This document shows, piece after piece, positions 1 to 56,947 of a DNA stretch of 56,947 bases (its first letter is position 1; every line of letters starts with the position of its first letter). A program made the position numbers and the translations under genes. A model generated the notes under the pieces. The model did not search any database. It was given only the letters and a program-made list of their open reading frames with translations, and was not told where the DNA came from. The DNA comes from Fibrobacterota bacterium (GTDB lineage: Bacteria; Fibrobacterota; Fibrobacteria; UBA11236): positions 1 through 56,947 of the forward strand of contig JAQBPO010000087.1 of the NCBI GenBank assembly GCA_028287465.1. The letters run 5' to 3'.

Positions 1-632
1 TCGCCGAGTGGCCAATGGGAAATAACCGCCTTCTTCTCCCTGTCCAGCACCGCGATTTCCCCCGCCTCCGGAATATTGACGAAGATCCTTTTGCCGACAG
101 CTTCAGGTTGGAAGGCTTCCGGGTGTCCGGGCAAAGCCACCTTGAATGCGGCTTGGTTGGAATCCGGATTGAGGGCGGTGATGCCTCCCTCCCCAAACCC
201 CGCATAGATCCGGGTCCCGGTCGGATCGGGCTGGAGATTGTCGGCGTCGGAGCCCAACTTCCAGACTTGGAGCGGGGCATACGTCTTGGCATCGAATTCC
301 CTGACCGTTCCGTCATCGCCGTTGGCGACATAGATCCGGTTTTTGATCGGAAGGAAAACCACTCCTTGGGGTTCCGGAAGTCCGTGAATGGAATGGGCGA
401 CCCTGCCCTGATCCAAATCGACCACCTCAAGGCTGTTGTTGCCCAAGGCGGCCACGAACAGCTTGCGGCCCAGCGTATCGATTGCCATATGATCGATTCT
501 TCCCCGTACGCCCGGAAGGCCGATGGATTGGAGAAGCGTCCCCGGGAGAGTCGAATGGATGCCCGGGACCGCCGCATGGATCGCCGAGCAGAGCGTGAAT
601 GCGATTCCGATCGCTTTGGCCCGGCGTTGCAT
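1..632 (-). CDS. YncE-like beta-propeller protein (partial, C-terminus beyond window)
   Basis: The reading frame is open from an ATG at 632 to the window edge, so the C-terminal part is missing. After a short signal-like segment (AIGIAFTLCSAIHA) come repeating blade-like motifs such as DHMAIDTLGRKLFVAALGNN, GVVFLPIKNRIYVAN and LQPDPTGTRIYAGFG. This spacing is typical of YVTN/YncE-type seven-bladed propellers, which are usually exported and bind partners or small ligands. The start lies 3 nt after the stop of the DUF1259 gene (TGA GAG ATG), with an AGGA about 10 nt upstream, so the two form one operon. The specific ligand cannot be told. The propeller assignment is fairly safe. Confidence 0.75.
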   Translation of the reverse strand, partial: MQRRAKAIGIAFTLCSAIHAAVPGIHSTLPGTLLQSIGLPGVRGRIDHMAIDTLGRKLFVAALGNNSLEVVDLDQGRVAHSIHGLPEPQGVVFLPIKNRIYVANGDDGTVREFDAKTYAPLQVWKLGSDADNLQPDPTGTRIYAGFGEGGITALNPDSNQAAFKVALPGHPEAFQPEAVGKRIFVNIPEAGEIAVLDREKKAVISHWPLG

Positions 633-635
633 CTC

Positions 636-1553
636 TCAATCCTTTTTCTGGGTGTCCAAGGCGGACTTGATCCCGCGGGCCAAATCCAGAGCCTTTCCCT
701 TTCCCCAATAATGCAGGAACAGGATGCGGGGCTTTTCCTCGATCATATGTTGATGGATGGCTACGATGTCGATGCCCGATTTCCGCAAGGACCGCAGCAC
801 GCCTTGCAGTTCATCCTCCCGCATGGCGAAATCCCCGTCCACCAAAGCGTTCGCATCCGTTCCGGCGAAGGCGGCCCAGGTATTGACGCCCATTCCCTTG
901 CCCGCCTCGCATCCGCAGGGCATGTGGGTCTTCCGTCCGAAGGTGAGCTTGAGCATCCCGTCCTTCTTCTCGCCTTCCCCGCCCAGGATGGTTTCGATGG
1001 GCTTGGGACTGATGGCGCTGGGTCCGGTAACCTTCGGTCCCGGGAACGCCGTGGCCGGAGCGGGGGAGGATTTCCGGATTTCCCGGATCGTCCCCAATGC
1101 CCTGCCCACGCCGGCCGCCAACCTGGATACGCTATCGTCGCCGCCGATATGCATGAAGTAGACCTTGGGATCCTCATAGAAGAAATGGTTATGGAGCGCG
1201 GTAACCTGCAATCCGCTTTCGAGGAGGACGCTCAGGACGGGATTGACTTCATCCTGGAAAAGGACGAGGTCCCCCATGACCATGGCTTCGGACTTGCCGC
1301 CATCCTTGAAGGACGCCCACGAGGTGAGGCCCATGAATGGAGCCATGGCGAATCCGTCCACCGTGATGGGGACATCGTTGCGCGGACCCGCCACCCGGTA
1401 GATGGATTCCGCGGCGTTCCAGGCGCCTTTCAGGCCCGTCAATGAGGAGATGCGCGCCGAATCCGCGGCGATGTCCTTTCCATGCGCCTGGGGAAGGCAA
1501 AGGTTCGTGAAGAGGACGGAAAGGGCAAAATGGATCCACCGGGTCGACTGCAT
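636..1553 (-). CDS. DUF1259 (LppY/LpqO-like) exported protein
   Basis: This 305-residue protein has a signal peptide (QSTRWIHFALSVLFTNLCLPQAHG region) and two DUF1259 repeats. Each repeat has the recognisable elements of a D/G-rich strand, MVMGDLVLFQDEV or DGDFAMREDEL, then ALHNHF or AIHQHMIEEKPRILFLHYWG. The repeats have paired histidines (HNH, HQH) that could bind a metal, but function in this family is not established. I chose the start at 1553 because AAGGGG lies about 9 nt upstream; a longer frame from 1580 has no comparable site. It is the first gene of a two-gene operon with the propeller gene, and it diverges from the metal-uptake cluster at 1737. Confidence 0.85.
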   Translation of the reverse strand: MQSTRWIHFALSVLFTNLCLPQAHGKDIAADSARISSLTGLKGAWNAAESIYRVAGPRNDVPITVDGFAMAPFMGLTSWASFKDGGKSEAMVMGDLVLFQDEVNPVLSVLLESGLQVTALHNHFFYEDPKVYFMHIGGDDSVSRLAAGVGRALGTIREIRKSSPAPATAFPGPKVTGPSAISPKPIETILGGEGEKKDGMLKLTFGRKTHMPCGCEAGKGMGVNTWAAFAGTDANALVDGDFAMREDELQGVLRSLRKSGIDIVAIHQHMIEEKPRILFLHYWGKGKALDLARGIKSALDTQKKD

Positions 1554-1736
1554 GCTGAAATCCCCTTTTGAAAAGATCAAGAAAGGCCGGTGCCAACCAC
1601 GGGTGTGATTAGTCTGATCCCGTCCCTTGTGGAAATTAGGTTATGGCAGCGATGGCGATCGGATCCGTTTTCGGTAGCGAGTGTTTTGCATGCCTCATTA
1701 ATGTATTTTTCCTCCCATGTCCCCAAGGTCCGTCGC

Positions 1737-2015
1737 ATGAAATCCCGCCTCCTCCGGACGCTGTTCCTGGCGGGGTTCCTGCTTCTGACCTTCGGTCTCC
1801 TGCATATCGCAGGCCCCCAGCACAACCATCAATACGGTCAAGAGCATAGCGACTGCCAGCTTTGCCATGCCACCTCCCAGCCGTATCTCGCGCCGCCCGA
1901 TGCGCCCCTGGTCTCCTTCTCCATGGCCATCCGCTACCTCCTCCCGGAGCGATCGGATCGGGTCCATGTCCGCTCCTACTCTCCCTATGGCGCGCGCGCG
2001 CCTCCCTCCGCCTGA
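1737..2015 (+). CDS. Small membrane-anchored Cys/His protein (DUF2946-like)
   Basis: The product has 92 residues: one N-terminal hydrophobic segment (LLRTLFLAGFLLLTFGLLHI), then HNHQYGQEHSDCQLCHATS, a cluster of four His and a CxxC pair. The layout resembles DUF2946-type small proteins found beside metal transport genes. The N-terminal helix would anchor it in the inner membrane or export it, with the His/Cys patch in the periplasm. It precedes a porin and a zinc-type ABC transporter on the same strand, so a metal-handling or metal-delivery role is inferred. The start at 1737 skips about 49 upstream in-frame codons that look non-coding. The family call is tentative; that it is a gene is likely. 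Confidence 0.6.
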   Translation: MKSRLLRTLFLAGFLLLTFGLLHIAGPQHNHQYGQEHSDCQLCHATSQPYLAPPDAPLVSFSMAIRYLLPERSDRVHVRSYSPYGARAPPSA

Positions 2016-2135
2016 ATCGATCCCCATAAGCTGAAAAGCGGATAGGGCCCGGAAGGGTTCCATTCCATGCGACCGGGCGAAGCGTCCGGCTCGCGGCCAT
2101 TTTCCAAATCGATTCGAATTCCCTGAGGAGGAGAA

Positions 2136-3191
2136 ATGCATCCATTCCGCATGAAAGCCGGAGCGTTCCGGGCCGCCGTGCTGGCGATACCTTTGACGTG
2201 CGCCGCCGGCGTGGTCAATCCGGACATTTCCGCCATCGGCCAGGTGCGCGCGGGCATGACCGATGACCGGGTTTCCCCGGATGATGGGGAACCGACCCTG
2301 TCCCTGGGCGAGACGGAACTCGTCCTGGACGCCTACCTGAATCCGTTCCTGAAAGGCTCGTTCACCTTGTCCGGTGGCGAGGAGGGGGTGGGGGTGGAAG
2401 AGGCTTATGCCGCCTGGGTCAAGGGCCTTCCGTGGGGCCTGGGGCTGAAGGCCGGAAAATACCGCATGGGCTTCGGCAAGCTCAATCCGGTCCATCCGCA
2501 TGCGAACCCGTTCATCGATCCGCCCAGGGCCTGGATTTCCCTGATGCCGGGCGGGGAAGAGGGCTTCAATGAAACCGCGGTGCAGGCTTCGGTGCTTTTG
2601 CCGACCCCGGGGGATTGGGCCTCCACCTTGTCCGCGGACGTGTTCCAGGGGGCGCAGTTCCACCCGGATGAGGCGCGGACGCGCCTGGGCTGGCTGGGCC
2701 GTTGGAGCAACTCCTTCCTCCTGGGGGAAAGCGGGGCCCTGGAAACCGGTATCTCCGGCGCTACCGGCGTGGACAATGTCGCGGAAGACCTCCGGGGTTA
2801 CCTGGCCGGGGCGGATTTCAAGGCCAAGCTGTACCTGGAAGGCGGGTCCCAATTCACCATGCAGGGGGAAGGGATGTTCCGCCGCAGCCATTCCGTGGAC
2901 AGCGTCTCGGGCGCATCCGGCGAAGACCGCATGGGTTTCTACGGGGCCGCGGATTACCGGTACCATGTCCATTGCAATATCGGGGGCATGTACGATCAGT
3001 TCGAGCGCGCCGGGGAGCCGTCCAGGACGGATAGATCGGTCCGGGCCTTCACGGGATACACCATGCTGGAGGAGAGCACCCTCCTGAGGCTGGCGTACGA
3101 ATACTTCATGCCGGACGGGGAAGCGGGCGTAAACACCTTCTCCGCGCAATTGCTTTTCACCATGGGGCCGCACAAGGCCCACCAATTCTGA
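2136..3191 (+). CDS. Outer-membrane porin of a metal-uptake cluster
   Basis: The 351-residue protein starts 3-4 nt after a strong AGGAGGAGAA site. It has a signal peptide ending near CAAG and then alternating polar and aromatic strands typical of a 12-16 strand beta-barrel, for example GLGLKAGKYRMGFGKLNP and LRLAYEYFMPDGEAGVNTF. The C-terminus ends in F (KAHQF), as expected for BAM-recognised barrels. The His-bearing tail GPHKAHQF is a feature I associate with porins encoded next to zinc ABC transporters. The next gene begins 14 nt later and encodes the binding protein. The likely job is metal (zinc) entry across the outer membrane. The substrate is inferred from neighbours only. Confidence 0.75.
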   Translation: MHPFRMKAGAFRAAVLAIPLTCAAGVVNPDISAIGQVRAGMTDDRVSPDDGEPTLSLGETELVLDAYLNPFLKGSFTLSGGEEGVGVEEAYAAWVKGLPWGLGLKAGKYRMGFGKLNPVHPHANPFIDPPRAWISLMPGGEEGFNETAVQASVLLPTPGDWASTLSADVFQGAQFHPDEARTRLGWLGRWSNSFLLGESGALETGISGATGVDNVAEDLRGYLAGADFKAKLYLEGGSQFTMQGEGMFRRSHSVDSVSGASGEDRMGFYGAADYRYHVHCNIGGMYDQFERAGEPSRTDRSVRAFTGYTMLEESTLLRLAYEYFMPDGEAGVNTFSAQLLFTMGPHKAHQF

Positions 3192-3205
3192 TTGAAAGGA
3201 AACCC

Positions 3206-4099
3206 ATGAAAAACCGGATCCTCCCGTCGTTCATCCTATCGCTCGCCTTCGCCATCCTTCCCGTTTCGGCCAAGGTCAAGGTGGCCGCTTCCATCCCGGA
3301 CCTGGCCTCCATCGCCTCCTACGTGGGCGGCGATCAGGTCGAGGTCTTTTCCATCGCCAAGGCGAATGCCAATCCGCATTTCGTCGAGGTGCTTCCGTCC
3401 TACATGATCAAGGTTTCGCGGGTCGCCGTCTTCCTGAAGGCCGGTCTCGCCCTGGACCAATGGGCCGATGCCATCATCGAGGGCTCGCGGAACGGCAAGC
3501 TCGCCATCGTCGATTGCTCGAACGGGATCGAGGTCCTGGACAAGCCCACGGGCAAGGTCGATGCCTCCCAGGGCGACGTCCACCCTTTGGGGAACCCGCA
3601 CTATTGGCTGGACCCGTCCAATGGCGCCGTCCTCGCCGACAATATCGCCGCGGCCCTGGCCAAGGAGGATCCCGGCCATGCGGATCTCTTCAAGGCCAAT
3701 GCGGGGAAATTCAAGGAGGAGAGCGCCAAGCGCGTCCTCGCCTGGAAAGCCAAGCTCGCCCCCCTGAACGGGGTCGCCATCATCACCTATCACTCTTCGT
3801 GGGTCTATTTCGCGAAAGCCTTCGGCATGCGCATCGTCGGCATGGTGGAACCCTATCCGGGCATCCCGCCCACGGCCAAGCATCTCCAGGAGCTTGTGGA
3901 CGGGATCAAGGCGGACAAGGCCGGGATCCTGATCCAGGAGCCTTACTTCGCGGGCGATGATCCCAAGTTCCTGGCGCGGCAGACCGGGATCAAGGTCTTC
4001 CGCTTCACCCCTTCCTGCGAGGGGACGGGCGCCGGCGACTACTGGAAGCATTTCGACGGCATGGTCGCCTCCCTGGCGAGCGGAGGCGGCACGCCATGA
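3206..4099 (+). CDS. Metal ABC transporter substrate-binding protein (ZnuA/TroA family)
   Basis: This is a periplasmic cluster A-I solute-binding protein of 297 residues with a signal peptide cleaved near VSA-KVKVAAS. The metal-binding histidines of the family are visible: His58 (NPHFVEV), His132 (NPHYWLDP) and His196 (TYHSSWVYF), with acidic candidates for the fourth ligand further on (VEPYPG, IQEPYF). There is no His-rich loop, so it resembles the TroA/MntC-like short forms as much as classical ZnuA; zinc or manganese are both possible. The gene has a good site (AAAGGAAACCC-ATG) and overlaps the permease gene by four nucleotides (ATGA), indicating translational coupling. Confidence 0.9.
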   Translation: MKNRILPSFILSLAFAILPVSAKVKVAASIPDLASIASYVGGDQVEVFSIAKANANPHFVEVLPSYMIKVSRVAVFLKAGLALDQWADAIIEGSRNGKLAIVDCSNGIEVLDKPTGKVDASQGDVHPLGNPHYWLDPSNGAVLADNIAAALAKEDPGHADLFKANAGKFKEESAKRVLAWKAKLAPLNGVAIITYHSSWVYFAKAFGMRIVGMVEPYPGIPPTAKHLQELVDGIKADKAGILIQEPYFAGDDPKFLARQTGIKVFRFTPSCEGTGAGDYWKHFDGMVASLASGGGTP

Positions 4100-4917
4100 T
4101 GCTCTTCCAATACGCTTTCACCCTCTCGGCCCTGGCCCTATGCCTGTTGCTGACCGCCATCCTGAGCTTCTACGGGTATCATGTCGTGAGGCGCGGGGTG
4201 ATCTTCGTGGATCTTTCCCTGGCCCAGGTGGCCGCCTTGGGCGCGAGCATCGGGATCCTGCTCGGATTCGGCGAACAGCATCCCGCGCAGAATTTCATGC
4301 TGTCCCTGGCGTTCACCTTCCTGGGCGCAATGTTGTTCTCCTGGTTCCGCAGCAGGGAGAAACTCCCCATCGAGGCCCTGATCGGCATCACCTATGCCGG
4401 CGCCATGGCCTTCTCCCTGATCGTGCTGGAGAAATCCGCCACCGGCTCCGAGGAGTTGAAGGAAATGCTCGTGGGCTCCATCCTGACGGTATCTCCCGAG
4501 GTACTGGCGATCGCGGCGGGATTGTTCGTGGCGGTGAGCCTCATCCTGTGGTTCGCCCGCAAGCCTTTGTTCCGCATCACCGAGGATCCGGCCGCGGCGA
4601 AATCCCGGGGGATGAGGATCTGGCTCTGGGATCTGCTGTTCTATTCCACCTTCGGCGTCATCGTCACCTTTTCCGTCAAGGTGGCCGGGGTGCTGCTGGT
4701 TTTCGCCTTCCTGATCGTGCCTTCCGTGGCCGCTCTGATGGCGGTGCGGGGCACCTGGAAGCGGGTGGCTTTCGGCTGGGGTTTCGGGTCCGTGGGCTGC
4801 ATCCTGGGCCTGGAGGCGTCCCTGAGGCTGGACTGGTCGGCGGGGCCGACCATAGTGGCCGTGTTCATCGTATTGCTGGTATTGGTCGGGGTCATGGCCA
4901 GGCTGCCGCGCAAGTAA
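4096..4917 (+). CDS. Metal ABC transporter permease (ZnuB/ABC-3 family)
   Basis: The 273-residue polytopic membrane protein has about eight or nine hydrophobic helices and the ABC-3 family landmarks GVIFVDLSLAQVAALGASIG near the N-terminus and VGSILTVSPEV in the middle. It would form the homodimeric channel that receives metal from the preceding binding protein. It starts inside the stop of that gene (ATGA overlap). A complete transporter also needs a cytoplasmic ATPase, but no Walker A gene follows. The next gene is an SGNH hydrolase, so the ATPase must be encoded elsewhere. Confidence 0.92.
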   Translation: MMLFQYAFTLSALALCLLLTAILSFYGYHVVRRGVIFVDLSLAQVAALGASIGILLGFGEQHPAQNFMLSLAFTFLGAMLFSWFRSREKLPIEALIGITYAGAMAFSLIVLEKSATGSEELKEMLVGSILTVSPEVLAIAAGLFVAVSLILWFARKPLFRITEDPAAAKSRGMRIWLWDLLFYSTFGVIVTFSVKVAGVLLVFAFLIVPSVAALMAVRGTWKRVAFGWGFGSVGCILGLEASLRLDWSAGPTIVAVFIVLLVLVGVMARLPRK

Positions 4918-4991
4918 GGGATCCACCCCTTCCTTCCGGTTTCCGAGTTGTCATGAAAATATCAACGGAATGTACGGTGCCCGGAAGCGCA

Positions 4992-5017
4992 GTCCAAGGC
5001 CCTGAAGTACCTTGGAC
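4992..5017. terminator. Perfect inverted repeat between permease and SGNH genes (possible terminator or operator)
   Basis: GTCCAAGG (4992-4999) and CCTTGGAC (5010-5017) are perfect complements separated by 10 nt. The repeat lies about 75 nt after the permease stop and 35 nt before the next gene. It is not followed by a T run, so a Rho-independent terminator is not proven; an operator is the alternative. Confidence 0.35.
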
Positions 5018-5052
5018 TTGAAGCCGATGTCGGCCAACAAGGCGGCCATGCC

Positions 5053-6291
5053 ATGAATACCTTCCTTCCTTCCCTCCTCTTCTTGCCTTTCCTGGGTATC
5101 GCCTCGGGTACCTATCCCAGCGCGGAATACCTCGCCCCGTTCTGGGCCTCGGACACCATGTATAACGAATCCGTGCTCATGGTTTCGGATCAGGGAGCCC
5201 CTGCTTCGGCATCCCTGCTCTTCCCGCCCATCGCCATCCGATCGGTGCGCAATGCGGGCCTGGATACGGTTTTCCGGGAAGGCGTGGATTGGGAATTCTC
5301 GAACGGCAGGCTGGTGCTCCCGCCCGGATCCAAGGCCGCGTCCCTGACTTCGGCGGATATGTATCCGGCAACGGAGGTTCCGGGCTGGGTTCAACCGAGG
5401 ACCGGGGGAGGCTTCGTCCTGTTCCAGGAAGGGCATTATTTCCACGATCGGCAATTGGCCGTGACCTATACCCATGCCCGCGACCTTTGGAGGGGTCCCA
5501 TCACGAAAACGGCGACCGCCAACCTTCCCAACAGCCTGGCCAAGCTCGCCAAGGGATCGCCTTTCAAAATCGTCCTGTTGGGCAACAGCATCACCGCCGG
5601 CTACAATGCCAGCGGCTTCACGGGAGCCCCGCCCTTCATGCCCTCGTATGCCGGCCTGGTCGCGGAAAACCTCAAGGCGCATTATGCCTCCGCGATCACG
5701 TTGAAGAATGCCGCCGTGGCCGGCAAGGATGCCGCATGGGGCGCGGCGAACGCGCATACCCTGGTGACGATCGAACATCCGGACCTGGCCATCCTTTCCT
5801 TCGGGATGAACGATGGGGCGAAAGGGGTGCCGGCGGATACCTTCCTCACCCATATCAAAGCCATCATGGCCGATGTAAAGGCGGGGAACCCATCGGTCGA
5901 GTTCATCCTCATCGCTCCGACCGTGGCGAACCCTGAAGTATCCTGGCACGGCGATCAGACCGTGTATAGGCCGAAACTCCAGACTCTCGCAGGGAGCGGC
6001 GTGGAACTGGTGGATATGACCGGAGTCCACCAGGAACTTCTCAAGCACAAGTCCTTCCGGGACATGACGGGGAACAACGTCAATCATCCCAACGATTTCC
6101 TGCAACGCTGGTACGCCCAGGAGGTTTCGGGCCTGCTCATCGAATCGGCGCCTCCGGCGAGCGCCCGTTCCCGGGAGCCTGGAATCGCGTTCCCGCGCCT
6201 TGACGTTCCCGGCAAAGGGGAAAAGGTCAAGGTGGACGGGCGGGTTGAACCCCTTCCCCTCAGGGCCCGGAGCCCGCTTTTATCCCGCTGA
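5053..6291 (+). CDS. Secreted SGNH/GDSL-family hydrolase
   Basis: The 412-residue protein has a signal peptide (LPSLLFLPFLGIASG), an N-terminal beta-rich domain to about residue 150, and a C-terminal SGNH hydrolase domain. Block I is LLGNSITAG with nucleophile Ser179, block III is SFGMNDG (251-254), and block V is NNVNHPNDF with His345. The acidic residue normally three before the catalytic His is Asn here, as in some members with the NxVNHPND form, so catalysis may rely on a Ser-His dyad. Such enzymes deacetylate polysaccharides or cleave esters. The last 50 residues are Arg/Pro-rich and unassigned. It sits alone between metal uptake genes and a response regulator. Confidence 0.85.
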   Translation: MNTFLPSLLFLPFLGIASGTYPSAEYLAPFWASDTMYNESVLMVSDQGAPASASLLFPPIAIRSVRNAGLDTVFREGVDWEFSNGRLVLPPGSKAASLTSADMYPATEVPGWVQPRTGGGFVLFQEGHYFHDRQLAVTYTHARDLWRGPITKTATANLPNSLAKLAKGSPFKIVLLGNSITAGYNASGFTGAPPFMPSYAGLVAENLKAHYASAITLKNAAVAGKDAAWGAANAHTLVTIEHPDLAILSFGMNDGAKGVPADTFLTHIKAIMADVKAGNPSVEFILIAPTVANPEVSWHGDQTVYRPKLQTLAGSGVELVDMTGVHQELLKHKSFRDMTGNNVNHPNDFLQRWYAQEVSGLLIESAPPASARSREPGIAFPRLDVPGKGEKVKVDGRVEPLPLRARSPLLSR

Positions 6292-6378
6292 ATCCGGTTT
6301 CCCTACCTATTACTGGCAATTCCGGTATATTGAACTAGACTGACGGCCTCCCGGCTCCCGGGTATCCGGATCCGGTTT

Positions 6379-7065
6379 GTGAGTCAAGGCCCAGGGCGAG
6401 GCGGTATTGCGTTGGAAAAAATCCGGATCCTCCTCATCGAAGACAACCGCATCCTGCGGGAAGGCATCACCGTCCTGATCAATGAACAGCCGGACCTGAC
6501 GGTCGCGGCGGTCTCGGAAGGCCTGGACAAGTCCCTCGAAAAAATGCGCAAGGTGAAACCGCAGGTGGTCCTGATGGATCTCGGCTTGAACAGCCAGAAC
6601 GGCCTGGACATCGTGCAGTCCCTGAAGAAGGCGTTTCCCGGCGTCAAGGTCATCGGAATGGGACTGGCTCCGGCCCAGGCGGACATCCTGGAATTCGTCC
6701 AGGCGGGGGCGGAAGGATTCATCCTCAAGACGGCCGCGGTGGAAGAGGTGATCGGGACGATACGCAAGGTCGCCGCGGGCGAAACCGTGCTTCCTTCCCG
6801 AATGGCCGGAACCTTGTTCTCCCAGGTCGCCGAGAACGCGCTCCAGAAAGGCAAGCGGGGCCTCAAAACCGCCGTCCGGATGACGTCGCGCGAAAAGGAC
6901 GTCATCGCCCTCATCACCGAAGGGATGAGCAACAAGGAAATCGCGGCCCGCCTGAGCATCGCCACGTTCACGGTGAAAAGCCACGTGCACAATATCATGG
7001 AAAAGATGGCCCTCCACAGCCGCCTGCAGATCGCCAACCATGCCCGCGATCTCAGGGACGCCTGA
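6379..7065 (+). CDS. NarL/LuxR-type response regulator
   Basis: The protein has an N-terminal receiver domain (ILLIEDNRILREG; phospho-acceptor Asp in VVLMDLGLNS; Lys in GFILKTA) and a C-terminal LuxR helix-turn-helix (MTSREKDVIALITEGMSNKEIA... FTVKSHVHNIMEKM). It is about 228 residues from the GTG at 6379. A TTG at 6412 preceded by GAGG gives the more usual MEKIRILLIEDN start and may be the true one. The switch Thr/Ser position after strand 4 appears to be Gly (VIGMGLAPA), which is unusual. No histidine kinase lies beside it. The downstream gene encodes a large surface lipoprotein and is a natural candidate target. Confidence 0.88.
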   Translation: MSQGPGRGGIALEKIRILLIEDNRILREGITVLINEQPDLTVAAVSEGLDKSLEKMRKVKPQVVLMDLGLNSQNGLDIVQSLKKAFPGVKVIGMGLAPAQADILEFVQAGAEGFILKTAAVEEVIGTIRKVAAGETVLPSRMAGTLFSQVAENALQKGKRGLKTAVRMTSREKDVIALITEGMSNKEIAARLSIATFTVKSHVHNIMEKMALHSRLQIANHARDLRDA

Positions 7066-7121
7066 CCCCTCCTTCCTACTCCCCGATCCGGTCCCATCCC
7101 GTCCCGCCCGGCGCGGAAAAG

Positions 7122-7137
7122 GATTAACTACTTAATC
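7122..7137 (+). promoter_or_regulatory. AT-rich inverted repeat upstream of the FN3/DUF3494 lipoprotein gene
   Basis: GATTAA (7122-7127) and TTAATC (7132-7137) form a perfect 6+6 palindrome with a 4-nt centre, 67 nt before the start at 7204 and inside the only AT-rich stretch of this intergenic region. It is a candidate operator, possibly for the adjacent response regulator. The binding factor is unknown. Confidence 0.4.
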
Positions 7138-7203
7138 ATCCTTTATCATTACTGTACCCGGTCCTCCCAAACTTTATGTTCCATGCAACAACCGGAAGGC
7201 CTT

Positions 7204-9909
7204 ATGAACATTTCCCCCAAGCGTTCGGCAATCGCATTGCGCCGATTGACGCATTTCACCACCGTCCATCTCGTGGCGGGTCTCGTCGCGGCATCGCTCT
7301 CCATCGCCTTCCTGGGCGGTTGCGCGAAAGAGGAATCCGGGATCGTGAACGTCTGCGTTCCGCCTACGGTCATCCGCACCTCGCCTTCCGATGGCGGGGC
7401 CAACGAGCCTTTGACCAAGGCTGCCGCCTCCTTCGCCGCTTCCGCGGGCATTTCCGGGGTCAAGGTCGTCTCGGCCACCTTCAGCACCCCCATGCGCGGG
7501 AATACCATCAACGCTTCCAGCTTCTTCATGATGCAGGGCGCCGATACCATCCGGGGCACGGTTTCCTATTCCGATACCACCGCCTTCCTGATCGTGCCGA
7601 ACGGCCTGGAACCCAATCTCACCTATACCTGCAAGGTCACCAAGGCCGTGCGGGACCTGGACGGCATCGCCATGGTCGCGGATTACGTCTGGACCTTCAA
7701 GTCCATCGCACCGGGAACGCCCACCCTGGTTTCCCCCGCCAACGGGGCTTCCGGGCTCGCCTCGAACCCGATCCTGGCCTGGAACGCCGTTCCGGGAGCC
7801 GAAAGCTACCGGTTGCAGGTTTCCCTTAGCCCGGCCTTCGTGAGCACGGTCTATGACGATTCGACCCTCACGGGAACCTCCCGACAGGTGACCGGATTGG
7901 CGGCCGGCACGGCCTACTTCTGGCGCCTGAACGCGAAAATCTCCGGCACTTCCGGCGCCTATTCGGACGTCTGGAAGTTCACCACCATCGCGCCTCCCGC
8001 CGCGCCCGTCCTCGTCGCTCCCGCGGCCGGTGCAACGGCCCAGCCGACCACCTTGAAGATGACCTGGCTCGCCTCCTCCGGAGCGGAAACCTACCGCCTC
8101 CTGATCAGCACCAACCCCAATTTCACCGGGGTCTCCTTTTATGATTCCACGGTCGCCGGCGTTTCCCAGCTCGTCAACGGCTTCGCCAACGGGACCACCT
8201 ACTACTGGCGGGTGAGAGCCCGGAACGCCGCCGGCAACAGCGACTTTTCCACGTGGACCTTCACGACCGCCGCCGCCATCCCGCCGGCGCCTGAATTGGT
8301 TTCCCCCGTGGACGCGGCCGGAAACGCCACCACCATACCCAACCTGGATTGGACCGCCTCCGTAGGCGCGTCCAAGTATCGTCTGCAGGTGGATACGAGC
8401 TCGGCTTTCGGAAGCACGGTATACGACGATTCGACCATTTCGGGATCTTCCCAGAAGGTGCCGGGCCTCATCGTCGGCCAGACCTATTACTGGCGCGTGA
8501 ACGCCAAGAACGCGGGCGGTACCAGCTCCTATTCCAAGACCTGGCGTTTCACGGTGGCGACCCTCGCCGTCCTGGACGCTCCGGTCCTGGTCTCCCCGGC
8601 CGATTCCGCCGCCGATATCTCGACCCATCCCCTCCTGGATTGGGATGAAGTCATCGGCGCCGCCACCTATCGCCTGCAGGTGGATACCCTCATCTCCTTC
8701 GCCGGGCCGGTATTCGATAATGCGACCCTCACGGCCACGTCCCAGGGCCTTACCGGCCTGGTGGTCGGCAAGACCTACTTCTGGCGCGTGAACGCCAAGT
8801 ATAGCGGCGGAACGAGCGCCTTTTCCGTGGTGCGCCGGTTCACGGTCGTTGCGGTGAGCGCTCCGGCCGCCCCGCTCCTGGAATCCCCTTCGGATTCCGC
8901 CACCGGCATTTCCAGGAATCCGATCCTGCGGTGGAAGGCTTCGACCGGTGCGGCGACCTACCATCTGCAGGTCGATACCAGCGCGCTGTTCAACGGCGTG
9001 CTGATCGCCGATGATTCGAACCTCAACGCCCTTTCGAGGCCCATTCCGGCCGGCTTGACGGACGGAAAGACCTACTTCTGGCGCGTGAACGCCAAGAACA
9101 ACGGAGGCACCAGCGCGTATTCGACCGTCTGGCGCTTCACCGTGGACTCCTCCCTGGTCAACCCGGTCAATCTGGGGGCGGCGGCCCGGTTCGGCAGCAT
9201 CGGCGGCGGCGCCGGCATCACCAACCACGGCATCTTCACCCAGGTGAACGGAAGCCTCGGAACCACGGGCGCTTCCACCCTGGTGACCGGGTTCCATGAC
9301 GGGACGAACCCGCCTTCCAACGTATTCACGGAAACGCCCCTCGATATCGGCGCGGTCAGCGATACCATCTATACGGCTACGGCCCCGCCGGGTTCCATCC
9401 CGGGCAAGGTCGCGACCGATGCCTTGGCCGCGGCGCAAACCGCGTTCAACTTCCTGAAGGGCCTGCCCCCGGGATCCGATCCCGCCGCCGGCGAACTGGG
9501 CGGTCTCACCCTTGCGCCCGGCACCTACACCTCCGCGGGAGGCACCTTCAAGATCACCCTGCTTGACCTTACCTTGGACGCCCAAGGCGATCCGGACGCG
9601 CGCTTCGTCTTCCAGGTCCCAAGTTCCCTTACCGTGGGCGCGGCAGGGCCCTTGGGCGCCCGCAGCGTCAACCTGATCAACGGCGCACAGGCCAAGAACG
9701 TCTTCTGGGTGGTCGGCACCGGAGGCGGCGGAGCGGCGACCATCAACGGGGCCGGCGGCGGCACCATGGTGGGCACCATCATCGCCTCCTCGGGAGTCAC
9801 CTTCTCCACGATCGGCAACGTGACCCTCACCAGGTTGGAAGGCCGGGCCCTGAGCCTGAACGCCTCCGTAACCATGGTGAACACCATCATCAATGTGCCC
9901 GCTCCTTGA
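7204..9909 (+). CDS. Surface lipoprotein: Ig-like domain, five FN3 repeats, C-terminal DUF3494 ice-binding-like domain
   Basis: The start at 7204 follows GGAAGG by 5 nt. The 901-residue product has a lipoprotein signal ending AFLGGC. Next is a bacterial Ig-like (SbsA/Big_5 type) domain (PTVIRTSPSDGG... VWTFKS), then five FN3-like repeats of about 95 residues, each ending YYWRVNAKN..GTS.YS..WRFTV. The last 245 residues (from NLGAAARFGSIGG) are a DUF3494 domain, the fold of type-1 ice-binding proteins and of many adhesins (FHDGTNPPS, ALAAAQTAFNFL, GTYTSAGGTFKIT, VFWVVG, MVGTIIAS). The arrangement suggests a stalk displaying a beta-solenoid head from the outer membrane. Ice binding versus adhesion cannot be decided from sequence. 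An OmpA-type gene follows directly. Confidence 0.88.
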   Translation: MNISPKRSAIALRRLTHFTTVHLVAGLVAASLSIAFLGGCAKEESGIVNVCVPPTVIRTSPSDGGANEPLTKAAASFAASAGISGVKVVSATFSTPMRGNTINASSFFMMQGADTIRGTVSYSDTTAFLIVPNGLEPNLTYTCKVTKAVRDLDGIAMVADYVWTFKSIAPGTPTLVSPANGASGLASNPILAWNAVPGAESYRLQVSLSPAFVSTVYDDSTLTGTSRQVTGLAAGTAYFWRLNAKISGTSGAYSDVWKFTTIAPPAAPVLVAPAAGATAQPTTLKMTWLASSGAETYRLLISTNPNFTGVSFYDSTVAGVSQLVNGFANGTTYYWRVRARNAAGNSDFSTWTFTTAAAIPPAPELVSPVDAAGNATTIPNLDWTASVGASKYRLQVDTSSAFGSTVYDDSTISGSSQKVPGLIVGQTYYWRVNAKNAGGTSSYSKTWRFTVATLAVLDAPVLVSPADSAADISTHPLLDWDEVIGAATYRLQVDTLISFAGPVFDNATLTATSQGLTGLVVGKTYFWRVNAKYSGGTSAFSVVRRFTVVAVSAPAAPLLESPSDSATGISRNPILRWKASTGAATYHLQVDTSALFNGVLIADDSNLNALSRPIPAGLTDGKTYFWRVNAKNNGGTSAYSTVWRFTVDSSLVNPVNLGAAARFGSIGGGAGITNHGIFTQVNGSLGTTGASTLVTGFHDGTNPPSNVFTETPLDIGAVSDTIYTATAPPGSIPGKVATDALAAAQTAFNFLKGLPPGSDPAAGELGGLTLAPGTYTSAGGTFKITLLDLTLDAQGDPDARFVFQVPSSLTVGAAGPLGARSVNLINGAQAKNVFWVVGTGGGGAATINGAGGGTMVGTIIASSGVTFSTIGNVTLTRLEGRALSLNASVTMVNTIINVPAP
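7708..9144 (+). repeat. Five tandem FN3-coding repeats
   Basis: Within the lipoprotein gene, five units of about 285-290 bp encode FN3-like modules. They share P.LVSP.....G......L.W.....A..YRLQV near the start and TYYWRV.A.....G.S.YS near the end. Units 3 to 5 are closest to each other, suggesting recent internal duplication. Confidence 0.85.
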
Positions 9910-9977
9910 AGCGGCCCGTGATCGGCACCGGCGATACCATGAATAAAAACAATCATTCCTCCAGTAAGGGGCCATCC

Positions 9978-11936
9978 ATGTATCGGGTCATTTCCATGCT
10001 ACTCTGCCTGTTCTGCTTCCTCGCCGTTCCCAAGGCGGAGGAACCCGAGCGCGCCCGGCCCACATGGTGGTTCGGCGGCGCCGCGGGCGCCAACCTGAAT
10101 TGGTACAGCGGGACCCTCCAAAGGCTGAATCCCGACCTGACCTCACCGGCGCCTTTCCACAAGGGGTTCGGAGCCGGCCTGTACCTGGCCCCCCACGTGG
10201 AGTACCGCCACGATTCCATCTGGGGCGGCATGCTGCAGGCGGGATACGACGATCGTCGCGGGACGTTCGACGACGTGACCTGCCCTTGCGGCGAGATCGC
10301 GACCCTGAAGACGACCGTCAGCTACTTCTCCATCGAACCGAGCCTCCGGGTCGCGCCCTTCGCGGGCCGGTTGTACCTGTATGCGGGACCCCGCTTCGCC
10401 TTCAATTGGGCCCCCAACTTCGGGAAATCCTCGACGGACGATGAGAAGACCTTCGAATACGCCCGGGAGAACAATCCCGACGTGAAGGCCGAGCTCAACA
10501 AAATGAACGGATTCGTTTTCTCGGGCCAGTTGGGGCTCGGTTACGATATCCCTCTCGCCGCCCGCGACAACAAGACCCAGGTCGACCTGTCCCCCTTCAT
10601 TTCCTACCAGCCCTATTGGGGCCAGGAGCCGCGTTCGATCGAAACCTGGGCCGTATCGACCTTGCGCCTGGGCGCCGTCCTGAAGTTCGGGACGGGGAAG
10701 GTCCTTCCCGCCTCGGAAGCCGCGGTCGTCGACGCCGATGTCCGTTTCTCCGTACGGGCGCCGAAGGCCATAACCGTTAAGCGCCGGGTCCGGGAAACCT
10801 TCCCGCTCCGCAATTACGTGTTCTTCGAAGAGGGTTCCTCGGAAATACCGGCCCGCTACGTGGCCCTGACCAAGCCCCAGGCCTCGGCCTTCAAGGAAGA
10901 GCAGTTGCAGGAGATCCAACCCATCAGCAATACCGGCCGTTCCCTGCGCCAGATGACCGTGTACTACAATATCCTGAACACCCTCGGGGACCGCATGAAG
11001 CGGAGTCCCAAGACGACCATCGTCCTGAGCGGCGCTTCCGCCAGCGGACCGGAACAAGGCAAGGCCCGGGCCGCCTCGGTCAAGAAGTACCTGGTGGACG
11101 TATTCGGGATCGACAGCGCGCGGATAGCCACCGAAGGCCGCGACAAACCCCGGATCCCGTCCGAAGTGGCCGGCGGTACCCAGGACCTGGCCCTCTTGCA
11201 GGCCGGGAACAACCGGGTCGATATCGAGACCACTTCCCCCGAGATGATGGTCCAGGTGGGCGGGGATAACCGTTACATGCTGAAGCCGGTGCAGATCGTG
11301 GCGGACGTGGAAGATCCCCTCGACAGCCATGTGCTGTTCAACGTCGAGGGCGCCGGGGAGGCCTTGTCGACCTGGTCCCTCGAGATAACCGATGACCAGG
11401 GTAAGGTGCAGAATTACGGGCCTTACATGGGCCAACATGAGAGCATTTCCGGCAATACCATCCTTGGGGATCGCACCGAAGGCGACTATAAGGTGGCCAT
11501 GATCGGGATGAAGAAGGACGGGAAGGCGGTCCGCATGGAGGCCGCTCCCATCCATCTCATCCGGAGGACGGAACCGATGAACGAGGCCTTGCGCTTCAGC
11601 ATCCTTTTCGACTTCGGGCAATCGAAAGCCAAGGGCGCATACGAGACGTTCCTCAAGGACATGGTCGTTCCCCTCGTGGCGGACAGCAGCGTCATCATCA
11701 TCCATGGCTATACGGACATTATCGGCGACGAGGCCTATAACCAGAAGCTCTCGGACGAACGCGTCCAGGACACCCGCGGCATGCTCGAGTTGCTGATTCC
11801 CGACTGGGAGAAGCGCGGGATGGCCTTCGAAACCTTCGGGTTCGGGGAAAACCCCAAGAATGCGCCGTTCGACAACAACCTTCCCGAGGAACGGTTCTAC
11901 AACCGGTCCGTATTCATCGATATCGTCCCCAAATAA
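9978..11936 (+). CDS. OmpA-family protein with N-terminal beta-barrel and two OmpA-like periplasmic domains
   Basis: From the ATG at 9978 (AAGGGG 6 nt upstream) the product has 652 residues with a signal peptide (RVISMLLCLFCFLAVPKAE). Residues 30-240 look like an 8-10 strand barrel (WWFGGAAGANLNWYSG, YLYAGPRFAFNWAPNFG, VDLSPFISYQPYWGQ). Two OmpA/MotB-like modules follow: one around VFFEEGSSEIPARY to AGNNRVDIETTS, and a C-terminal one (ILFDFGQSKAKGAYETFL, IHGYTDIIGDEAYNQKLSDERV, FYNRSVFIDI). The OmpA domains would bind peptidoglycan and tether the outer membrane. The gene begins 68 nt after the FN3/DUF3494 lipoprotein, so the pair is probably co-transcribed. An upstream ATG at 9939 is possible but has a weaker site. 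Confidence 0.85.
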   Translation: MYRVISMLLCLFCFLAVPKAEEPERARPTWWFGGAAGANLNWYSGTLQRLNPDLTSPAPFHKGFGAGLYLAPHVEYRHDSIWGGMLQAGYDDRRGTFDDVTCPCGEIATLKTTVSYFSIEPSLRVAPFAGRLYLYAGPRFAFNWAPNFGKSSTDDEKTFEYARENNPDVKAELNKMNGFVFSGQLGLGYDIPLAARDNKTQVDLSPFISYQPYWGQEPRSIETWAVSTLRLGAVLKFGTGKVLPASEAAVVDADVRFSVRAPKAITVKRRVRETFPLRNYVFFEEGSSEIPARYVALTKPQASAFKEEQLQEIQPISNTGRSLRQMTVYYNILNTLGDRMKRSPKTTIVLSGASASGPEQGKARAASVKKYLVDVFGIDSARIATEGRDKPRIPSEVAGGTQDLALLQAGNNRVDIETTSPEMMVQVGGDNRYMLKPVQIVADVEDPLDSHVLFNVEGAGEALSTWSLEITDDQGKVQNYGPYMGQHESISGNTILGDRTEGDYKVAMIGMKKDGKAVRMEAAPIHLIRRTEPMNEALRFSILFDFGQSKAKGAYETFLKDMVVPLVADSSVIIIHGYTDIIGDEAYNQKLSDERVQDTRGMLELLIPDWEKRGMAFETFGFGENPKNAPFDNNLPEERFYNRSVFIDIVPK

Positions 11937-12045
11937 CGGGATCCCTCGGGGCTGGTTTGGCCCCGAAAACCGGCCGGCTCCGGACAAATCCATTCCCCTG
12001 CCGGACCGCTCGGCGGTATCCTGAGGAGGGTAACCGGGGGTGGTC

Positions 12046-13533
12046 ATGAAGTACTTGGGAATTTTGAATCTCCTAATCGCGTCGTCCGTGTTCGCCCAGT
12101 CCTGGCAATGGACCCTGAACACGGCGACGGATTCCCTCAAACGCAGCTTCCAACCCATGCGGGTGGAAATCCCCGTTTCGCAATTCGATCCCGCCCTGCC
12201 CAAGGATCCGGTCGCGCTCTACGCCCAACTTCAGATGGTCGGGGAAACTTCCGGCAGGGCCGCGCAGGTACAATGGAACAAGTCCGATGCCGGAAAAATC
12301 ACGGTAATGTGGATGGAAGAGTCCCTGCTCCCGAACAAAGCCTACAAGTACCAGCTGACCGTGACCCAGACCCCGCCTCCCGGCGCCGCCGCGCCTTTCA
12401 AGCTGACCAAGGTCGACTCCGGCATCGACGTGGCCCATGGCGACAAGATGGTGTACCGCTACCAGGACGTGTACGATGCGGCGAACTACGGCGAAACCCG
12501 GCGCCCGTTCAACCATGTCTACGGCACCGACGGCAAATACATCACCAAGGGCAATGAGGGCGAGCATCCGCACCAGCGCGGGATCTTCATGGGCTGGGAC
12601 ATCGGCGGCCACGGGTATTGGACCGACGGCGGCGGAACCGTGCAGATCCACAAGAGCTACGATCCCGCCCTGGAGGTCATGGGTCCGGTTTTCTCGCGGG
12701 TGTCTTCCACCATTTCCTGGCAGCACAACAAGGTCGAGGAGTTGGTCGAAACGCGTACGGTAGAGGCCTGGTGGATCAAGCCCGGGGTGACCTTGCTCGA
12801 TTTCCGGTACGTCCTGACCGAACCGAACGGCAAGGAGTTCTTCCTGGACGGGGAGGGCGCCCATGCGGGCATGCAGTTCCGCGCCGCGGACGAGGTGAAC
12901 GTGAACCGGCTCGATTCGGCCCTGAGCGCCCACCATTTCTCCCAGGACGGGGCAATCAAGTCCGGATACAACTATACCGGCAAGGGGCATTGGATCGCCC
13001 AACTCTTCCCCGTACGCGGCGTCAAGTACCTGGCCATGGTGATGGACCACCTGGACAATCCCAAGCCCACGGAATTCCCCACCCGGGATTACGGCCGTTT
13101 CGGCATCTTCTTCAACCATACCCAGCCCGCGGGAAAGCCCCTGCCCCTGTATTACCGGTTCCTGATCGCCGACCGTAGCGTGCAGGATACGGCCGGGATC
13201 GCCTCGGCCTACAATTCGTTCCAATATCCGCCATTGGTGACGGCGGTCAAGGGACCGGTAGGCCTCGCGCGCGGGTCCGCGCCCAAGGCGCGACCCTTCC
13301 CGATGACTTCCATCGACCCGCGCCTCGGCATCGGGATTTCCGGCAGGGAATTGCGATTGATCGGGAACCGTCCCGTCGTGGCGAGCCTGTACAATCTCGC
13401 GGGGCATATGATCGCGAGCCAGGAGGTTACGCCGCGGTCGGCGATGTCCCTCGCGGCCATCCCGAAAGGCCTGGTGTGGATCCAGGTGCGGGGAGCGGCC
13501 GGGACCATGACCCAGGCCTATCTCCTGCGCTGA
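12046..13533 (+). CDS. Secreted DUF6807 (PmoA-like) protein with C-terminal sorting module
   Basis: The 495-residue protein has a signal peptide (KYLGILNLLIASSVFA-Q) and a DUF6807 domain recognised by NEGEHPHQRGIFMGWD and later GRFGIFFNHTQPAGKPLPLYYRF. DUF6807 proteins are common in planctomycetes and other degraders, often near sugar-modifying enzymes; the reaction is not established. The last 75 residues (ISGRELRLIGNRPVVASLYN... GLVWIQVRGAAGTMTQAYL) form a C-terminal beta module shared with other secreted proteins in this window. The start has AGGAGG at 12024 and GGGGG immediately upstream; a GTG at 12040 is an alternative. Confidence 0.82.
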   Translation: MKYLGILNLLIASSVFAQSWQWTLNTATDSLKRSFQPMRVEIPVSQFDPALPKDPVALYAQLQMVGETSGRAAQVQWNKSDAGKITVMWMEESLLPNKAYKYQLTVTQTPPPGAAAPFKLTKVDSGIDVAHGDKMVYRYQDVYDAANYGETRRPFNHVYGTDGKYITKGNEGEHPHQRGIFMGWDIGGHGYWTDGGGTVQIHKSYDPALEVMGPVFSRVSSTISWQHNKVEELVETRTVEAWWIKPGVTLLDFRYVLTEPNGKEFFLDGEGAHAGMQFRAADEVNVNRLDSALSAHHFSQDGAIKSGYNYTGKGHWIAQLFPVRGVKYLAMVMDHLDNPKPTEFPTRDYGRFGIFFNHTQPAGKPLPLYYRFLIADRSVQDTAGIASAYNSFQYPPLVTAVKGPVGLARGSAPKARPFPMTSIDPRLGIGISGRELRLIGNRPVVASLYNLAGHMIASQEVTPRSAMSLAAIPKGLVWIQVRGAAGTMTQAYLLR

Positions 13534-13589
13534 TTCGATGGCCTTCGGAATCACTTAAGCGCCGGGTCCGTGACTTCCGGAACCCGCCT

Positions 13590-14570
13590 TCAGGCGATTT
13601 CGAGGACGAGCTTACCCGTATGGAGACCGGACTCCATCAAAGCGTGGGCCTCGCCCGCGCTTCCCAGGGGAAACGTCCGGGTCACCTTGGGCGCCACCTT
13701 ACCCGATTCCAGCAGGGGCCAGACCCGATCCAGCAAGGCCGCGGCGATGCGGCCCTTTTCGCCTACGGTGCGGGGGCGCAGGGTGGATCCGGTCAACCTC
13801 AGGCGCTTCTGCATCAGCTTGCGCAAATCCAGCTCGGCCTTGTGCCCGCCCAGGGTCGCGATCTGGACCAGCCTTCCCAGGGGCGCCAGGGCTTCCAGGT
13901 TCCTGGGCAGGTAGGAACCGCCCACCATGTCCAGGATGACGTCGGCTCCGCGCCCTCCCGTAACCTCCAGGGTACGCTGGACGAAATCCTCCTCCTTATG
14001 GAAGAATACCCGGTCGGCGCCGCATTCGCGGCAGAGGGCTTCCGACTCCCGGCGGCCTACGGTTGTCAGCACATGGGAACCCAGGGCATGCGCCATTTGG
14101 ATGGCCATGGTGCCGATCCCTCCGGAGCCGCCGTGGATGAGGGCCGTCTCGCCTTCGAGCAGGCCCCCGTCCTCGAACAGGTTGGTCCAGACCGTAAAGC
14201 AGGTTTCCGGGACCGCGGCGGCCTGGATGAAGTCGAAACCGCGCGGGAGGGGCAGGCATTGGATCGCGGGGGCGACCGTATATTCCGCGTAACCGCCTCC
14301 GGCGAGGAGGGCGCATACGGCATCGCCGGGCTTCCACCGCGTCGATCCGGCGCCGCAGGCGGCCACGGTTCCCGCGACCTCCAGTCCCAGGATCGGGGAG
14401 GCACCCGGCGGAGGCGCATAGTGACCCTGGCGTTGCAGGCAATCCGGCCGGTTGATCCCGGCGGCATGGACCTTGATCAGGACCTCATCCGGACCCGGGG
14501 AGGGAATGGGGGCTTCCGCCAGGTAAAGGACCTCGGGCCCGCCGTGGCCGCGCATATCGATGCATTTCAT
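13590..14570 (-). CDS. NAD(P)H:quinone oxidoreductase, PIG3 / zeta-crystallin-like MDR family
   Basis: This 326-residue zinc-free medium-chain dehydrogenase/reductase has an N-terminal GroES-like domain (PGPDEVLIKVHAAGINRPDC, LGLEVAGTV) and a Rossmann domain with ALIHGGSGGIGTMAIQ. The zinc-ligand cysteines of alcohol dehydrogenases are absent. The INRPDCLQRQGHY..P signature fits the PIG3-type quinone oxidoreductases, which reduce quinones or enones with NADPH in the cytoplasm. It is a single gene, convergent with the DUF6807 gene and divergent from the TIR-like gene (102-nt gap). Confidence 0.9.
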   Translation of the reverse strand: MKCIDMRGHGGPEVLYLAEAPIPSPGPDEVLIKVHAAGINRPDCLQRQGHYAPPPGASPILGLEVAGTVAACGAGSTRWKPGDAVCALLAGGGYAEYTVAPAIQCLPLPRGFDFIQAAAVPETCFTVWTNLFEDGGLLEGETALIHGGSGGIGTMAIQMAHALGSHVLTTVGRRESEALCRECGADRVFFHKEEDFVQRTLEVTGGRGADVILDMVGGSYLPRNLEALAPLGRLVQIATLGGHKAELDLRKLMQKRLRLTGSTLRPRTVGEKGRIAAALLDRVWPLLESGKVAPKVTRTFPLGSAGEAHALMESGLHTGKLVLEIA

Positions 14571-14672
14571 GGGGATCCTATAGGGTTGGCGTGTGTCACG
14601 GGAAGGTTAAAATAGCTTGCCGTTCCCCCGATTGGCATTGTCCCGGATTCCGAAGTTGGGATATTATGCCGT

Positions 14673-15194
14673 ATGGATCCCGGCAGCCTGTTCCAAAGGA
14701 AAAAACGCAAATTGTACGTGGCCTACGACCATGTGCGGGACGCGTCCAAATACTCGGCCTTCGAAGACCTGTTCTCCTCCCTGTTCAATATCGTGCGGGA
14801 CAATTCCCTGGAGCGCGAACTCGATACCGGGGACGCGGAATCCTATCTCCGGAACCTGCGGGAGGGGGCGATGGCCGATTGCGATTGCGTCATCGTCCTA
14901 TGCGGGGCGGAGACCCATTCGCTGAAATTCGTGGACTGGGAGATCAAGGCCGCCCTGGATCTCAAGCTCGGCCTGATCGGAGTCATCCTTCCCGACAACC
15001 CGGGCGGGACCCGAGGTGACCCGGTCCTGCCTGATCGCCTGCGCAGGAACTTCGATGCCGGGTTCGCGGTGGTTTGCCGGGCGGACGAATTGGCCCAGGG
15101 ACGCATCGACCTGGCGCCGCGCATCGTCTTCGCCCAGGATCAACCCGTTTCCCGGATCGACAATACCCAGCCCCTGCGCGATCGCGACGGCTGA
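14673..15194 (+). CDS. TIR-like domain protein (ThsB/MTH538 type)
   Basis: The product has 173 residues. Residues 12-115 match the TIR-like fold of the MTH538/DUF1863 family: first strand KLYVAYDHVRDASKY, then ADCDCVIVLCGAETHSLKFV, then DWEIKAALDLKLGLIGVILPD. The Glu in DWEI sits where the family keeps an acidic residue following the TxxSxxV turn. This family includes ThsB, the NAD-derived signal maker of Thoeris anti-phage systems, but also many uncharacterised solo proteins. No ThsA-like effector (SLOG or SIR2) lies nearby. The C-terminal 55 residues have no recognisable domain. Cytoplasmic; defence function is inference only. Confidence 0.75.
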   Translation: MDPGSLFQRKKRKLYVAYDHVRDASKYSAFEDLFSSLFNIVRDNSLERELDTGDAESYLRNLREGAMADCDCVIVLCGAETHSLKFVDWEIKAALDLKLGLIGVILPDNPGGTRGDPVLPDRLRRNFDAGFAVVCRADELAQGRIDLAPRIVFAQDQPVSRIDNTQPLRDRDG

Positions 15195-15248
15195 ACGGAT
15201 CCTCCGCTTCTTCCATCCCCAGGACCCGATCGGCCGGCCCGACCCGGC

Positions 15249-17240
15249 TCAGGGGACGTGCGGGTGGATCCAATCCAAGGTCACGGAGCCCTCCATGCAA
15301 TCGATACGGATCCTCCGGCTTCCGGGAAGCAGGGGCAGCGAGGCGGTAACGGTATTCCAACCGCTACCCGCGGGGAAACCGATCCGCGCCGAGGCGCCGG
15401 ACCCCGTATCCATCACCCTAAGGGAAGATGCCTCAGCCGCCTGGTAGCGGAAATCAAGGGCGTAGGTCCCGGATGAATCGGCCGTCACATCGTACTCCGC
15501 CCAGGTGCCCGGGCCCGGCCAAATGAGGGCTTCTCCGGAACCGTCCAGGCCGGGGGAGACCGAAACGCCGGAATCGGCCGCATAGGCTTCCGCCAGGATG
15601 CCCTCCTTCAGCGGCCAGGGATGATAGGCGCCGGGGTCATTGATGGTGGAGAAGAATTCCGCCTGGATCGCGTTCCAATCGGTCGCCGAGAGAGGCACGT
15701 CCACGAAGTCGAACGGCTTGCCCGAGGCCGCGTCCGGGACCGCGGCCGCGGCCATGGGCGGCGCGACCCAGTCCGCCGCGACCGCACCGCGCCAGACCTT
15801 GCGCTGGAACAGGAAGGTCGGGGCCCCGAAATCGGCATAGAAGCCCAGGGCCCAAAAATACGGATCCTTGTTGGATTCCAGGTAGGCCTTGAGGCGCTCG
15901 CCGTAACGATTGGAAAGGCGCGGGGAATCGGTGGCGGCCGGCAGGCGCGCATCCGCCCAGGTGAAATCGCGCGCCCATTCCACCAGCCTGGCCTTCCTGG
16001 AGACGACGGCCAGGGCCAGGGAATCCTCCTTGTTGAAGTTGCCGTTGTTGGTGGCCAGGACGATCATGCGGTCCGCTATCAGGGGATCGAGGAGCAGGGC
16101 GCAAGCGACCGTGGTGAGGTTCGCGCCGCTTATGACCAGCAGGGGTTTCTCCCGGCTCGCCTTGCGGGCCTGGTCGATCAGCATGCGCGAGCCTTCGCTC
16201 GAATCGGGATGGATGTCCGCCAGGTTGCCTGAGGCGGGGCGCTTGAGTTTGGCCCGGGCACCCAGGACCGGGTCCGGAATGGAATGCATGCCGCTCAGGC
16301 GCGCCAAGCGCATCAGGCCCAGGCAACTGCGCCGGTTCTCCTCCACGGCCGCCTCGCCGGTATCCTTCCCGTAGCTGACGAGCACTCCGCGCAGGTCCAG
16401 GCGGCCCATGCTGGCCTTGGCCCAAAGGTAGGCGCCGTCCACGGGATTGAAAAAGGCGCCGTTCTCGTAGACGACGGGATTGGTCGAATCGACGCCGGGG
16501 ATTTCCATCATCCCGTCCACCATGCGGAAGTCCTGTTTCAGGCCGCGCCGGAGCAGGGTCCTTCCCGCGTCCGTGAGGGAATCGGGGGAAACGCGGATTC
16601 CGTATTTGTCCTCGGACGGCACGAACGGCTCCAGGCCCGAGAAGCGCAGGGTATACTCTCCGGGGGGGATATCGCCGAAATCGAACCGCCCCGAGACCGG
16701 ATCGGCCATGGCGGCCCGTTCCAGCCCGAAGATGCGGACCAGAACGGGACCCGGAAGACTGTCGCTGAAATTCACGTAGCCGGTGATGCGGCCCAAGGCG
16801 CGCACGGTAACGCCGTTCAGATCCATCCCCACGCCCTCGCCGGCGGCCTGGAACCGGATCAGGGCCCCTTTGATTTCCCGGTCGCGCGCTTCCAGGGAAT
16901 AATGGCCGGCGCGGACGGAATCGAAGGCGAAGCGGCCCAGGGAATCGCATTGTCCGTCGAGGATCGATCCCATCGATGCCGATCCCCACCCGGATCCGGA
17001 GCCCGACGGATCCTTGGCCAGGTAATCCTCCGGGCGCAGGACCACGAGGGAGCTCGCCGCGGGCTTCCCGTCCCCGCGGAAGATGATGCCGGTGACCTTG
17101 GAACCCGTATCCGTATCGGTCCAGCCACCGGCCAGGCGATCCGGATCCCGATCGCACGAGGCGAACAGGATGAAGGCGATGGCGCAGAACGCTTCCGCCG
17201 CCCCGCGCAACCGATGCGGCCTCGCCCGAAAGAAGTTCAT
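15249..17240 (-). CDS. Lipoprotein with degenerate nucleoside-hydrolase-like domain and C-terminal carbohydrate-binding-like domain
   Basis: The start at 17240 overlaps the TIGR02147 stop (ATGA), giving 663 residues. The N-terminus has a lipoprotein-like signal (AFILFASC). Residues 45-240 hold carboxypeptidase-regulatory-like beta modules (ITGYVNFSDSLPGPVLVRIFG; GEYTLRFSGLEPF). A central region resembles inosine-uridine nucleoside hydrolases (DGAYLWAKASMGRLDLRGVLVSYG; PLLVISGANLTTVACALLLDP), but the DxDxxxDD metal motif is reduced to one Asp. The last 120 residues look like a CBM6-type module (GPGTWAEYDVTADSSGTYALDFRY... GSRRIRIDCMEGSVTLDWIHP). The upstream regulator and coupled translation suggest a surface binding or sensing role. 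An enzymatic role is doubtful. Confidence 0.72.
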   Translation of the reverse strand: MNFFRARPHRLRGAAEAFCAIAFILFASCDRDPDRLAGGWTDTDTGSKVTGIIFRGDGKPAASSLVVLRPEDYLAKDPSGSGSGWGSASMGSILDGQCDSLGRFAFDSVRAGHYSLEARDREIKGALIRFQAAGEGVGMDLNGVTVRALGRITGYVNFSDSLPGPVLVRIFGLERAAMADPVSGRFDFGDIPPGEYTLRFSGLEPFVPSEDKYGIRVSPDSLTDAGRTLLRRGLKQDFRMVDGMMEIPGVDSTNPVVYENGAFFNPVDGAYLWAKASMGRLDLRGVLVSYGKDTGEAAVEENRRSCLGLMRLARLSGMHSIPDPVLGARAKLKRPASGNLADIHPDSSEGSRMLIDQARKASREKPLLVISGANLTTVACALLLDPLIADRMIVLATNNGNFNKEDSLALAVVSRKARLVEWARDFTWADARLPAATDSPRLSNRYGERLKAYLESNKDPYFWALGFYADFGAPTFLFQRKVWRGAVAADWVAPPMAAAAVPDAASGKPFDFVDVPLSATDWNAIQAEFFSTINDPGAYHPWPLKEGILAEAYAADSGVSVSPGLDGSGEALIWPGPGTWAEYDVTADSSGTYALDFRYQAAEASSLRVMDTGSGASARIGFPAGSGWNTVTASLPLLPGSRRIRIDCMEGSVTLDWIHPHVP

Positions 17241-18064
17241 TCGTCCCCGACCAGTCGGCTCAAGGGGAATAGGCTCATGTTCAACTGGAATACCTTTTCG
17301 GGATGCGCATCCTGGTTCACCATTTCCATGAGGTGGGCGCGGAAGTCCCGGATCTTGCGGACCACGCGTTCGAAGGTGACGAGGGATACCCCCATGGTGG
17401 ACGAGGATGTCATCCGTTCCCCGGCGCGGCTGCGCTCGAAGGCCTCGGCGGCCAATTGCATCATGCGGATCTGGTAGCGGATGACCTGGTAGTCCGATAC
17501 CCCGTGCCCGGTGGTGAGGATGGGCTCGGCCTGCTTGTACCTGCCTTCCGCCTTGGTGAGCAATCCAAGCTCCAACAGCAGATCCACCGAAGCCTCGGCC
17601 TCCGCCGCCGTGATGGGCGGGTGCACCAGCTTGCCCAACCGGGCGAAATCGTCCCCGAAGTCCGCCATCACCGCCAGCTCGCGGACGACGCAATGGTGCC
17701 ATTCCCGGAAATATTCCAGCTGGTCCTTCTTGATGAGCGGGAACTCCCTCGCCTTGCGGGAGGAGATGAGGCGATCGAAATGGATGTTCTTCTCTTCCGC
17801 GGTCTTGGCCTGGTTGAAGAAGACCAGGTTCTCGAAATATTCCGCTTCGCGTTCATCAAGCTCCAGCGCCTTGACCGTCTTCATGATGGTGGCCTTGCTG
17901 AGGTTGCGCTTGCCCTCGATCACGAACTTGAAATAGGGGGAGGAGTTGATGCCGGCGGACTCGGCCATGGTACGGTAGGAATACCGCGAACGTCCGGCCT
18001 TTTGGCGATCGTAGAAGTCCTTCAGGAAGACCCGGTAATCGGAATAGGAGTAGATGTCGTTCAT
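17237..18064 (-). CDS. TIGR02147 / DUF4423 family regulator
   Basis: The 275-residue protein matches the TIGR02147 family across its length: N-terminal IYSYSDYRVFLKDFYDRQKA, then YRTMAESAGINSSPYFKFVIEGKRNLS and LDEREAEYFENLVFFNQAKT. The family was first defined as a large paralogous set in Fibrobacter and is treated as putative transcriptional regulators, with an Xre-like helix-turn-helix in the first 90 residues. No signal peptide is present. It is the first gene of a two-gene operon and overlaps the lipoprotein start by 4 nt. A perfect palindrome lies 65-82 nt upstream of its start and may be an autoregulatory site. This gene is the main taxonomic marker in the window. Confidence 0.9.
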   Translation of the reverse strand: MNDIYSYSDYRVFLKDFYDRQKAGRSRYSYRTMAESAGINSSPYFKFVIEGKRNLSKATIMKTVKALELDEREAEYFENLVFFNQAKTAEEKNIHFDRLISSRKAREFPLIKKDQLEYFREWHHCVVRELAVMADFGDDFARLGKLVHPPITAAEAEASVDLLLELGLLTKAEGRYKQAEPILTTGHGVSDYQVIRYQIRMMQLAAEAFERSRAGERMTSSSTMGVSLVTFERVVRKIRDFRAHLMEMVNQDAHPEKVFQLNMSLFPLSRLVGDE

Positions 18065-18128
18065 GTCGTGGCCGCCCGATAGAACCTACCCCCGGCAGGC
18101 GCGGCCGGGCCGGGCCCCGCGCCGATTG

Positions 18129-18146
18129 CGTTTACTTTTGTAAACG
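18129..18146. promoter_or_regulatory. Palindromic operator candidate upstream of TIGR02147 gene
   Basis: CGTTTAC-TTTT-GTAAACG is a perfect 7+7 palindrome. It is located 65-82 bp upstream of the regulator's start. Its 14-bp core is the same shape as the sites at 18376, 31931 and 36564. Confidence 0.6.
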
Positions 18147-18375
18147 AAGCCGCCTTTCCCGATCCGGCCGCGCCGGTCAAAGGGGATTCAAGCGCATGGG
18201 GCCGGGAATGCCCATTCCGGAGCGTCGGACGGACCACGGAACGGAGGAATATCCCCTAAACCGCCCGGATGGCCGGGACCGGGGCCGCCGAAACCCATTT
18301 TCCCCAAATCCCGGTTCCGGCACGGATCGTTCCGCCCGGGCATGAGGGGTAACGCCGGTGTTATCCGGTCCGTTG

Positions 18376-18389
18376 TTTACAATTGTAAA
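18376..18389. promoter_or_regulatory. Palindromic operator candidate upstream of GH71/99 gene
   Basis: TTTACAATTGTAAA is a perfect 14-bp palindrome. It lies 81 bp before the hydrolase start and about 42 bp upstream of a TAGAAT -10-like element, a position that would suit an activator. It is related to three other sites in the window. Confidence 0.6.
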
Positions 18390-18470
18390 TCGGGGCGCGA
18401 TTTTCCGGCCCCGGGGAAAAACCTTCCGGTTTAGAATAACCCTGCAGGTCAACCAACCTACGGGGGTCAT

Positions 18471-20039
18471 ATGGATACGCATGGGGGAAATCTTCTTCGG
18501 CTCGGTAAAGCCGCGACTCTGGCGGCGTCCTTGGCCATGGCCTTGGCGGCCCAAGGCGCGGCCGTGGACCCATCCACCATCGAGGGTAAGGTGCTCTTCG
18601 GCTACCAGGGCTGGTTCAACTGCCCCACCAACGGTTCCGGTTCCTGGGTGCATTGGTCCCGCGGCGTTCCGTCCCCCACCGCCCTGACGGTGGAAATGTA
18701 TCCGGACCTGACCGAATTCAAGAGCGCCGATCTCTGCGCCGCGGGCGGCATGACCATCGGAGGCCAGCAGGCTTACCTGTTCTCCTCCCGCAACGCGAAC
18801 GTCGTGGACGCGCATTTCCGCTGGATGGAACAGTACGGCCTGGACGGCGTCTTCGTGCAACGCTTCATCGGATCCGCTCCGGGCGCGAGGAATTCCGGGG
18901 ACCAAGTGCTCCGGAACGTCATGGCGTCCGCCGCGGCCCATGGCCGCACCTTCGCCATCGAATACGATCTGACCGGCGGCCAGGAAGCCAGTTTCACGCA
19001 GGCCATCCAGACGGACTGGAAATACATGGTGGATGTCCTAAAGGTCACGTCCCATCCCAACTACCTGCATCAGAACGGAAAGCCGGTGGTTTCGCTTTGG
19101 GGCCCGGGCATCAACGACGGCAGCCATATCCCGGCGGATCCCAAGAACCTGGTGACCTTCATCAACTGGTTCAAGGCGGGACCGGAGCCCTATCGGGCCT
19201 TCTATATGGGCGGTACCCCCGCGGGCTGGGCCACGGGGAACGGGGACTCTTATGGCGGCACCGGTTGGGCGGACGCATTCAAGCTTATGGACGCGATTCA
19301 ACCTTGGACGGTGGGCCGGTACAAGGACACGAACGAAACCAAGAGCTGGGCCCGGTCCAAGATCGCCCCGGACGTCGCGAAGACCAAGGCGAACGGGAAC
19401 CTCTACATGCCGGTCATTTTCCCCGGCTTCTCCTGGTCCAATCTCAAGCCCGGGAGCAAGCAGAACCAGATCCCGCGCATCGGCGGCAAATTCCTATGGA
19501 GCCAGGCTTACGGCGCCAAGGCGAACGGCGCCACCATGCTCAAGATCGCCATGTTCGACGAGGTGGACGAGGGCACGGCCATGTTCAAACTCGCCCCGAA
19601 ACGTTCCCTCGCGCCCGACCAGGGCTTCTGGCTCACCTTGGACGCGGACGGCCATACGGGCCTCCCCTCCGATTGGTACCTGCGCCTGGCGGGGGAGATC
19701 ACGGCCATGTTCCACGGCACCAAACCCACGACCCCGGTGATGCCGATGAATCCGGCCAATCCCATCGTCGGCATCGGGCCCCGTGCGGAGGGGATCCAGG
19801 CGGCTCCGCGCTTCAGCCGCGTGGCCGGCGGGTTCCGGTTCCGGAGCGGCGCCTCCATGCGGTCGATCGGCGTCTATACGCCCATGGGCCGGCTCGTGCA
19901 TGAGGTGGCTTTGTCGGGAGGCGAGGGCTTCTGGGACGGGCGCGATGCCATGGGGGCCCCGGTGCCCACGGGAACCTACCTGGCCAAGGCTTCAGGGGGC
20001 GGAACCGAATCCGAAGTATTCCGGGTCGTCCTGCCCTGA
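18471..20039 (+). CDS. Secreted glycoside hydrolase family 71/99-like protein with C-terminal sorting module
   Basis: The 522-residue protein has a signal peptide (AATLAASLAMALAAQGAA) and a catalytic-type TIM-barrel resembling the GH71/GH99-like family: KVLFGYQGWFNCP near the N-terminus, then MEQYGLDGVFVQRFIG, GRTFAIEYDLTG and MLKIAMFDEVDEGTAMFK. Relatives act on alpha-mannan or alpha-1,3-glucan, but the exact substrate here is unknown. From about residue 430 a linker leads to an FlgD/T9SS-like C-terminal module (SIGVYTPMGRLVHEVALSGGEG, GTYLAKASGGGTESEVFRV). It is divergent from the TIGR02147 operon and has a palindromic operator candidate 81 bp upstream. Confidence 0.85.
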   Translation: MDTHGGNLLRLGKAATLAASLAMALAAQGAAVDPSTIEGKVLFGYQGWFNCPTNGSGSWVHWSRGVPSPTALTVEMYPDLTEFKSADLCAAGGMTIGGQQAYLFSSRNANVVDAHFRWMEQYGLDGVFVQRFIGSAPGARNSGDQVLRNVMASAAAHGRTFAIEYDLTGGQEASFTQAIQTDWKYMVDVLKVTSHPNYLHQNGKPVVSLWGPGINDGSHIPADPKNLVTFINWFKAGPEPYRAFYMGGTPAGWATGNGDSYGGTGWADAFKLMDAIQPWTVGRYKDTNETKSWARSKIAPDVAKTKANGNLYMPVIFPGFSWSNLKPGSKQNQIPRIGGKFLWSQAYGAKANGATMLKIAMFDEVDEGTAMFKLAPKRSLAPDQGFWLTLDADGHTGLPSDWYLRLAGEITAMFHGTKPTTPVMPMNPANPIVGIGPRAEGIQAAPRFSRVAGGFRFRSGASMRSIGVYTPMGRLVHEVALSGGEGFWDGRDAMGAPVPTGTYLAKASGGGTESEVFRVVLP

Positions 20040-20041
20040 GG

Positions 20042-20068
20042 ATGGCGGCCTCCTGCGGGGCCCGCCAT
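20042..20068. terminator. Hairpin between convergent genes
   Basis: ATGGCGG (20042-20048) pairs with CCGCCAT (20062-20068). It fills the gap between the convergent hydrolase and DUF488 genes. No T run follows on either strand, so terminator function is uncertain. Confidence 0.35.
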
Positions 20069-20506
20069 TCACGTCAGGTGGATGATTTCCACCCCGCCCC
20101 ATTTCTCCTGCAGGTACTCGGCCACCAGCCTCCGGTGGCAATGCTGCGGATCATCTTCCGTGCACAGGAGGCACCCCCCGTCCAGGGAATCCGGCGTCAC
20201 CTTCTCCTCGATGGCCCGGCGTTTGATCAGATCCAGGAACCGGCGCTCATAGCTTTTCCAGTTCATGTTCTCCTTCTTGCGCGCATGGAACAGGTCTTCG
20301 GACGGCGCCAGGTCCGGGAGATGGACATAGTCGGCCTTGCAGATCGCCTTGGCGAAATACTGCAGGTCCTCCCGCTTGGAGAAGCCCGAAAGTTGGGAAA
20401 CGTTGTTGAGGCGGATGTCCACGATTTTCCGGACGCCGGCCCGTTGCAATCGCGTGAAGAAATATTCCGCTGATTTTTTGGTGAAGCCGATGGTGTAGAG
20501 TTTCAT
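20069..20506 (-). CDS. DUF488 family protein
   Basis: The product has 145 residues and starts at 20506, where AGGGAGG lies 8 nt upstream. It has the DUF488 hallmarks: LYTIGFTKKSAEYFF at the start, VRKIVDIRLNN (conserved D-R), and LLCTEDDPQHCHRRLVAEYL near the end (conserved C-E and CHR). Members are small cytoplasmic proteins found widely in bacteria; the biochemical role is not settled. The gene is 49 nt downstream of the unknown secreted protein on the same strand but has its own strong ribosome site. Confidence 0.92.
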   Translation of the reverse strand: MKLYTIGFTKKSAEYFFTRLQRAGVRKIVDIRLNNVSQLSGFSKREDLQYFAKAICKADYVHLPDLAPSEDLFHARKKENMNWKSYERRFLDLIKRRAIEEKVTPDSLDGGCLLCTEDDPQHCHRRLVAEYLQEKWGGVEIIHLT

Positions 20507-20555
20507 CCCGGGACCTCCCTGGGTTGGAAAATACCAAGACGGGCCGGAATCCCCT

Positions 20556-21899
20556 TCAGGGCAGGCGGCGGCCGTCCAGCAGAAAGGCCGATCCGATCCG
20601 CGGCCGGAAAGCATGGGCCTTGGCCGCTTGGGAGCCCGCACGCGCCCGGATGGCCGTTCCCTGGGTCCCCCAGAGCTCCTTGATGACCGCTTCCGTTCCG
20701 AATCCCTTGGGGCAGGCGTCGCTCGCGCCATTGGCCCAATACCAAAAGGGACCGGCCGCGGAGCCCGGCGACATCACCCGGCTTCCCGGCATCTCCAGAT
20801 GACCGTCCGCATCCGTGTCCTTCACCCATTTCCACGCATAACGGAGCCAGGCATCGCGTTCGGCCTGGGGCATCAGGGCGAACCAGGTGATTTCGTCCCA
20901 GCCCCATATGAAGGGCGTATTGGAGGGCTTCCCCACGTTCCCGTTGCTGCCGAAATTGTCGAACTCCACGAGGTAGGGCAGGTGCGCGCAGGACCAGCCG
21001 CTGGGCGTAATCCCGCCCTTGCTCTTGAGGAAGAGGGCGTCGGTATGCCCGACCTTGAGCTCGCCCTTGGTGGGCTGCCCCGCCACTTCGGCGATGCGCA
21101 AAGGGAAGGAGTGGAAATCGAAAAGCAGTTGGCCGCCTTCCACGTACCCGCCGGTGGGCGTATGGGCGTCGCAGAGGATGAAATGCCGGCGGGCATGGGA
21201 ACGGGCGTAGGCGCGGACCTTGCCCAGCATCTCCTGCCAATTCGCGTGGACCGGATCCTTCCAGTCCATCAGGCCCACCTGGCCGAAATGGATGGCCTCC
21301 AGGCCGGCATCGATGTAGCTGGCCGCCAGGAAATAGAACCACATGCGGGTCTCCAGCCGGCTCATGTCCGGTACGGAGGCGTCCGTTCCCCAATGGTTCA
21401 CCTGCCTCCCGTCGGAGTAAAGCATGTCCGCGTACCTGAAGTTCCGGACCGCCGCCGGTTGCCCGAAGGCCTGGAAAACGTGGGCCGGGATGGCGACGCT
21501 TTCCACTCCCTTGGTGACGATTTCGAAGGCCCCGCCCTGGAGGACCATTTCCGGATCGATTTTGTGGAGGGTGTCGATATAGGGCTTGGCCTTCTGGAGG
21601 AATCCCGCCAGGTTCTGCTCGCCGCCCCACAGCAGCAGGGCGCGGCCGATGAACTTGGCCTTGGACGCGGTCAGGAACCGGATGCAATCGCGCGGATCGA
21701 CGCCCTTGGCATTGCGCGCCTTGGAAAGGTCGTCATGCAGGACCTCCGTATAGGAGATGGATCGGTTGAGGTAGTTCTCGAGCACGCCGCGGCTGATGGA
21801 TGAATCGAAACGGAAGTCCTGGGCGGGGGTCCGGGGGCATAGGAGGGCCAGGCAGCCCATGGCCAGGATGCGGGGGACGGACCGGCCGGTACCCCTCAT
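20556..21899 (-). CDS. Secreted protein of unknown function (TIM-barrel-hydrolase-like features)
   Basis: The start at 21899 has AAGGAGG 6 nt upstream and gives 447 residues with an N-terminal signal peptide (ILAMGCLALLCPRTPAQ-DF). I do not recognise a named family. Features include ENYLNRSISYTEVLH, FIGRALLLWGGE, METRMWFYFLAASYIDAGLEAIHFGQ-like core strands (the last around residue 190), RHFILCDAHTPTGGY, and FIWGWDEITWFALM. The strand-helix rhythm and Trp/Asp/Glu-rich loops resemble a secreted glycosidase barrel, but no catalytic pair can be assigned. The last 45 residues are poorly conserved in look. It diverges from a small membrane protein across a 349-bp gap. Confidence 0.7.
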   Translation of the reverse strand: MRGTGRSVPRILAMGCLALLCPRTPAQDFRFDSSISRGVLENYLNRSISYTEVLHDDLSKARNAKGVDPRDCIRFLTASKAKFIGRALLLWGGEQNLAGFLQKAKPYIDTLHKIDPEMVLQGGAFEIVTKGVESVAIPAHVFQAFGQPAAVRNFRYADMLYSDGRQVNHWGTDASVPDMSRLETRMWFYFLAASYIDAGLEAIHFGQVGLMDWKDPVHANWQEMLGKVRAYARSHARRHFILCDAHTPTGGYVEGGQLLFDFHSFPLRIAEVAGQPTKGELKVGHTDALFLKSKGGITPSGWSCAHLPYLVEFDNFGSNGNVGKPSNTPFIWGWDEITWFALMPQAERDAWLRYAWKWVKDTDADGHLEMPGSRVMSPGSAAGPFWYWANGASDACPKGFGTEAVIKELWGTQGTAIRARAGSQAAKAHAFRPRIGSAFLLDGRRLP

Positions 21900-22248
21900 G
21901 ATCGACCTCCTTGAAATCCCCATCCGTGGCCCCCTTTTGAAGTGGTATGCGAAGCGCCTGGGCCCCTGAAACCCATAGGTTAATCCCGGTCCCGGCTCCG
22001 GGTCGGCGGAAAATCCCCGAAAGAGGGCTCGGAGCGGCGCGATGCGGATTTTTTACAAAGGACCCGGAGGATTGTACAGGTCAATGGGCCGTTTTCCCGG
22101 GCGTGCAATGGCCCCTTGAAAGGCGAGGAAAGACGGGGAAAGGGACGGCGTCGTAAAGGAATCGGAAAATCCGCTCCGCGCCAATTTTTTATCCGACCGG
22201 AAAGACCCATTCAAAGGTCCAACCATGTAACCTGTTCCGTGAGGCCCC
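21900..22248. other. Divergent intergenic region, no gene seen
   Basis: These 349 bp separate two divergent genes. The stretch contains a purine-rich segment (22116-22160) and AT-rich patches (TTTTTTAC near 22050, ATTTTTTATCC near 22185), which could be promoters. I see no convincing palindrome or open frame. Confidence 0.5.
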
Positions 22249-22830
22249 ATGCGCGCAAACCCCTGGTTCGGTCCCTTGTGGATCCTGACCTTCCTGGTAT
22301 CCATCTGCCTGGATCTGCTCCTGAGCAACATGATCCATGTGCATGCCCTGTTCATCGTCCCTGTGGTGCTGGCCTCCTATGCCTCAGGCCGGTATTGGGG
22401 ATATGCGCTCTCCCTGGGCCTGCCCATGGCCCATGGGTACCTGATGCATCGTGCCGGCGCGCCGGTCTCCCTGCCGCAATTATGCATGGGCATGACCATG
22501 CATATCCTGACCTTGTCCCTGCTCGCGGAGCTGGTCTATCGGGTGACCCAGCAGAAAAAGGAGCTCCTGATCCAGAAAGCCGCCCTTGCGAAATCCCTGG
22601 AGGACGCCAACGACAGCATCAAGATCCTGAGGGGAATGCTGCCGATCTGCTCGGGATGCAAAAACATCCGCGAAGGCAACGGGTATTGGAAGAAGATCGA
22701 GGATTACCTGCAGGTGCATTCGGAACTCGAATTCAGCCACGGGATTTGTCCGGATTGCGTGGAAAAGCTCTATCCGGAATTCGCCGGCGTGGTGCTCAGG
22801 CGCAAGGCGGATAAACAGCCGGAGCCCTGA
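22249..22830 (+). CDS. Membrane protein with C-terminal four-cysteine output domain
   Basis: The product has 193 residues. Residues 8-100 form about three hydrophobic helices (PLWILTFLVSICLDLLLSN, ALFIVPVVLASYASG, MHILTLSLLAELVYRV). A short coiled-coil linker (QQKKELLIQKAALAKSLEDAND) leads to a C-terminal module with LPICSGCKNIREGNGYW and FSHGICPDCVEKLYPEF. That CxxC...CxxC module is commonly found at the end of PAS, GAF and response-regulator proteins and probably binds a metal. Here it is attached to membrane helices with no sensor domain, so it is a stripped-down sensor. It is convergent with the AraC gene. Confidence 0.75.
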   Translation: MRANPWFGPLWILTFLVSICLDLLLSNMIHVHALFIVPVVLASYASGRYWGYALSLGLPMAHGYLMHRAGAPVSLPQLCMGMTMHILTLSLLAELVYRVTQQKKELLIQKAALAKSLEDANDSIKILRGMLPICSGCKNIREGNGYWKKIEDYLQVHSELEFSHGICPDCVEKLYPEFAGVVLRRKADKQPEP

Positions 22831-22846
22831 AGCCCGGCATCAAGCA

Positions 22847-23707
22847 TCAATCCGGCGGCAGGGATCGCGATTGCCGGGGGGATATGCCGAAGTGCTTCTT
22901 GAAGAGCCGGGAGAAATAGGCCAGATCCTCGATGCCCACCTTTCCGGCCACGTCCGTGATGGATAGACCGCTCTCGGACAAAAGGGCCTTGGCCCGTTCC
23001 ATGCGGCAGGCGCATTGGAATTCCTTGATGCTCATCCCGGTTTCGCGTTTGAACAACTCCCCGAAATAGCGCGGGCTCAGGCAGAAATGCCGGGCGAGTT
23101 GCGCGGCCCCCTCCCCGTCCTGCAGGTGCGCGAACAGGAATTCCCGGGCCAGGCGCATGAGCGACTCCCGGCTCCTGGGATTGTCGCTCCGCGGGGGGGC
23201 TTCCTGCAGGAGATGCAGGCCGATGACCCGGCTCACGACCGAAAGCAACCGGCCGCGGATGGCCTCCATGGCATGCCCTTGGGGCTTGTCCCTCAGTAGG
23301 CCGAGATTGGACGCGAGTTCGGATTGGATCATGCCGTTCAAGGCGCCGCCGGGCAGGACCTGCGGAGGCCTCGCTTCCATCGCTTCCGGCACCGCGAAAT
23401 CGAAACTGAAGCCGATATACAGTTGGTCGAAGGCCGATAACGGATCCGCTTGGAATTGATGTTTCCCCCCGGAGGGGATAAGGATGATATCGCCCGCTCC
23501 GCAGGGGATCGAACCGCGGTCATGCCGCAGGGACCCTTTCCCGGCCCCGATGAAGACGAGCTCCCAAAAGGGATGGGAGTGCAGGGCGCCGCGGTATCCT
23601 TCCGGGAAACTCACGAACCCCAGCAATTCGAGGCGTACCCCGCCTTCCGGTTTCCACTGGAGACGATCCAATTGGCCATCCGCATGGCCCAAGGCTATGG
23701 TTTGCAT
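22847..23707 (-). CDS. AraC-family transcriptional regulator with N-terminal cupin
   Basis: The 286-residue protein starts at 23707 after GGAGGGG. The N-terminal half is a cupin-like sugar or ligand pocket (GALHSHPFWELVFIGAGKG, CGAGDIILIPSGGKHQF). The C-terminal half has two AraC helix-turn-helices (AAQLARHFCLSPRYFGELFKRETGMSI and ITDVAGKVGIEDLAYFSRLFKKHFGISP). It probably responds to a sugar-like effector. It lies 77 nt downstream of the hybrid kinase gene on the same strand and could share its transcript, although it has its own strong ribosome site. No target is evident beside it. Confidence 0.92.
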   Translation of the reverse strand: MQTIALGHADGQLDRLQWKPEGGVRLELLGFVSFPEGYRGALHSHPFWELVFIGAGKGSLRHDRGSIPCGAGDIILIPSGGKHQFQADPLSAFDQLYIGFSFDFAVPEAMEARPPQVLPGGALNGMIQSELASNLGLLRDKPQGHAMEAIRGRLLSVVSRVIGLHLLQEAPPRSDNPRSRESLMRLAREFLFAHLQDGEGAAQLARHFCLSPRYFGELFKRETGMSIKEFQCACRMERAKALLSESGLSITDVAGKVGIEDLAYFSRLFKKHFGISPRQSRSLPPD

Positions 23708-23784
23708 GATTGATTCCCCCTCCATGAAATTAGCCTGGAAGGGCCGGCATTACAGCCGGAATCTGGGGGAAAATCCGCCGGGGT

Positions 23785-26445
23785 TCAGGTTTTGGGCTTT
23801 GCCTGGTCGAGCAATTCCCTGATTTTCGCCTGCAAATCGGCTTGGCCGAAGGGCTTCTGCAGGAATTTGGAGGCCGGATCGATGACGCCCCCCGGCAGGA
23901 AGATATTGTCGGTGTAACCGGACATGAAAAGGATCCGGATGTCCGCATGCATCGCCTTGAGCTTTTCGGCGAGGACCGCGCCGTTCATGTTGGGCATCAC
24001 GACATCCGTGAGCAAGAGGTCGATGCTGCGGCATTTGCCCCCCAATGCCAGGGCCGTGGCCCCGTCCTTGGCTTCCAGGACGGTATAGCCTTGGGAGGAA
24101 AGGGTGCGCAGGATGAATTTGCGCACGGTTTCCTCGTCCTCCACGAGCAGGATGGTTTCCCTGCGGATGTCCCCGGTCCCTTCCGGCCGAGGCGCCTTCG
24201 CGGCCCTATCGGCGTCCTGTTCCACGATGGGGAGGTAGATCTTGAAGACCGATCCGATCCCGGGCTCGCTTTCCACGTTGATGATGCCGCCGCTCTGCTT
24301 GATGATGCCGTAGACGCTGGATAGGCCAAGACCGGTTCCCTTGCCTATCTCCTTGGTGGTATAGAACGGCTCGAAGATGCGCGCCTTGACGTCCGGGGGC
24401 ATGCCGGTTCCCGTATCGCGCACGGAAAGCATGGCATGCGGCTTGTCGGAGGCGCCTCCCTGGCTCTTGTCCACGATGACGTTGGCCGTTTCGAAGATCA
24501 GACGCCCGCCCGCTTGCATCGCGTCCCTGGCGTTCAGCACCAGGTTGAGGATGATCTGCTGGATCTGCCCCGGATCCGCGCGCACGCTTCCCAGGTTCCG
24601 ATCCAGGCGGGACTCCATCTGGATATGCTCGCCGATGAGGCGCCGGAGCATCCGATCCATGTCCTCCACCGTCTCGTTCAGGTCGAAGACGGTCGGGGCC
24701 AGGATCTGCTTGCGGCTGTAGGCCAGCAATTGCTGGGTCAGGGAAGCGGCCCGGTCCCCGGAGCGCTTGATCTCGCCCAGGAACTCCATGAGCGTATCGT
24801 TCCCGGCAGCCAGGGCCAGGGCCATTTCGCTGTAGCCGTTGATGGCGGTCAGCAGGTTGTTGAAATCGTGCGCGATGCCGCCGGCGAGCCGCCCCACGGC
24901 CTCCATCTTCTGCGCTTGGCGCAATTGGTCCTCGGTATCCTTCAAATCGGTGATGTCGATGCAACTGCCGATATGGCCGAGGAAGGTTCCGTTCTCGGCG
25001 AAGCGGGGGGAACCGGTATCCAGCATCCACCGATAGGACCCGTCGAAACGGAGGTAGCGGTATTCGATGCGGATGGGCGTGCGCGAGGCGTTGGCCTTGT
25101 CGATGGCGAGGCGGGCGCGTTCCTGATCCTCGGGATGAATCCCGTCCGTCGTGTCCATCGCGAGTTCGGCCGGGAGCGTGCGTCCCGTGAACTCGAGCCA
25201 GGGCTTATTGACGTAGACCGGCTTCCCTTGGCTGTCCGTCATCCAAACGAATACGGGGGCGGAATCGGCCATGCTGCGGAAGCGTTTTTCGCTTTCGCTG
25301 ATCGCGTATTCATAGCGTTTCCGGTCGGTGATGTCCCTGCTGATCTTGGAGGCCCCCACGACCTTGCCCCGGCCGTCCAGGATGGGCGAGACCGTCAGGG
25401 AAATCTCGATCAGGCTGCCGTCCTTGCGCAAGCGGACGGATTCGTAGTGGTCGACGAGTTCCCCGGCGCGGATGCGGGCCAGGATCCCGGGTTCCTCGTC
25501 CTCGCGGCCAGGGGGAATCAGGATGGAGCTGACCGGCTTGCCGATGACTTCCCGCGCCGTGTATCCGTATATGCGCTCCGCGCTCTTGTTCCAGGAAAGG
25601 ATGACGCCGTTGAGATCCGTGCCGATGATGGCGTCGTTCGAGTTTTCCACGATGGCGGTGAGGCGCGAGCTGGACTCATGGAGGTCGCGCATGTCCATCA
25701 CCTGCTGGCCGAGTTCGACGGTGGCGCGGCGCAAGGCCTCCTCGGCGCGCTTGCGTTCCGCGATTTCCGCTTCCAGGGCGTTGGCCTTTTGCTGCAAGGC
25801 CGCTATGGAACGCAAGCGTTCCCCGTCCGGGGCTTCATCCTGGTAGGATTCCGCCGGGATGACATGGGCGTGCTCCCTGCAGACCCGATCGAACTGCCTT
25901 CCCTGGGACGAGTCCTGGAAACCCTTGATGGGGTAGGCGCAATAAAGGGAAAAGACGAAGGTCTGCCCCAGCTTGTTCCACAACCGCTCCAACTTGATCG
26001 CCGCTTCCGTGTTCCCGTCCGACCAGAGCAGGGTGACCATCTCGCCGAAGGCGCGCACTCCGGGCCTCCCCAGGGAGGATTTGGCGACCAGGCCGCCGAT
26101 GGCCTGCATGAACCGGTCTTCGTCGGGCATGCCGTCTACCAGGAACTTCCCCAGGGTTTCCCGGGCATCCAGGGAAAGGTATTGGCCGCGCGCTTTCACC
26201 CCGGCCAGGTCGATTCCCTGGGCGGCGAGCTTATCGTCCAATTCGCGGCGATGGGTTTCGTTCGCGATGACCACGGCGCCTTCGCCCGCTCCAAGGCCGG
26301 CGCCCAGGAAGGCGCTTACGGATTGGATGAGGACGGAATCGTCTTCATAAAAGCGCACGAAATGGCCGTCCCGATCCGTTTCCGAAGCGCGGCTCTGGGG
26401 CGCGAAGACCGGGGCGGGGCTTTTTCCGGGGTTTTCCATCTTCAT
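23785..26445 (-). CDS. Hybrid histidine kinase: MEDS, two PAS, HisKA/HATPase and receiver
   Basis: This 886-residue soluble protein begins with a MEDS (DcmR-type) sensory domain (DGHFVRFYEDDSVLIQSVSAF; MVTLLWSDGNTEAAIKLERLW). A short coiled coil (LQQKANALEAEIAERKRAEEAL) leads to two PAS domains (IVENSNDAIIGTDLNGVILSW; SMADSAPVFVWMTDSQGKPVY). The kinase core has the phospho-accepting His in GGIAHDFNNLLTAI and the ATPase motifs NLVLNARDAM, DTGTGMPPDV and GKGTGLGLSSVYG. The C-terminal receiver has ILLVEDEE and acceptor Asp in LLLTDVVMPNMNG. No transmembrane segment is seen. It is followed by the AraC gene. The signal is unknown; MEDS/PAS input suggests small molecules or redox. Confidence 0.93.
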   Translation of the reverse strand: MKMENPGKSPAPVFAPQSRASETDRDGHFVRFYEDDSVLIQSVSAFLGAGLGAGEGAVVIANETHRRELDDKLAAQGIDLAGVKARGQYLSLDARETLGKFLVDGMPDEDRFMQAIGGLVAKSSLGRPGVRAFGEMVTLLWSDGNTEAAIKLERLWNKLGQTFVFSLYCAYPIKGFQDSSQGRQFDRVCREHAHVIPAESYQDEAPDGERLRSIAALQQKANALEAEIAERKRAEEALRRATVELGQQVMDMRDLHESSSRLTAIVENSNDAIIGTDLNGVILSWNKSAERIYGYTAREVIGKPVSSILIPPGREDEEPGILARIRAGELVDHYESVRLRKDGSLIEISLTVSPILDGRGKVVGASKISRDITDRKRYEYAISESEKRFRSMADSAPVFVWMTDSQGKPVYVNKPWLEFTGRTLPAELAMDTTDGIHPEDQERARLAIDKANASRTPIRIEYRYLRFDGSYRWMLDTGSPRFAENGTFLGHIGSCIDITDLKDTEDQLRQAQKMEAVGRLAGGIAHDFNNLLTAINGYSEMALALAAGNDTLMEFLGEIKRSGDRAASLTQQLLAYSRKQILAPTVFDLNETVEDMDRMLRRLIGEHIQMESRLDRNLGSVRADPGQIQQIILNLVLNARDAMQAGGRLIFETANVIVDKSQGGASDKPHAMLSVRDTGTGMPPDVKARIFEPFYTTKEIGKGTGLGLSSVYGIIKQSGGIINVESEPGIGSVFKIYLPIVEQDADRAAKAPRPEGTGDIRRETILLVEDEETVRKFILRTLSSQGYTVLEAKDGATALALGGKCRSIDLLLTDVVMPNMNGAVLAEKLKAMHADIRILFMSGYTDNIFLPGGVIDPASKFLQKPFGQADLQAKIRELLDQAKPKT

Positions 26446-26665
26446 TCGGGAACCCCTGGTCGCATTCCTGTTACGGGAACCGGGCGGATTTCAGGCATTT
26501 TGCCGGCTCGGAGTAATCTAGAAAACTGGCCATCCTGGTACAACAGGTTTGATTTCCGCGCGGGTTCGCGCCATGCGATTGCGATTCCATTGGGATCCGG
26601 CGAAAGGTATTTTATAAGTCTGGCCGCCATCGGGCCCAATCCCACCATCAAGAGTAGGGGACTGT

Positions 26666-27142
26666 ATGAGCCTTTTGCAGAAAGGGACGCCGGCGCCGTC
26701 CTTCAAGCTTCACGCCACCCCGGACCAGGAGCTTTCCCTGGAGGATTTCCGGGGCAAGAACCTGGTCCTGGTCTTCTACCCGGCGGACTGGAGTCCCGTT
26801 TGCGGCGATGAACTCGCCGTGTTCAACGAGGTCCTTCCCATGATCCGCAGGCATAACGCCGAACTCGTCGCCATTTCCGTGGACGGAACCTGGTGCCATC
26901 AGGCGTTCAAGGAGTCCCGCAGATTCGGATTCCCCCTCTTGTCGGATTTCGAGCCGAAAGGGGAGGTATCCCGCAACTACGGCATTTACCGGGAAGGGGA
27001 CGGCGAAAGCGGGCGCGCCTTGTACGTCATCGACGGGGACGGCATCATCCAATGGAGCTACCTCTCGCCGGTGGGGATCAATCCCGGTGCCGAAGGCATC
27101 CTGAAGGCTCTCGAATCGATCCCCGTAAAGGAGGAGGTATGA
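26666..27142 (+). CDS. Peroxiredoxin (AhpC/TSA family)
   Basis: The 158-residue protein has the peroxidatic motif in FYPADWSPVCGDE, with Cys46 as the likely peroxidatic residue, and a second Cys at 77 (VDGTWCHQAF) as candidate resolving residue. The remaining TSA core is present (LVAISVDGT, FPLLSDFEPKGEVSRNYG). It would reduce peroxides in the cytoplasm. It overlaps the DsbA-like gene by 4 nt (ATGA), so the two are made together and the thiol oxidoreductase may serve as its electron partner. An AGTAGGGG site precedes the start. Confidence 0.92.
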   Translation: MSLLQKGTPAPSFKLHATPDQELSLEDFRGKNLVLVFYPADWSPVCGDELAVFNEVLPMIRRHNAELVAISVDGTWCHQAFKESRRFGFPLLSDFEPKGEVSRNYGIYREGDGESGRALYVIDGDGIIQWSYLSPVGINPGAEGILKALESIPVKEEV

Positions 27143-27684
27143 TGGGCGAAGCCAGGCTCACCGTTCCCTTGGAAGAATCCGATCACGTCCAAGGCCCGGC
27201 TGGGGTACCCCTGGAACTGGTCGAATACGGGGACTACCAATGCACGCACTGCCTCAGGGCCTATCCGATAATCAAGCGCCTCCAGCAGAACCTGAAAAGC
27301 AGGCTGCGTTTCGCCTACCGGAACTTCCCCATGACCCAGCAGCATCCCGAAGCCCTGAACGCGGCTAGGGCGGCCGAGGCGGCCGGGCTGCAAGGCCGGT
27401 TCTGGCAGATGCACGATATGCTATTCGAGAACCAGGAATACCTCGATTACGAGAGCCTGCTGCAGTACGCGGCGGAACTGCGGATGGACGTGAACCGTTT
27501 CGCCCGGGATTACCGCAGCCAAAAGGTGGAGGACAAGATCCGGGAGGATTTCGAGAGCGGCGTCCGGAGCGGCGTGAACGGCACCCCGACCTTTTTCATC
27601 AACGGGCTCCGGTATGACGGGGACTGGTCCTTCTATTCCCTGTTCCAGGTGCTCCAAGAGGTGGAGGCCGGGACGAACGTCTGA
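27139..27684 (+). CDS. DsbA-like thiol oxidoreductase (thioredoxin-4 fold, cytoplasmic)
   Basis: The 181-residue product has the active site CTHC (Cys35, Cys38) in VEYGDYQCTHCLRAYP, an inserted helical domain, and the cis-Pro loop NGTPTFFING. No signal peptide is visible, so unlike periplasmic DsbA it should be cytoplasmic. Relatives are often annotated as Na+/H+ antiporter-NhaA-associated or DSBA oxidoreductases. It is coupled to the peroxiredoxin gene (ATGA, with AAAGGAGGAGG just upstream; the second ATG at 27142 is an alternative). Its 3' end overlaps the 3' end of the PepSY gene on the other strand by 86 bp. Confidence 0.9.
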   Translation: MMGEARLTVPLEESDHVQGPAGVPLELVEYGDYQCTHCLRAYPIIKRLQQNLKSRLRFAYRNFPMTQQHPEALNAARAAEAAGLQGRFWQMHDMLFENQEYLDYESLLQYAAELRMDVNRFARDYRSQKVEDKIREDFESGVRSGVNGTPTFFINGLRYDGDWSFYSLFQVLQEVEAGTNV

Positions 27685-28789
27685 CCCGGGAACGGATCCG
27701 ATCATAAACCCTCCGCAACCCGAGGGACATCCCGGTCCAGGCGAGCATCGCCAGGGTGAATGCCGCCAAAGCCGCCGCGATCTGCCCGAGCGGCCCGAAT
27801 CCGCGTCCCGTATGCAGGGCGGCCGTCCAGGACCGCGCCTTCCTTCCCGCGGACATTCCTTCGAAGGGCTCCCATTTCAACAGGGAGCCGGTCCTCGCGT
27901 CCAGGGTCAAGCGGGAACGACGGGAGAACCCCGCGAACCCCGGACTCTCGAAGGTGGCCATCAGGGGCGCGCCGGTTTTGCCCGGCAGGCGGACGACAAG
28001 GCTCCGCCAAACCGGAACCTGATCCGCGGCGCGCATCCGCAGGGAATCCCAGGCCGCGGGATCGGGATCCGGGGCCGTTGCGGCCCCCGCGCCCGGCCTT
28101 TCCCCATCCGAGGCTTTCCGCGCAGGCGGAGCCTGGCTTCCCATAAGGGAGAACAGGAGGCTCTCGGCCCAAGGATAGGCCATGACGGCGCCGGTGAATC
28201 CGCTGACGAGCAGGAGGCCGCCGCTCCAGGCCCCCAAGGTCATGTGCAGGTTACGCTGCCCCGCCCGGCTCGGAAGTGCGGGATCCGGGATCAGGGCCCG
28301 CCTGAACGCAGCCCGGGTGAAGGCGCGCGGCAGCCAGAGCCGCAACCCGGAAAGGACGAGGAACAAAACCACGAGGGCCGAGGCATCGGTGAGGGCCTTG
28401 CCCCTTTTCCCCTCGCCCATCCAACGATGCCAATGCTCTACCGATCGGAAATACCCGCGCAGCGGAGAGGCCTTTCCCGAAACGGTACCGGAATACGGAT
28501 CCAGGTAGACGCTTCCCGCCAGGATCGCCGCGGAGGGATCCGATTCGAACGCCATGGATTCGATGCGGGAGCCGGGGAAGGCTTGCCGGACCTTGGCGAG
28601 GAGTTCTCCCGGCGGCAACGGCGTCGCGCCCGGAGGCGCGGCCACGCGGGATACGCCCCGTTCGGCGATGGCGGTGATTTGGGGCGCGAAAGCCAACAGA
28701 AGGCCGCTGCAGGCCATGGAGAACAGGACCGTTCCTGCGATCAGGCCGGCGGCCAGGTGGGCGGGGAACAGGAACTTCCGGGAATGCAT
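27599..28789 (-). CDS. PepSY-associated transmembrane protein (siderophore-iron reductase type)
   Basis: The start at 28789 has AGGAGGT 7 nt upstream and gives 396 residues. The protein shows the PepSY_TM layout: helix 1 (LAAGLIAGTVLFSMACSGLLLAF), a PepSY-like loop (GELLAKVRQAFPGSRIESM; GSVYLDPYSGTVSG), conserved FRSVEHWHRWM, then helices 2 and 3 (ALVVLFLVLSGLRLWL; LHMTLGAWSGGLLLVSGFTGAVM), and a last helix (IAAALAAFTLAMLAWTGMSLG). The paired His-bearing helices suggest haem binding. Such proteins accompany TonB siderophore receptors and are thought to reduce ferric siderophores. It follows the receptor gene by 16 nt. The Arg/Pro-rich C-terminal tail overlaps the opposite gene. Confidence 0.88.
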   Translation of the reverse strand: MHSRKFLFPAHLAAGLIAGTVLFSMACSGLLLAFAPQITAIAERGVSRVAAPPGATPLPPGELLAKVRQAFPGSRIESMAFESDPSAAILAGSVYLDPYSGTVSGKASPLRGYFRSVEHWHRWMGEGKRGKALTDASALVVLFLVLSGLRLWLPRAFTRAAFRRALIPDPALPSRAGQRNLHMTLGAWSGGLLLVSGFTGAVMAYPWAESLLFSLMGSQAPPARKASDGERPGAGAATAPDPDPAAWDSLRMRAADQVPVWRSLVVRLPGKTGAPLMATFESPGFAGFSRRSRLTLDARTGSLLKWEPFEGMSAGRKARSWTAALHTGRGFGPLGQIAAALAAFTLAMLAWTGMSLGLRRVYDRIRSRVRRSSRPPPLGAPGTGNRRTSPRHTGAR

Positions 28790-28805
28790 TCGGCAACCTC
28801 CTCTT

Positions 28806-31259
28806 CTACATCCGGTAACTGGTGCGGAAGGAAACCCGCCGGGGCGCGGCGAGTTCGACATTGGTTCCCGTGGTCCCGCTCACCCCGACCCGCCGATCAT
28901 CGTTGAGGTTCTCCACGTTCAAGGCCATGTCCACGTTTCCGTCCAGGCGGTAATACAGGCCGGCATCGAGCCGCGCGAACCAGGGGAAGACCAGGGGATC
29001 CGGCGCCGCCGCGGTACGGATGGCGGATATCCGTTCCGTCTGGGCGATGGCCCCGATGCCCGCTCCCAGCCCCCGCAAGGGACCCTCGGCCAGATCATAC
29101 CGGGTGAAAAGGCTGCCCGACCACTCCGGGGTCTTGTCCGCCGGCGCCCCGTCCGCGACGGGATCGATGGCGCTGCGGTTGCGGGCATGGACATAGGCCG
29201 CTCCCAGCATCAGGCGCCATTCGCGTACCGGCCGAATCTCCCCGCCCAGTTCGACTCCGCGGCTGAGGATCCCTTCGCCTTCCCGTTGGGTGTAATACCG
29301 GAGCCCGTGCGCGTTCAAATCGTTCACGTCGGATTGGACCATTACATCGGTCCTTTCGTTCCGGAACAAGGCGAGATCCAGGGATGCGGCCCGGGCCGGC
29401 AGATCGTATTTCGCGCCGACCTCGTAATTCGCCCCGATCTCCGGTCGGAAACCCCGGGCAATGCCGTTCCGGTCCTCGCGTTCGCCGGGAGGGAGGGTAT
29501 AACTGGTCGCATAGCTGGCGTAAAGGGCCCATTCCTTCGAGGCGTTGAAGACGAGGGCGGCGTTCGGCGTCGGCCGCCCGTACCGGGTCGATACCAGGTC
29601 GGCCAGTCCCTTGACGGTGTCGGGCCTGATGCCGGTGCGTGCATAGTCGCGGTCCGGGTGCTCCTGCCCGTAACCGATCCCCAAGGTCAGGATCCACCGT
29701 TCGTCCGCCAGGGAAACCTGGTCCTGGGCGTACACGTTCCACGCGAATGACTTCGCCAGGAAGCCCGGGATCAGGGCCAGGTTGGAATCCTTGGGCGCGG
29801 TTGCCGCCGCTCCCGTATAGATGTTGATGGCGGACTGGTTCCCGCCGGTAGCCGTGGCGGATCGGTCATTGCCGTTGTAGCGCGCGTTGGCTCCGGCCAT
29901 CGCCAGGTTCTTCCATCCGGAGGCCGGCCTGGATTCATAGGAGCCGCCCAGATCCGCGCCGTGGTTGAAGCGTTCGGTTATGGATTTGGCCTGGCGCCTC
30001 TGTACGGTCCAGCTTTCCGGATCGGAGGGGGAAGCCTGCGCCAAGGTCGCGACATTGGGCGTGAATTGGTCCGCTTCGGTGTCATAACCGAGGTATCGGT
30101 AACCGGCCCGCAATTTCAAGGCATCGATCGGGGCGGCGGTGAAGTCCGCTCCCGCGAGGATCTGATCGTCCTGGCGCCCTCCGGCGGACAGGTTCACGTC
30201 CATGGGGGAGAGGTCCCCGAAGTCGAGATCCTCGCGGCCATCGTTCGTCGCGCGCGAAGAGGCCGGGGAGATGGCGGAGCCGCGCCCGGCCGGATGCCAC
30301 ATGCGCGTGAACTGCACGAGCGGGGAAAAGCGGTAACGCCCTTCGGCATCGAGCCTGTAAGCCAGGGACAGGCCGGCGAAGCGGTTCTTGTCCAGGACGT
30401 TGGCCGTGTATTGGCTCATGTCCTCGAGGGTGGCCATGCCCCGGTAGAGAACGCGCCCGTCCCCGGTCAGCGGGCCCGTAACGTCCAGGTCAACACCGTA
30501 GGCGGATGTGTTCCCGACGCCCACGGCGCTGCCGCCGAAGGGGCCGAGGCGGAAATCGGCCCGCCGGGAAGGCGACTCCGAAGGTTTCTTGGAGACCAGA
30601 TTGATGAGGCCCCCCGGCGCCCCCGAAGCCCCGTACAGCAAACCCGCGGGACCCCGGAGCGCCACGACCTGTTCGATGCCGTAGAGGTTGGGGCTGAAAT
30701 CCCCGCCGGCGGCGATCCCGGCGAATCCGTCCACCCGGGTGTCGGCGGCGGCCATCCGCTGGCCGCGGGCGTAATAGTGGTACCCTTCCGTGGCGTTGCT
30801 GTTGATGGCGAGGCCGGGGATATAGGCCATGGTCTGGGCCACGGTCCGGAAGTTCTGTTCCCTCAGCCGTTCGGCGCCGAGCACGGTGAGGCTCCGGGGC
30901 GTTTCGTGAAGGCTCATCGGAATCTTGAAGGCGGTATTATCGATCCCGTCCCCGGGCGACGCCGCGCGGCCGCGGACTTCCTTGGAGGGAAGGTTGAGAA
31001 TGGCTCCGGTCGGTTCCCCGGACGACTCCGGCATCCCGTCCGATAAGGCCACCTCGGGCATGGTCGGGAGGGAATCGGTTCGGCCGGATTCCGGATCGTA
31101 TTCCGCGTCCGTATGCTCGCCCGCAGTCCCGTCCGAATCCGTATACCCGACGACATCCTTTCCCGAATCGTTGGCATCCGCCCATACGGGATGTCCGGTC
31201 AGGAGCAGGCCCGCAAGTAAGACGGCTGAAGTGGGCAAAGAGCGGTTTAGGCCGGACAT
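28806..31259 (-). CDS. TonB-dependent siderophore receptor
   Basis: The start at 31259 (GGAG 6 nt upstream) gives 817 residues. A signal peptide ends near HPVWA. An unusual acidic, Ser/Asp/Glu-rich stretch of about 60 residues follows before the plug domain (SLTVLGAERLREQNFRTV, YIPGLAINSNA, GIEQVVALRGPAGLLYGASG, GGLINLVSKKP). The rest is a 22-strand barrel ending in RVSFRTSYRM. The plug motifs fit ferric-siderophore receptors rather than SusC-type carbohydrate receptors. It is the first gene of a two-gene operon with the PepSY reductase. An inverted repeat at 31325-31346 lies 66 bp upstream and may be the iron-responsive operator. Confidence 0.93.
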   Translation of the reverse strand: MSGLNRSLPTSAVLLAGLLLTGHPVWADANDSGKDVVGYTDSDGTAGEHTDAEYDPESGRTDSLPTMPEVALSDGMPESSGEPTGAILNLPSKEVRGRAASPGDGIDNTAFKIPMSLHETPRSLTVLGAERLREQNFRTVAQTMAYIPGLAINSNATEGYHYYARGQRMAAADTRVDGFAGIAAGGDFSPNLYGIEQVVALRGPAGLLYGASGAPGGLINLVSKKPSESPSRRADFRLGPFGGSAVGVGNTSAYGVDLDVTGPLTGDGRVLYRGMATLEDMSQYTANVLDKNRFAGLSLAYRLDAEGRYRFSPLVQFTRMWHPAGRGSAISPASSRATNDGREDLDFGDLSPMDVNLSAGGRQDDQILAGADFTAAPIDALKLRAGYRYLGYDTEADQFTPNVATLAQASPSDPESWTVQRRQAKSITERFNHGADLGGSYESRPASGWKNLAMAGANARYNGNDRSATATGGNQSAINIYTGAAATAPKDSNLALIPGFLAKSFAWNVYAQDQVSLADERWILTLGIGYGQEHPDRDYARTGIRPDTVKGLADLVSTRYGRPTPNAALVFNASKEWALYASYATSYTLPPGEREDRNGIARGFRPEIGANYEVGAKYDLPARAASLDLALFRNERTDVMVQSDVNDLNAHGLRYYTQREGEGILSRGVELGGEIRPVREWRLMLGAAYVHARNRSAIDPVADGAPADKTPEWSGSLFTRYDLAEGPLRGLGAGIGAIAQTERISAIRTAAAPDPLVFPWFARLDAGLYYRLDGNVDMALNVENLNDDRRVGVSGTTGTNVELAAPRRVSFRTSYRM

Positions 31260-31324
31260 CGAAGGCTCCAAGATAGGCGCAGGAGAGGATCCAGCGCCGG
31301 AAAAAAGATGAAAAAAGAATGAGA

Positions 31325-31346
31325 CTAAATCTCAATCTCGATTTAG
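31325..31346 (-). promoter_or_regulatory. Inverted repeat upstream of siderophore receptor (candidate iron-responsive operator)
   Basis: CTAAATC (31325-31331) and GATTTAG (31340-31346) are perfect complements with an 8-nt centre. The repeat sits in the only AT-rich stretch before the receptor, 66 bp from its start. It does not match the classical E. coli Fur box well, so the regulator is uncertain. Confidence 0.5.
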
Positions 31347-31533
31347 AATATATCCTCGGCACGGGAAACGCGGCAAGGGGGAATCCCCGGTCCGCTCATT
31401 ACCTTGGTCCACGAGCCCATGGGACGCATGGGCGGAACCGTTGATGGGATGCGATGCGTAACATAATCCGGATATGGGATGCGGAAGGATAGGATGGACG
31501 CGGATGACTGCGAAAGGCTTGCGATGGTTCTGA

Positions 31534-31881
31534 ATGGATAAGGAGCGCCTTGCGGAGCTGGAAAAACGGATCGAGGAATCGGGGAACGTCAGACGGGCCT
31601 GCCGTGAAACGGGGATAAGCCGTAGCGCGTATTATAAGCATATCGCCGGATCGGGGGAGGGAACGATAGGGGAGGCGAAACCCGCAAGACCGCACCCACA
31701 GGCGATTTCCCAGGCCTTGCGCGATGGGATCCTCGCGCTATCCCGGGAGTTCCCCGAATGGGGTTGCGATCGCATCGCGTTCTACCTGGAGCTCCGGAAG
31801 GAACGGGTCAGCGCTTCGACCGTGCAGAAGGTGCTGCGGAGGAATGGCCTGGGCGAAAAGACCCAGCGCGGCGCGCGGTAA
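31534..31881 (+). CDS. Transposase-like helix-turn-helix protein, truncated (IS3/IS481-type remnant)
   Basis: The 115-residue product has an N-terminal helix-turn-helix (ELEKRIEESGNVRRACRETGISRSAYYKH) and a second winged-helix-like part (FPEWGCDRIAFYLELRKERVSASTVQKVLRRNGLG). Both resemble the DNA-binding front half of IS3/IS481-type transposases. The DDE catalytic domain that should follow is missing; after the stop at 31881 there is only non-coding DNA with a regulatory palindrome. It is either a decayed element or a domesticated DNA-binding protein. No terminal inverted repeats were found. Confidence 0.6.
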   Translation: MDKERLAELEKRIEESGNVRRACRETGISRSAYYKHIAGSGEGTIGEAKPARPHPQAISQALRDGILALSREFPEWGCDRIAFYLELRKERVSASTVQKVLRRNGLGEKTQRGAR

Positions 31882-31930
31882 GGCCCGGGGACTTCGGCGC
31901 AAGAATCCCTGCTTCCGGGACGAGTTTTTT

Positions 31931-31944
31931 TTCACAGTTGTGAA
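31931..31944. promoter_or_regulatory. Palindromic operator candidate upstream of GH18 gene
   Basis: TTCACA-GT-TGTGAA, a 6+6 palindrome, lies 157 bp before the GH18 start and directly after a run of T. It belongs with the sites at 18131, 18376 and 36564. Confidence 0.55.
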
Positions 31945-32100
31945 CCCCGGGATAACCGGCTTTTTAGCCCGTAATCGGTCACCGGACCCCCGGTTTTGCG
32001 GATTTAGGGAAAGCCCCGGCGCGCATTGCGGCGGGTTTATGGGGAGTCCTTATCCGTACGCCGCATTATGGTATGGACCGGAGTGTAACCGGGAGAGTCG

Positions 32101-33324
32101 ATGCTGGGAGGGAGAACCGGCACGGGTCGCCGGCCGTCGCTGAAAGCGATGGCCGTGGCGATCGGTGCCGTGATGTCCATGGGAACGGGATCCGCGAGGG
32201 CGGAGTTCCCCGTCATAGGCTATTGGGCCAATTGGGGCGGCGGCATCCCGGATATCCAATTCCAGTACATGACCCATCTGATGTATTCCTTCGCCGGGGT
32301 CGACGCGAACGGCGCCATCTCCGTGAACGATGCCCAGGTCAAGCAACTCGTGAGCCTGGGCCATGCCAAAGGCACCAAGATAGGCATCGCCCTGGCCGGC
32401 GGCGGCGGGGACGCGGGCTTCCAGAAATTCATCTTCACTCCCGCCATCGTGGCGCAGTTCGTGAAGAACTCCGTGGCCATCGTCGACAAATACGATCTCG
32501 ACGGCATAGACATGGATTGGGAATACCCCAACTCCAGCCAGGCGAACGCCTTCGAAGCCATGATGATCGCCTTGGCGGACGAGATGCACAAGAAGGGCAA
32601 GTTCCTGACCATCGCCGTGATAGGCGGGGACCCCAGCCGGGGCAAGGATATCCACGACGGCGTGGTCGCGGCGGTGGACTTCGTCAATATCATGGCGTAC
32701 GACAATGGCGGGACCAACCATTCGCCTTACGAGCTGGGGACCTTGTGCCTGGATTACTGGCTGCTCCAGCATAAAATCCCCCGCGCCAAGGCCGTGCTGG
32801 GCGTCCCCTTCTATGGACGCGATCCCAACGGCGGGAGCTATACCGGGTACAACGAATTGGTGAAGCGGGATCCCACGGCGCCCACCAAGGATCAGGTCGG
32901 GAACATCGGGTACAACGGCATCAATACCATCCAGCGCAAGACCCAGATGGCCATGGACCGGGGCGGGGGAATCATGGCCTGGGAAATCAGCCTGGACACC
33001 CATGACGGAACCTCCCTGCTCAAGGCCATGTTCGAAAAGGCCAAGCCCCTGGTCACCGCGACCCTGGGCGCTCCGCAGGCGCGCGCCACTTTCTCCATCG
33101 GGCCGGATCGCATCCGCTTCCAGGCTCCCGCCGCGGGCGGCTATTCCCTGCGCATCCTTACGCTTTCCGGAACCGAGGTGGGCGCCGAGCGCCTGCACAT
33201 CACCGGTACGGGACAAGCCAGCATGGCCTGGCACCCCGGCCGCCTCGCTCCCGGGGCGTATACGGCGGTTCTCCAGGGTAATGGATTCAAGGCTTCGGGG
33301 CGCTTGGCCCTGCCGGGGCGCTGA
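32101..33324 (+). CDS. Secreted GH18-family (chitinase-like) glycoside hydrolase with C-terminal sorting module
   Basis: The 407-residue protein has a signal peptide (AMAVAIGAVMSMGTGSARA-E) and a GH18 TIM barrel: FPVIGYWANWG, THLMYSFAGVD, and the catalytic motif LDGIDMDWEYP with Asp134, Asp137, Asp139 and catalytic Glu141. Further core strands are VNIMAYDN and GGGIMAWEIS. The full DxxDxDxE motif indicates an active enzyme on chitin or a related N-acetylglucosamine polymer. The last 75 residues (FSIGPDRIRFQAPAAGGYSL... GAYTAVLQGNGFKASGRLAL) are the C-terminal beta module shared with other secreted proteins here. The palindrome at 31931 lies in its upstream region. Confidence 0.92.
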   Translation: MLGGRTGTGRRPSLKAMAVAIGAVMSMGTGSARAEFPVIGYWANWGGGIPDIQFQYMTHLMYSFAGVDANGAISVNDAQVKQLVSLGHAKGTKIGIALAGGGGDAGFQKFIFTPAIVAQFVKNSVAIVDKYDLDGIDMDWEYPNSSQANAFEAMMIALADEMHKKGKFLTIAVIGGDPSRGKDIHDGVVAAVDFVNIMAYDNGGTNHSPYELGTLCLDYWLLQHKIPRAKAVLGVPFYGRDPNGGSYTGYNELVKRDPTAPTKDQVGNIGYNGINTIQRKTQMAMDRGGGIMAWEISLDTHDGTSLLKAMFEKAKPLVTATLGAPQARATFSIGPDRIRFQAPAAGGYSLRILTLSGTEVGAERLHITGTGQASMAWHPGRLAPGAYTAVLQGNGFKASGRLALPGR

Positions 33325-33462
33325 ACCGCGGAAATCGGGCCGGCTCCTGCCGGCGACGTAACCGTGCGGTCGAGGGGGCCGGACGGAGTCTTTGTCCACG
33401 TCACGCGGCCCAAGTGGGAGGGCCGGCATTCAAATCGAACCGTTCAATCCGAAAGGACGCGC

Positions 33463-35043
33463 ATGAAAACAGGTTTTCATCGTCTTCCGACCATTCCCGC
33501 ATCTTCATTCCGGCCCGTGGCCTTCGCGGCCGCGCTGGCGATCACGGTAGGCGCCGCCTTCGGCGGCGACGACCGGGGCTGCCCCGCCGTCAAGGACGCC
33601 GATTTCACCATGACCACCCTGGCTTCGCAAACGGCCAATAACCTGCAGGAGCCCTTGCGCGTGGCCTTCGACATGTCCGCCAAGGGGGACGTGGACGTCT
33701 ATTTCATCGAGAAGGCGGGCAAGGTCCGCAAGTACGATGCCCTCACCAAGGCCGTCGTCACCCTGGGCACCATCGGGGTCAAGACCACGGGCGAGCACGG
33801 CCTGCTGGGCATCGCTCTGGATCCGGGCTTCAAGGCGAACCGTCGCCTCTATCTCTTTTACGGCACCAGCCAGACACCCTACCAGTTCCGCCTCTCGCGC
33901 TTCACCCTCGCGGGGGAGCAATTGGACATGGCCTCGGAGAAGATCATGATCCGCGTCCCGGCGGATTACAATTCCTGGCATACCGGCGGGGCGCTGGCGT
34001 TCGACAAGCTCGGGGATCTGTGGATCACGGTCGGCGACAACAAATCCGACGAGAGCGGTTCGCCCAATACGAACGACCATCGCGGCAAGATCCTGCGGAT
34101 CCATCCCCTGGAGGACGGCACCTATTCCATCCCGGCCGGGAACCTCTTCCCCGCGGGCACGGACAAGACCAAGCCGGAGATCTACATCATGGGCAACCGC
34201 AATCCCTATTCCATCGCCCTCGATCCCAAGACGGGGTGGGTGGGCTGGGGCGAAGTGGGGCCGGACGGTTTCGGGCTCACCGAAGAGTGGAACGTCGCCA
34301 CCAAGCCCGGCAATTACGGCTGGCCCTATTTCGCGGGGAACAACATGGTGCTCAAGACCGGCAAGATCCCCAGCGCCCCGGTGAACAATTCCACCCTGAA
34401 TACCGGTCTCGAGAACCTGCCGCCCGCCATTCCCGGCAGCTTCACCTACAACCAGGGCGCGGCCATTACCGGCCCCATCTACCGGTATGACGCCTATCCC
34501 GTCTCGCCCGTGAAGATGCCTCCGCATTTCGACGGACTCTGGTTCGTGACGGATTTCAACAACTACGGGACCTACGGCCAGCTCATGGATACCATGTCCC
34601 TGGACGATACCGGGAAGCCCAAGAAGATCGGGCGCATTTGGCCCAACTGGAAGCTTTCCCGTCCCACGGATTTCGTGGTCGGCCCGGACGGCGCGTTCTA
34701 CGTCGTGAACTATTCCGGCTATTTCTCCACCGTGTCCACCACCGCCATCGTGCGCATCGAATACAAAGGAACCTGCCGGCCCGTGGGAATCCGCGCGGAC
34801 GCGCGCGCTGCGGACGGCGGATTGCTGGACATCCGGGGAAGCCGCTTGAGCGTGCGCGCGGCCTGGCCTTCGGAGTTGCTGGTGAGGGACATGGCGGGAC
34901 GGACGGTATATTCGGAGCGCATCGCTGGCGCGTCCGAGGTCGACCTGGCCTCCCTGGTCAATGGCAAGGCGGGCCTCTACGCCGTCACCCTGGCCTCCGG
35001 AACATCGGTCCTGTCCCGCAGGGTCATGGTCGGCGGAAACTAG
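33463..35043 (+). CDS. PQQ-dependent sugar dehydrogenase-like (GSDH family) secreted protein, copy 1
   Basis: From the ATG at 33463 (AAAGGA 6 nt upstream) the product has 526 residues with a signal peptide (AFAAALAITVGAAFG-GD). The six-bladed propeller of the soluble glucose/sorbosone dehydrogenase family is evident: LQEPLRVAFDM, VYFIEKAGKVRKYD, GEHGLLGIALDPGF, GKILRIHPLEDG, IMGNRNPYSIALDPKTGW, and GPIYRYDA. The His in TGEHGLLG is in the place of the family's catalytic His. Whether PQQ or calcium is bound is unproven. The C-terminal 75 residues are the shared sorting-like module (ELLVRDMAGRTVYSE... GLYAVTLASGTSVLSRRVM). Its stop overlaps the stop of the cytochrome gene on the opposite strand. 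Confidence 0.85.
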   Translation: MKTGFHRLPTIPASSFRPVAFAAALAITVGAAFGGDDRGCPAVKDADFTMTTLASQTANNLQEPLRVAFDMSAKGDVDVYFIEKAGKVRKYDALTKAVVTLGTIGVKTTGEHGLLGIALDPGFKANRRLYLFYGTSQTPYQFRLSRFTLAGEQLDMASEKIMIRVPADYNSWHTGGALAFDKLGDLWITVGDNKSDESGSPNTNDHRGKILRIHPLEDGTYSIPAGNLFPAGTDKTKPEIYIMGNRNPYSIALDPKTGWVGWGEVGPDGFGLTEEWNVATKPGNYGWPYFAGNNMVLKTGKIPSAPVNNSTLNTGLENLPPAIPGSFTYNQGAAITGPIYRYDAYPVSPVKMPPHFDGLWFVTDFNNYGTYGQLMDTMSLDDTGKPKKIGRIWPNWKLSRPTDFVVGPDGAFYVVNYSGYFSTVSTTAIVRIEYKGTCRPVGIRADARAADGGLLDIRGSRLSVRAAWPSELLVRDMAGRTVYSERIAGASEVDLASLVNGKAGLYAVTLASGTSVLSRRVMVGGN

Positions 35044-36476
35044 TCCTTAAGCAGATTGATCGCGACCGTGCCGGTCCCGGTCACGACCAGGTAGACCCCC
35101 GGCCTGAGCGGGGCTGCCGGCCGGAACTCCCCTTGGCCCGATCGGATCAGGGCATAAGGCCGCCCCCGCAGATCGAGCAGGCCCGGGACCGCTCCGGGGC
35201 CGAGCGCTCCGGGGGAAACCCGCAAGATACCCTCCCGGAACATCGGACGCGGGAACCGGCTCCTCGCCGCGCCGCCATGGAGCGCCGCGGGGGGGTCCCA
35301 ATAGCTGGCATCGTCCTGCACCTCGGGCAGGCGGCAGGCCGATGCGGGGCGGCTTCCCAGGCCGCAGATCCAATCCTTGAGCAGGCCCAGGCCGGCGGAA
35401 TCCGGCAGGAAGGTGGCCAAGGTGGGCATCTGTTCAGTGGGAGTGAATCCGAAATCCTGGCGCACGATCATGCGTTTGAGCACGTAGGAGCTTTCCGGAT
35501 ATCCCTTGAAGATGAATTGGGGAAAGGCGTCCCCGCCCTGATGGGTGGTTTTGCCGATATAGGCCCCATTGAGGCCTTCCGGTCCCTGATCGATGGAGCG
35601 GTCCGGATGGAAGTAATCGAATTTGTGATCGGCGGGCGATTCGCCGACGCCGTGGCAATAGGAACAGTTGGCCGCGAAATAGGAACGGGCCCTCAGTTCC
35701 AGGGACGCCCCGGTTTCCCCCAACCCGGCCCAGCGGAAGGCCCCGGGCCTGCCCGCGATGGGATTGGACGCCAGGACGCCCCGGTCCTTGAGGTCCTGCA
35801 GCTGGTTAACGGCCGCATCGCCGCCGGAGGGACGGTTCAGTTGCGGGGTGATGAATCCCAGGATGCCCCGGTTGCGATGGCAGGTGACGCATTGGTCCTT
35901 GTTCGGCCATGTCCAGCGCTGGCCCCGGAGCGCGCCGCCCATGCGGATATTGACCACCCCGTTCTCGCCCGCTTCCTGGGAGACCAGATCCGCGTCCGAT
36001 TGGTCCCGCGCCCAACGATAGGTGATGCCGTGCCAGGGGAAGTCTTCGGCCGACGCCCCCGCGTGCCTGACCAGGAACCGGGTCTCCACCAGGATGCGGC
36101 TGGACGAATCGCCCTGAACGGTATCGATGCGGAAGTTCTTGATGAAGACGGTCCCTTCCGGGAAGGCGTAATCGTCGGTATCGGTCGGAACGGCCTTGGT
36201 GCCGGGCGGGAGGGAGATGAAGCGTTCCTTGATGGCTCCATCGCTCCATAGGGGGCTGTTGATCCGGAAAGGAACGATACCATCCCCGAGGACCCGGGCT
36301 TCCGTCCCTATCGACTGGTAGAGGCCGGTTCGGGAAAGTTTGCCGGGGGGCGGGGAAATCGCGCTCCCGTCGAAATCGCGGATGGCGGGCGAAAGCCCGG
36401 ACGACGCCACAGGCGCGGATGCGACCGCAAGAAGCGCAAGCCCGCGAAACCCCATCATCAATCCGTATCCTCCCAT
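35040..36476 (-). CDS. SO2930-like diheme c-type cytochrome with C-terminal sorting module
   Basis: The start at 36476 has GGAGGTGGG upstream and gives 478 residues. A signal peptide (GLALLAVASAPVASSG) is followed by a beta-rich domain (INSPLWSDGAIKERFISLPPGTK; FPEGTVFIKNF) and two haem sites, CVTCH (196-200) and CSYCH (271-275). The domain order fits the SO2930/HNE_0200-like diheme cytochromes. The C-terminus carries a module like the one in the neighbouring sugar dehydrogenases (LLDLRGRPYALIRSG, PGVYLVVTGTG). Flanked by two PQQ-type dehydrogenases, it is a good candidate for their electron acceptor at the cell surface. A palindromic operator candidate lies 88 bp upstream. Confidence 0.85.
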   Translation of the reverse strand: MGGYGLMMGFRGLALLAVASAPVASSGLSPAIRDFDGSAISPPPGKLSRTGLYQSIGTEARVLGDGIVPFRINSPLWSDGAIKERFISLPPGTKAVPTDTDDYAFPEGTVFIKNFRIDTVQGDSSSRILVETRFLVRHAGASAEDFPWHGITYRWARDQSDADLVSQEAGENGVVNIRMGGALRGQRWTWPNKDQCVTCHRNRGILGFITPQLNRPSGGDAAVNQLQDLKDRGVLASNPIAGRPGAFRWAGLGETGASLELRARSYFAANCSYCHGVGESPADHKFDYFHPDRSIDQGPEGLNGAYIGKTTHQGGDAFPQFIFKGYPESSYVLKRMIVRQDFGFTPTEQMPTLATFLPDSAGLGLLKDWICGLGSRPASACRLPEVQDDASYWDPPAALHGGAARSRFPRPMFREGILRVSPGALGPGAVPGLLDLRGRPYALIRSGQGEFRPAAPLRPGVYLVVTGTGTVAINLLKD

Positions 36477-36563
36477 GATTCCCACCTCCCCGTTCCCCCG
36501 CATTCCATTCTATCATCGCGCCGGGAAGGCACCACGGGATTCCCCGCGCGACCCGGGAAAACA

Positions 36564-36577
36564 TTCACAGATGTGAA
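36564..36577. promoter_or_regulatory. Palindromic operator candidate upstream of diheme cytochrome gene
   Basis: TTCACA-GA-TGTGAA, a 6+6 palindrome, lies 88 bp upstream of the cytochrome start at 36476. It shares its arms exactly with the site before the GH18 gene at 31931. Confidence 0.55.
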
Positions 36578-36790
36578 AAAAGAATCCCCTCGCCCTCCGG
36601 AACCCGCCCCGGCGGGCGCCGCGGCCAATTATGATTGGAGTGAGCTGCTGGACAACGGATTTTCCCGCTCCATCATTGCCGACGGCGAACTTCCCCTCGT
36701 CATCGGATTGCCCAATTTTGGGGCGGGAAAGCATTTACCGAGGGTGGAAACGGCGCCGGTGCCTTCCACCCGGCACTTGGGATAAAAAAG

Positions 36791-36823
36791 AAAAGCCCCC
36801 GCTCCTGAGGAACGGGGGCTTTT
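36791..36823. terminator. Bidirectional Rho-independent terminator
   Basis: AAAAGCCCCCG (36791-36801) pairs perfectly with CGGGGGCTTTT (36813-36823), with an 11-nt loop. There is a T run on the plus strand and an A run before the stem, so it can also terminate the minus-strand PQQ-type gene ending at 36867. Confidence 0.9.
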
Positions 36824-36866
36824 TCTTTGAGGCGGTCCGGGCCGTCCCGGCGCGGCTGAAGGGGCC

Positions 36867-38543
36867 CTAGTTGCGGATCGCCTTGACGACCTTGGTGCCT
36901 TCGCTCGTGGTCACGTGGACCAGGTAGATCCCGGCCTGCTTGACCTCGCTGAAGGAAACGGGTGCGGGGCCTTTGGCGGTGCGGGCGGCCAGCGGGCGGC
37001 CCATCAAATCGCGCACCACGATGGTGAATTCGCCCTGGGTCGCCACCGAAACCGCGAAGCCGGGCGTGGGCAGGATGTCGACCTTGGGTCCGGCCCAGGC
37101 CAAGCCTTCGCGGGCGGCCTTGAAACCGACCGTGGAGGGGGTCTCGAGCTTGGGTTCCGGCGGACGGCAGGTCCCGGTATATTCGATGCGGATGATCCCG
37201 GTATTGGCGCCGCTGGTGCGGTACCCATCGTAATTGTTGACGTAGAGCGCCCCGTCCGGGCCGGCCTGCATGTCCAGGGGGCCGTGCAACGGGATTCCGA
37301 TGACCTTTTCCTCCGCCGTGATTTTGGTTCCGTCCTCGTTCAGGCTGAAGAGGGTCATCTTGTTGGCGTCCCCGTTGAAATCCGAGACCATCCATTTGCG
37401 GGTGAAGTGGGGCGGGAACTTGATGGAGGAGTTGAGATCCCCGTCGTACCGGAAGATGGGACCGGTGATGGCGCAGGACTTCCTGTACGCATAGATGGGC
37501 GCGATGGCGGGAGGCAGGGTCTTGAGGCCGGCTCCGGAAGGTCCCCAATCGGCATTGTCCGGGACCACGGGCGCGGCGGCATTGGTGCCGGGCTTGGTGG
37601 CGAAATCCCCCGCGAAGAACGGGTAGCCGTAATTGCCGGGAGCCTTGGCGAGATCGTACTCTTCGGTCTTTTCCGTGGAGCCGGTCTGGTTCATCGGCTG
37701 ACCGTCCATGTTCACGTTGTCGGGACCGACGTCGCCCCAGACCGCCCAACGGCGGACCGGATCGAGGGACAGGGTGTACGGATTGCGGTTGCCCATGATG
37801 TAGATCTCGGGGCGCGTATTGGCCGTGCCCGCGGGGAAGAGGTTCCCGGCCGGGATGGTGTAGGTGCCGCTCGCGGTGGGATGGATGCGCAGGATCTTGC
37901 CGCGCAGATCGTTCGTGTTGGGCGAGCTATAGGTGGGGAAGTCGCTGCCGTTCTTGTAGTCGTTTCCCGTGGTGATCCAGAGGTCGCCGTAAGCGTCGAA
38001 CTGGAGGGCGCCGCCGGGATGCTTGGATCCGGAATTGATGGGGACCTTGATGACCACGACCTCGGAGGCCAGGTCGATCTTGTCATGGGCCTCATTGACG
38101 GTGAAGCGGGATACGCGCCAATTCTTCTCGGTCCCGGAAACATAGGTGTAATAGACGTAAAGGAAGTTGTTCGACTTGAAGGCCGGATCCAGGGCGATGC
38201 CCAGTACGCCGTCCGAGGAGTTCGCGATATCGATGTTCAGGGTGATCTTGGCCAGGGTGATGACCTTGGAAGTCTTGGAGTCGAACTTCCGGATCTTGCC
38301 GAGGCGTTCGGTGAAATAGACGTCCACCTTGCCCTTCGCGTCCTCGGTATTGGATGCCAGGAGGTCGAAGGCCATCTTCATGGGTTCCGCGGTGGTATCC
38401 GTCGTGCGGGTCGCGATCGGGACGGCCTTGAATTCCGTATTGGCGACGTCCGTGCAACCGGGCCAGGTGAGGGCGGCGTGGGTCGAGACGGCGAATCCCA
38501 ACGCGAGGATTGAGAGGGATGCATACTTGGATTTCGAAGCCAT
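36867..38543 (-). CDS. PQQ-dependent sugar dehydrogenase-like (GSDH family) secreted protein, copy 2
   Basis: The start at 38543 (MASKSKYAS) follows an AAAGG and gives 558 residues with a signal peptide (LSILALGFAVSTHA-A). The propeller motifs parallel those of the copy at 33463: PMKMAFDL, VYFTERLGKIRKFD, SDGVLGIALDPAF, GKILRIHPTASG, IMGNRNPYTLSLDP, and GPIFRYDG. In this copy the residues before GVLGIALDP are NSSD, so the His found in copy 1 (GEHGLLG) is missing, which may mean a non-catalytic or different function. The C-terminal sorting-like module is present (TIVVRDLMGRPLAARTA... GIYLVHVTTSEGTKVVKA). A strong terminator follows the stop. Confidence 0.85.
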   Translation of the reverse strand: MASKSKYASLSILALGFAVSTHAALTWPGCTDVANTEFKAVPIATRTTDTTAEPMKMAFDLLASNTEDAKGKVDVYFTERLGKIRKFDSKTSKVITLAKITLNIDIANSSDGVLGIALDPAFKSNNFLYVYYTYVSGTEKNWRVSRFTVNEAHDKIDLASEVVVIKVPINSGSKHPGGALQFDAYGDLWITTGNDYKNGSDFPTYSSPNTNDLRGKILRIHPTASGTYTIPAGNLFPAGTANTRPEIYIMGNRNPYTLSLDPVRRWAVWGDVGPDNVNMDGQPMNQTGSTEKTEEYDLAKAPGNYGYPFFAGDFATKPGTNAAAPVVPDNADWGPSGAGLKTLPPAIAPIYAYRKSCAITGPIFRYDGDLNSSIKFPPHFTRKWMVSDFNGDANKMTLFSLNEDGTKITAEEKVIGIPLHGPLDMQAGPDGALYVNNYDGYRTSGANTGIIRIEYTGTCRPPEPKLETPSTVGFKAAREGLAWAGPKVDILPTPGFAVSVATQGEFTIVVRDLMGRPLAARTAKGPAPVSFSEVKQAGIYLVHVTTSEGTKVVKAIRN

Positions 38544-38690
38544 GTTCCAACCTTTGTTCGTGGTCGCCCGGATTATCCCCCGCCGGACGGTACCCATAAC
38601 ATAAATCCAAGGCCGGGATTCTCCATGCCGAAACGCCCCGGATCCGTCGTATTTAATGAACAATTTCCCGGCCGAAGTGGGGAAAAATAG

Positions 38691-38722
38691 TGTCCGCGCA
38701 ATCGGGTTGATTGTCCGCGCAA
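38691..38722. repeat. Two direct repeats of TGTCCGCGCAA, 21 bp apart
   Basis: TGTCCGCGCAA occurs at 38691-38701 and 38712-38722. The 21-bp period places both copies on the same face of the helix. They lie about 150-180 bp upstream of the second PQQ-type gene and just after the methyltransferase stop. Likely a tandem protein-binding site. Confidence 0.45.
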
Positions 38723-38769
38723 AGGAGCCTCAAATACGGAGAAACCGGATTTCCCGGAACCCCCACGGA

Positions 38770-39864
38770 TCAATACGAGCCGGCCGCGGGAGCCGGGGCC
38801 TTCCAATCGCGCGTTCCGGCATCGATCGCAACGGCCTTTTTCCCGAAGAGGTAATGCGAGACGAGCCACTCTTCGCCGCCCTTGAAATCCCAGAGTTCCT
38901 CGCAGGACATGAAGAAGATGCGCCAATACTCCAGCCACTTCCGCGCTTCCGCCTTACCGTAGGTCCCGATGAGCAGGGGCATGGCCCGTTCCCGGTTGCG
39001 GTCCAGGTTTTCGAGCCACGCGCGCGAGGTCCTGGCGTAATGGCTGCCGTTCACGCGCCAATGCTCCAGGATGCCCAGGTCCCGTTGGAAATACAGGAGC
39101 AGATCGTCCGATGGCATGTTGCCGCCCGTGAAGAAATGCCTTCCCATGAAATCGTCTTCGCCCGTCGTCTCGAAGGCGTACGCGTATTCCTTGTGCGTGA
39201 AGATATGCACGAAGAGCTTTCCGTCCGGATTCAGCCAGGAGGCGACCTTGGCCATCAGCCGTTCATAATTCTTCATATGCTCGAACATCTCCACCGAGAC
39301 CACCCGGTCGAAACGGAGATCGGTATCGAAGCGGTTCATGTCTTCCGTGACGATGCGGAGGTTCTTGATCCCGCGGCGCCGGCATTCCGCCTGGATATGC
39401 TCGCGCTGGGTGCGGGAATTGGAGACGCCGAGGATGGCGCTGCGCGGGTACCGTTCCGCCATCCAAAGGGAAAGCGATCCCCAGCCGCATCCCAGTTCCA
39501 GGATGTCCATGCCGTCCTCGAGGCGCGCGCGCTCGCAGGTCAGCGAAAGCATGGCGTCCTCGGAGGCGTCGAGATCGGCAATTCCTTCCGGCCAGAAGCC
39601 TCCGCTGTATTTCATGTTGCGGCCCAGGCAAAGCGCGAAAAAGGCGGTGGGCAACTCGTAATGCTGGGCGTTGGCCGCTTCGGTTTCCACGGCGATGGGA
39701 CCGGCCTTGAGCCCGCGGATGAACCCTTGCAAGGCCTCCGTACGCGCCTCGATGGGCCCCTTGTCCTCCTCGCGGAGGCGGTCCTTGAGCAGGCGGCGTA
39801 TGCCGAAGCGTATCAGGGCATCGGGCACGAGCCCCTTTTCGACGAGTTTCATAATCGGGATCAC
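38770..39864 (-). CDS. Cyclopropane-fatty-acid-synthase-like SAM methyltransferase (last gene of lipid operon)
   Basis: The GTG start at 39864 overlaps the DUF1295 stop (GTGA) and has AAGGA 8 nt upstream, giving 364 residues. The SAM-binding motif is [20 protein letters not shown], preceded by the lipid-facing helical region ([19 protein letters not shown]) and followed by [17 protein letters not shown]. It belongs to the CFA/MMA-synthase superfamily but is shorter and diverges from the canonical enzyme encoded at 42821. It may methylate or further modify unsaturated phospholipid acyl chains at the membrane. It is the last gene of a five-gene coupled operon. Confidence 0.88.
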
Positions 39865-40691
39865 GGTGCCGTCCTTTCGTTCGCGTTCTTTCCCCGCGCG
39901 CGCGGGAACCAGGGGAAGAAGGCGTTGACGGAGGCTTGGTAATCCGCATAGGCGGCCCCTCGGCTCCGCATGGCCTGTTTTTCGGTGGGAGGGATTCCGC
40001 TCACCTTGAGGAGCAGGAACAGGATGATGGCCGGGCTCAGCCAGCCCAGGGCGCCCCACGCTCCCAGGCCGCCCGGGATGGAAGCGGAGGCCATCAGGGC
40101 ATAGGCGCACCAGATCAGCCACTCGAAGAAATAATTGGGATGGCGGGACAGGTTCCAGAGTCCCTTGCGGCATACCTGCCCCCGGTTGGAGGGATCGGCC
40201 TTGAAGGCCTTCAATTGCGCGTCCGCCAGGGATTCGCCCGAAAGCGCGACCAGCCAGAGGGCCGCGGCCGAGCCCTCCAGGAGACCGGGACCCTCGCCTG
40301 GGTTGTAGGCGGTGAGCAGGAAGGGAATGGCGAGAACGATATTGAGGACGCCTTGGCCGAGGAAGAAATACAGGAAATAATGGTTCGCCTGGGCCCCCCA
40401 ATGGGAACGGAGGTAAACGTATCGCCCCTCTTCAGGAGTGCCGCCGGCGACGCGGTCCCGGTAGAGGTGCCAGGCCAGGCGGAAAGCCCAGGCTCCCGCA
40501 AGGCCGGCAAGGAGCATCCGGCGCTTCACAGGGGCGGTGCCGATCGCGGCATAGAGCCAGGCCAGGAGCCCCAGGCCCGCGGCCCAGCCGACATCGACGA
40601 TGGCGGCGTTACGGATACGCAGATGGTACCCCCAGAGCAGGGCCATCAGGACGATCATCGATGCGGAACCGGTACAGGCCGCGATCACCAT
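39861..40691 (-). CDS. DUF1295 membrane protein (steroid-reductase-like fold)
   Basis: This 276-residue polytopic protein has about six or seven helices and the DUF1295 signature near the C-terminus: [24 protein letters not shown], followed by [26 protein letters not shown]. The fold is related to isoprenylcysteine methyltransferases and 3-oxo-5-alpha-steroid reductases, so reduction of a lipid double bond or methyl transfer is plausible. It overlaps the upstream DUF1365 gene by 7 nt and the downstream methyltransferase by 4 nt. The substrate is inferred to be the acyl chain handled by the operon. Confidence 0.9.
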
Positions 40692-41521
40692 GGTTCGGAT
40701 CCTTTGGACGCCCCGGCGGGCCGGAGGTATCCCGGCTTCATCCCATCATGGGGGCGGAAGGCCAGCGGTACCTTTTTCAGCCATAGTTTCAGGGCCTGCC
40801 AATGGATCCAGGCGATGATCCAGACCGTCATGAAGGGGATCCTGAGGAAGGATCCCAAAAGGGGCCAATCCCCCATGGGCGACCACTCTCCCGTAATCCG
40901 GGTCTTCAGGACCGGCTTCCCGTCCCGGTAATCGTCGATGAATACGCCCAGCCTGCCGCCGAGGGCTTCGAAGCGGAACCGGTAGGTCATGCCCATCTCC
41001 AGGAAAGGGGAGACGTAGAAGACCTTCTCCGCGGTGAATTCCGCCTCCGCGCCCGCTCCCGGGCCGAAGAAGGCGTAGCAATGCCGCTGATGGAAGGTAT
41101 TGTTGACCTCGGCCACGTAGGCCACCGGCCTTCCCTGGGAATAGCAGTAGTAGAAGGTGACGGGATTGAACAGGTATCCCAGGATGCGCAGTTGCGTCAC
41201 CATGAACACTTTATCGACCGATCCCCGGAATCCGCGTTCCCGCAGGAGGGCGAGGACGCCGGCCTTGATGCCTTGGGCGGGCGCATCGGTCCCGCCGGAC
41301 CGGACCGGAAGGCCGGTCTCGTTCAAGTGATCCCCGTCCCGGAGGGAATAAAGCGAGAACCGGTTATGGCCGAAGAGGAGCAGCTTGCGGTCCCACCCCG
41401 CGGTTTCGTCCAGGTCCATAGAGAAGATGAATATCGGGTAGGTGAAGGAATGGCGTTTCGGGCTGAAACGGTTATGCGCGATCCGGCCCCAATAGATCCC
41501 CGTTTCCGGCATCGCTTCCAT
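40685..41521 (-). CDS. DUF1365 protein of lipid-modification operon
   Basis: The 278-residue protein matches DUF1365: RFSPKRHSFTYPIFIFSMDLDE at the N-terminus, LRILGYLFNPVTFYYCYSQ in the middle, and YVAEVNNTFHQRHCYAF, with the end containing a possible membrane-associated helix (FMTVWIIAWIHWQALKLWL). DUF1365 genes regularly sit between a flavin oxidoreductase and CFA-type methyltransferases, as here, in clusters connected in other bacteria with membrane lipid modification under oxidative or singlet-oxygen stress. The biochemical role is unknown. Its ATG overlaps the stop of the upstream gene by one base (TGATG). Confidence 0.92.
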   Translation of the reverse strand: MEAMPETGIYWGRIAHNRFSPKRHSFTYPIFIFSMDLDETAGWDRKLLLFGHNRFSLYSLRDGDHLNETGLPVRSGGTDAPAQGIKAGVLALLRERGFRGSVDKVFMVTQLRILGYLFNPVTFYYCYSQGRPVAYVAEVNNTFHQRHCYAFFGPGAGAEAEFTAEKVFYVSPFLEMGMTYRFRFEALGGRLGVFIDDYRDGKPVLKTRITGEWSPMGDWPLLGSFLRIPFMTVWIIAWIHWQALKLWLKKVPLAFRPHDGMKPGYLRPAGASKGSEPW

Positions 41522-42819
41522 CAGAACTCGACCCCGAAATGCCTGGCCACGGTGACGGCGGAGCGGAGGCCGTCCTCATGGAAGCCGTAGCCGCAATAGG
41601 CGCCGCAGAAATAGGTCCGGTTGGATCCGTTGAGGGAGTCGATTTCCTTCTGCCGGTCCATGCCTTCGGAACTGTAGAGCGGGTGCTCGTAGCGGATGCG
41701 GAAATGCTCATCCGGCATGGGCTCCGCGGTGGCGGGATTCAGGGTCACAATGTATTCCTTCTTCGAAGGGATTCCCTGCAGGCGGTTCATATGGTAATGC
41801 AGGCAGGGCGCGGCATTGAGGGCGCTTTCGTCGACCTCGTAATTCCAGGCGGCCCAGGCGTCCTGGCGCTTGGGGAGGACGGACTTGCCGGAGTGCAGTA
41901 CCGCATCGTTGGCCTGGTAGGCGAACAGGGAAAGGAGATCCTTTTCCGCCGCGGAGGCGTCCCGGAGCAGGCGCAAGGTGATGTCCGCATGGGTGGCCAT
42001 CACCACCTGGTCGAAGGCGAAGGTCTCGCCGCCCGCCAGGACCACGCGCGCGCCTTCCCGATCCCGGTACACGCCGGTCACCTCGCTGGAATAGCGGATA
42101 CGGTCCTTGAAGGGGGCGGTGATCTTCTTGACGTACTCCCGGCTGCCGCCCTTGATGGTGCGCCATTTGAAGTTGGTGGTCACCCCCAGCATGCCGTGGT
42201 TGGCCAGGAAAAGCAGGAAGGAGTGCAACGGGAAGTCCATCATCTTGGCGGTGGGGGTGGACCAGATGGCCGCGCCCATGGGCAGGATGTAATACTCGCG
42301 GAACTTTTCCGAGTACCCGTTCCCTTGGAGGTACCGGCCCAAGGTATGGCCGGCATGGGAACGCGCGGCCAGGATGCGGTTGCCCTCCCGGTTGAAACGG
42401 AATATCTCCCAAAGCATCCGGTAGAACCAGGGGCGGAACAGATTCCGTTTCTGGGCGAATAGGGTGGCCAGGTTGGTGCCGCAGTATTCGAAACCCGACA
42501 CGGTGCCCTTCACGGAAAAGGACATGTCGCTTTCCATGGTCTCGACCTTCAACTCTTCCAGGAGCTTGCAGAAGTAGGGATAGGTGTGCTTGTTGTAGAC
42601 GATGAATCCGGTATCCACCGGCAATTTGCGGCCCTCCTCGTCCACGTCCACGGTATTGGCGTGGCCGCCGGGGCGCCCTTCCTTTTCGAAAACGGTGACT
42701 TCCGCGACCCGGTGGAGGAGGTACGCGGAGGCCATTCCGGCGATCCCGGTGCCGATGACGGCTATCTTCGGTTTCCCGGCAGCACCTGCGCGCCCGATCT
42801 GTTCTGGTGTCGGGGACAT
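41521..42819 (-). CDS. FAD-dependent amine-oxidase-like oxidoreductase (possible fatty-acyl desaturase)
   Basis: The start at 42819 (GGAGG 6 nt upstream, 1-nt gap after the CFA stop) gives 432 residues. The FAD-binding motif is KIAVIGTGIAGMASAYLL with VTVFEKEGRPGG, followed by the family stretch VDTGFIVYNKHTYPYFCKLL and a C-terminal FAD contact (YFCGAYCGYGFHEDGL). Flavoproteins of this type are always found with DUF1365 and CFA-like genes. In Rhodobacter a flavin desaturase (UfaD) of furan-fatty-acid synthesis acts on methylated acyl chains; this protein may be of that kind, but I cannot confirm orthology from sequence alone. Confidence 0.9.
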   Translation of the reverse strand: MSPTPEQIGRAGAAGKPKIAVIGTGIAGMASAYLLHRVAEVTVFEKEGRPGGHANTVDVDEEGRKLPVDTGFIVYNKHTYPYFCKLLEELKVETMESDMSFSVKGTVSGFEYCGTNLATLFAQKRNLFRPWFYRMLWEIFRFNREGNRILAARSHAGHTLGRYLQGNGYSEKFREYYILPMGAAIWSTPTAKMMDFPLHSFLLFLANHGMLGVTTNFKWRTIKGGSREYVKKITAPFKDRIRYSSEVTGVYRDREGARVVLAGGETFAFDQVVMATHADITLRLLRDASAAEKDLLSLFAYQANDAVLHSGKSVLPKRQDAWAAWNYEVDESALNAAPCLHYHMNRLQGIPSKKEYIVTLNPATAEPMPDEHFRIRYEHPLYSSEGMDRQKEIDSLNGSNRTYFCGAYCGYGFHEDGLRSAVTVARHFGVEF

Positions 42820-42820
42820 C

Positions 42821-44149
42821 TCAATCCTCCAGGAAGTTGGGGCCGCGGAAGGCGGTATTGTTCGGAAGGGAAAGGACCATCTGGACCAGGCCCAGGTTGC
42901 GGGTCTTGAAGGCCGATTCGCAATAGGCGAGGTAATATTCCCAGGTGCGGATGAAGCGCCCGTCGAACCCGAGTGCGCGGACCTCGTCCAGCCTGGCCAT
43001 GAATCCCAGGCGCCAATCCTTGAGGGTGCGGGCATAATGGAGATCGAAATTCTCCAGGTGCTGGATCATGAGTCCTCCGGAATCCCGCACGGCGCGGGAC
43101 ATCTCGTAGACCGAAGGAAGCAGGCACCCCGGGAAGATATGCTTCTGGATCCAATCGCATCCGCCCTTGTACGCGTCGAACCGGGAATCCGGCATGGTGA
43201 TGACCTGCATGGCCATGAGGCCGTCCGGCTTCAGGGCCGCGCGGCAGGTTTCGAAGAAGGTCCCGAAGTATTCGTGGCCGACGGCTTCGAACATCTCGAT
43301 TGAAACGATCTTGTCGTAGCTCCCCGTGATCTCCCGGTAATCCTGGAAGCGGACTTCGATGCGATCCGAAAGCCCGGCCAGGCGGATGCGCTCATCGGCA
43401 AGGGCCTTTTGCTCCTTGGACAGGGTCAGGGTCGTGACCCGGCAGCCGTAACGCCCGGCGGCATGGATGGCGAAGCCGCCCCAGCCCGATCCGATTTCCA
43501 GCACATGGTCCGAGGGTTTTAATTCGAGTTTGCGGCAGAGGATGTCGAATTTGTTGATCTGGGCCTCGTGCAAGGTGTCCCCGGGACCGCGGTAGACGGC
43601 GCTCGAATACGCCATGGAGGGGTCGAGGAACAGGGCGTAAAGTTCGTTGCTCAGGTCGTAGTGGAAGGCGATGTTGGTCCGGCTTCCTTGCAGGGTATTG
43701 CTGCGCTTGCGGTGCAACTCCAGGTTGGCCGCGGCCTCCCGTCCCACTTCCGGCGCCTTGGAGGTGGAACCGCTGATGCCGGGAAGATGGGGGATGTTCA
43801 GGAGGAGGATGCGCAGGAAAACGGTGAGGTCGTCCACGTCGAAATGGCCCGCCTGGTAGCTTTCCCCCAGGCCCACGTCCCAGAACCGGACCAGGTTGTC
43901 GAAGAGCGCGTTGTCCCGTACGACCACGCGGCTGCGCAGGTCGGCGGCGGGATCGCCCAGGACCCACAGCCCGTTGTCCAGGGTTTCCACCTCGATGCAG
44001 CCCACCTTGATATTGGACAGGATGGAACGCACGGCCTGCTCCGGGAAGAACCGGGCCGCGGCCTTCACGGCCAAGGCGCCGGCGGCGCGGGCCAGGCCGC
44101 CCGTGAGGTTTTCCGTGAATCCTTTTTTGCCGCCGCTCTTCCAGGTCAT
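42821..44149 (-). CDS. Cyclopropane-fatty-acyl-phospholipid synthase family protein (first gene of lipid operon)
   Basis: The 442-residue protein has an N-terminal lipid-recognition domain (YQAGHFDVDDLTVFLRIL) and a C-terminal SAM methyltransferase domain with VLEIGSGWGGFAIHAAGRYG, LSKEQKALADERI and IVSIEMFEAVGHEYFGTFF. The fatty-acyl pocket motif NIAFHYDLSNELYALFLDPSMAYSS matches CFA synthases. It would transfer a methylene or methyl group to an unsaturated acyl chain. The start has AGGAG 8 nt upstream. An ECF-type promoter candidate (44183-44208) lies about 34 bp ahead of the start. This gene leads the operon running to 38770. Confidence 0.93.
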   Translation of the reverse strand: MTWKSGGKKGFTENLTGGLARAAGALAVKAAARFFPEQAVRSILSNIKVGCIEVETLDNGLWVLGDPAADLRSRVVVRDNALFDNLVRFWDVGLGESYQAGHFDVDDLTVFLRILLLNIPHLPGISGSTSKAPEVGREAAANLELHRKRSNTLQGSRTNIAFHYDLSNELYALFLDPSMAYSSAVYRGPGDTLHEAQINKFDILCRKLELKPSDHVLEIGSGWGGFAIHAAGRYGCRVTTLTLSKEQKALADERIRLAGLSDRIEVRFQDYREITGSYDKIVSIEMFEAVGHEYFGTFFETCRAALKPDGLMAMQVITMPDSRFDAYKGGCDWIQKHIFPGCLLPSVYEMSRAVRDSGGLMIQHLENFDLHYARTLKDWRLGFMARLDEVRALGFDGRFIRTWEYYLAYCESAFKTRNLGLVQMVLSLPNNTAFRGPNFLED

Positions 44150-44182
44150 GGTGTCTCCTAAAGGTCTTTGCCGTACATACGG

Positions 44183-44208
44183 ATCGATTCTAGAAACGGA
44201 TGGGTTCC
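44183..44208 (-). promoter_or_regulatory. ECF-type promoter candidate for the lipid operon
   Basis: On the minus strand GGAAC (44208-44204) is followed by exactly 17 bp and then CGAT (44186-44183), 34 bp before the ATG. The same GGAAC-N17-CG layout occurs upstream of the ECF sigma gene at 46908. This fits the general AAC / CG form of ECF promoters. Confidence 0.55.
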
Positions 44209-44269
44209 GGGGACGGGTGAAAAAACGGTCATTAATGGGGGAAAAGCGGTTTTATTATTTTAAATCCCG

Positions 44270-45073
44270 GTGAATCCGAAGCATATTCTTCTACGTAGGT
44301 ATGCACGCATGATTCCCTTCCTGATGATATCGGCCCTTCTCTCCGCGACCGCCCCGGCGGCCGCATCGGCCACCGATGCGGCCGCATCGGCAGCCGATAA
44401 GTCCGTTCAGGAGATCCGGTTGATCATCGGGGAGGCCTTCCCCTTGGAGGGAGGCGCGGGCGCCCCCCAGGCGTATGTCGAAGAGCATCGGGAGCGGCTC
44501 GAGGGCGATCGAACGGTCTCGATGAGCACGGTATATCGGGACGTTTCCGGAACGGTCCTGGCGGAGCGGACCCTGGATTTTTCGGCCTCTTCTTCGCATC
44601 CCGGATACGCCCTCAAGGACCTGCGCAGCGGGATGGAGGAAGGGGCGACGGTGCGCGGAAAGGTGGTACGGGTGCGGAGCCGGGCCTCGAAAGCCTCGGA
44701 AACCCGGGAAAAGGATTTTAAGGTGCCGGAGCCATTCGTGATCGATGGAGGCTTCCATTCCTTCCTCAAGGGGAATTGGGACGCCCTGATCGGGGGGAAG
44801 AGGATCAGCTTCTATTTCGTGGTGCCATCCCGCCTCGATTTCTTCCGCTTCGTCGCGTACGAGGATCCGAGCCGCGCGGCCCATGGGGCGGGGGAAAGGG
44901 TATTCGTGGCCATTCCCCAGAGCCGCGTCCTGCGCATGGTGGTCGAGCCCATAGTGGTCCGCTATGACGCCGCTTCGCGCCGCATGAAGGAATACCGGGG
45001 ACTCTCCAACATCGAAGGCCCCGGCGGCAAGCCCCAAAAGGTCCGCCTGGTCTACCGGGAACCCGGGCTGTGA
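44270..45073 (+). CDS. Exported protein of unknown function
   Basis: The product is 267 residues from a GTG at 44270, with a signal peptide (RRYARMIPFLMISALLSATAPAAASA). An ATG at 44309 is an alternative but would lose the positive n-region. I do not recognise the family. The mature protein is beta-rich and basic-acidic mixed, with GYALKDLRSGMEEGATVRG, FVIDGGFHSFLKGNWD, GKRISFYFVVPSRLDFFRF and LRMVVEPIVVRYDAASRRM. The strand pattern suggests a periplasmic lipid- or sugar-binding beta fold. It overlaps the following hydrolase by 4 nt (GTGA), so the three genes 44270-46889 form one operon, divergent from the lipid-modification operon. Confidence 0.75.
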   Translation: MNPKHILLRRYARMIPFLMISALLSATAPAAASATDAAASAADKSVQEIRLIIGEAFPLEGGAGAPQAYVEEHRERLEGDRTVSMSTVYRDVSGTVLAERTLDFSASSSHPGYALKDLRSGMEEGATVRGKVVRVRSRASKASETREKDFKVPEPFVIDGGFHSFLKGNWDALIGGKRISFYFVVPSRLDFFRFVAYEDPSRAAHGAGERVFVAIPQSRVLRMVVEPIVVRYDAASRRMKEYRGLSNIEGPGGKPQKVRLVYREPGL

Positions 45074-46311
45074 GGATGGAGCTGTCCCTCTGGTCCGGCC
45101 TGCGCATCGCGGCCGCCGCGCTATTCTTCCTGACCGGCCTCCTGGCCGTATGCAAGCCTCCGTCCTATTCCTTCTGGAAGCTTTCCATCGTCGTGATGGA
45201 AGGCGGGCATTTCCTGGTCCTCCCGTTGCTGGCGTTGGGAGTCTGGTGCCTTTTCACGGCCGGCCCCTCCTATGCCCAGGCCGGATCGGGTTCCGCGCGC
45301 CTGGCGGGGGTCCTGTTCCTCCTCTCCGCATGCCTCTATGCCGCGACGGCCATCCGGGCCATGGCCGCGGCAGCCCGGTTGGAGCGCGAATTCTCCAACG
45401 GTTGGGCCGGCATCGAGCCGCCCCCAGGCGGTTTCCGCCGGGCAAAACCCCTGAGCATCCCGGATATGTTCCTGGGCATCCCTTTGCCCGCTGGCGCCCC
45501 GAAGACATACGCCTATAAACCGGCCGACTCCGGGGACCTGAAGCTGGATTTCTACCCCGCAAGGATCGTTAAGCCGGATAAACCCGATAAACCCGGCGCG
45601 GCCGCGAACCACCATAAAGGTCCCGCCCCTTGCGTGGTGGTGGTCCATGGCGGCGGATGGGATGGCGGCGCGCGCTCCCAGCTCGCGCCCCTGAATGCGT
45701 TCCTGGCGGCGGAAGGTTATGCCGTGGCCACCCTGCAATACCGGCTCGCGCCCAAGCACCTTTACCCGGCCCCGGTCGAGGACGTCGCCGACGCCATGGC
45801 CTGGCTGAGGTCCCATTCCGGCGAGCTGGGGATAGATACGACCCGGTTCGTGCTGCTCGGGCGATCCGCGGGCGGGCAGATCGCCTTGCAGGCGGCCTAC
45901 ACGGCCAAGGACCCGGCCATCAAGGGCGTCATCGCGTTCTACGCCCCAGCGGACATGGTCTTCGGCTATAGCCTTCCCACCAATCCGCTCATCATGGACT
46001 CGCGGCTCCTGATGGAGCAGTACCTGGGCGGAGGCTATCCGGCCGTTCCGGAGAAATACGTGGCCTCTTCGCCGGTGGAGCACCTGACGGCTTCCAGCCC
46101 GCCCACCCTTCTCCTTCACGGCCGGCCCGATGTCCTCGTCTCCTGGCGGCATACCGTCCACATGCGCGCGAAGATGGACTCCCTGGGCGTGCGCCATTTC
46201 ATCGTGGACGTACCCTGGGGGGCCCATGGTTTCGACTACGTGGTCCGCGGTCCCGGCTCCCAGCTGAGCCTGTATTTCATCGAACGCTTCCTGGCCGCGG
46301 TGACCCGATGA
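45070..46311 (+). CDS. Membrane-anchored alpha/beta hydrolase (HSL/esterase type)
   Basis: The 413-residue protein has about three N-terminal hydrophobic helices (LRIAAAALFFLTGLLAV, FLVLPLLALGVWCLF, RLAGVLFLLSACLYAATA) and then a hormone-sensitive-lipase-like domain. It has the oxyanion motif VVHGGGWDGG, nucleophile LGRSAGGQIAL, acid in LHGRPDVLVS and His in WGAHGFDY. It would act as a membrane-bound esterase or lipase, active side not determined. The GTG start overlaps the upstream stop, and its own stop overlaps the start of the following outer-membrane gene (ATGA), so all three are translated together. The context points to an envelope-lipid role. Confidence 0.87.
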   Translation: MRMELSLWSGLRIAAAALFFLTGLLAVCKPPSYSFWKLSIVVMEGGHFLVLPLLALGVWCLFTAGPSYAQAGSGSARLAGVLFLLSACLYAATAIRAMAAAARLEREFSNGWAGIEPPPGGFRRAKPLSIPDMFLGIPLPAGAPKTYAYKPADSGDLKLDFYPARIVKPDKPDKPGAAANHHKGPAPCVVVVHGGGWDGGARSQLAPLNAFLAAEGYAVATLQYRLAPKHLYPAPVEDVADAMAWLRSHSGELGIDTTRFVLLGRSAGGQIALQAAYTAKDPAIKGVIAFYAPADMVFGYSLPTNPLIMDSRLLMEQYLGGGYPAVPEKYVASSPVEHLTASSPPTLLLHGRPDVLVSWRHTVHMRAKMDSLGVRHFIVDVPWGAHGFDYVVRGPGSQLSLYFIERFLAAVTR

Positions 46312-46889
46312 GGGCTCCGGCCATCTCCCGAATCCCCGTCCGGCCCGGCGGCATCGTGCGGGCCGCCCTGATCCTGGCGGCGGCCGCGGCATCGCAGGCC
46401 CATGCCGGCGATTACGCCGATCGCGCGGATCGCCGCCTGGGCGTCGAAGTGAACGTCCTTTGGCCGTTACCGCCCTTCAGCACCTACGAGATCAAATTCC
46501 GCGGCAAGCTGGGGCATGGCGTGGAAGCCGTGATCGGGTACGGACGCCAGGCCTGGACCTATAAGGGGAAGCGGCACAATCAGGGGGAGATCGATTCCCA
46601 TGCGCTCTTGATCGGGGCCCGCGCCTATCCGGTAGGCAACGTGAGCGTCGAGTATACGGCCTGGCTCTGCAAGGACGTGTTCCACCACGTGAATGGCCGG
46701 ACCTATAGCGGCTACGCCTATGCCAACGAGTTCTACCTCGGTTACGCCTATTATTTCGGCCAATCCCCGATCTATGTTCTGCCGCAGTGGAACGCGGGAT
46801 TCTATTCCTGGAAATCCTACGAGATGCCTCTGAACGACGATTACGTCTTCGACTTCCTCCCCAAGCTTTCCGTAGGAGCCGATTTCTGA
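46308..46889 (+). CDS. Small outer-membrane beta-barrel protein
   Basis: The 193-residue product has a signal peptide (IVRAALILAAAAASQAHA-G) and a barrel-like pattern of alternating strands: GVEVNVLWPLPPFSTYEIKF, VEAVIGYGRQAWTY, SHALLIGARAYPVG, YANEFYLGYAYYFGQ. It ends in SVGADF with the C-terminal aromatic residue of outer-membrane proteins. Size and pattern resemble eight-strand barrels of the OmpW/DUF3575 sort. It is the third gene of the operon and starts within the hydrolase stop (ATGA). The function is unknown; a small-molecule pore or lipid deacylase-like barrel are both conceivable. Confidence 0.7.
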   Translation: MRAPAISRIPVRPGGIVRAALILAAAAASQAHAGDYADRADRRLGVEVNVLWPLPPFSTYEIKFRGKLGHGVEAVIGYGRQAWTYKGKRHNQGEIDSHALLIGARAYPVGNVSVEYTAWLCKDVFHHVNGRTYSGYAYANEFYLGYAYYFGQSPIYVLPQWNAGFYSWKSYEMPLNDDYVFDFLPKLSVGADF

Positions 46890-46907
46890 TGCATCCAATC
46901 GCCCGCG

Positions 46908-46933
46908 GGAACCTTTTTGTAGTTTTTGGCGCC
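46908..46933 (+). promoter_or_regulatory. ECF-type promoter candidate upstream of the sigma factor gene
   Basis: GGAAC (46908-46912) is followed by 17 bp and CGCC (46930-46933), 75 bp before an ATG at 47005 and 177 bp before the start at 47107. The layout equals that of the lipid operon promoter candidate at 44183, suggesting autoregulation. Confidence 0.45.
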
Positions 46934-47106
46934 TATGGTGCCGCATCGATGTCCGTAAGCAATCCGTATTCCGGATCCGTGCGTATCTCAATGCGAGCGC
47001 AATCATGGAAACGGCAACCCATCAATTCGGCACCGCAGTGGACTGGCTCCCTGAGCCCCCGTTCCGGGATATTCCGTTCCCGGACCGTTGCGGCGGGGGC
47101 GCGGGC

Positions 47107-47667
47107 ATGACCCTGCCCGCGGAAATCCCCATGTTGATGCAACGCATCGCGCAACGGGATGATCAGGCCCTGGCGGAACTCTACTCCCGCTTCTCGAAGG
47201 CGATTTACAACATCATCTTCGCCATCGTGAAGCGCAAGGAGGACGCCGAGGAGATCCTTTGCGAAATCTTCTTCCAGGTCTGGGAAAAGGCGCCTGCCTA
47301 TGACATCGCCAAGGGTTCGGTTTACACCTGGCTGCTCACCATGGCCCGCAATCGCGCGATCGATCGCATCCGCTCGAAGGGCTATAGGAACGAGAAAGCC
47401 GGTTCCTCCATGGATGTGGATGACATAGCGGGGTCGGATCACTATAATCAATTGGATAACGTGGTGCTTTCGGAACGCGCCGCCCTGGTCAAGTCGGCCC
47501 TGGAGAAGATTTCCCCGGACCAGCGGCGCGTCCTGGAAACGGCCTATTTCGACGGTCGGACCCAGAGCGAAATAGCGGTCACCTTGGGGCTTCCCTTGGG
47601 TACGGTGAAATCGCGGGTGCGCGATGGTATGAAGGCGATGCAGGGCCTCCTGAAGGATTTGATCTGA
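47107..47667 (+). CDS. ECF-subfamily RNA polymerase sigma factor
   Basis: From the ATG at 47107 the protein has 186 residues. An in-frame ATG at 47005 would add 34 residues without obvious homology. Region 2 is clear (LAELYSRFSKAIYNIIFAIVKRKEDAEEILCEIFFQVWEKA; the TWLLTMARNRAIDRIRS stretch), and region 4 has SALEKISPDQRRVLETAYF... SEIAVTLGLPLGTVKSRVRDGM. It directs RNA polymerase to stress promoters when released from its anti-sigma factor. It is coupled to the RskA-like gene by a TGATG overlap. A candidate ECF promoter lies upstream, and a second copy of the motif precedes the lipid operon. Confidence 0.93.
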   Translation: MTLPAEIPMLMQRIAQRDDQALAELYSRFSKAIYNIIFAIVKRKEDAEEILCEIFFQVWEKAPAYDIAKGSVYTWLLTMARNRAIDRIRSKGYRNEKAGSSMDVDDIAGSDHYNQLDNVVLSERAALVKSALEKISPDQRRVLETAYFDGRTQSEIAVTLGLPLGTVKSRVRDGMKAMQGLLKDLI

Positions 47668-48509
47668 TGGCCATGGAAAGACGGGAATTCCTCGATCTCT
47701 GCCCGGCCCATGCCTTGGGGCTGCTGGATGGGGAGGACCTTGCCCGGTTCGAAAGGGAGCTGGCCTCCGCCGATCCGGAAATGCTGGCCGCCTACCGCGA
47801 GGCGGTCAACGCCGCGTCCAACCTTTCCCTGGCCGCTCCGCCCGCCCCTCTCTCTCCCGCCGTTCTGGATACCCTGATGCAACGCGTTCAGGCAGCCAAA
47901 GCCGGTACCGGATCGATCGCCTCGCGGTCCGCCCCGGGCGGCTCCCGTCCCGAGGGCCCCCGCATAGCCTGGATCTTCCCTTTCCGGATTGCCGCAAGCG
48001 TAGCCGTGGGCCTCGCCCTCCTTTCCCTGGGCCTGATCGCCTACGCGTCATCCCTCCGCAAAGACATGTCGGAGATCAAGACGGTCGTTGCGGAGGACCG
48101 CCGGCGGATCGTAGCGCTGACCGATTCCCTGGCCCAGAAGGAAGCCATGCTGGAGGTCCTCAAGTCGGACCAGATGCAGATGGTGGTGATGAAGGGCCAG
48201 GAAGCGGATCCCGTGGGCTATGGCAAGATCATCTGGGACCCGGTCCGGAAACAGGCCATCCTGCACGTCTCCCGCCTGCCTGCCCAGCCCGCGGACAAGG
48301 ATTACCAGCTCTGGGTGATCCGGGATTCCAAGCCCGTCGACGCCGGCGTGTTCCGCGTGAGCGGCAACCGCAAGGACGGCGAACTTTACAAGATCGACCG
48401 TTTGGTGGAAACGGACCGCGGCCGCATCAACGCCTTCGCCATCACGCTAGAGCCCAAGGGCGGCCTGCCTCAGCCTTCGGGCAAGATGTACCTGCTCGGC
48501 AGCATCTAG
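47667..48509 (+). CDS. RskA-like membrane anti-sigma factor
   Basis: The 280-residue protein has an N-terminal sigma-binding domain (CPAHALGLLDGEDLARFERELASADPEM) without the HxxxCxxC zinc motif, one transmembrane helix at about residues 108-130 (IAASVAVGLALLSLGLIAYA), a short coiled coil and a periplasmic RskA/anti-sigma-K domain (KQAILHVSRLPAQPADKDYQLWVI, DAGVFRV, GRINAFAITLEPKGGLPQPSG). Such proteins hold ECF sigma factors at the inner membrane and are released by regulated proteolysis. Its stop shares the bases CTAG with the stop of the convergent ferredoxin gene. Confidence 0.9.
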   Translation: MAMERREFLDLCPAHALGLLDGEDLARFERELASADPEMLAAYREAVNAASNLSLAAPPAPLSPAVLDTLMQRVQAAKAGTGSIASRSAPGGSRPEGPRIAWIFPFRIAASVAVGLALLSLGLIAYASSLRKDMSEIKTVVAEDRRRIVALTDSLAQKEAMLEVLKSDQMQMVVMKGQEADPVGYGKIIWDPVRKQAILHVSRLPAQPADKDYQLWVIRDSKPVDAGVFRVSGNRKDGELYKIDRLVETDRGRINAFAITLEPKGGLPQPSGKMYLLGSI

Positions 48510-48805
48510 GCCGCGCGCAGCCTCAACCGGATCGCCTTTTCAGGGCAAACCTCCACGCATTTCCCGCAAGCCTGGCAGGCATCCGCGCGCACGGCATGGG
48601 CCTGTTTGTTCCCATGGGCGAAGGCCTTGAGTTTCGGGAAGAATCCCAGCCCGGCCTTCTCTTCGGCGGTCAATGGCGAAATCTCGAAGACATCGTATGG
48701 GCATGCGGTGACGCACGGGCCCTTGGCCTCGCACCGCGAACGGTCGATGACGGGTTCGTATTTCCCCGGCGGCTGGGGACAGGGCTTGACTATGGATTCG
48801 GGCAT
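48506..48805 (-). CDS. Ferredoxin, two [4Fe-4S] clusters
   Basis: The 99-residue protein has two cluster motifs: CEAKGPCVTACPYDVF and CQACGKCVEVCPEKAI, separated by a longer central segment (LTAEEKAGLGFFPKLKAFAHG). This is the layout of a cytoplasmic 2[4Fe-4S] ferredoxin with an insertion. A GGAGG site lies 9 nt before the ATG. It is a single gene, convergent with the anti-sigma gene. The large oxidoreductase at 50213 carries its own ferredoxin domain, so this protein may be its soluble partner or serve another enzyme. Confidence 0.92.
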   Translation of the reverse strand: MPESIVKPCPQPPGKYEPVIDRSRCEAKGPCVTACPYDVFEISPLTAEEKAGLGFFPKLKAFAHGNKQAHAVRADACQACGKCVEVCPEKAIRLRLRAA

Positions 48806-48944
48806 GGCATCATCCTCCGGAACTTCCTTATGCTAACAAAATCCCCGGGGCCGGGCCCGGCTTTCGCATTTTTCAGGAGGCGGAAAATCCCATGGACCCG
48901 GAAAGATCCCTGGAACCGCGCACCTCATGCGCAAGGGAACGGGA

Positions 48945-49165
48945 ATGAAAGCGGAAAACGTGCAGTAGGCTTTGCAGTCCCTGGCCACTCCGGAAGCGGA
49001 GGCGGTCGCCCGGCGCTTCTTCAAGACCGGACCCGGCGAATACGGCGAAGGGGATCGCTTCCGCGGCATCAAGGTCCCGAAGGTGCGGGGCGTACCGCTT
49101 GGCCGGGTCCAAGAACCTTTGGGAACGGCGGATGGCCATCCTCGCGACCCTGAGGTACATGGGAA
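48945..49165 (+). pseudogene. Degenerate AlkD-like DNA alkylation repair gene
   Basis: The frame from the ATG at 48945 (AAGGGAAC upstream) is broken by an in-frame TAG at 48966. After it come residues typical of DNA alkylation repair (AlkD) proteins: AVARRFFKTGPGEYGEGDRF and GIKVPKVRG. The frame then fails. A second piece of the same family, LAGSKNLWERRMAILATLRYM, appears in the +1 frame from about 49096. The roughly 70 residues that should separate the two pieces are missing. So the gene carries a nonsense mutation, a frameshift and an internal deletion. Expression of a working protein is not expected. Confidence 0.75.
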
Positions 49166-49184
49166 ATCCTTGCCAGGCCGCGGA

Positions 49185-49472
49185 TTACGGCAGGCCGCAG
49201 AGCGTGGCCATGTCGTTCAGGGAATCGCGTCCCTCCGACCTCTGGGCCGAATCGGAACCCGCCAGGGAATCGACAGGCTTCCCCGAATCGGCGCGGCACA
49301 GCCCCTGGGCTTCCATGGCGCGCTTGGCCAGGACCAGTTCGGGGTGATCCAAGGGCAGGATAACGCTGTCCAAACCGGTCTTCTGGACCGGGGATGCGCC
49401 ATTTTCGCGGAACAACCTGGATTGGCCGAAGATGGCGAAGGCGACGAGGAAGAGTTTGACTACGATGAGCAT
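49185..49472 (-). CDS. Small exported or membrane protein of unknown function
   Basis: This 95-residue frame begins with a hydrophobic, signal-like segment (MLIVVKLFLVAFAIFGQS), followed by VILPLDHPELVLAKRAMEAQGLC and a Ser/Asp-rich tail ending in a Cys-containing CGLP. There is no clear ribosome site, and I do not recognise the family. The composition looks more protein-like than the other frames here, but the call is weak. It lies just downstream of the AlkD pseudogene on the opposite strand. Confidence 0.4.
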   Translation of the reverse strand: MLIVVKLFLVAFAIFGQSRLFRENGASPVQKTGLDSVILPLDHPELVLAKRAMEAQGLCRADSGKPVDSLAGSDSAQRSEGRDSLNDMATLCGLP

Positions 49473-49522
49473 TATCAGAAAATAATCTTTTGAGGTTAAC
49501 GAATGCCGTCCGCCTCGTAACG

Positions 49523-49549
49523 GAATGTAACAACGGTGGAATTACATTC
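49523..49549. promoter_or_regulatory. Inverted repeat GAATGTAA-N11-TTACATTC
   Basis: A perfect 8+8 inverted repeat with an 11-nt spacer. It is the strongest of several GTAAC/GTTAC-type elements in this region and looks like a dimeric regulator site, about 660 bp upstream of the oxidoreductase gene. Confidence 0.4.
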
Positions 49550-49781
49550 AAGGGATCTTCCGGGTTACTGTCGGCTTGCGGGCCGCTTGGGAGTAGGTCT
49601 GGAAGGCGCAGGCCGTTACAGGAACCGAATGGTTACGGAGCGGTTGCGGCAGGTTCCTCCCGGGCTTTGGCAAAGGATATGCCGTAGTGGCAAACCGGTA
49701 ACCGGGCGGGCGGGGGAGACCGGTTCGCGCGGAGGCCCCACGACGTCCTGGTTTACGGTAAGGGTCGCGAGGTATCGGGGG

Positions 49782-49800
49782 GCCTTTCCCGGTGAAAGGC
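49782..49800 (+). other. Hairpin GCCTTTC-N5-GAAAGGC
   Basis: A perfect 7-bp stem with a 5-nt loop and no following T run. It may be part of a structured leader RNA or a decayed terminator. Confidence 0.4.
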
Positions 49801-49923
49801 ATCCCCGTCGGAACCGTGGCGAGGGTATTTTGGCCTTTTGACGGGCTTTATCCTAGGAAACGCAACCGTGGAATCCGCCCGGACTCCTCGCGAAAAACAA
49901 AAATGCGGTCGGCGCTATATTTC

Positions 49924-49958
49924 GGCCCTAAAAATGCCTTTGGCGTGGCATTTTGGCC
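49924..49958 (+). other. Extended hairpin with AAAATGCC/GGCATTTT stem
   Basis: AAAATGCC (49931-49938) pairs with GGCATTTT (49947-49954) around an 8-nt loop. An outer GGCC/GGCC pair (49924-49927 and 49955-49958) is separated by a 3-nt bulge. The A-rich left arm and T-rich right arm followed by GGCC make terminator function possible but incomplete. Confidence 0.4.
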
Positions 49959-50212
49959 GGTCGAGGTGACGTCGCCGCAACCCGGTAAAGTGTCCATGGA
50001 CCCTGAAAGGGTTTATAATAAAAGGGCATGGCTAATAGCGGGTTTCGCACCCATGCCGGTAGGACGTTCCCAGCGTCGATCCCGGCATGTCAGAGCGGCC
50101 CGGGCGGCAACTCCACCCTGGGCGCCTTGCCGCTCCCGTCACTTCCAGGTTACTCCTCCAGCACACCGCACGAGTCCCATACGCCGATGGATGGGGAAAA
50201 GGGGATGACGAT

Positions 50213-53200
50213 ATGATCGCGGAAACCGGCAAGGGAGCCACGGGCAAGCGCGAACCGCGCCAACTCAACGCTTCCGAATACGCTCACCTCTCCTCCATCA
50301 ACGAAGCGCCCAATCAGGTGCTGGGCGACCACCTGATCCAGCTGGAGAATTTCCAGGACTTCACGGACAAAGGCACCCATGTCAAAGGCGGCAATGCGGG
50401 GCAACGCAAATGGACCGACAAGAGCTTCGTGCCCATCACCCTTTCCACCCAATGCATCGATTGCCTGCACTGCGTGGTGGCGTGCCCGCACCAATCCATC
50501 GGCTACGAGGTGACCGATAGGGCGCCGGAGCCGATCTTCCACATGTTCACCAAGACCTTCAACCTGCTCCCCGGGATGAACCTCGACCCCAAGACCGAGA
50601 CCCATGCGGTCAAGAAGGGCGCGACCCACTACAACCATTGCAAGGGCTGTTTCGTCTGCGCCTCCGCTTGCCCGACGGGAGCCATCCATTTCGTCCCCGC
50701 CGAGCTGGTCGATATGGAAGCGCATGACGGGCTGCCCATCACCGCCGCGGACGTGGGGAGGATCTTCAAGGTCCCTTCCGCGGAGGGCGAGCAATGGGTG
50801 CAACGCTGGATCCAGGACGCGGCCAAGGTCCTGGCGGCGCATCAGGCCCAGCTCATCGGCGGCGCGGCCCCAAAGGTGTTCAATGGATCGGTCATGTTCG
50901 CGGACTTCACCTTCCAGGCCAAGTTCGACAGCGTGTCCATCTTCCCCATCACCCCGAATACGTCCCTGCTGAAGCAGATAGAGGACCGGTCCTCCCACCA
51001 GTCCCCGGATGCGGCCCATCGCCTTCAGTTCCGCCCCTGCCTGTCCGAGGAATCGGGGTACGCCTGGCTTACGGGCTCGGCCGTCCGCGGCAAGCGTTCC
51101 CTGATGGCGCAAGGCTCCCAGAGCCTGGCCCAGATCTACGAGTTCATGAACATCAATCCCGGCCTGCATCTGCCCATCTTCATGCTGGAGCTGACCCGCG
51201 CCCTGTCCCCGGGCACCACCACCAAGCCCGATCACACCACCACCTTCCGCACTTCCGACACGGGGGAGATCATCCTCTTCGGCCGCGGCATCCAGGACGA
51301 TTACGACAAAGCCTTCCTGCTCCTGAAGGTGATGGAGTCCCAGGGCGTCTGGATCCCGGGACGCCTGGTCGTGAAGGGTTTCGTGGAGACCCATACCCTG
51401 ACCTCGGAGCGCCAGGGGCACCTGGAAAAGCTGAGCGATGCGGATGCGGACGCCTTCCTGGGACGGCCCAAGAACCCCTTCGTCTTCGACGACGATGAGA
51501 ACCGATCCATCGGCATCCTGGACATGGACAGCCGGTACGCGGAGCAGCGCCAGGCCATCGACGAGGTCCTGATGCGGGCCGGCCGGAATTTCGATCAAGC
51601 GGCCGCGGAACTGTCCGCGTTCACGGGCCGCCCGGCCATCCGCAAGGTGGGGCGTTACCCGGAGGACGGTCCGCTGGATTTCTGCATCGTGGGCCTGAAC
51701 GATCCCGACATGTCCTCGGCCGAATACGTGGCCGAGCGCCTGAACAGGCAAGGGATCCGCTGCGGCGTGGTCTCCATCAACCTGTACCGGCCCTTCCCCT
51801 CGGATGAGTTGCGCAAGTGCCTGGCCGGCTGCAAGTCCGTGGCCGTGGTGGAATACAACAACTGGTCCGGCCGTTCCGGCGGCGGCATCCTGGCCCAGGA
51901 AGTCCGCTCGTCCCTGTACGACCTGGAGAACCCGCCCTATATCATGTCCGCGACCATCGGCCTCGGCGGCCGCGCGGTGACAATCCCGTATTGGGTGACC
52001 CTGTTCCGGATGCTGGCGGACGTTTCTTCCGGCCAGGAGAATACGCGCACCCACCGGTGGCTGAAGGAATTCGCCAACGGGCACTCCTTCGTGCTGGGAA
52101 CCCGCGGCAACCCTTATCCCCAGACCGACGCGAGCTTCGACATCCCTTTGATGGAAGAGGGAGTCCGGCAGATCGCGGTGGTTGGCAAGGGCGGCCAGGG
52201 CCTGCTGCAGCTCAACTCCATTTTCACAGGCGTGGCCAGCATCCGCGGGCAGTACGCCCTTTCCATGGCCGGCTTCGGGGCCTTGCAACGCGGCGGGGGC
52301 ATCACCCTCAGCATCAAGCAGAGCAACGAGCCCATCCGGGACTGGTCCGACATCATCATGGCGGATACCATCATGGCCTTCGACGAGGACGTATCCCTTG
52401 AACCCATGCTCCGCCAGCTGGCCCCGGGGGGCGTGCTGATCCTGGACGGGGAGGAGGCCGCGGCGGAACGCTACCGCACCATGCTTCCCAAGGACAGCCG
52501 AATCATCCTCATCCCGGCCAAGCGCATCTCGCGCCGGCTGTACGGGAGTTCCGCCAGGACGAACATGATCCTGTGCGGATCCATGCTGGCCCATATGGGC
52601 GTGGACGACATGGAAGAACTGCTTTCCCTGTTGGACGGGCTGGCCCAGGTTAAGGGGATCGAAAAGGAGGCCAAGCTCCTCCTCACCTCCAAGAACCGCG
52701 AAGCCATCCTGGCGGGGTTCATGGCCTACCAAAAGGCCGCGCGCGGCGGCGACGACTGGACCGCGGTCGCGGGAGAGGCGGAACCTCCAGCGGTGGAGTC
52801 CCTGGAGGATTTCCAGGCGCGCATCCTGCCGCCCAGCCTGCTCAAGGCCTTGCCGGATCCCAAGAAGCTGCGCTGGGTGGAGAAGATGTACGCGATCAAG
52901 AAGTGGGCCTACCAGACCATGTTCCGCTTCCATCCCACCATCAACAAGGTGCAGAGCATGTACGTCAGCCTCAACGGCAAGGGTCCGTTGACGGCCGGGG
53001 ACATGGCCTGCGCGGGCTGCGGGCAGATCAACATCTTCCGCACCGTGTTCGACTACCTGGGCTACCTGCAGCAGGACAAGGGGAAGATCTACGTGAGCGA
53101 GCAGGACGGCTGCGGCACCGTTATCTCCGGCCTCAACCGCACCTCCATCTGGAACCTGCCTTACGTGCGCATCGCCTTCGAGACCGCGCACGGGGTGGCT

Positions 53201-53998
53201 TCCGGCCTGTCGCACAACGTGCCGAGCGGGGACATCGTGGTTTCCATCTCCGGCGACGGCGGCTTCATGCAGGGGCTCCGGTCGGTGGAGGACGCCCTGC
53301 ACCAGCAGGATCCCATCTTCCATATCGTGGTCATCAACCAGACCCTGGGCAATACGGGAGGCCAGGCCACCTCGACCACCATGACCGGGGCCAAGACCCG
53401 GGACGGCCACGTGTCGCGGCGGGAGCCGGTGAACTTCCTCAAGTACGCGGAGAAGTACTGCGTTCAAGGGGCGGTGGCCTCGACCGTCCATCTTTCCGAC
53501 CTGTACAAGAAGATCCAATGGGGCCATCACGTGGTCCGCGAGGAGAAGAAACCCTTCCTGCTCCTGATGCACTTCAGCTGCCTGGAACAGGGGATCAACC
53601 TGGCGCGCAGCATGGGCGCGCAGAAGATGGCCCTGGACGCGCATTTCTACAACCTGTATTCGCTGCGCTACCACGAGGTGAAGAACCGCGAGGGCAAGAC
53701 CTTGTACCTGCAGAAGCGCACCACCGTCGATTGGTTCCCCTGGACCTTCACGCGCAAGCAGTGGAAGGATCGGCTCCGCAAGTATTACGGGATCCAGAAG
53801 ATGATGGCCCATTCCGCCCATGACGAGACCATCCTCGAGCGGGATTACTGGCTGCTGCGGGGCGAGTGGAAGCATCTGGCCCATGAGATGGGTTTCTTCC
53901 GCTTCCACCTGGCCATGATCCGGAACATGTTCTCCATCCATCGCGCGACCATGGCGCGCCTCATCCATTGGGAAATCCCCAAGGAAGCGGGGCAATGA
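50213..53998 (+). CDS. Fused 2-oxoacid:ferredoxin oxidoreductase with N-terminal ferredoxin domain
   Basis: The start at 50213 (AAGGGG 8 nt upstream) gives 1261 residues. Residues 80-155 hold two [4Fe-4S] motifs (Cys81/84/87/91 and Cys143/146/149/153). A pyruvate-oxidoreductase-like alpha region follows (GSAVRGKRSLMAQGSQS; a domain II part with VGLNDPDMSSAEYVAERL and VVEYNNWSGRSGGGI). Then comes the gamma domain (VVGKGGQGLLQLNSIF), and last the thiamine-diphosphate beta domain (GDMACAGCGQINIF; ISGDGGFMQGLRSVEDAL ... NQTLGNTGGQ). This order, ferredoxin-alpha-gamma-beta, differs from classical PFOR, where the ferredoxin domain precedes the beta domain. It should interconvert a 2-oxoacid and acyl-CoA plus CO2. 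It leads the beta-oxidation operon. Confidence 0.88.
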   Translation: MIAETGKGATGKREPRQLNASEYAHLSSINEAPNQVLGDHLIQLENFQDFTDKGTHVKGGNAGQRKWTDKSFVPITLSTQCIDCLHCVVACPHQSIGYEVTDRAPEPIFHMFTKTFNLLPGMNLDPKTETHAVKKGATHYNHCKGCFVCASACPTGAIHFVPAELVDMEAHDGLPITAADVGRIFKVPSAEGEQWVQRWIQDAAKVLAAHQAQLIGGAAPKVFNGSVMFADFTFQAKFDSVSIFPITPNTSLLKQIEDRSSHQSPDAAHRLQFRPCLSEESGYAWLTGSAVRGKRSLMAQGSQSLAQIYEFMNINPGLHLPIFMLELTRALSPGTTTKPDHTTTFRTSDTGEIILFGRGIQDDYDKAFLLLKVMESQGVWIPGRLVVKGFVETHTLTSERQGHLEKLSDADADAFLGRPKNPFVFDDDENRSIGILDMDSRYAEQRQAIDEVLMRAGRNFDQAAAELSAFTGRPAIRKVGRYPEDGPLDFCIVGLNDPDMSSAEYVAERLNRQGIRCGVVSINLYRPFPSDELRKCLAGCKSVAVVEYNNWSGRSGGGILAQEVRSSLYDLENPPYIMSATIGLGGRAVTIPYWVTLFRMLADVSSGQENTRTHRWLKEFANGHSFVLGTRGNPYPQTDASFDIPLMEEGVRQIAVVGKGGQGLLQLNSIFTGVASIRGQYALSMAGFGALQRGGGITLSIKQSNEPIRDWSDIIMADTIMAFDEDVSLEPMLRQLAPGGVLILDGEEAAAERYRTMLPKDSRIILIPAKRISRRLYGSSARTNMILCGSMLAHMGVDDMEELLSLLDGLAQVKGIEKEAKLLLTSKNREAILAGFMAYQKAARGGDDWTAVAGEAEPPAVESLEDFQARILPPSLLKALPDPKKLRWVEKMYAIKKWAYQTMFRFHPTINKVQSMYVSLNGKGPLTAGDMACAGCGQINIFRTVFDYLGYLQQDKGKIYVSEQDGCGTVISGLNRTSIWNLPYVRIAFETAHGVASGLSHNVPSGDIVVSISGDGGFMQGLRSVEDALHQQDPIFHIVVINQTLGNTGGQATSTTMTGAKTRDGHVSRREPVNFLKYAEKYCVQGAVASTVHLSDLYKKIQWGHHVVREEKKPFLLLMHFSCLEQGINLARSMGAQKMALDAHFYNLYSLRYHEVKNREGKTLYLQKRTTVDWFPWTFTRKQWKDRLRKYYGIQKMMAHSAHDETILERDYWLLRGEWKHLAHEMGFFRFHLAMIRNMFSIHRATMARLIHWEIPKEAGQ

Positions 53999-55470
53999 TG
54001 GAAGGGGCCAAGGGAGCGGAGTGGTCCGAGCGCATGAGGGCCGTGGCGGTGCTCGGCGCCGGCGGCAAGATGGGAAGCGGCATCGCCTGGGTGGCCCTCA
54101 AGGCCATGGCGGAATCGGACGCGAAGGAGAACGGCGTGCCGGGTTCGGGCCGCTATGACCTGGTCCTGATCGACGCCAACCCGGAGTCCTTCCGGCGGCT
54201 GCGCGGATACCTCCGGACCCAATTGGTCAAGGTGGCGGAAAAGGGGATCGGCGACCTGCGTGCCTGGGCCAAGGATCGGGCCGACCTGATCGAGAACGGC
54301 GAAATCATCGATGCCTATGTCGACGGGGCCATGTCCATGGTCCGTTGCGAAGGGGACGTGACCGGGGCCAAGGGCGCGAAGGTGGTCTTCGAGGCCGTTT
54401 TCGAGGACCTGGCCCTGAAGAAGGAGTTGTACTCCAGGCTGAAGGCGCTTTGCGCCGAGGACACCTTCTTCCTGACGAATACCTCTTCCATCCCCATTTC
54501 CCTCCTGGATCAATCCGCGGGACTGGGCGGGCGCATCCTCGGCTTCCATTTCTACAATCCGCCCGCCGTGCAGAAGCTGGTGGAGATGATCTCCGGCCGG
54601 CAGACCCGCCCCGAACTTACGGCCCTGGGCCGGGACCTGGGGAAGGCCTTCGGGAAAATCACGGTTCCCGCCCATGACGTGGCGGGCTTCATAGGCAATG
54701 GGCATTTCATCCGTGAGTTGCTGTTCGCCTTCGGCAGGTTCCGGGAGATGCGGGCGGGGGCGGGTGCGACGGCCGGCTTGAAGGGTCCGGAAGCCCTGGT
54801 GACCCTCAATAAAGCCACCCAGGATTACCTGATCCGGCCCATGGGCCTGTTCCAGTTGCTGGACTATGTGGGGCTGGACGTATTCCAGATGATCCTGAAG
54901 GTGATGCGCGAGCATCTGGACGCCAAGGCCGCGGATGGCGTCGTGTTCGTGGACCCTACCCTGGACGCCTTGTTGGCCGCGGGTGTGCGCGGAGGACAGC
55001 TGGGATCCGGAGAGCAGAAGGACGGGCTGTTCAAATACGAACGCAACAGGATCGCCGGGGTCTTGGATATCGATGCCATAACGGATGGAGCGGATGGAGC
55101 GGATGGAGCGGAGGGCGGTCAAGGTACCAAGGGCGCGGGTATCCGCTATGTTTCCCTAGGGGACGACCGGTTCCGGGCCATTCTGGACGATACGGGAGCG
55201 GGGACCTTGGGCGCCTTTCCGGTCGGGCATGCGCCGTGGAGCAACCTGGCGAAGGACCCGGCCCGGAAGGAAAAGCTGGCCGCCTATCTCGCGAAACTGG
55301 CGGAATCGGATGCGGCAGGAGCGGTCCTGGCGCGGCGATTCCTCGCGCGTTCCCGGGCCATCGGCGCCACCTTGGTCGCGACCGGCGTGGCGGATACCCA
55401 CGAGGACGTCTCCAAGGTCCTGATGAACGGGTTTTTCCACCTTTACGGCCCCGCCGATTGGACCCATTGA
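53995..55470 (+). CDS. 3-hydroxyacyl-CoA dehydrogenase
   Basis: The start at 53995 overlaps the oxidoreductase stop (ATGATG) and gives 491 residues. The NAD-binding site is VAVLGAGGKMGSGIAWVAL, followed by VVFEAVFEDLALKKELYSRL, TNTSSIPISLLDQ and the catalytic His region ILGFHFYNPPAVQKLVEMI, then GFIGNGHFIRELLFA. The usual enoyl-CoA hydratase fusion partner is absent. Near residue 365 a short tandem repeat encodes DGADGADGAEGG, probably a flexible linker. The C-terminal 110 residues are a second dehydrogenase-like helical domain (MNGFFHLYGPADW). It would oxidise 3-hydroxyacyl-CoA in fatty-acid breakdown, with the thiolase directly downstream. Confidence 0.9.
   Translation: MMEGAKGAEWSERMRAVAVLGAGGKMGSGIAWVALKAMAESDAKENGVPGSGRYDLVLIDANPESFRRLRGYLRTQLVKVAEKGIGDLRAWAKDRADLIENGEIIDAYVDGAMSMVRCEGDVTGAKGAKVVFEAVFEDLALKKELYSRLKALCAEDTFFLTNTSSIPISLLDQSAGLGGRILGFHFYNPPAVQKLVEMISGRQTRPELTALGRDLGKAFGKITVPAHDVAGFIGNGHFIRELLFAFGRFREMRAGAGATAGLKGPEALVTLNKATQDYLIRPMGLFQLLDYVGLDVFQMILKVMREHLDAKAADGVVFVDPTLDALLAAGVRGGQLGSGEQKDGLFKYERNRIAGVLDIDAITDGADGADGAEGGQGTKGAGIRYVSLGDDRFRAILDDTGAGTLGAFPVGHAPWSNLAKDPARKEKLAAYLAKLAESDAAGAVLARRFLARSRAIGATLVATGVADTHEDVSKVLMNGFFHLYGPADWTH
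55084..55110 (+). repeat. Three tandem 9-bp repeats (GATGGAGCG) in dehydrogenase gene
   Basis: The unit GATGGAGCG occurs three times in a row and encodes Asp-Gly-Ala repeats in a linker of the 3-hydroxyacyl-CoA dehydrogenase. Copy number may vary by slippage. Confidence 0.9.
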
Positions 55471-55471
55471 A

Positions 55472-56707
55472 ATGCGGAAACCCAGGAAGAAAGTCTATTT
55501 CGGCGCCGGCTACAATACGGTCTATTTCGGATCGGGCCGCAAGGAATTCCACCCCAAGCATCCCATGCCCACCTTCGAGACCTATCTGCGCGAAGCCGCT
55601 CAAGGCACCCTGGCGCAAATCCCCCATCCGGAATTCGACGAAGGCGTGATCGCCAATTTCATGGCGGGCCGGTTCCTGAAGCAGGGCAATCTCCCCGGAT
55701 TCCTTCCCATGGCGGTCCCGGGCCTGAAGGGGAAGCCCTGCGTGCGCGTGGAAGGCGCCTGCGGATCCGGCGGGCTGGGCCTCGCGGCCGCGGTGAAGAG
55801 CATCCTCGCGGATATGGCGGACTCGGTGTTCGTGGCGGGCTTCGAGGTGCAGAACACCCTGAAGGCGGTCTATGTCGCGGATGTCCTGGCGGGGGCCGGG
55901 TATTTCAACGGCGATCGCAAGAATGGGCATGCCTATTTCTTCCCGGGGGCCTTTTCCGATCGGGCCGGCGCGTATGGGGAACGGTACGGCAAGGACGTCA
56001 TGCGCCAAGGCATGGCGAAGTGGTATGAACAGTCGATCCTTAACGCACGGAAGAATCCCAAGGCCCAGGAATACCATAATACGGTCCGTGACCTGTACCA
56101 GTTGGGCATGACTCCGCCGGACGGGCGCAAGTTCGTGCCGCACCTGAACCTCTACGATTGCTCGAAAGTCTCGGACGGCGCCTCCTCCCTTGTCGTGGCC
56201 AGCGAAGAGGGATTGCGCCGCATGGGCTTGGATAAATCCCGCATGGTGGAATTGGCTGGCTTTCAGGGGAGCGAAGGCGATATTACCGAGAAGCCCGCGG
56301 ATCCGACCGTTCTGGAAAATACCGGACGCGCGGCGAACGGGGCCCTGGAAATGGCCGGGATCGGCAAAAAGGACGTAGGCGTGCTGGAATTGCACGATTG
56401 CTTCTCCATCACCGGGCTGTTGGCCCTGGAAAGCATCGGGTTCGCCAAGGCCGGAGGCGGTCCTGGATTCGTCCTGGAAGGACGCGTTGGCGCCGAAGGC
56501 GAGCTGCCCACCAATCCGTCCGGCGGTCTCGGGGGCTTCGGCCATCCGGTAGGCGGCACGGGTGTGCGGCAGATGGTGGATTTGCTGGAACAATTGACCG
56601 GGAAGGCCCCGAACCAGGTCAAATCGGCCAAGGATCATGGTATGATGGTGAGCATGGGCGGGAACGATAAAACCGTGACCGCCCTGGTCGTGAAAAGGAC
56701 CGCCTAG
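55472..56707 (+). CDS. Acetyl-CoA acetyltransferase / SCP-x-like thiolase
   Basis: The 411-residue protein has the nucleophilic Cys in VEGACGSGGLGLAAAV, the second site in VLELHDCFSITGLLALESIG and the C-terminal NPSGGLGGFGHPVGGTG. The HDCF and GHPxGxTG arrangement matches the SCP-x/lipid-transfer type of thiolase. It would cleave 3-ketoacyl-CoA to acetyl-CoA, completing the cycle with the upstream dehydrogenase. It starts one base after the dehydrogenase stop. The acyl-CoA dehydrogenase gene follows 34 nt later, consistent with one beta-oxidation operon. Confidence 0.9.
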   Translation: MRKPRKKVYFGAGYNTVYFGSGRKEFHPKHPMPTFETYLREAAQGTLAQIPHPEFDEGVIANFMAGRFLKQGNLPGFLPMAVPGLKGKPCVRVEGACGSGGLGLAAAVKSILADMADSVFVAGFEVQNTLKAVYVADVLAGAGYFNGDRKNGHAYFFPGAFSDRAGAYGERYGKDVMRQGMAKWYEQSILNARKNPKAQEYHNTVRDLYQLGMTPPDGRKFVPHLNLYDCSKVSDGASSLVVASEEGLRRMGLDKSRMVELAGFQGSEGDITEKPADPTVLENTGRAANGALEMAGIGKKDVGVLELHDCFSITGLLALESIGFAKAGGGPGFVLEGRVGAEGELPTNPSGGLGGFGHPVGGTGVRQMVDLLEQLTGKAPNQVKSAKDHGMMVSMGGNDKTVTALVVKRTA

Positions 56708-56741
56708 CGGCATCGGAGTCGAAAGTCGACGAGGAGAGAAG

Positions 56742-56947
56742 ATGATCCAGAAGACCGGCGATTTGAAGAACATCAAGGGAATCACCGACCGCGATCGCAA
56801 GATGATCGAGGACGCGGAGGCCATGCTCGGCCCGGAACCCAGCGAAATGGGCTTCGTCAAGAACCTCTTCTGGGGGAACATCCGGCAGGATCTCGCCTTT
56901 CCCTATCCGGATACCCATAAGGACGAGAAGGAGCGTTGCGACGCCAT
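56742..56947 (+). CDS. Acyl-CoA dehydrogenase (N-terminal part, cut by window edge)
   Basis: The frame opens with ATG at 56742 after GAGGAGAGAAG and runs off the window. The visible 68 residues (AMLGPEPSEMGFVKNLFWGN and LAFPYPDTHKDEKERCDA) match the N-terminal extension of a branch of acyl-CoA dehydrogenases common in myxobacteria and related groups. It would catalyse the first step of beta-oxidation. The flavin-binding and catalytic regions lie beyond the window, so activity cannot be judged. Confidence 0.8.
   Translation, partial: MIQKTGDLKNIKGITDRDRKMIEDAEAMLGPEPSEMGFVKNLFWGNIRQDLAFPYPDTHKDEKERCDA

Follow-up and report, generated by a model that had tools for sequence, protein, structure and literature searches.

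Does the ECF sigma factor encoded near a lipid operon in a Fibrobacterota bacterium drive both that operon and its own gene, and if so, through which promoter boxes and under which kind of anti-sigma factor? We addressed these questions in a 57-kb stretch of DNA (GCA_028287465.1, contig JAQBPO010000087.1, positions 1-56,947), referred to here in its full length as the window, and in genomes of the same family.

Gene content and the sigma/anti-sigma pair

The locus comprises two divergent sets of genes (Table 1). A tight operon on the minus strand runs from 44149 to 38770 and encodes, in order, CFA1, the FAD oxidoreductase, the DUF1365 and DUF1295 proteins, and CFA2, while the plus strand carries the secreted protein, the alpha/beta hydrolase, the outer-membrane-like protein, the ECF sigma factor and the RskA-type anti-sigma factor. 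Pfam searches matched no known domain in either the secreted or the outer-membrane-like protein. As a first-pass annotation of this DNA had recognized, the lipid genes parallel those under ChrR control elsewhere, sharing the FAD, DUF1365, CFA and DUF1295 genes with RpoE-ChrR (ECF11) loci, and hydrolase genes, here beside the lipid operon, occur in ChrR-controlled lipid loci too. Downstream of the anti-sigma gene we also observed a small ferredoxin-like gene (48506-48805) and a very long open frame (50087-53998); the early part of the latter has ferredoxin-like cysteine motifs, and it may encode a fused oxidoreductase acting on 2-oxoacids or indolepyruvate.

Table 1. Features of the locus by position in the window (G003, G004, G006 and G007 are compared genomes).
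Feature	Position	Strand	Evidence or remark
CFA/CMAS-family lipid methyltransferase 2 (CFA2), last gene of the operon	38770..39852	-	CMAS E=1.9e-42; start codon chosen among possible starts
DUF1295 membrane protein, steroid-reductase-like	39861..40691	-	PF06966 E=1.4e-59
DUF1365 protein	40685..41521	-	PF07103 E=1.1e-71
FAD-dependent amine-oxidase-type oxidoreductase	41521..42819	-	Amino_oxidase E=5e-22
CFA/CMAS-family lipid methyltransferase 1 (CFA1)	42821..44149	-	CMAS E=6.3e-87
P1, putative lipid-operon promoter, CCATCC (-35)-N16-CGTATGT (-10)	44175..44203	-	also in G003, G006, G007, spacers differ
GGAAC-N17-CGAT	44183..44208	-	present; overlaps P1; judged chance match
P2, putative promoter divergent from P1, GAATCC-N16-CGTAGGT	44272..44300	+	before secreted protein/hydrolase/outer-membrane-like genes; also in G003, G006, G007
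Predicted secreted protein, first gene after P2	44309..45073	+	ORF, signal-peptide-like N-terminus
Alpha/beta hydrolase, N-terminal part hydrophobic	45070..46311	+	BD-FAE / Abhydrolase_3
Predicted outer-membrane-like protein	46308..46889	+	ORF
GGAAC-N17-CGCC	46908..46933	+	present; about 50 bp upstream of P3; judged chance match
P3, putative sigma-gene promoter, CAATCC-N16-CGTATCT	46960..46988	+	also in G003, G004, G006, G007
ECF sigma factor, SigK-like	47005..47667	+	Sigma70_r2 and r4 matches
Anti-sigma factor, RskA type	47667..48509	+	RskA_C (PF10099) E=9.6e-21

The anti-sigma factor had been described as a membrane RskA type rather than a zinc-cupin ChrR, and the domain search bears this out, returning RskA_C without Cupin_7, a domain that ChrR controls do give. 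Hydropathy predicts one transmembrane helix at about residues 106-126, and RskA_C is found in the anti-sigma factors of all orthologues; a profile search with RskA against the PDB found nothing. For the sigma factor, the best solved relative is Mycobacterium tuberculosis SigK (PDB 4nqw, 99.5 bits, versus 80 for Rhodobacter sphaeroides RpoE), and the top NCBIfam model is likewise SigK, at 151 bits, below its cut-off of 226. Both redox cysteines of M. tuberculosis SigK are absent, Cys133 and Cys183 aligning with Ala and Leu, respectively; the pair is found in 94% of ECF18 and only 56% of ECF19 members (PMC7509140), so its absence does not exclude ECF19. In a 21-row tree with long branches and weak deep support, this sigma factor grouped with other Fibrobacterota and a Bacteroidetes sequence (94/93), M. 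tuberculosis SigK with Caballeronia and Pantoea (88/85), and the alphaproteobacterial ChrR-paired sigma factors formed a separate group (100/99), placing the Fibrobacterota factor outside ECF11. Its close relatives in a named collection came from Fibrobacterota assemblies. The factor would work like SigK-RskA, and it may or may not belong to SigK proper.

A conserved ATCC-N16-CGTA element and its distribution

The element ATCC-N16-CGTA occurs in just three copies in the window, all directly upstream of locus genes (P1, P2 and P3), and its longer form ATCC-N16-CGTAT has two matches in the window versus 0.32 expected. In P3 the CGTA box stops 19 bases short of the sigma start at 47005, and in the alignment orthologue conservation of the sigma factor begins near 47110; the true start may therefore be 47110, or else the P3 leader may be very short.

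Each of the 13 orthologous promoters that we compared, from five Fibrobacterota genomes of the same family, has the element; this is a set in which the motif was first spotted by eye in the genomes later scored and in which the promoters are not independent because the genomes are related. When every pair of 4-mers separated by 8-22 bases was enumerated over the 13 promoters, ATCC-16-CGTA was the sole dyad found in all of them; the runner-up, an overlapping shift of the same dyad, reached 10, and shuffled control sets reached at most 3/13.

In this small set of genomes the element is distributed with the sigma gene. The whole arrangement is kept in G003 and G006 and is split across two contigs in G007, and with G000 these make up the four genomes in which sigma factor, lipid operon and element co-occur. 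Across 168 genomes of the phylum, DUF1365 was found in four, all of which carry the sigma factor, and the sigma factor itself (E<=1e-40) in six, namely those four, G004 and G005. In G001, an assembly about 90% complete, CFA1 and hydrolase genes are present, and neither a sigma orthologue nor an ATCC-N16-CGTA element was found. G004 keeps sigma-rskA and P3 and lacks the lipid operon, and the operon is therefore not the sole possible use of the sigma factor. At the corresponding G004 locus (C50:48000-64000) the hydrolase is kept and now adjoins a gene resembling sorbosone dehydrogenase, like the one at window 36867-38663, an arrangement that would fit loss of the operon as a single block. The G005 sigma factor and a second copy in G003 are more distant paralogues (~50% identity), also adjoining RskA genes. 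A similar element precedes the sigma gene in these paralogous pairs (ACATCC-N16-CGTATAA in G003, AATCC-N17-CGTATCT in G005), and sigma paralogues may therefore share boxes.

We also read 24 further ATCC-N16-CGTATC sites of the genome in context. Most scored as coding, and of the two intergenic copies, one ahead of a DUF4331 gene (G000:C28:9187-9214) and one ahead of a carboxymuconolactone-decarboxylase-family gene (G000:C13:9686-9714), neither was conserved at orthologues; for these reasons we claim no regulon member outside the locus.

A putative autoregulated circuit and its alternatives

We propose that the locus constitutes an autoregulated ECF sigma/membrane anti-sigma stress circuit of the SigK-RskA type that uses the ATCC-N16-CGTA promoters P1-P3, a reading to which we assign a probability of roughly 85%. 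RskA, through its one transmembrane helix, would hold the sigma factor at the membrane until a signal, envelope-derived or oxidative, inactivates RskA or alters it, whereupon the sigma factor would be released or activated; simple release is itself an assumption, since in M. tuberculosis RskA acts on SigK as an activator as well as an inhibitor (PMC7509140). The sigma factor would then direct RNA polymerase to the ATCC-N16-CGTA promoters, with P3 yielding the sigma factor and rskA, P2 the secreted protein, hydrolase and outer-membrane-like protein, and P1 the products of the five-gene lipid operon, which would alter the acyl chains of the membrane through SAM-dependent methyl or cyclopropane chemistry. 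Judging from the three matching promoters, one sigma factor very probably drives its own gene, the lipid operon and the divergent operon. The earlier proposal that the same factor acts on its own gene and on the lipid operon is thus supported by the ATCC-N16-CGTA element at both, though not through the boxes originally put forward, and P2 is added as a third promoter.

A different assignment of the same element would have another ECF sigma factor drive the lipid operon, with the local one driving only itself or something else. The ATCC-N16-CGTA core is common to several ECF groups (PMC5507510, PMC4336711, and other loci that we examined), genomes of the family hold many ECF-like candidates, and the G003 paralogue has its own similar upstream element. 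We nevertheless consider this assignment improbable, given that the local sigma factor, the lipid operon and the element co-occur in four genomes, that neither sigma factor nor element was found in G001, that the sigma factor's own promoter has the same element, and that no close sigma paralogue was found in G000 at E<=1e-25.

The first-pass annotation had instead placed the sigma factor's promoters at two GGAAC-N17-CG strings, which resemble RpoE-type promoters of E. coli. Each string is present and each has the 17-base spacer, yet their -10 halves are unlike (CGAT versus CGCC) and the pattern is common: it occurs 23 times in the window (12 + 11), the chance of meeting it on a given strand of a random 200-bp stretch is about 3.5%, and GGAAC-N17-CGAT alone is found 108 times in the whole genome. 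Nor was the conservation expected of such boxes seen in related genomes, as the dyad does not recur among the 13 orthologous promoters; elsewhere in the stretches searched, GGAAC-N16-18-CG was matched only at the G004 and G007 sigma genes, inside a coding region or on the strand opposite to the one required. The better conserved ATCC and CGTA boxes, 16 bases apart, stand beside each string, and at the lipid-operon promoter the ATCC element begins directly after GGAAC (GGAAC, then CCATCC-N16-CGTATG); at the sigma gene the distance from the GGAAC string downstream to the element is about 52 bp. We reject the GGAAC strings as chance matches, and their use by the sigma factor is very unlikely. It is barely credible that a common housekeeping promoter serves the lipid operon, with the shared element left over from ancestry, for though the compared genomes are related, spacers have clearly diverged between two genera while boxes and spacing were kept in 13/13, and the same element precedes the same genes in Betaproteobacteria.

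Lipid circuits with other sensors

The suggestion that the locus reaches the output of RpoE-ChrR by another signal path holds, but it is not new, as SigK-RskA/ufaA1 (PMC10540498, PMC7509140), plasmids of Caballeronia, and Rhodobacter capsulatus (PMC7074977) provide precedents. What is added is a probable RskA-controlled lipid circuit of this known type in Fibrobacterota, with exact positions for its candidate promoters and a sigma lineage that falls apart from M. tuberculosis SigK in our small tree.

In its promoter core and its divergent promoters, the Fibrobacterota locus resembles RpoE-ChrR (ECF11) systems of Rhodobacter, Shewanella, Pseudomonas and Mesorhizobium. The consensus in Pseudomonas syringae, obtained by ChIP-seq, is TGATCC-N16-CGTA (PMC5507510), and TGATCC/CGTATT has been reported with mapped transcription starts in Shewanella (PMC4336711). 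Among the loci that we examined after the motif had been defined, taken from named plasmid records, ChrR loci carry ATCC-N16-CGTA between sigma and lipid genes, mostly as TGATCC, as in Mesorhizobium, Phyllobacterium and Shinella, where sigma-ChrR lies beside the lipid genes with TGATCC-N16-CGTA between. Unlike these systems, the Fibrobacterota promoters have TG before ATCC in 0/13 cases, no photolyase was found in the locus, and the anti-sigma factor is RskA, not the cupin ChrR. The same lipid genes and the same promoter core are found with two sensors, the soluble ChrR and the membrane RskA.

Circuits of this type are most familiar from tuberculosis bacteria. Like the Fibrobacterota locus, the Mycobacterium SigK-RskA system pairs an ECF sigma factor with a membrane RskA encoded next to it, controls a lipid locus of the CFA type and is autoregulated, the last two features being predictions in our case. 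We take Rv0449c, Rv0448c and Rv0446c to be its FAD, DUF1365 and DUF1295 genes, respectively. Mycobacterial SigK-RskA controls two loci, one of which is the sigK locus with ufaA1, encoding UfaA1 (PMC10540498), and sigK is autoregulated via the Rv0449c promoter (PMC7509140); the system has been tested in Yersinia as well (PMC7509140), and the role of the mycobacterial SigK regulon is poorly known (PMC5547695). In contrast to Mycobacterium, sigma-rskA here has its own putative promoter and is separated by some 3 kb from the lipid operon, which occupies the opposite strand; the locus showed no fasciclin (mpt70/83) gene, and the sigma factor differs from M. tuberculosis SigK in its redox cysteines and its position in the tree.

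Caballeronia NK8 (plasmid pNK83) and C. zhejiangensis (p1) carry sigma-RskA with all five lipid genes and, in both strains, GCATCC-N16-CGTA before each of the two lipid transcripts, DUF1295-CFA and FAD-DUF1365-CFA; there, however, all genes lie on one strand and the sigma factor groups with Pantoea and M. tuberculosis SigK. In the RskA loci of Pantoea and Thermomicrobium the element stands before fasciclin-sigma-rskA and before sigma. R. capsulatus has a sigK-rskA-like pair in place of rpoE-chrR, which its authors found to be nearer SigK-RskA than R. sphaeroides RpoE-ChrR (PMC7074977); unlike the Fibrobacterota locus, it adjoins photosynthesis genes, and no homologues of RSP_1090/1091, lipid genes of R. 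sphaeroides, exist in R. capsulatus (PMC7074977). We tentatively raise the possibility, which we consider rather unlikely, that a lineage distinct from both SigK and ECF11 independently joined the lipid genes to a membrane RskA sensor with the promoter core unchanged; if true, this conserved lipid-stress module would have changed its sensor at least twice while keeping its promoters.

Comparison of ChrR-, RskA- and MerR-/TetR-linked operons could show which signals the lipid response serves. The last kind, examined like the other loci after the motif had been defined, had no in-place ATCC-N16-CGTA site in Azoarcus, Salinivibrio or Cupriavidus; in these operons the FAD-DUF1365-CFA genes adjoin regulator genes of the MerR family (Azoarcus, Salinivibrio) or the TetR family (Cupriavidus).
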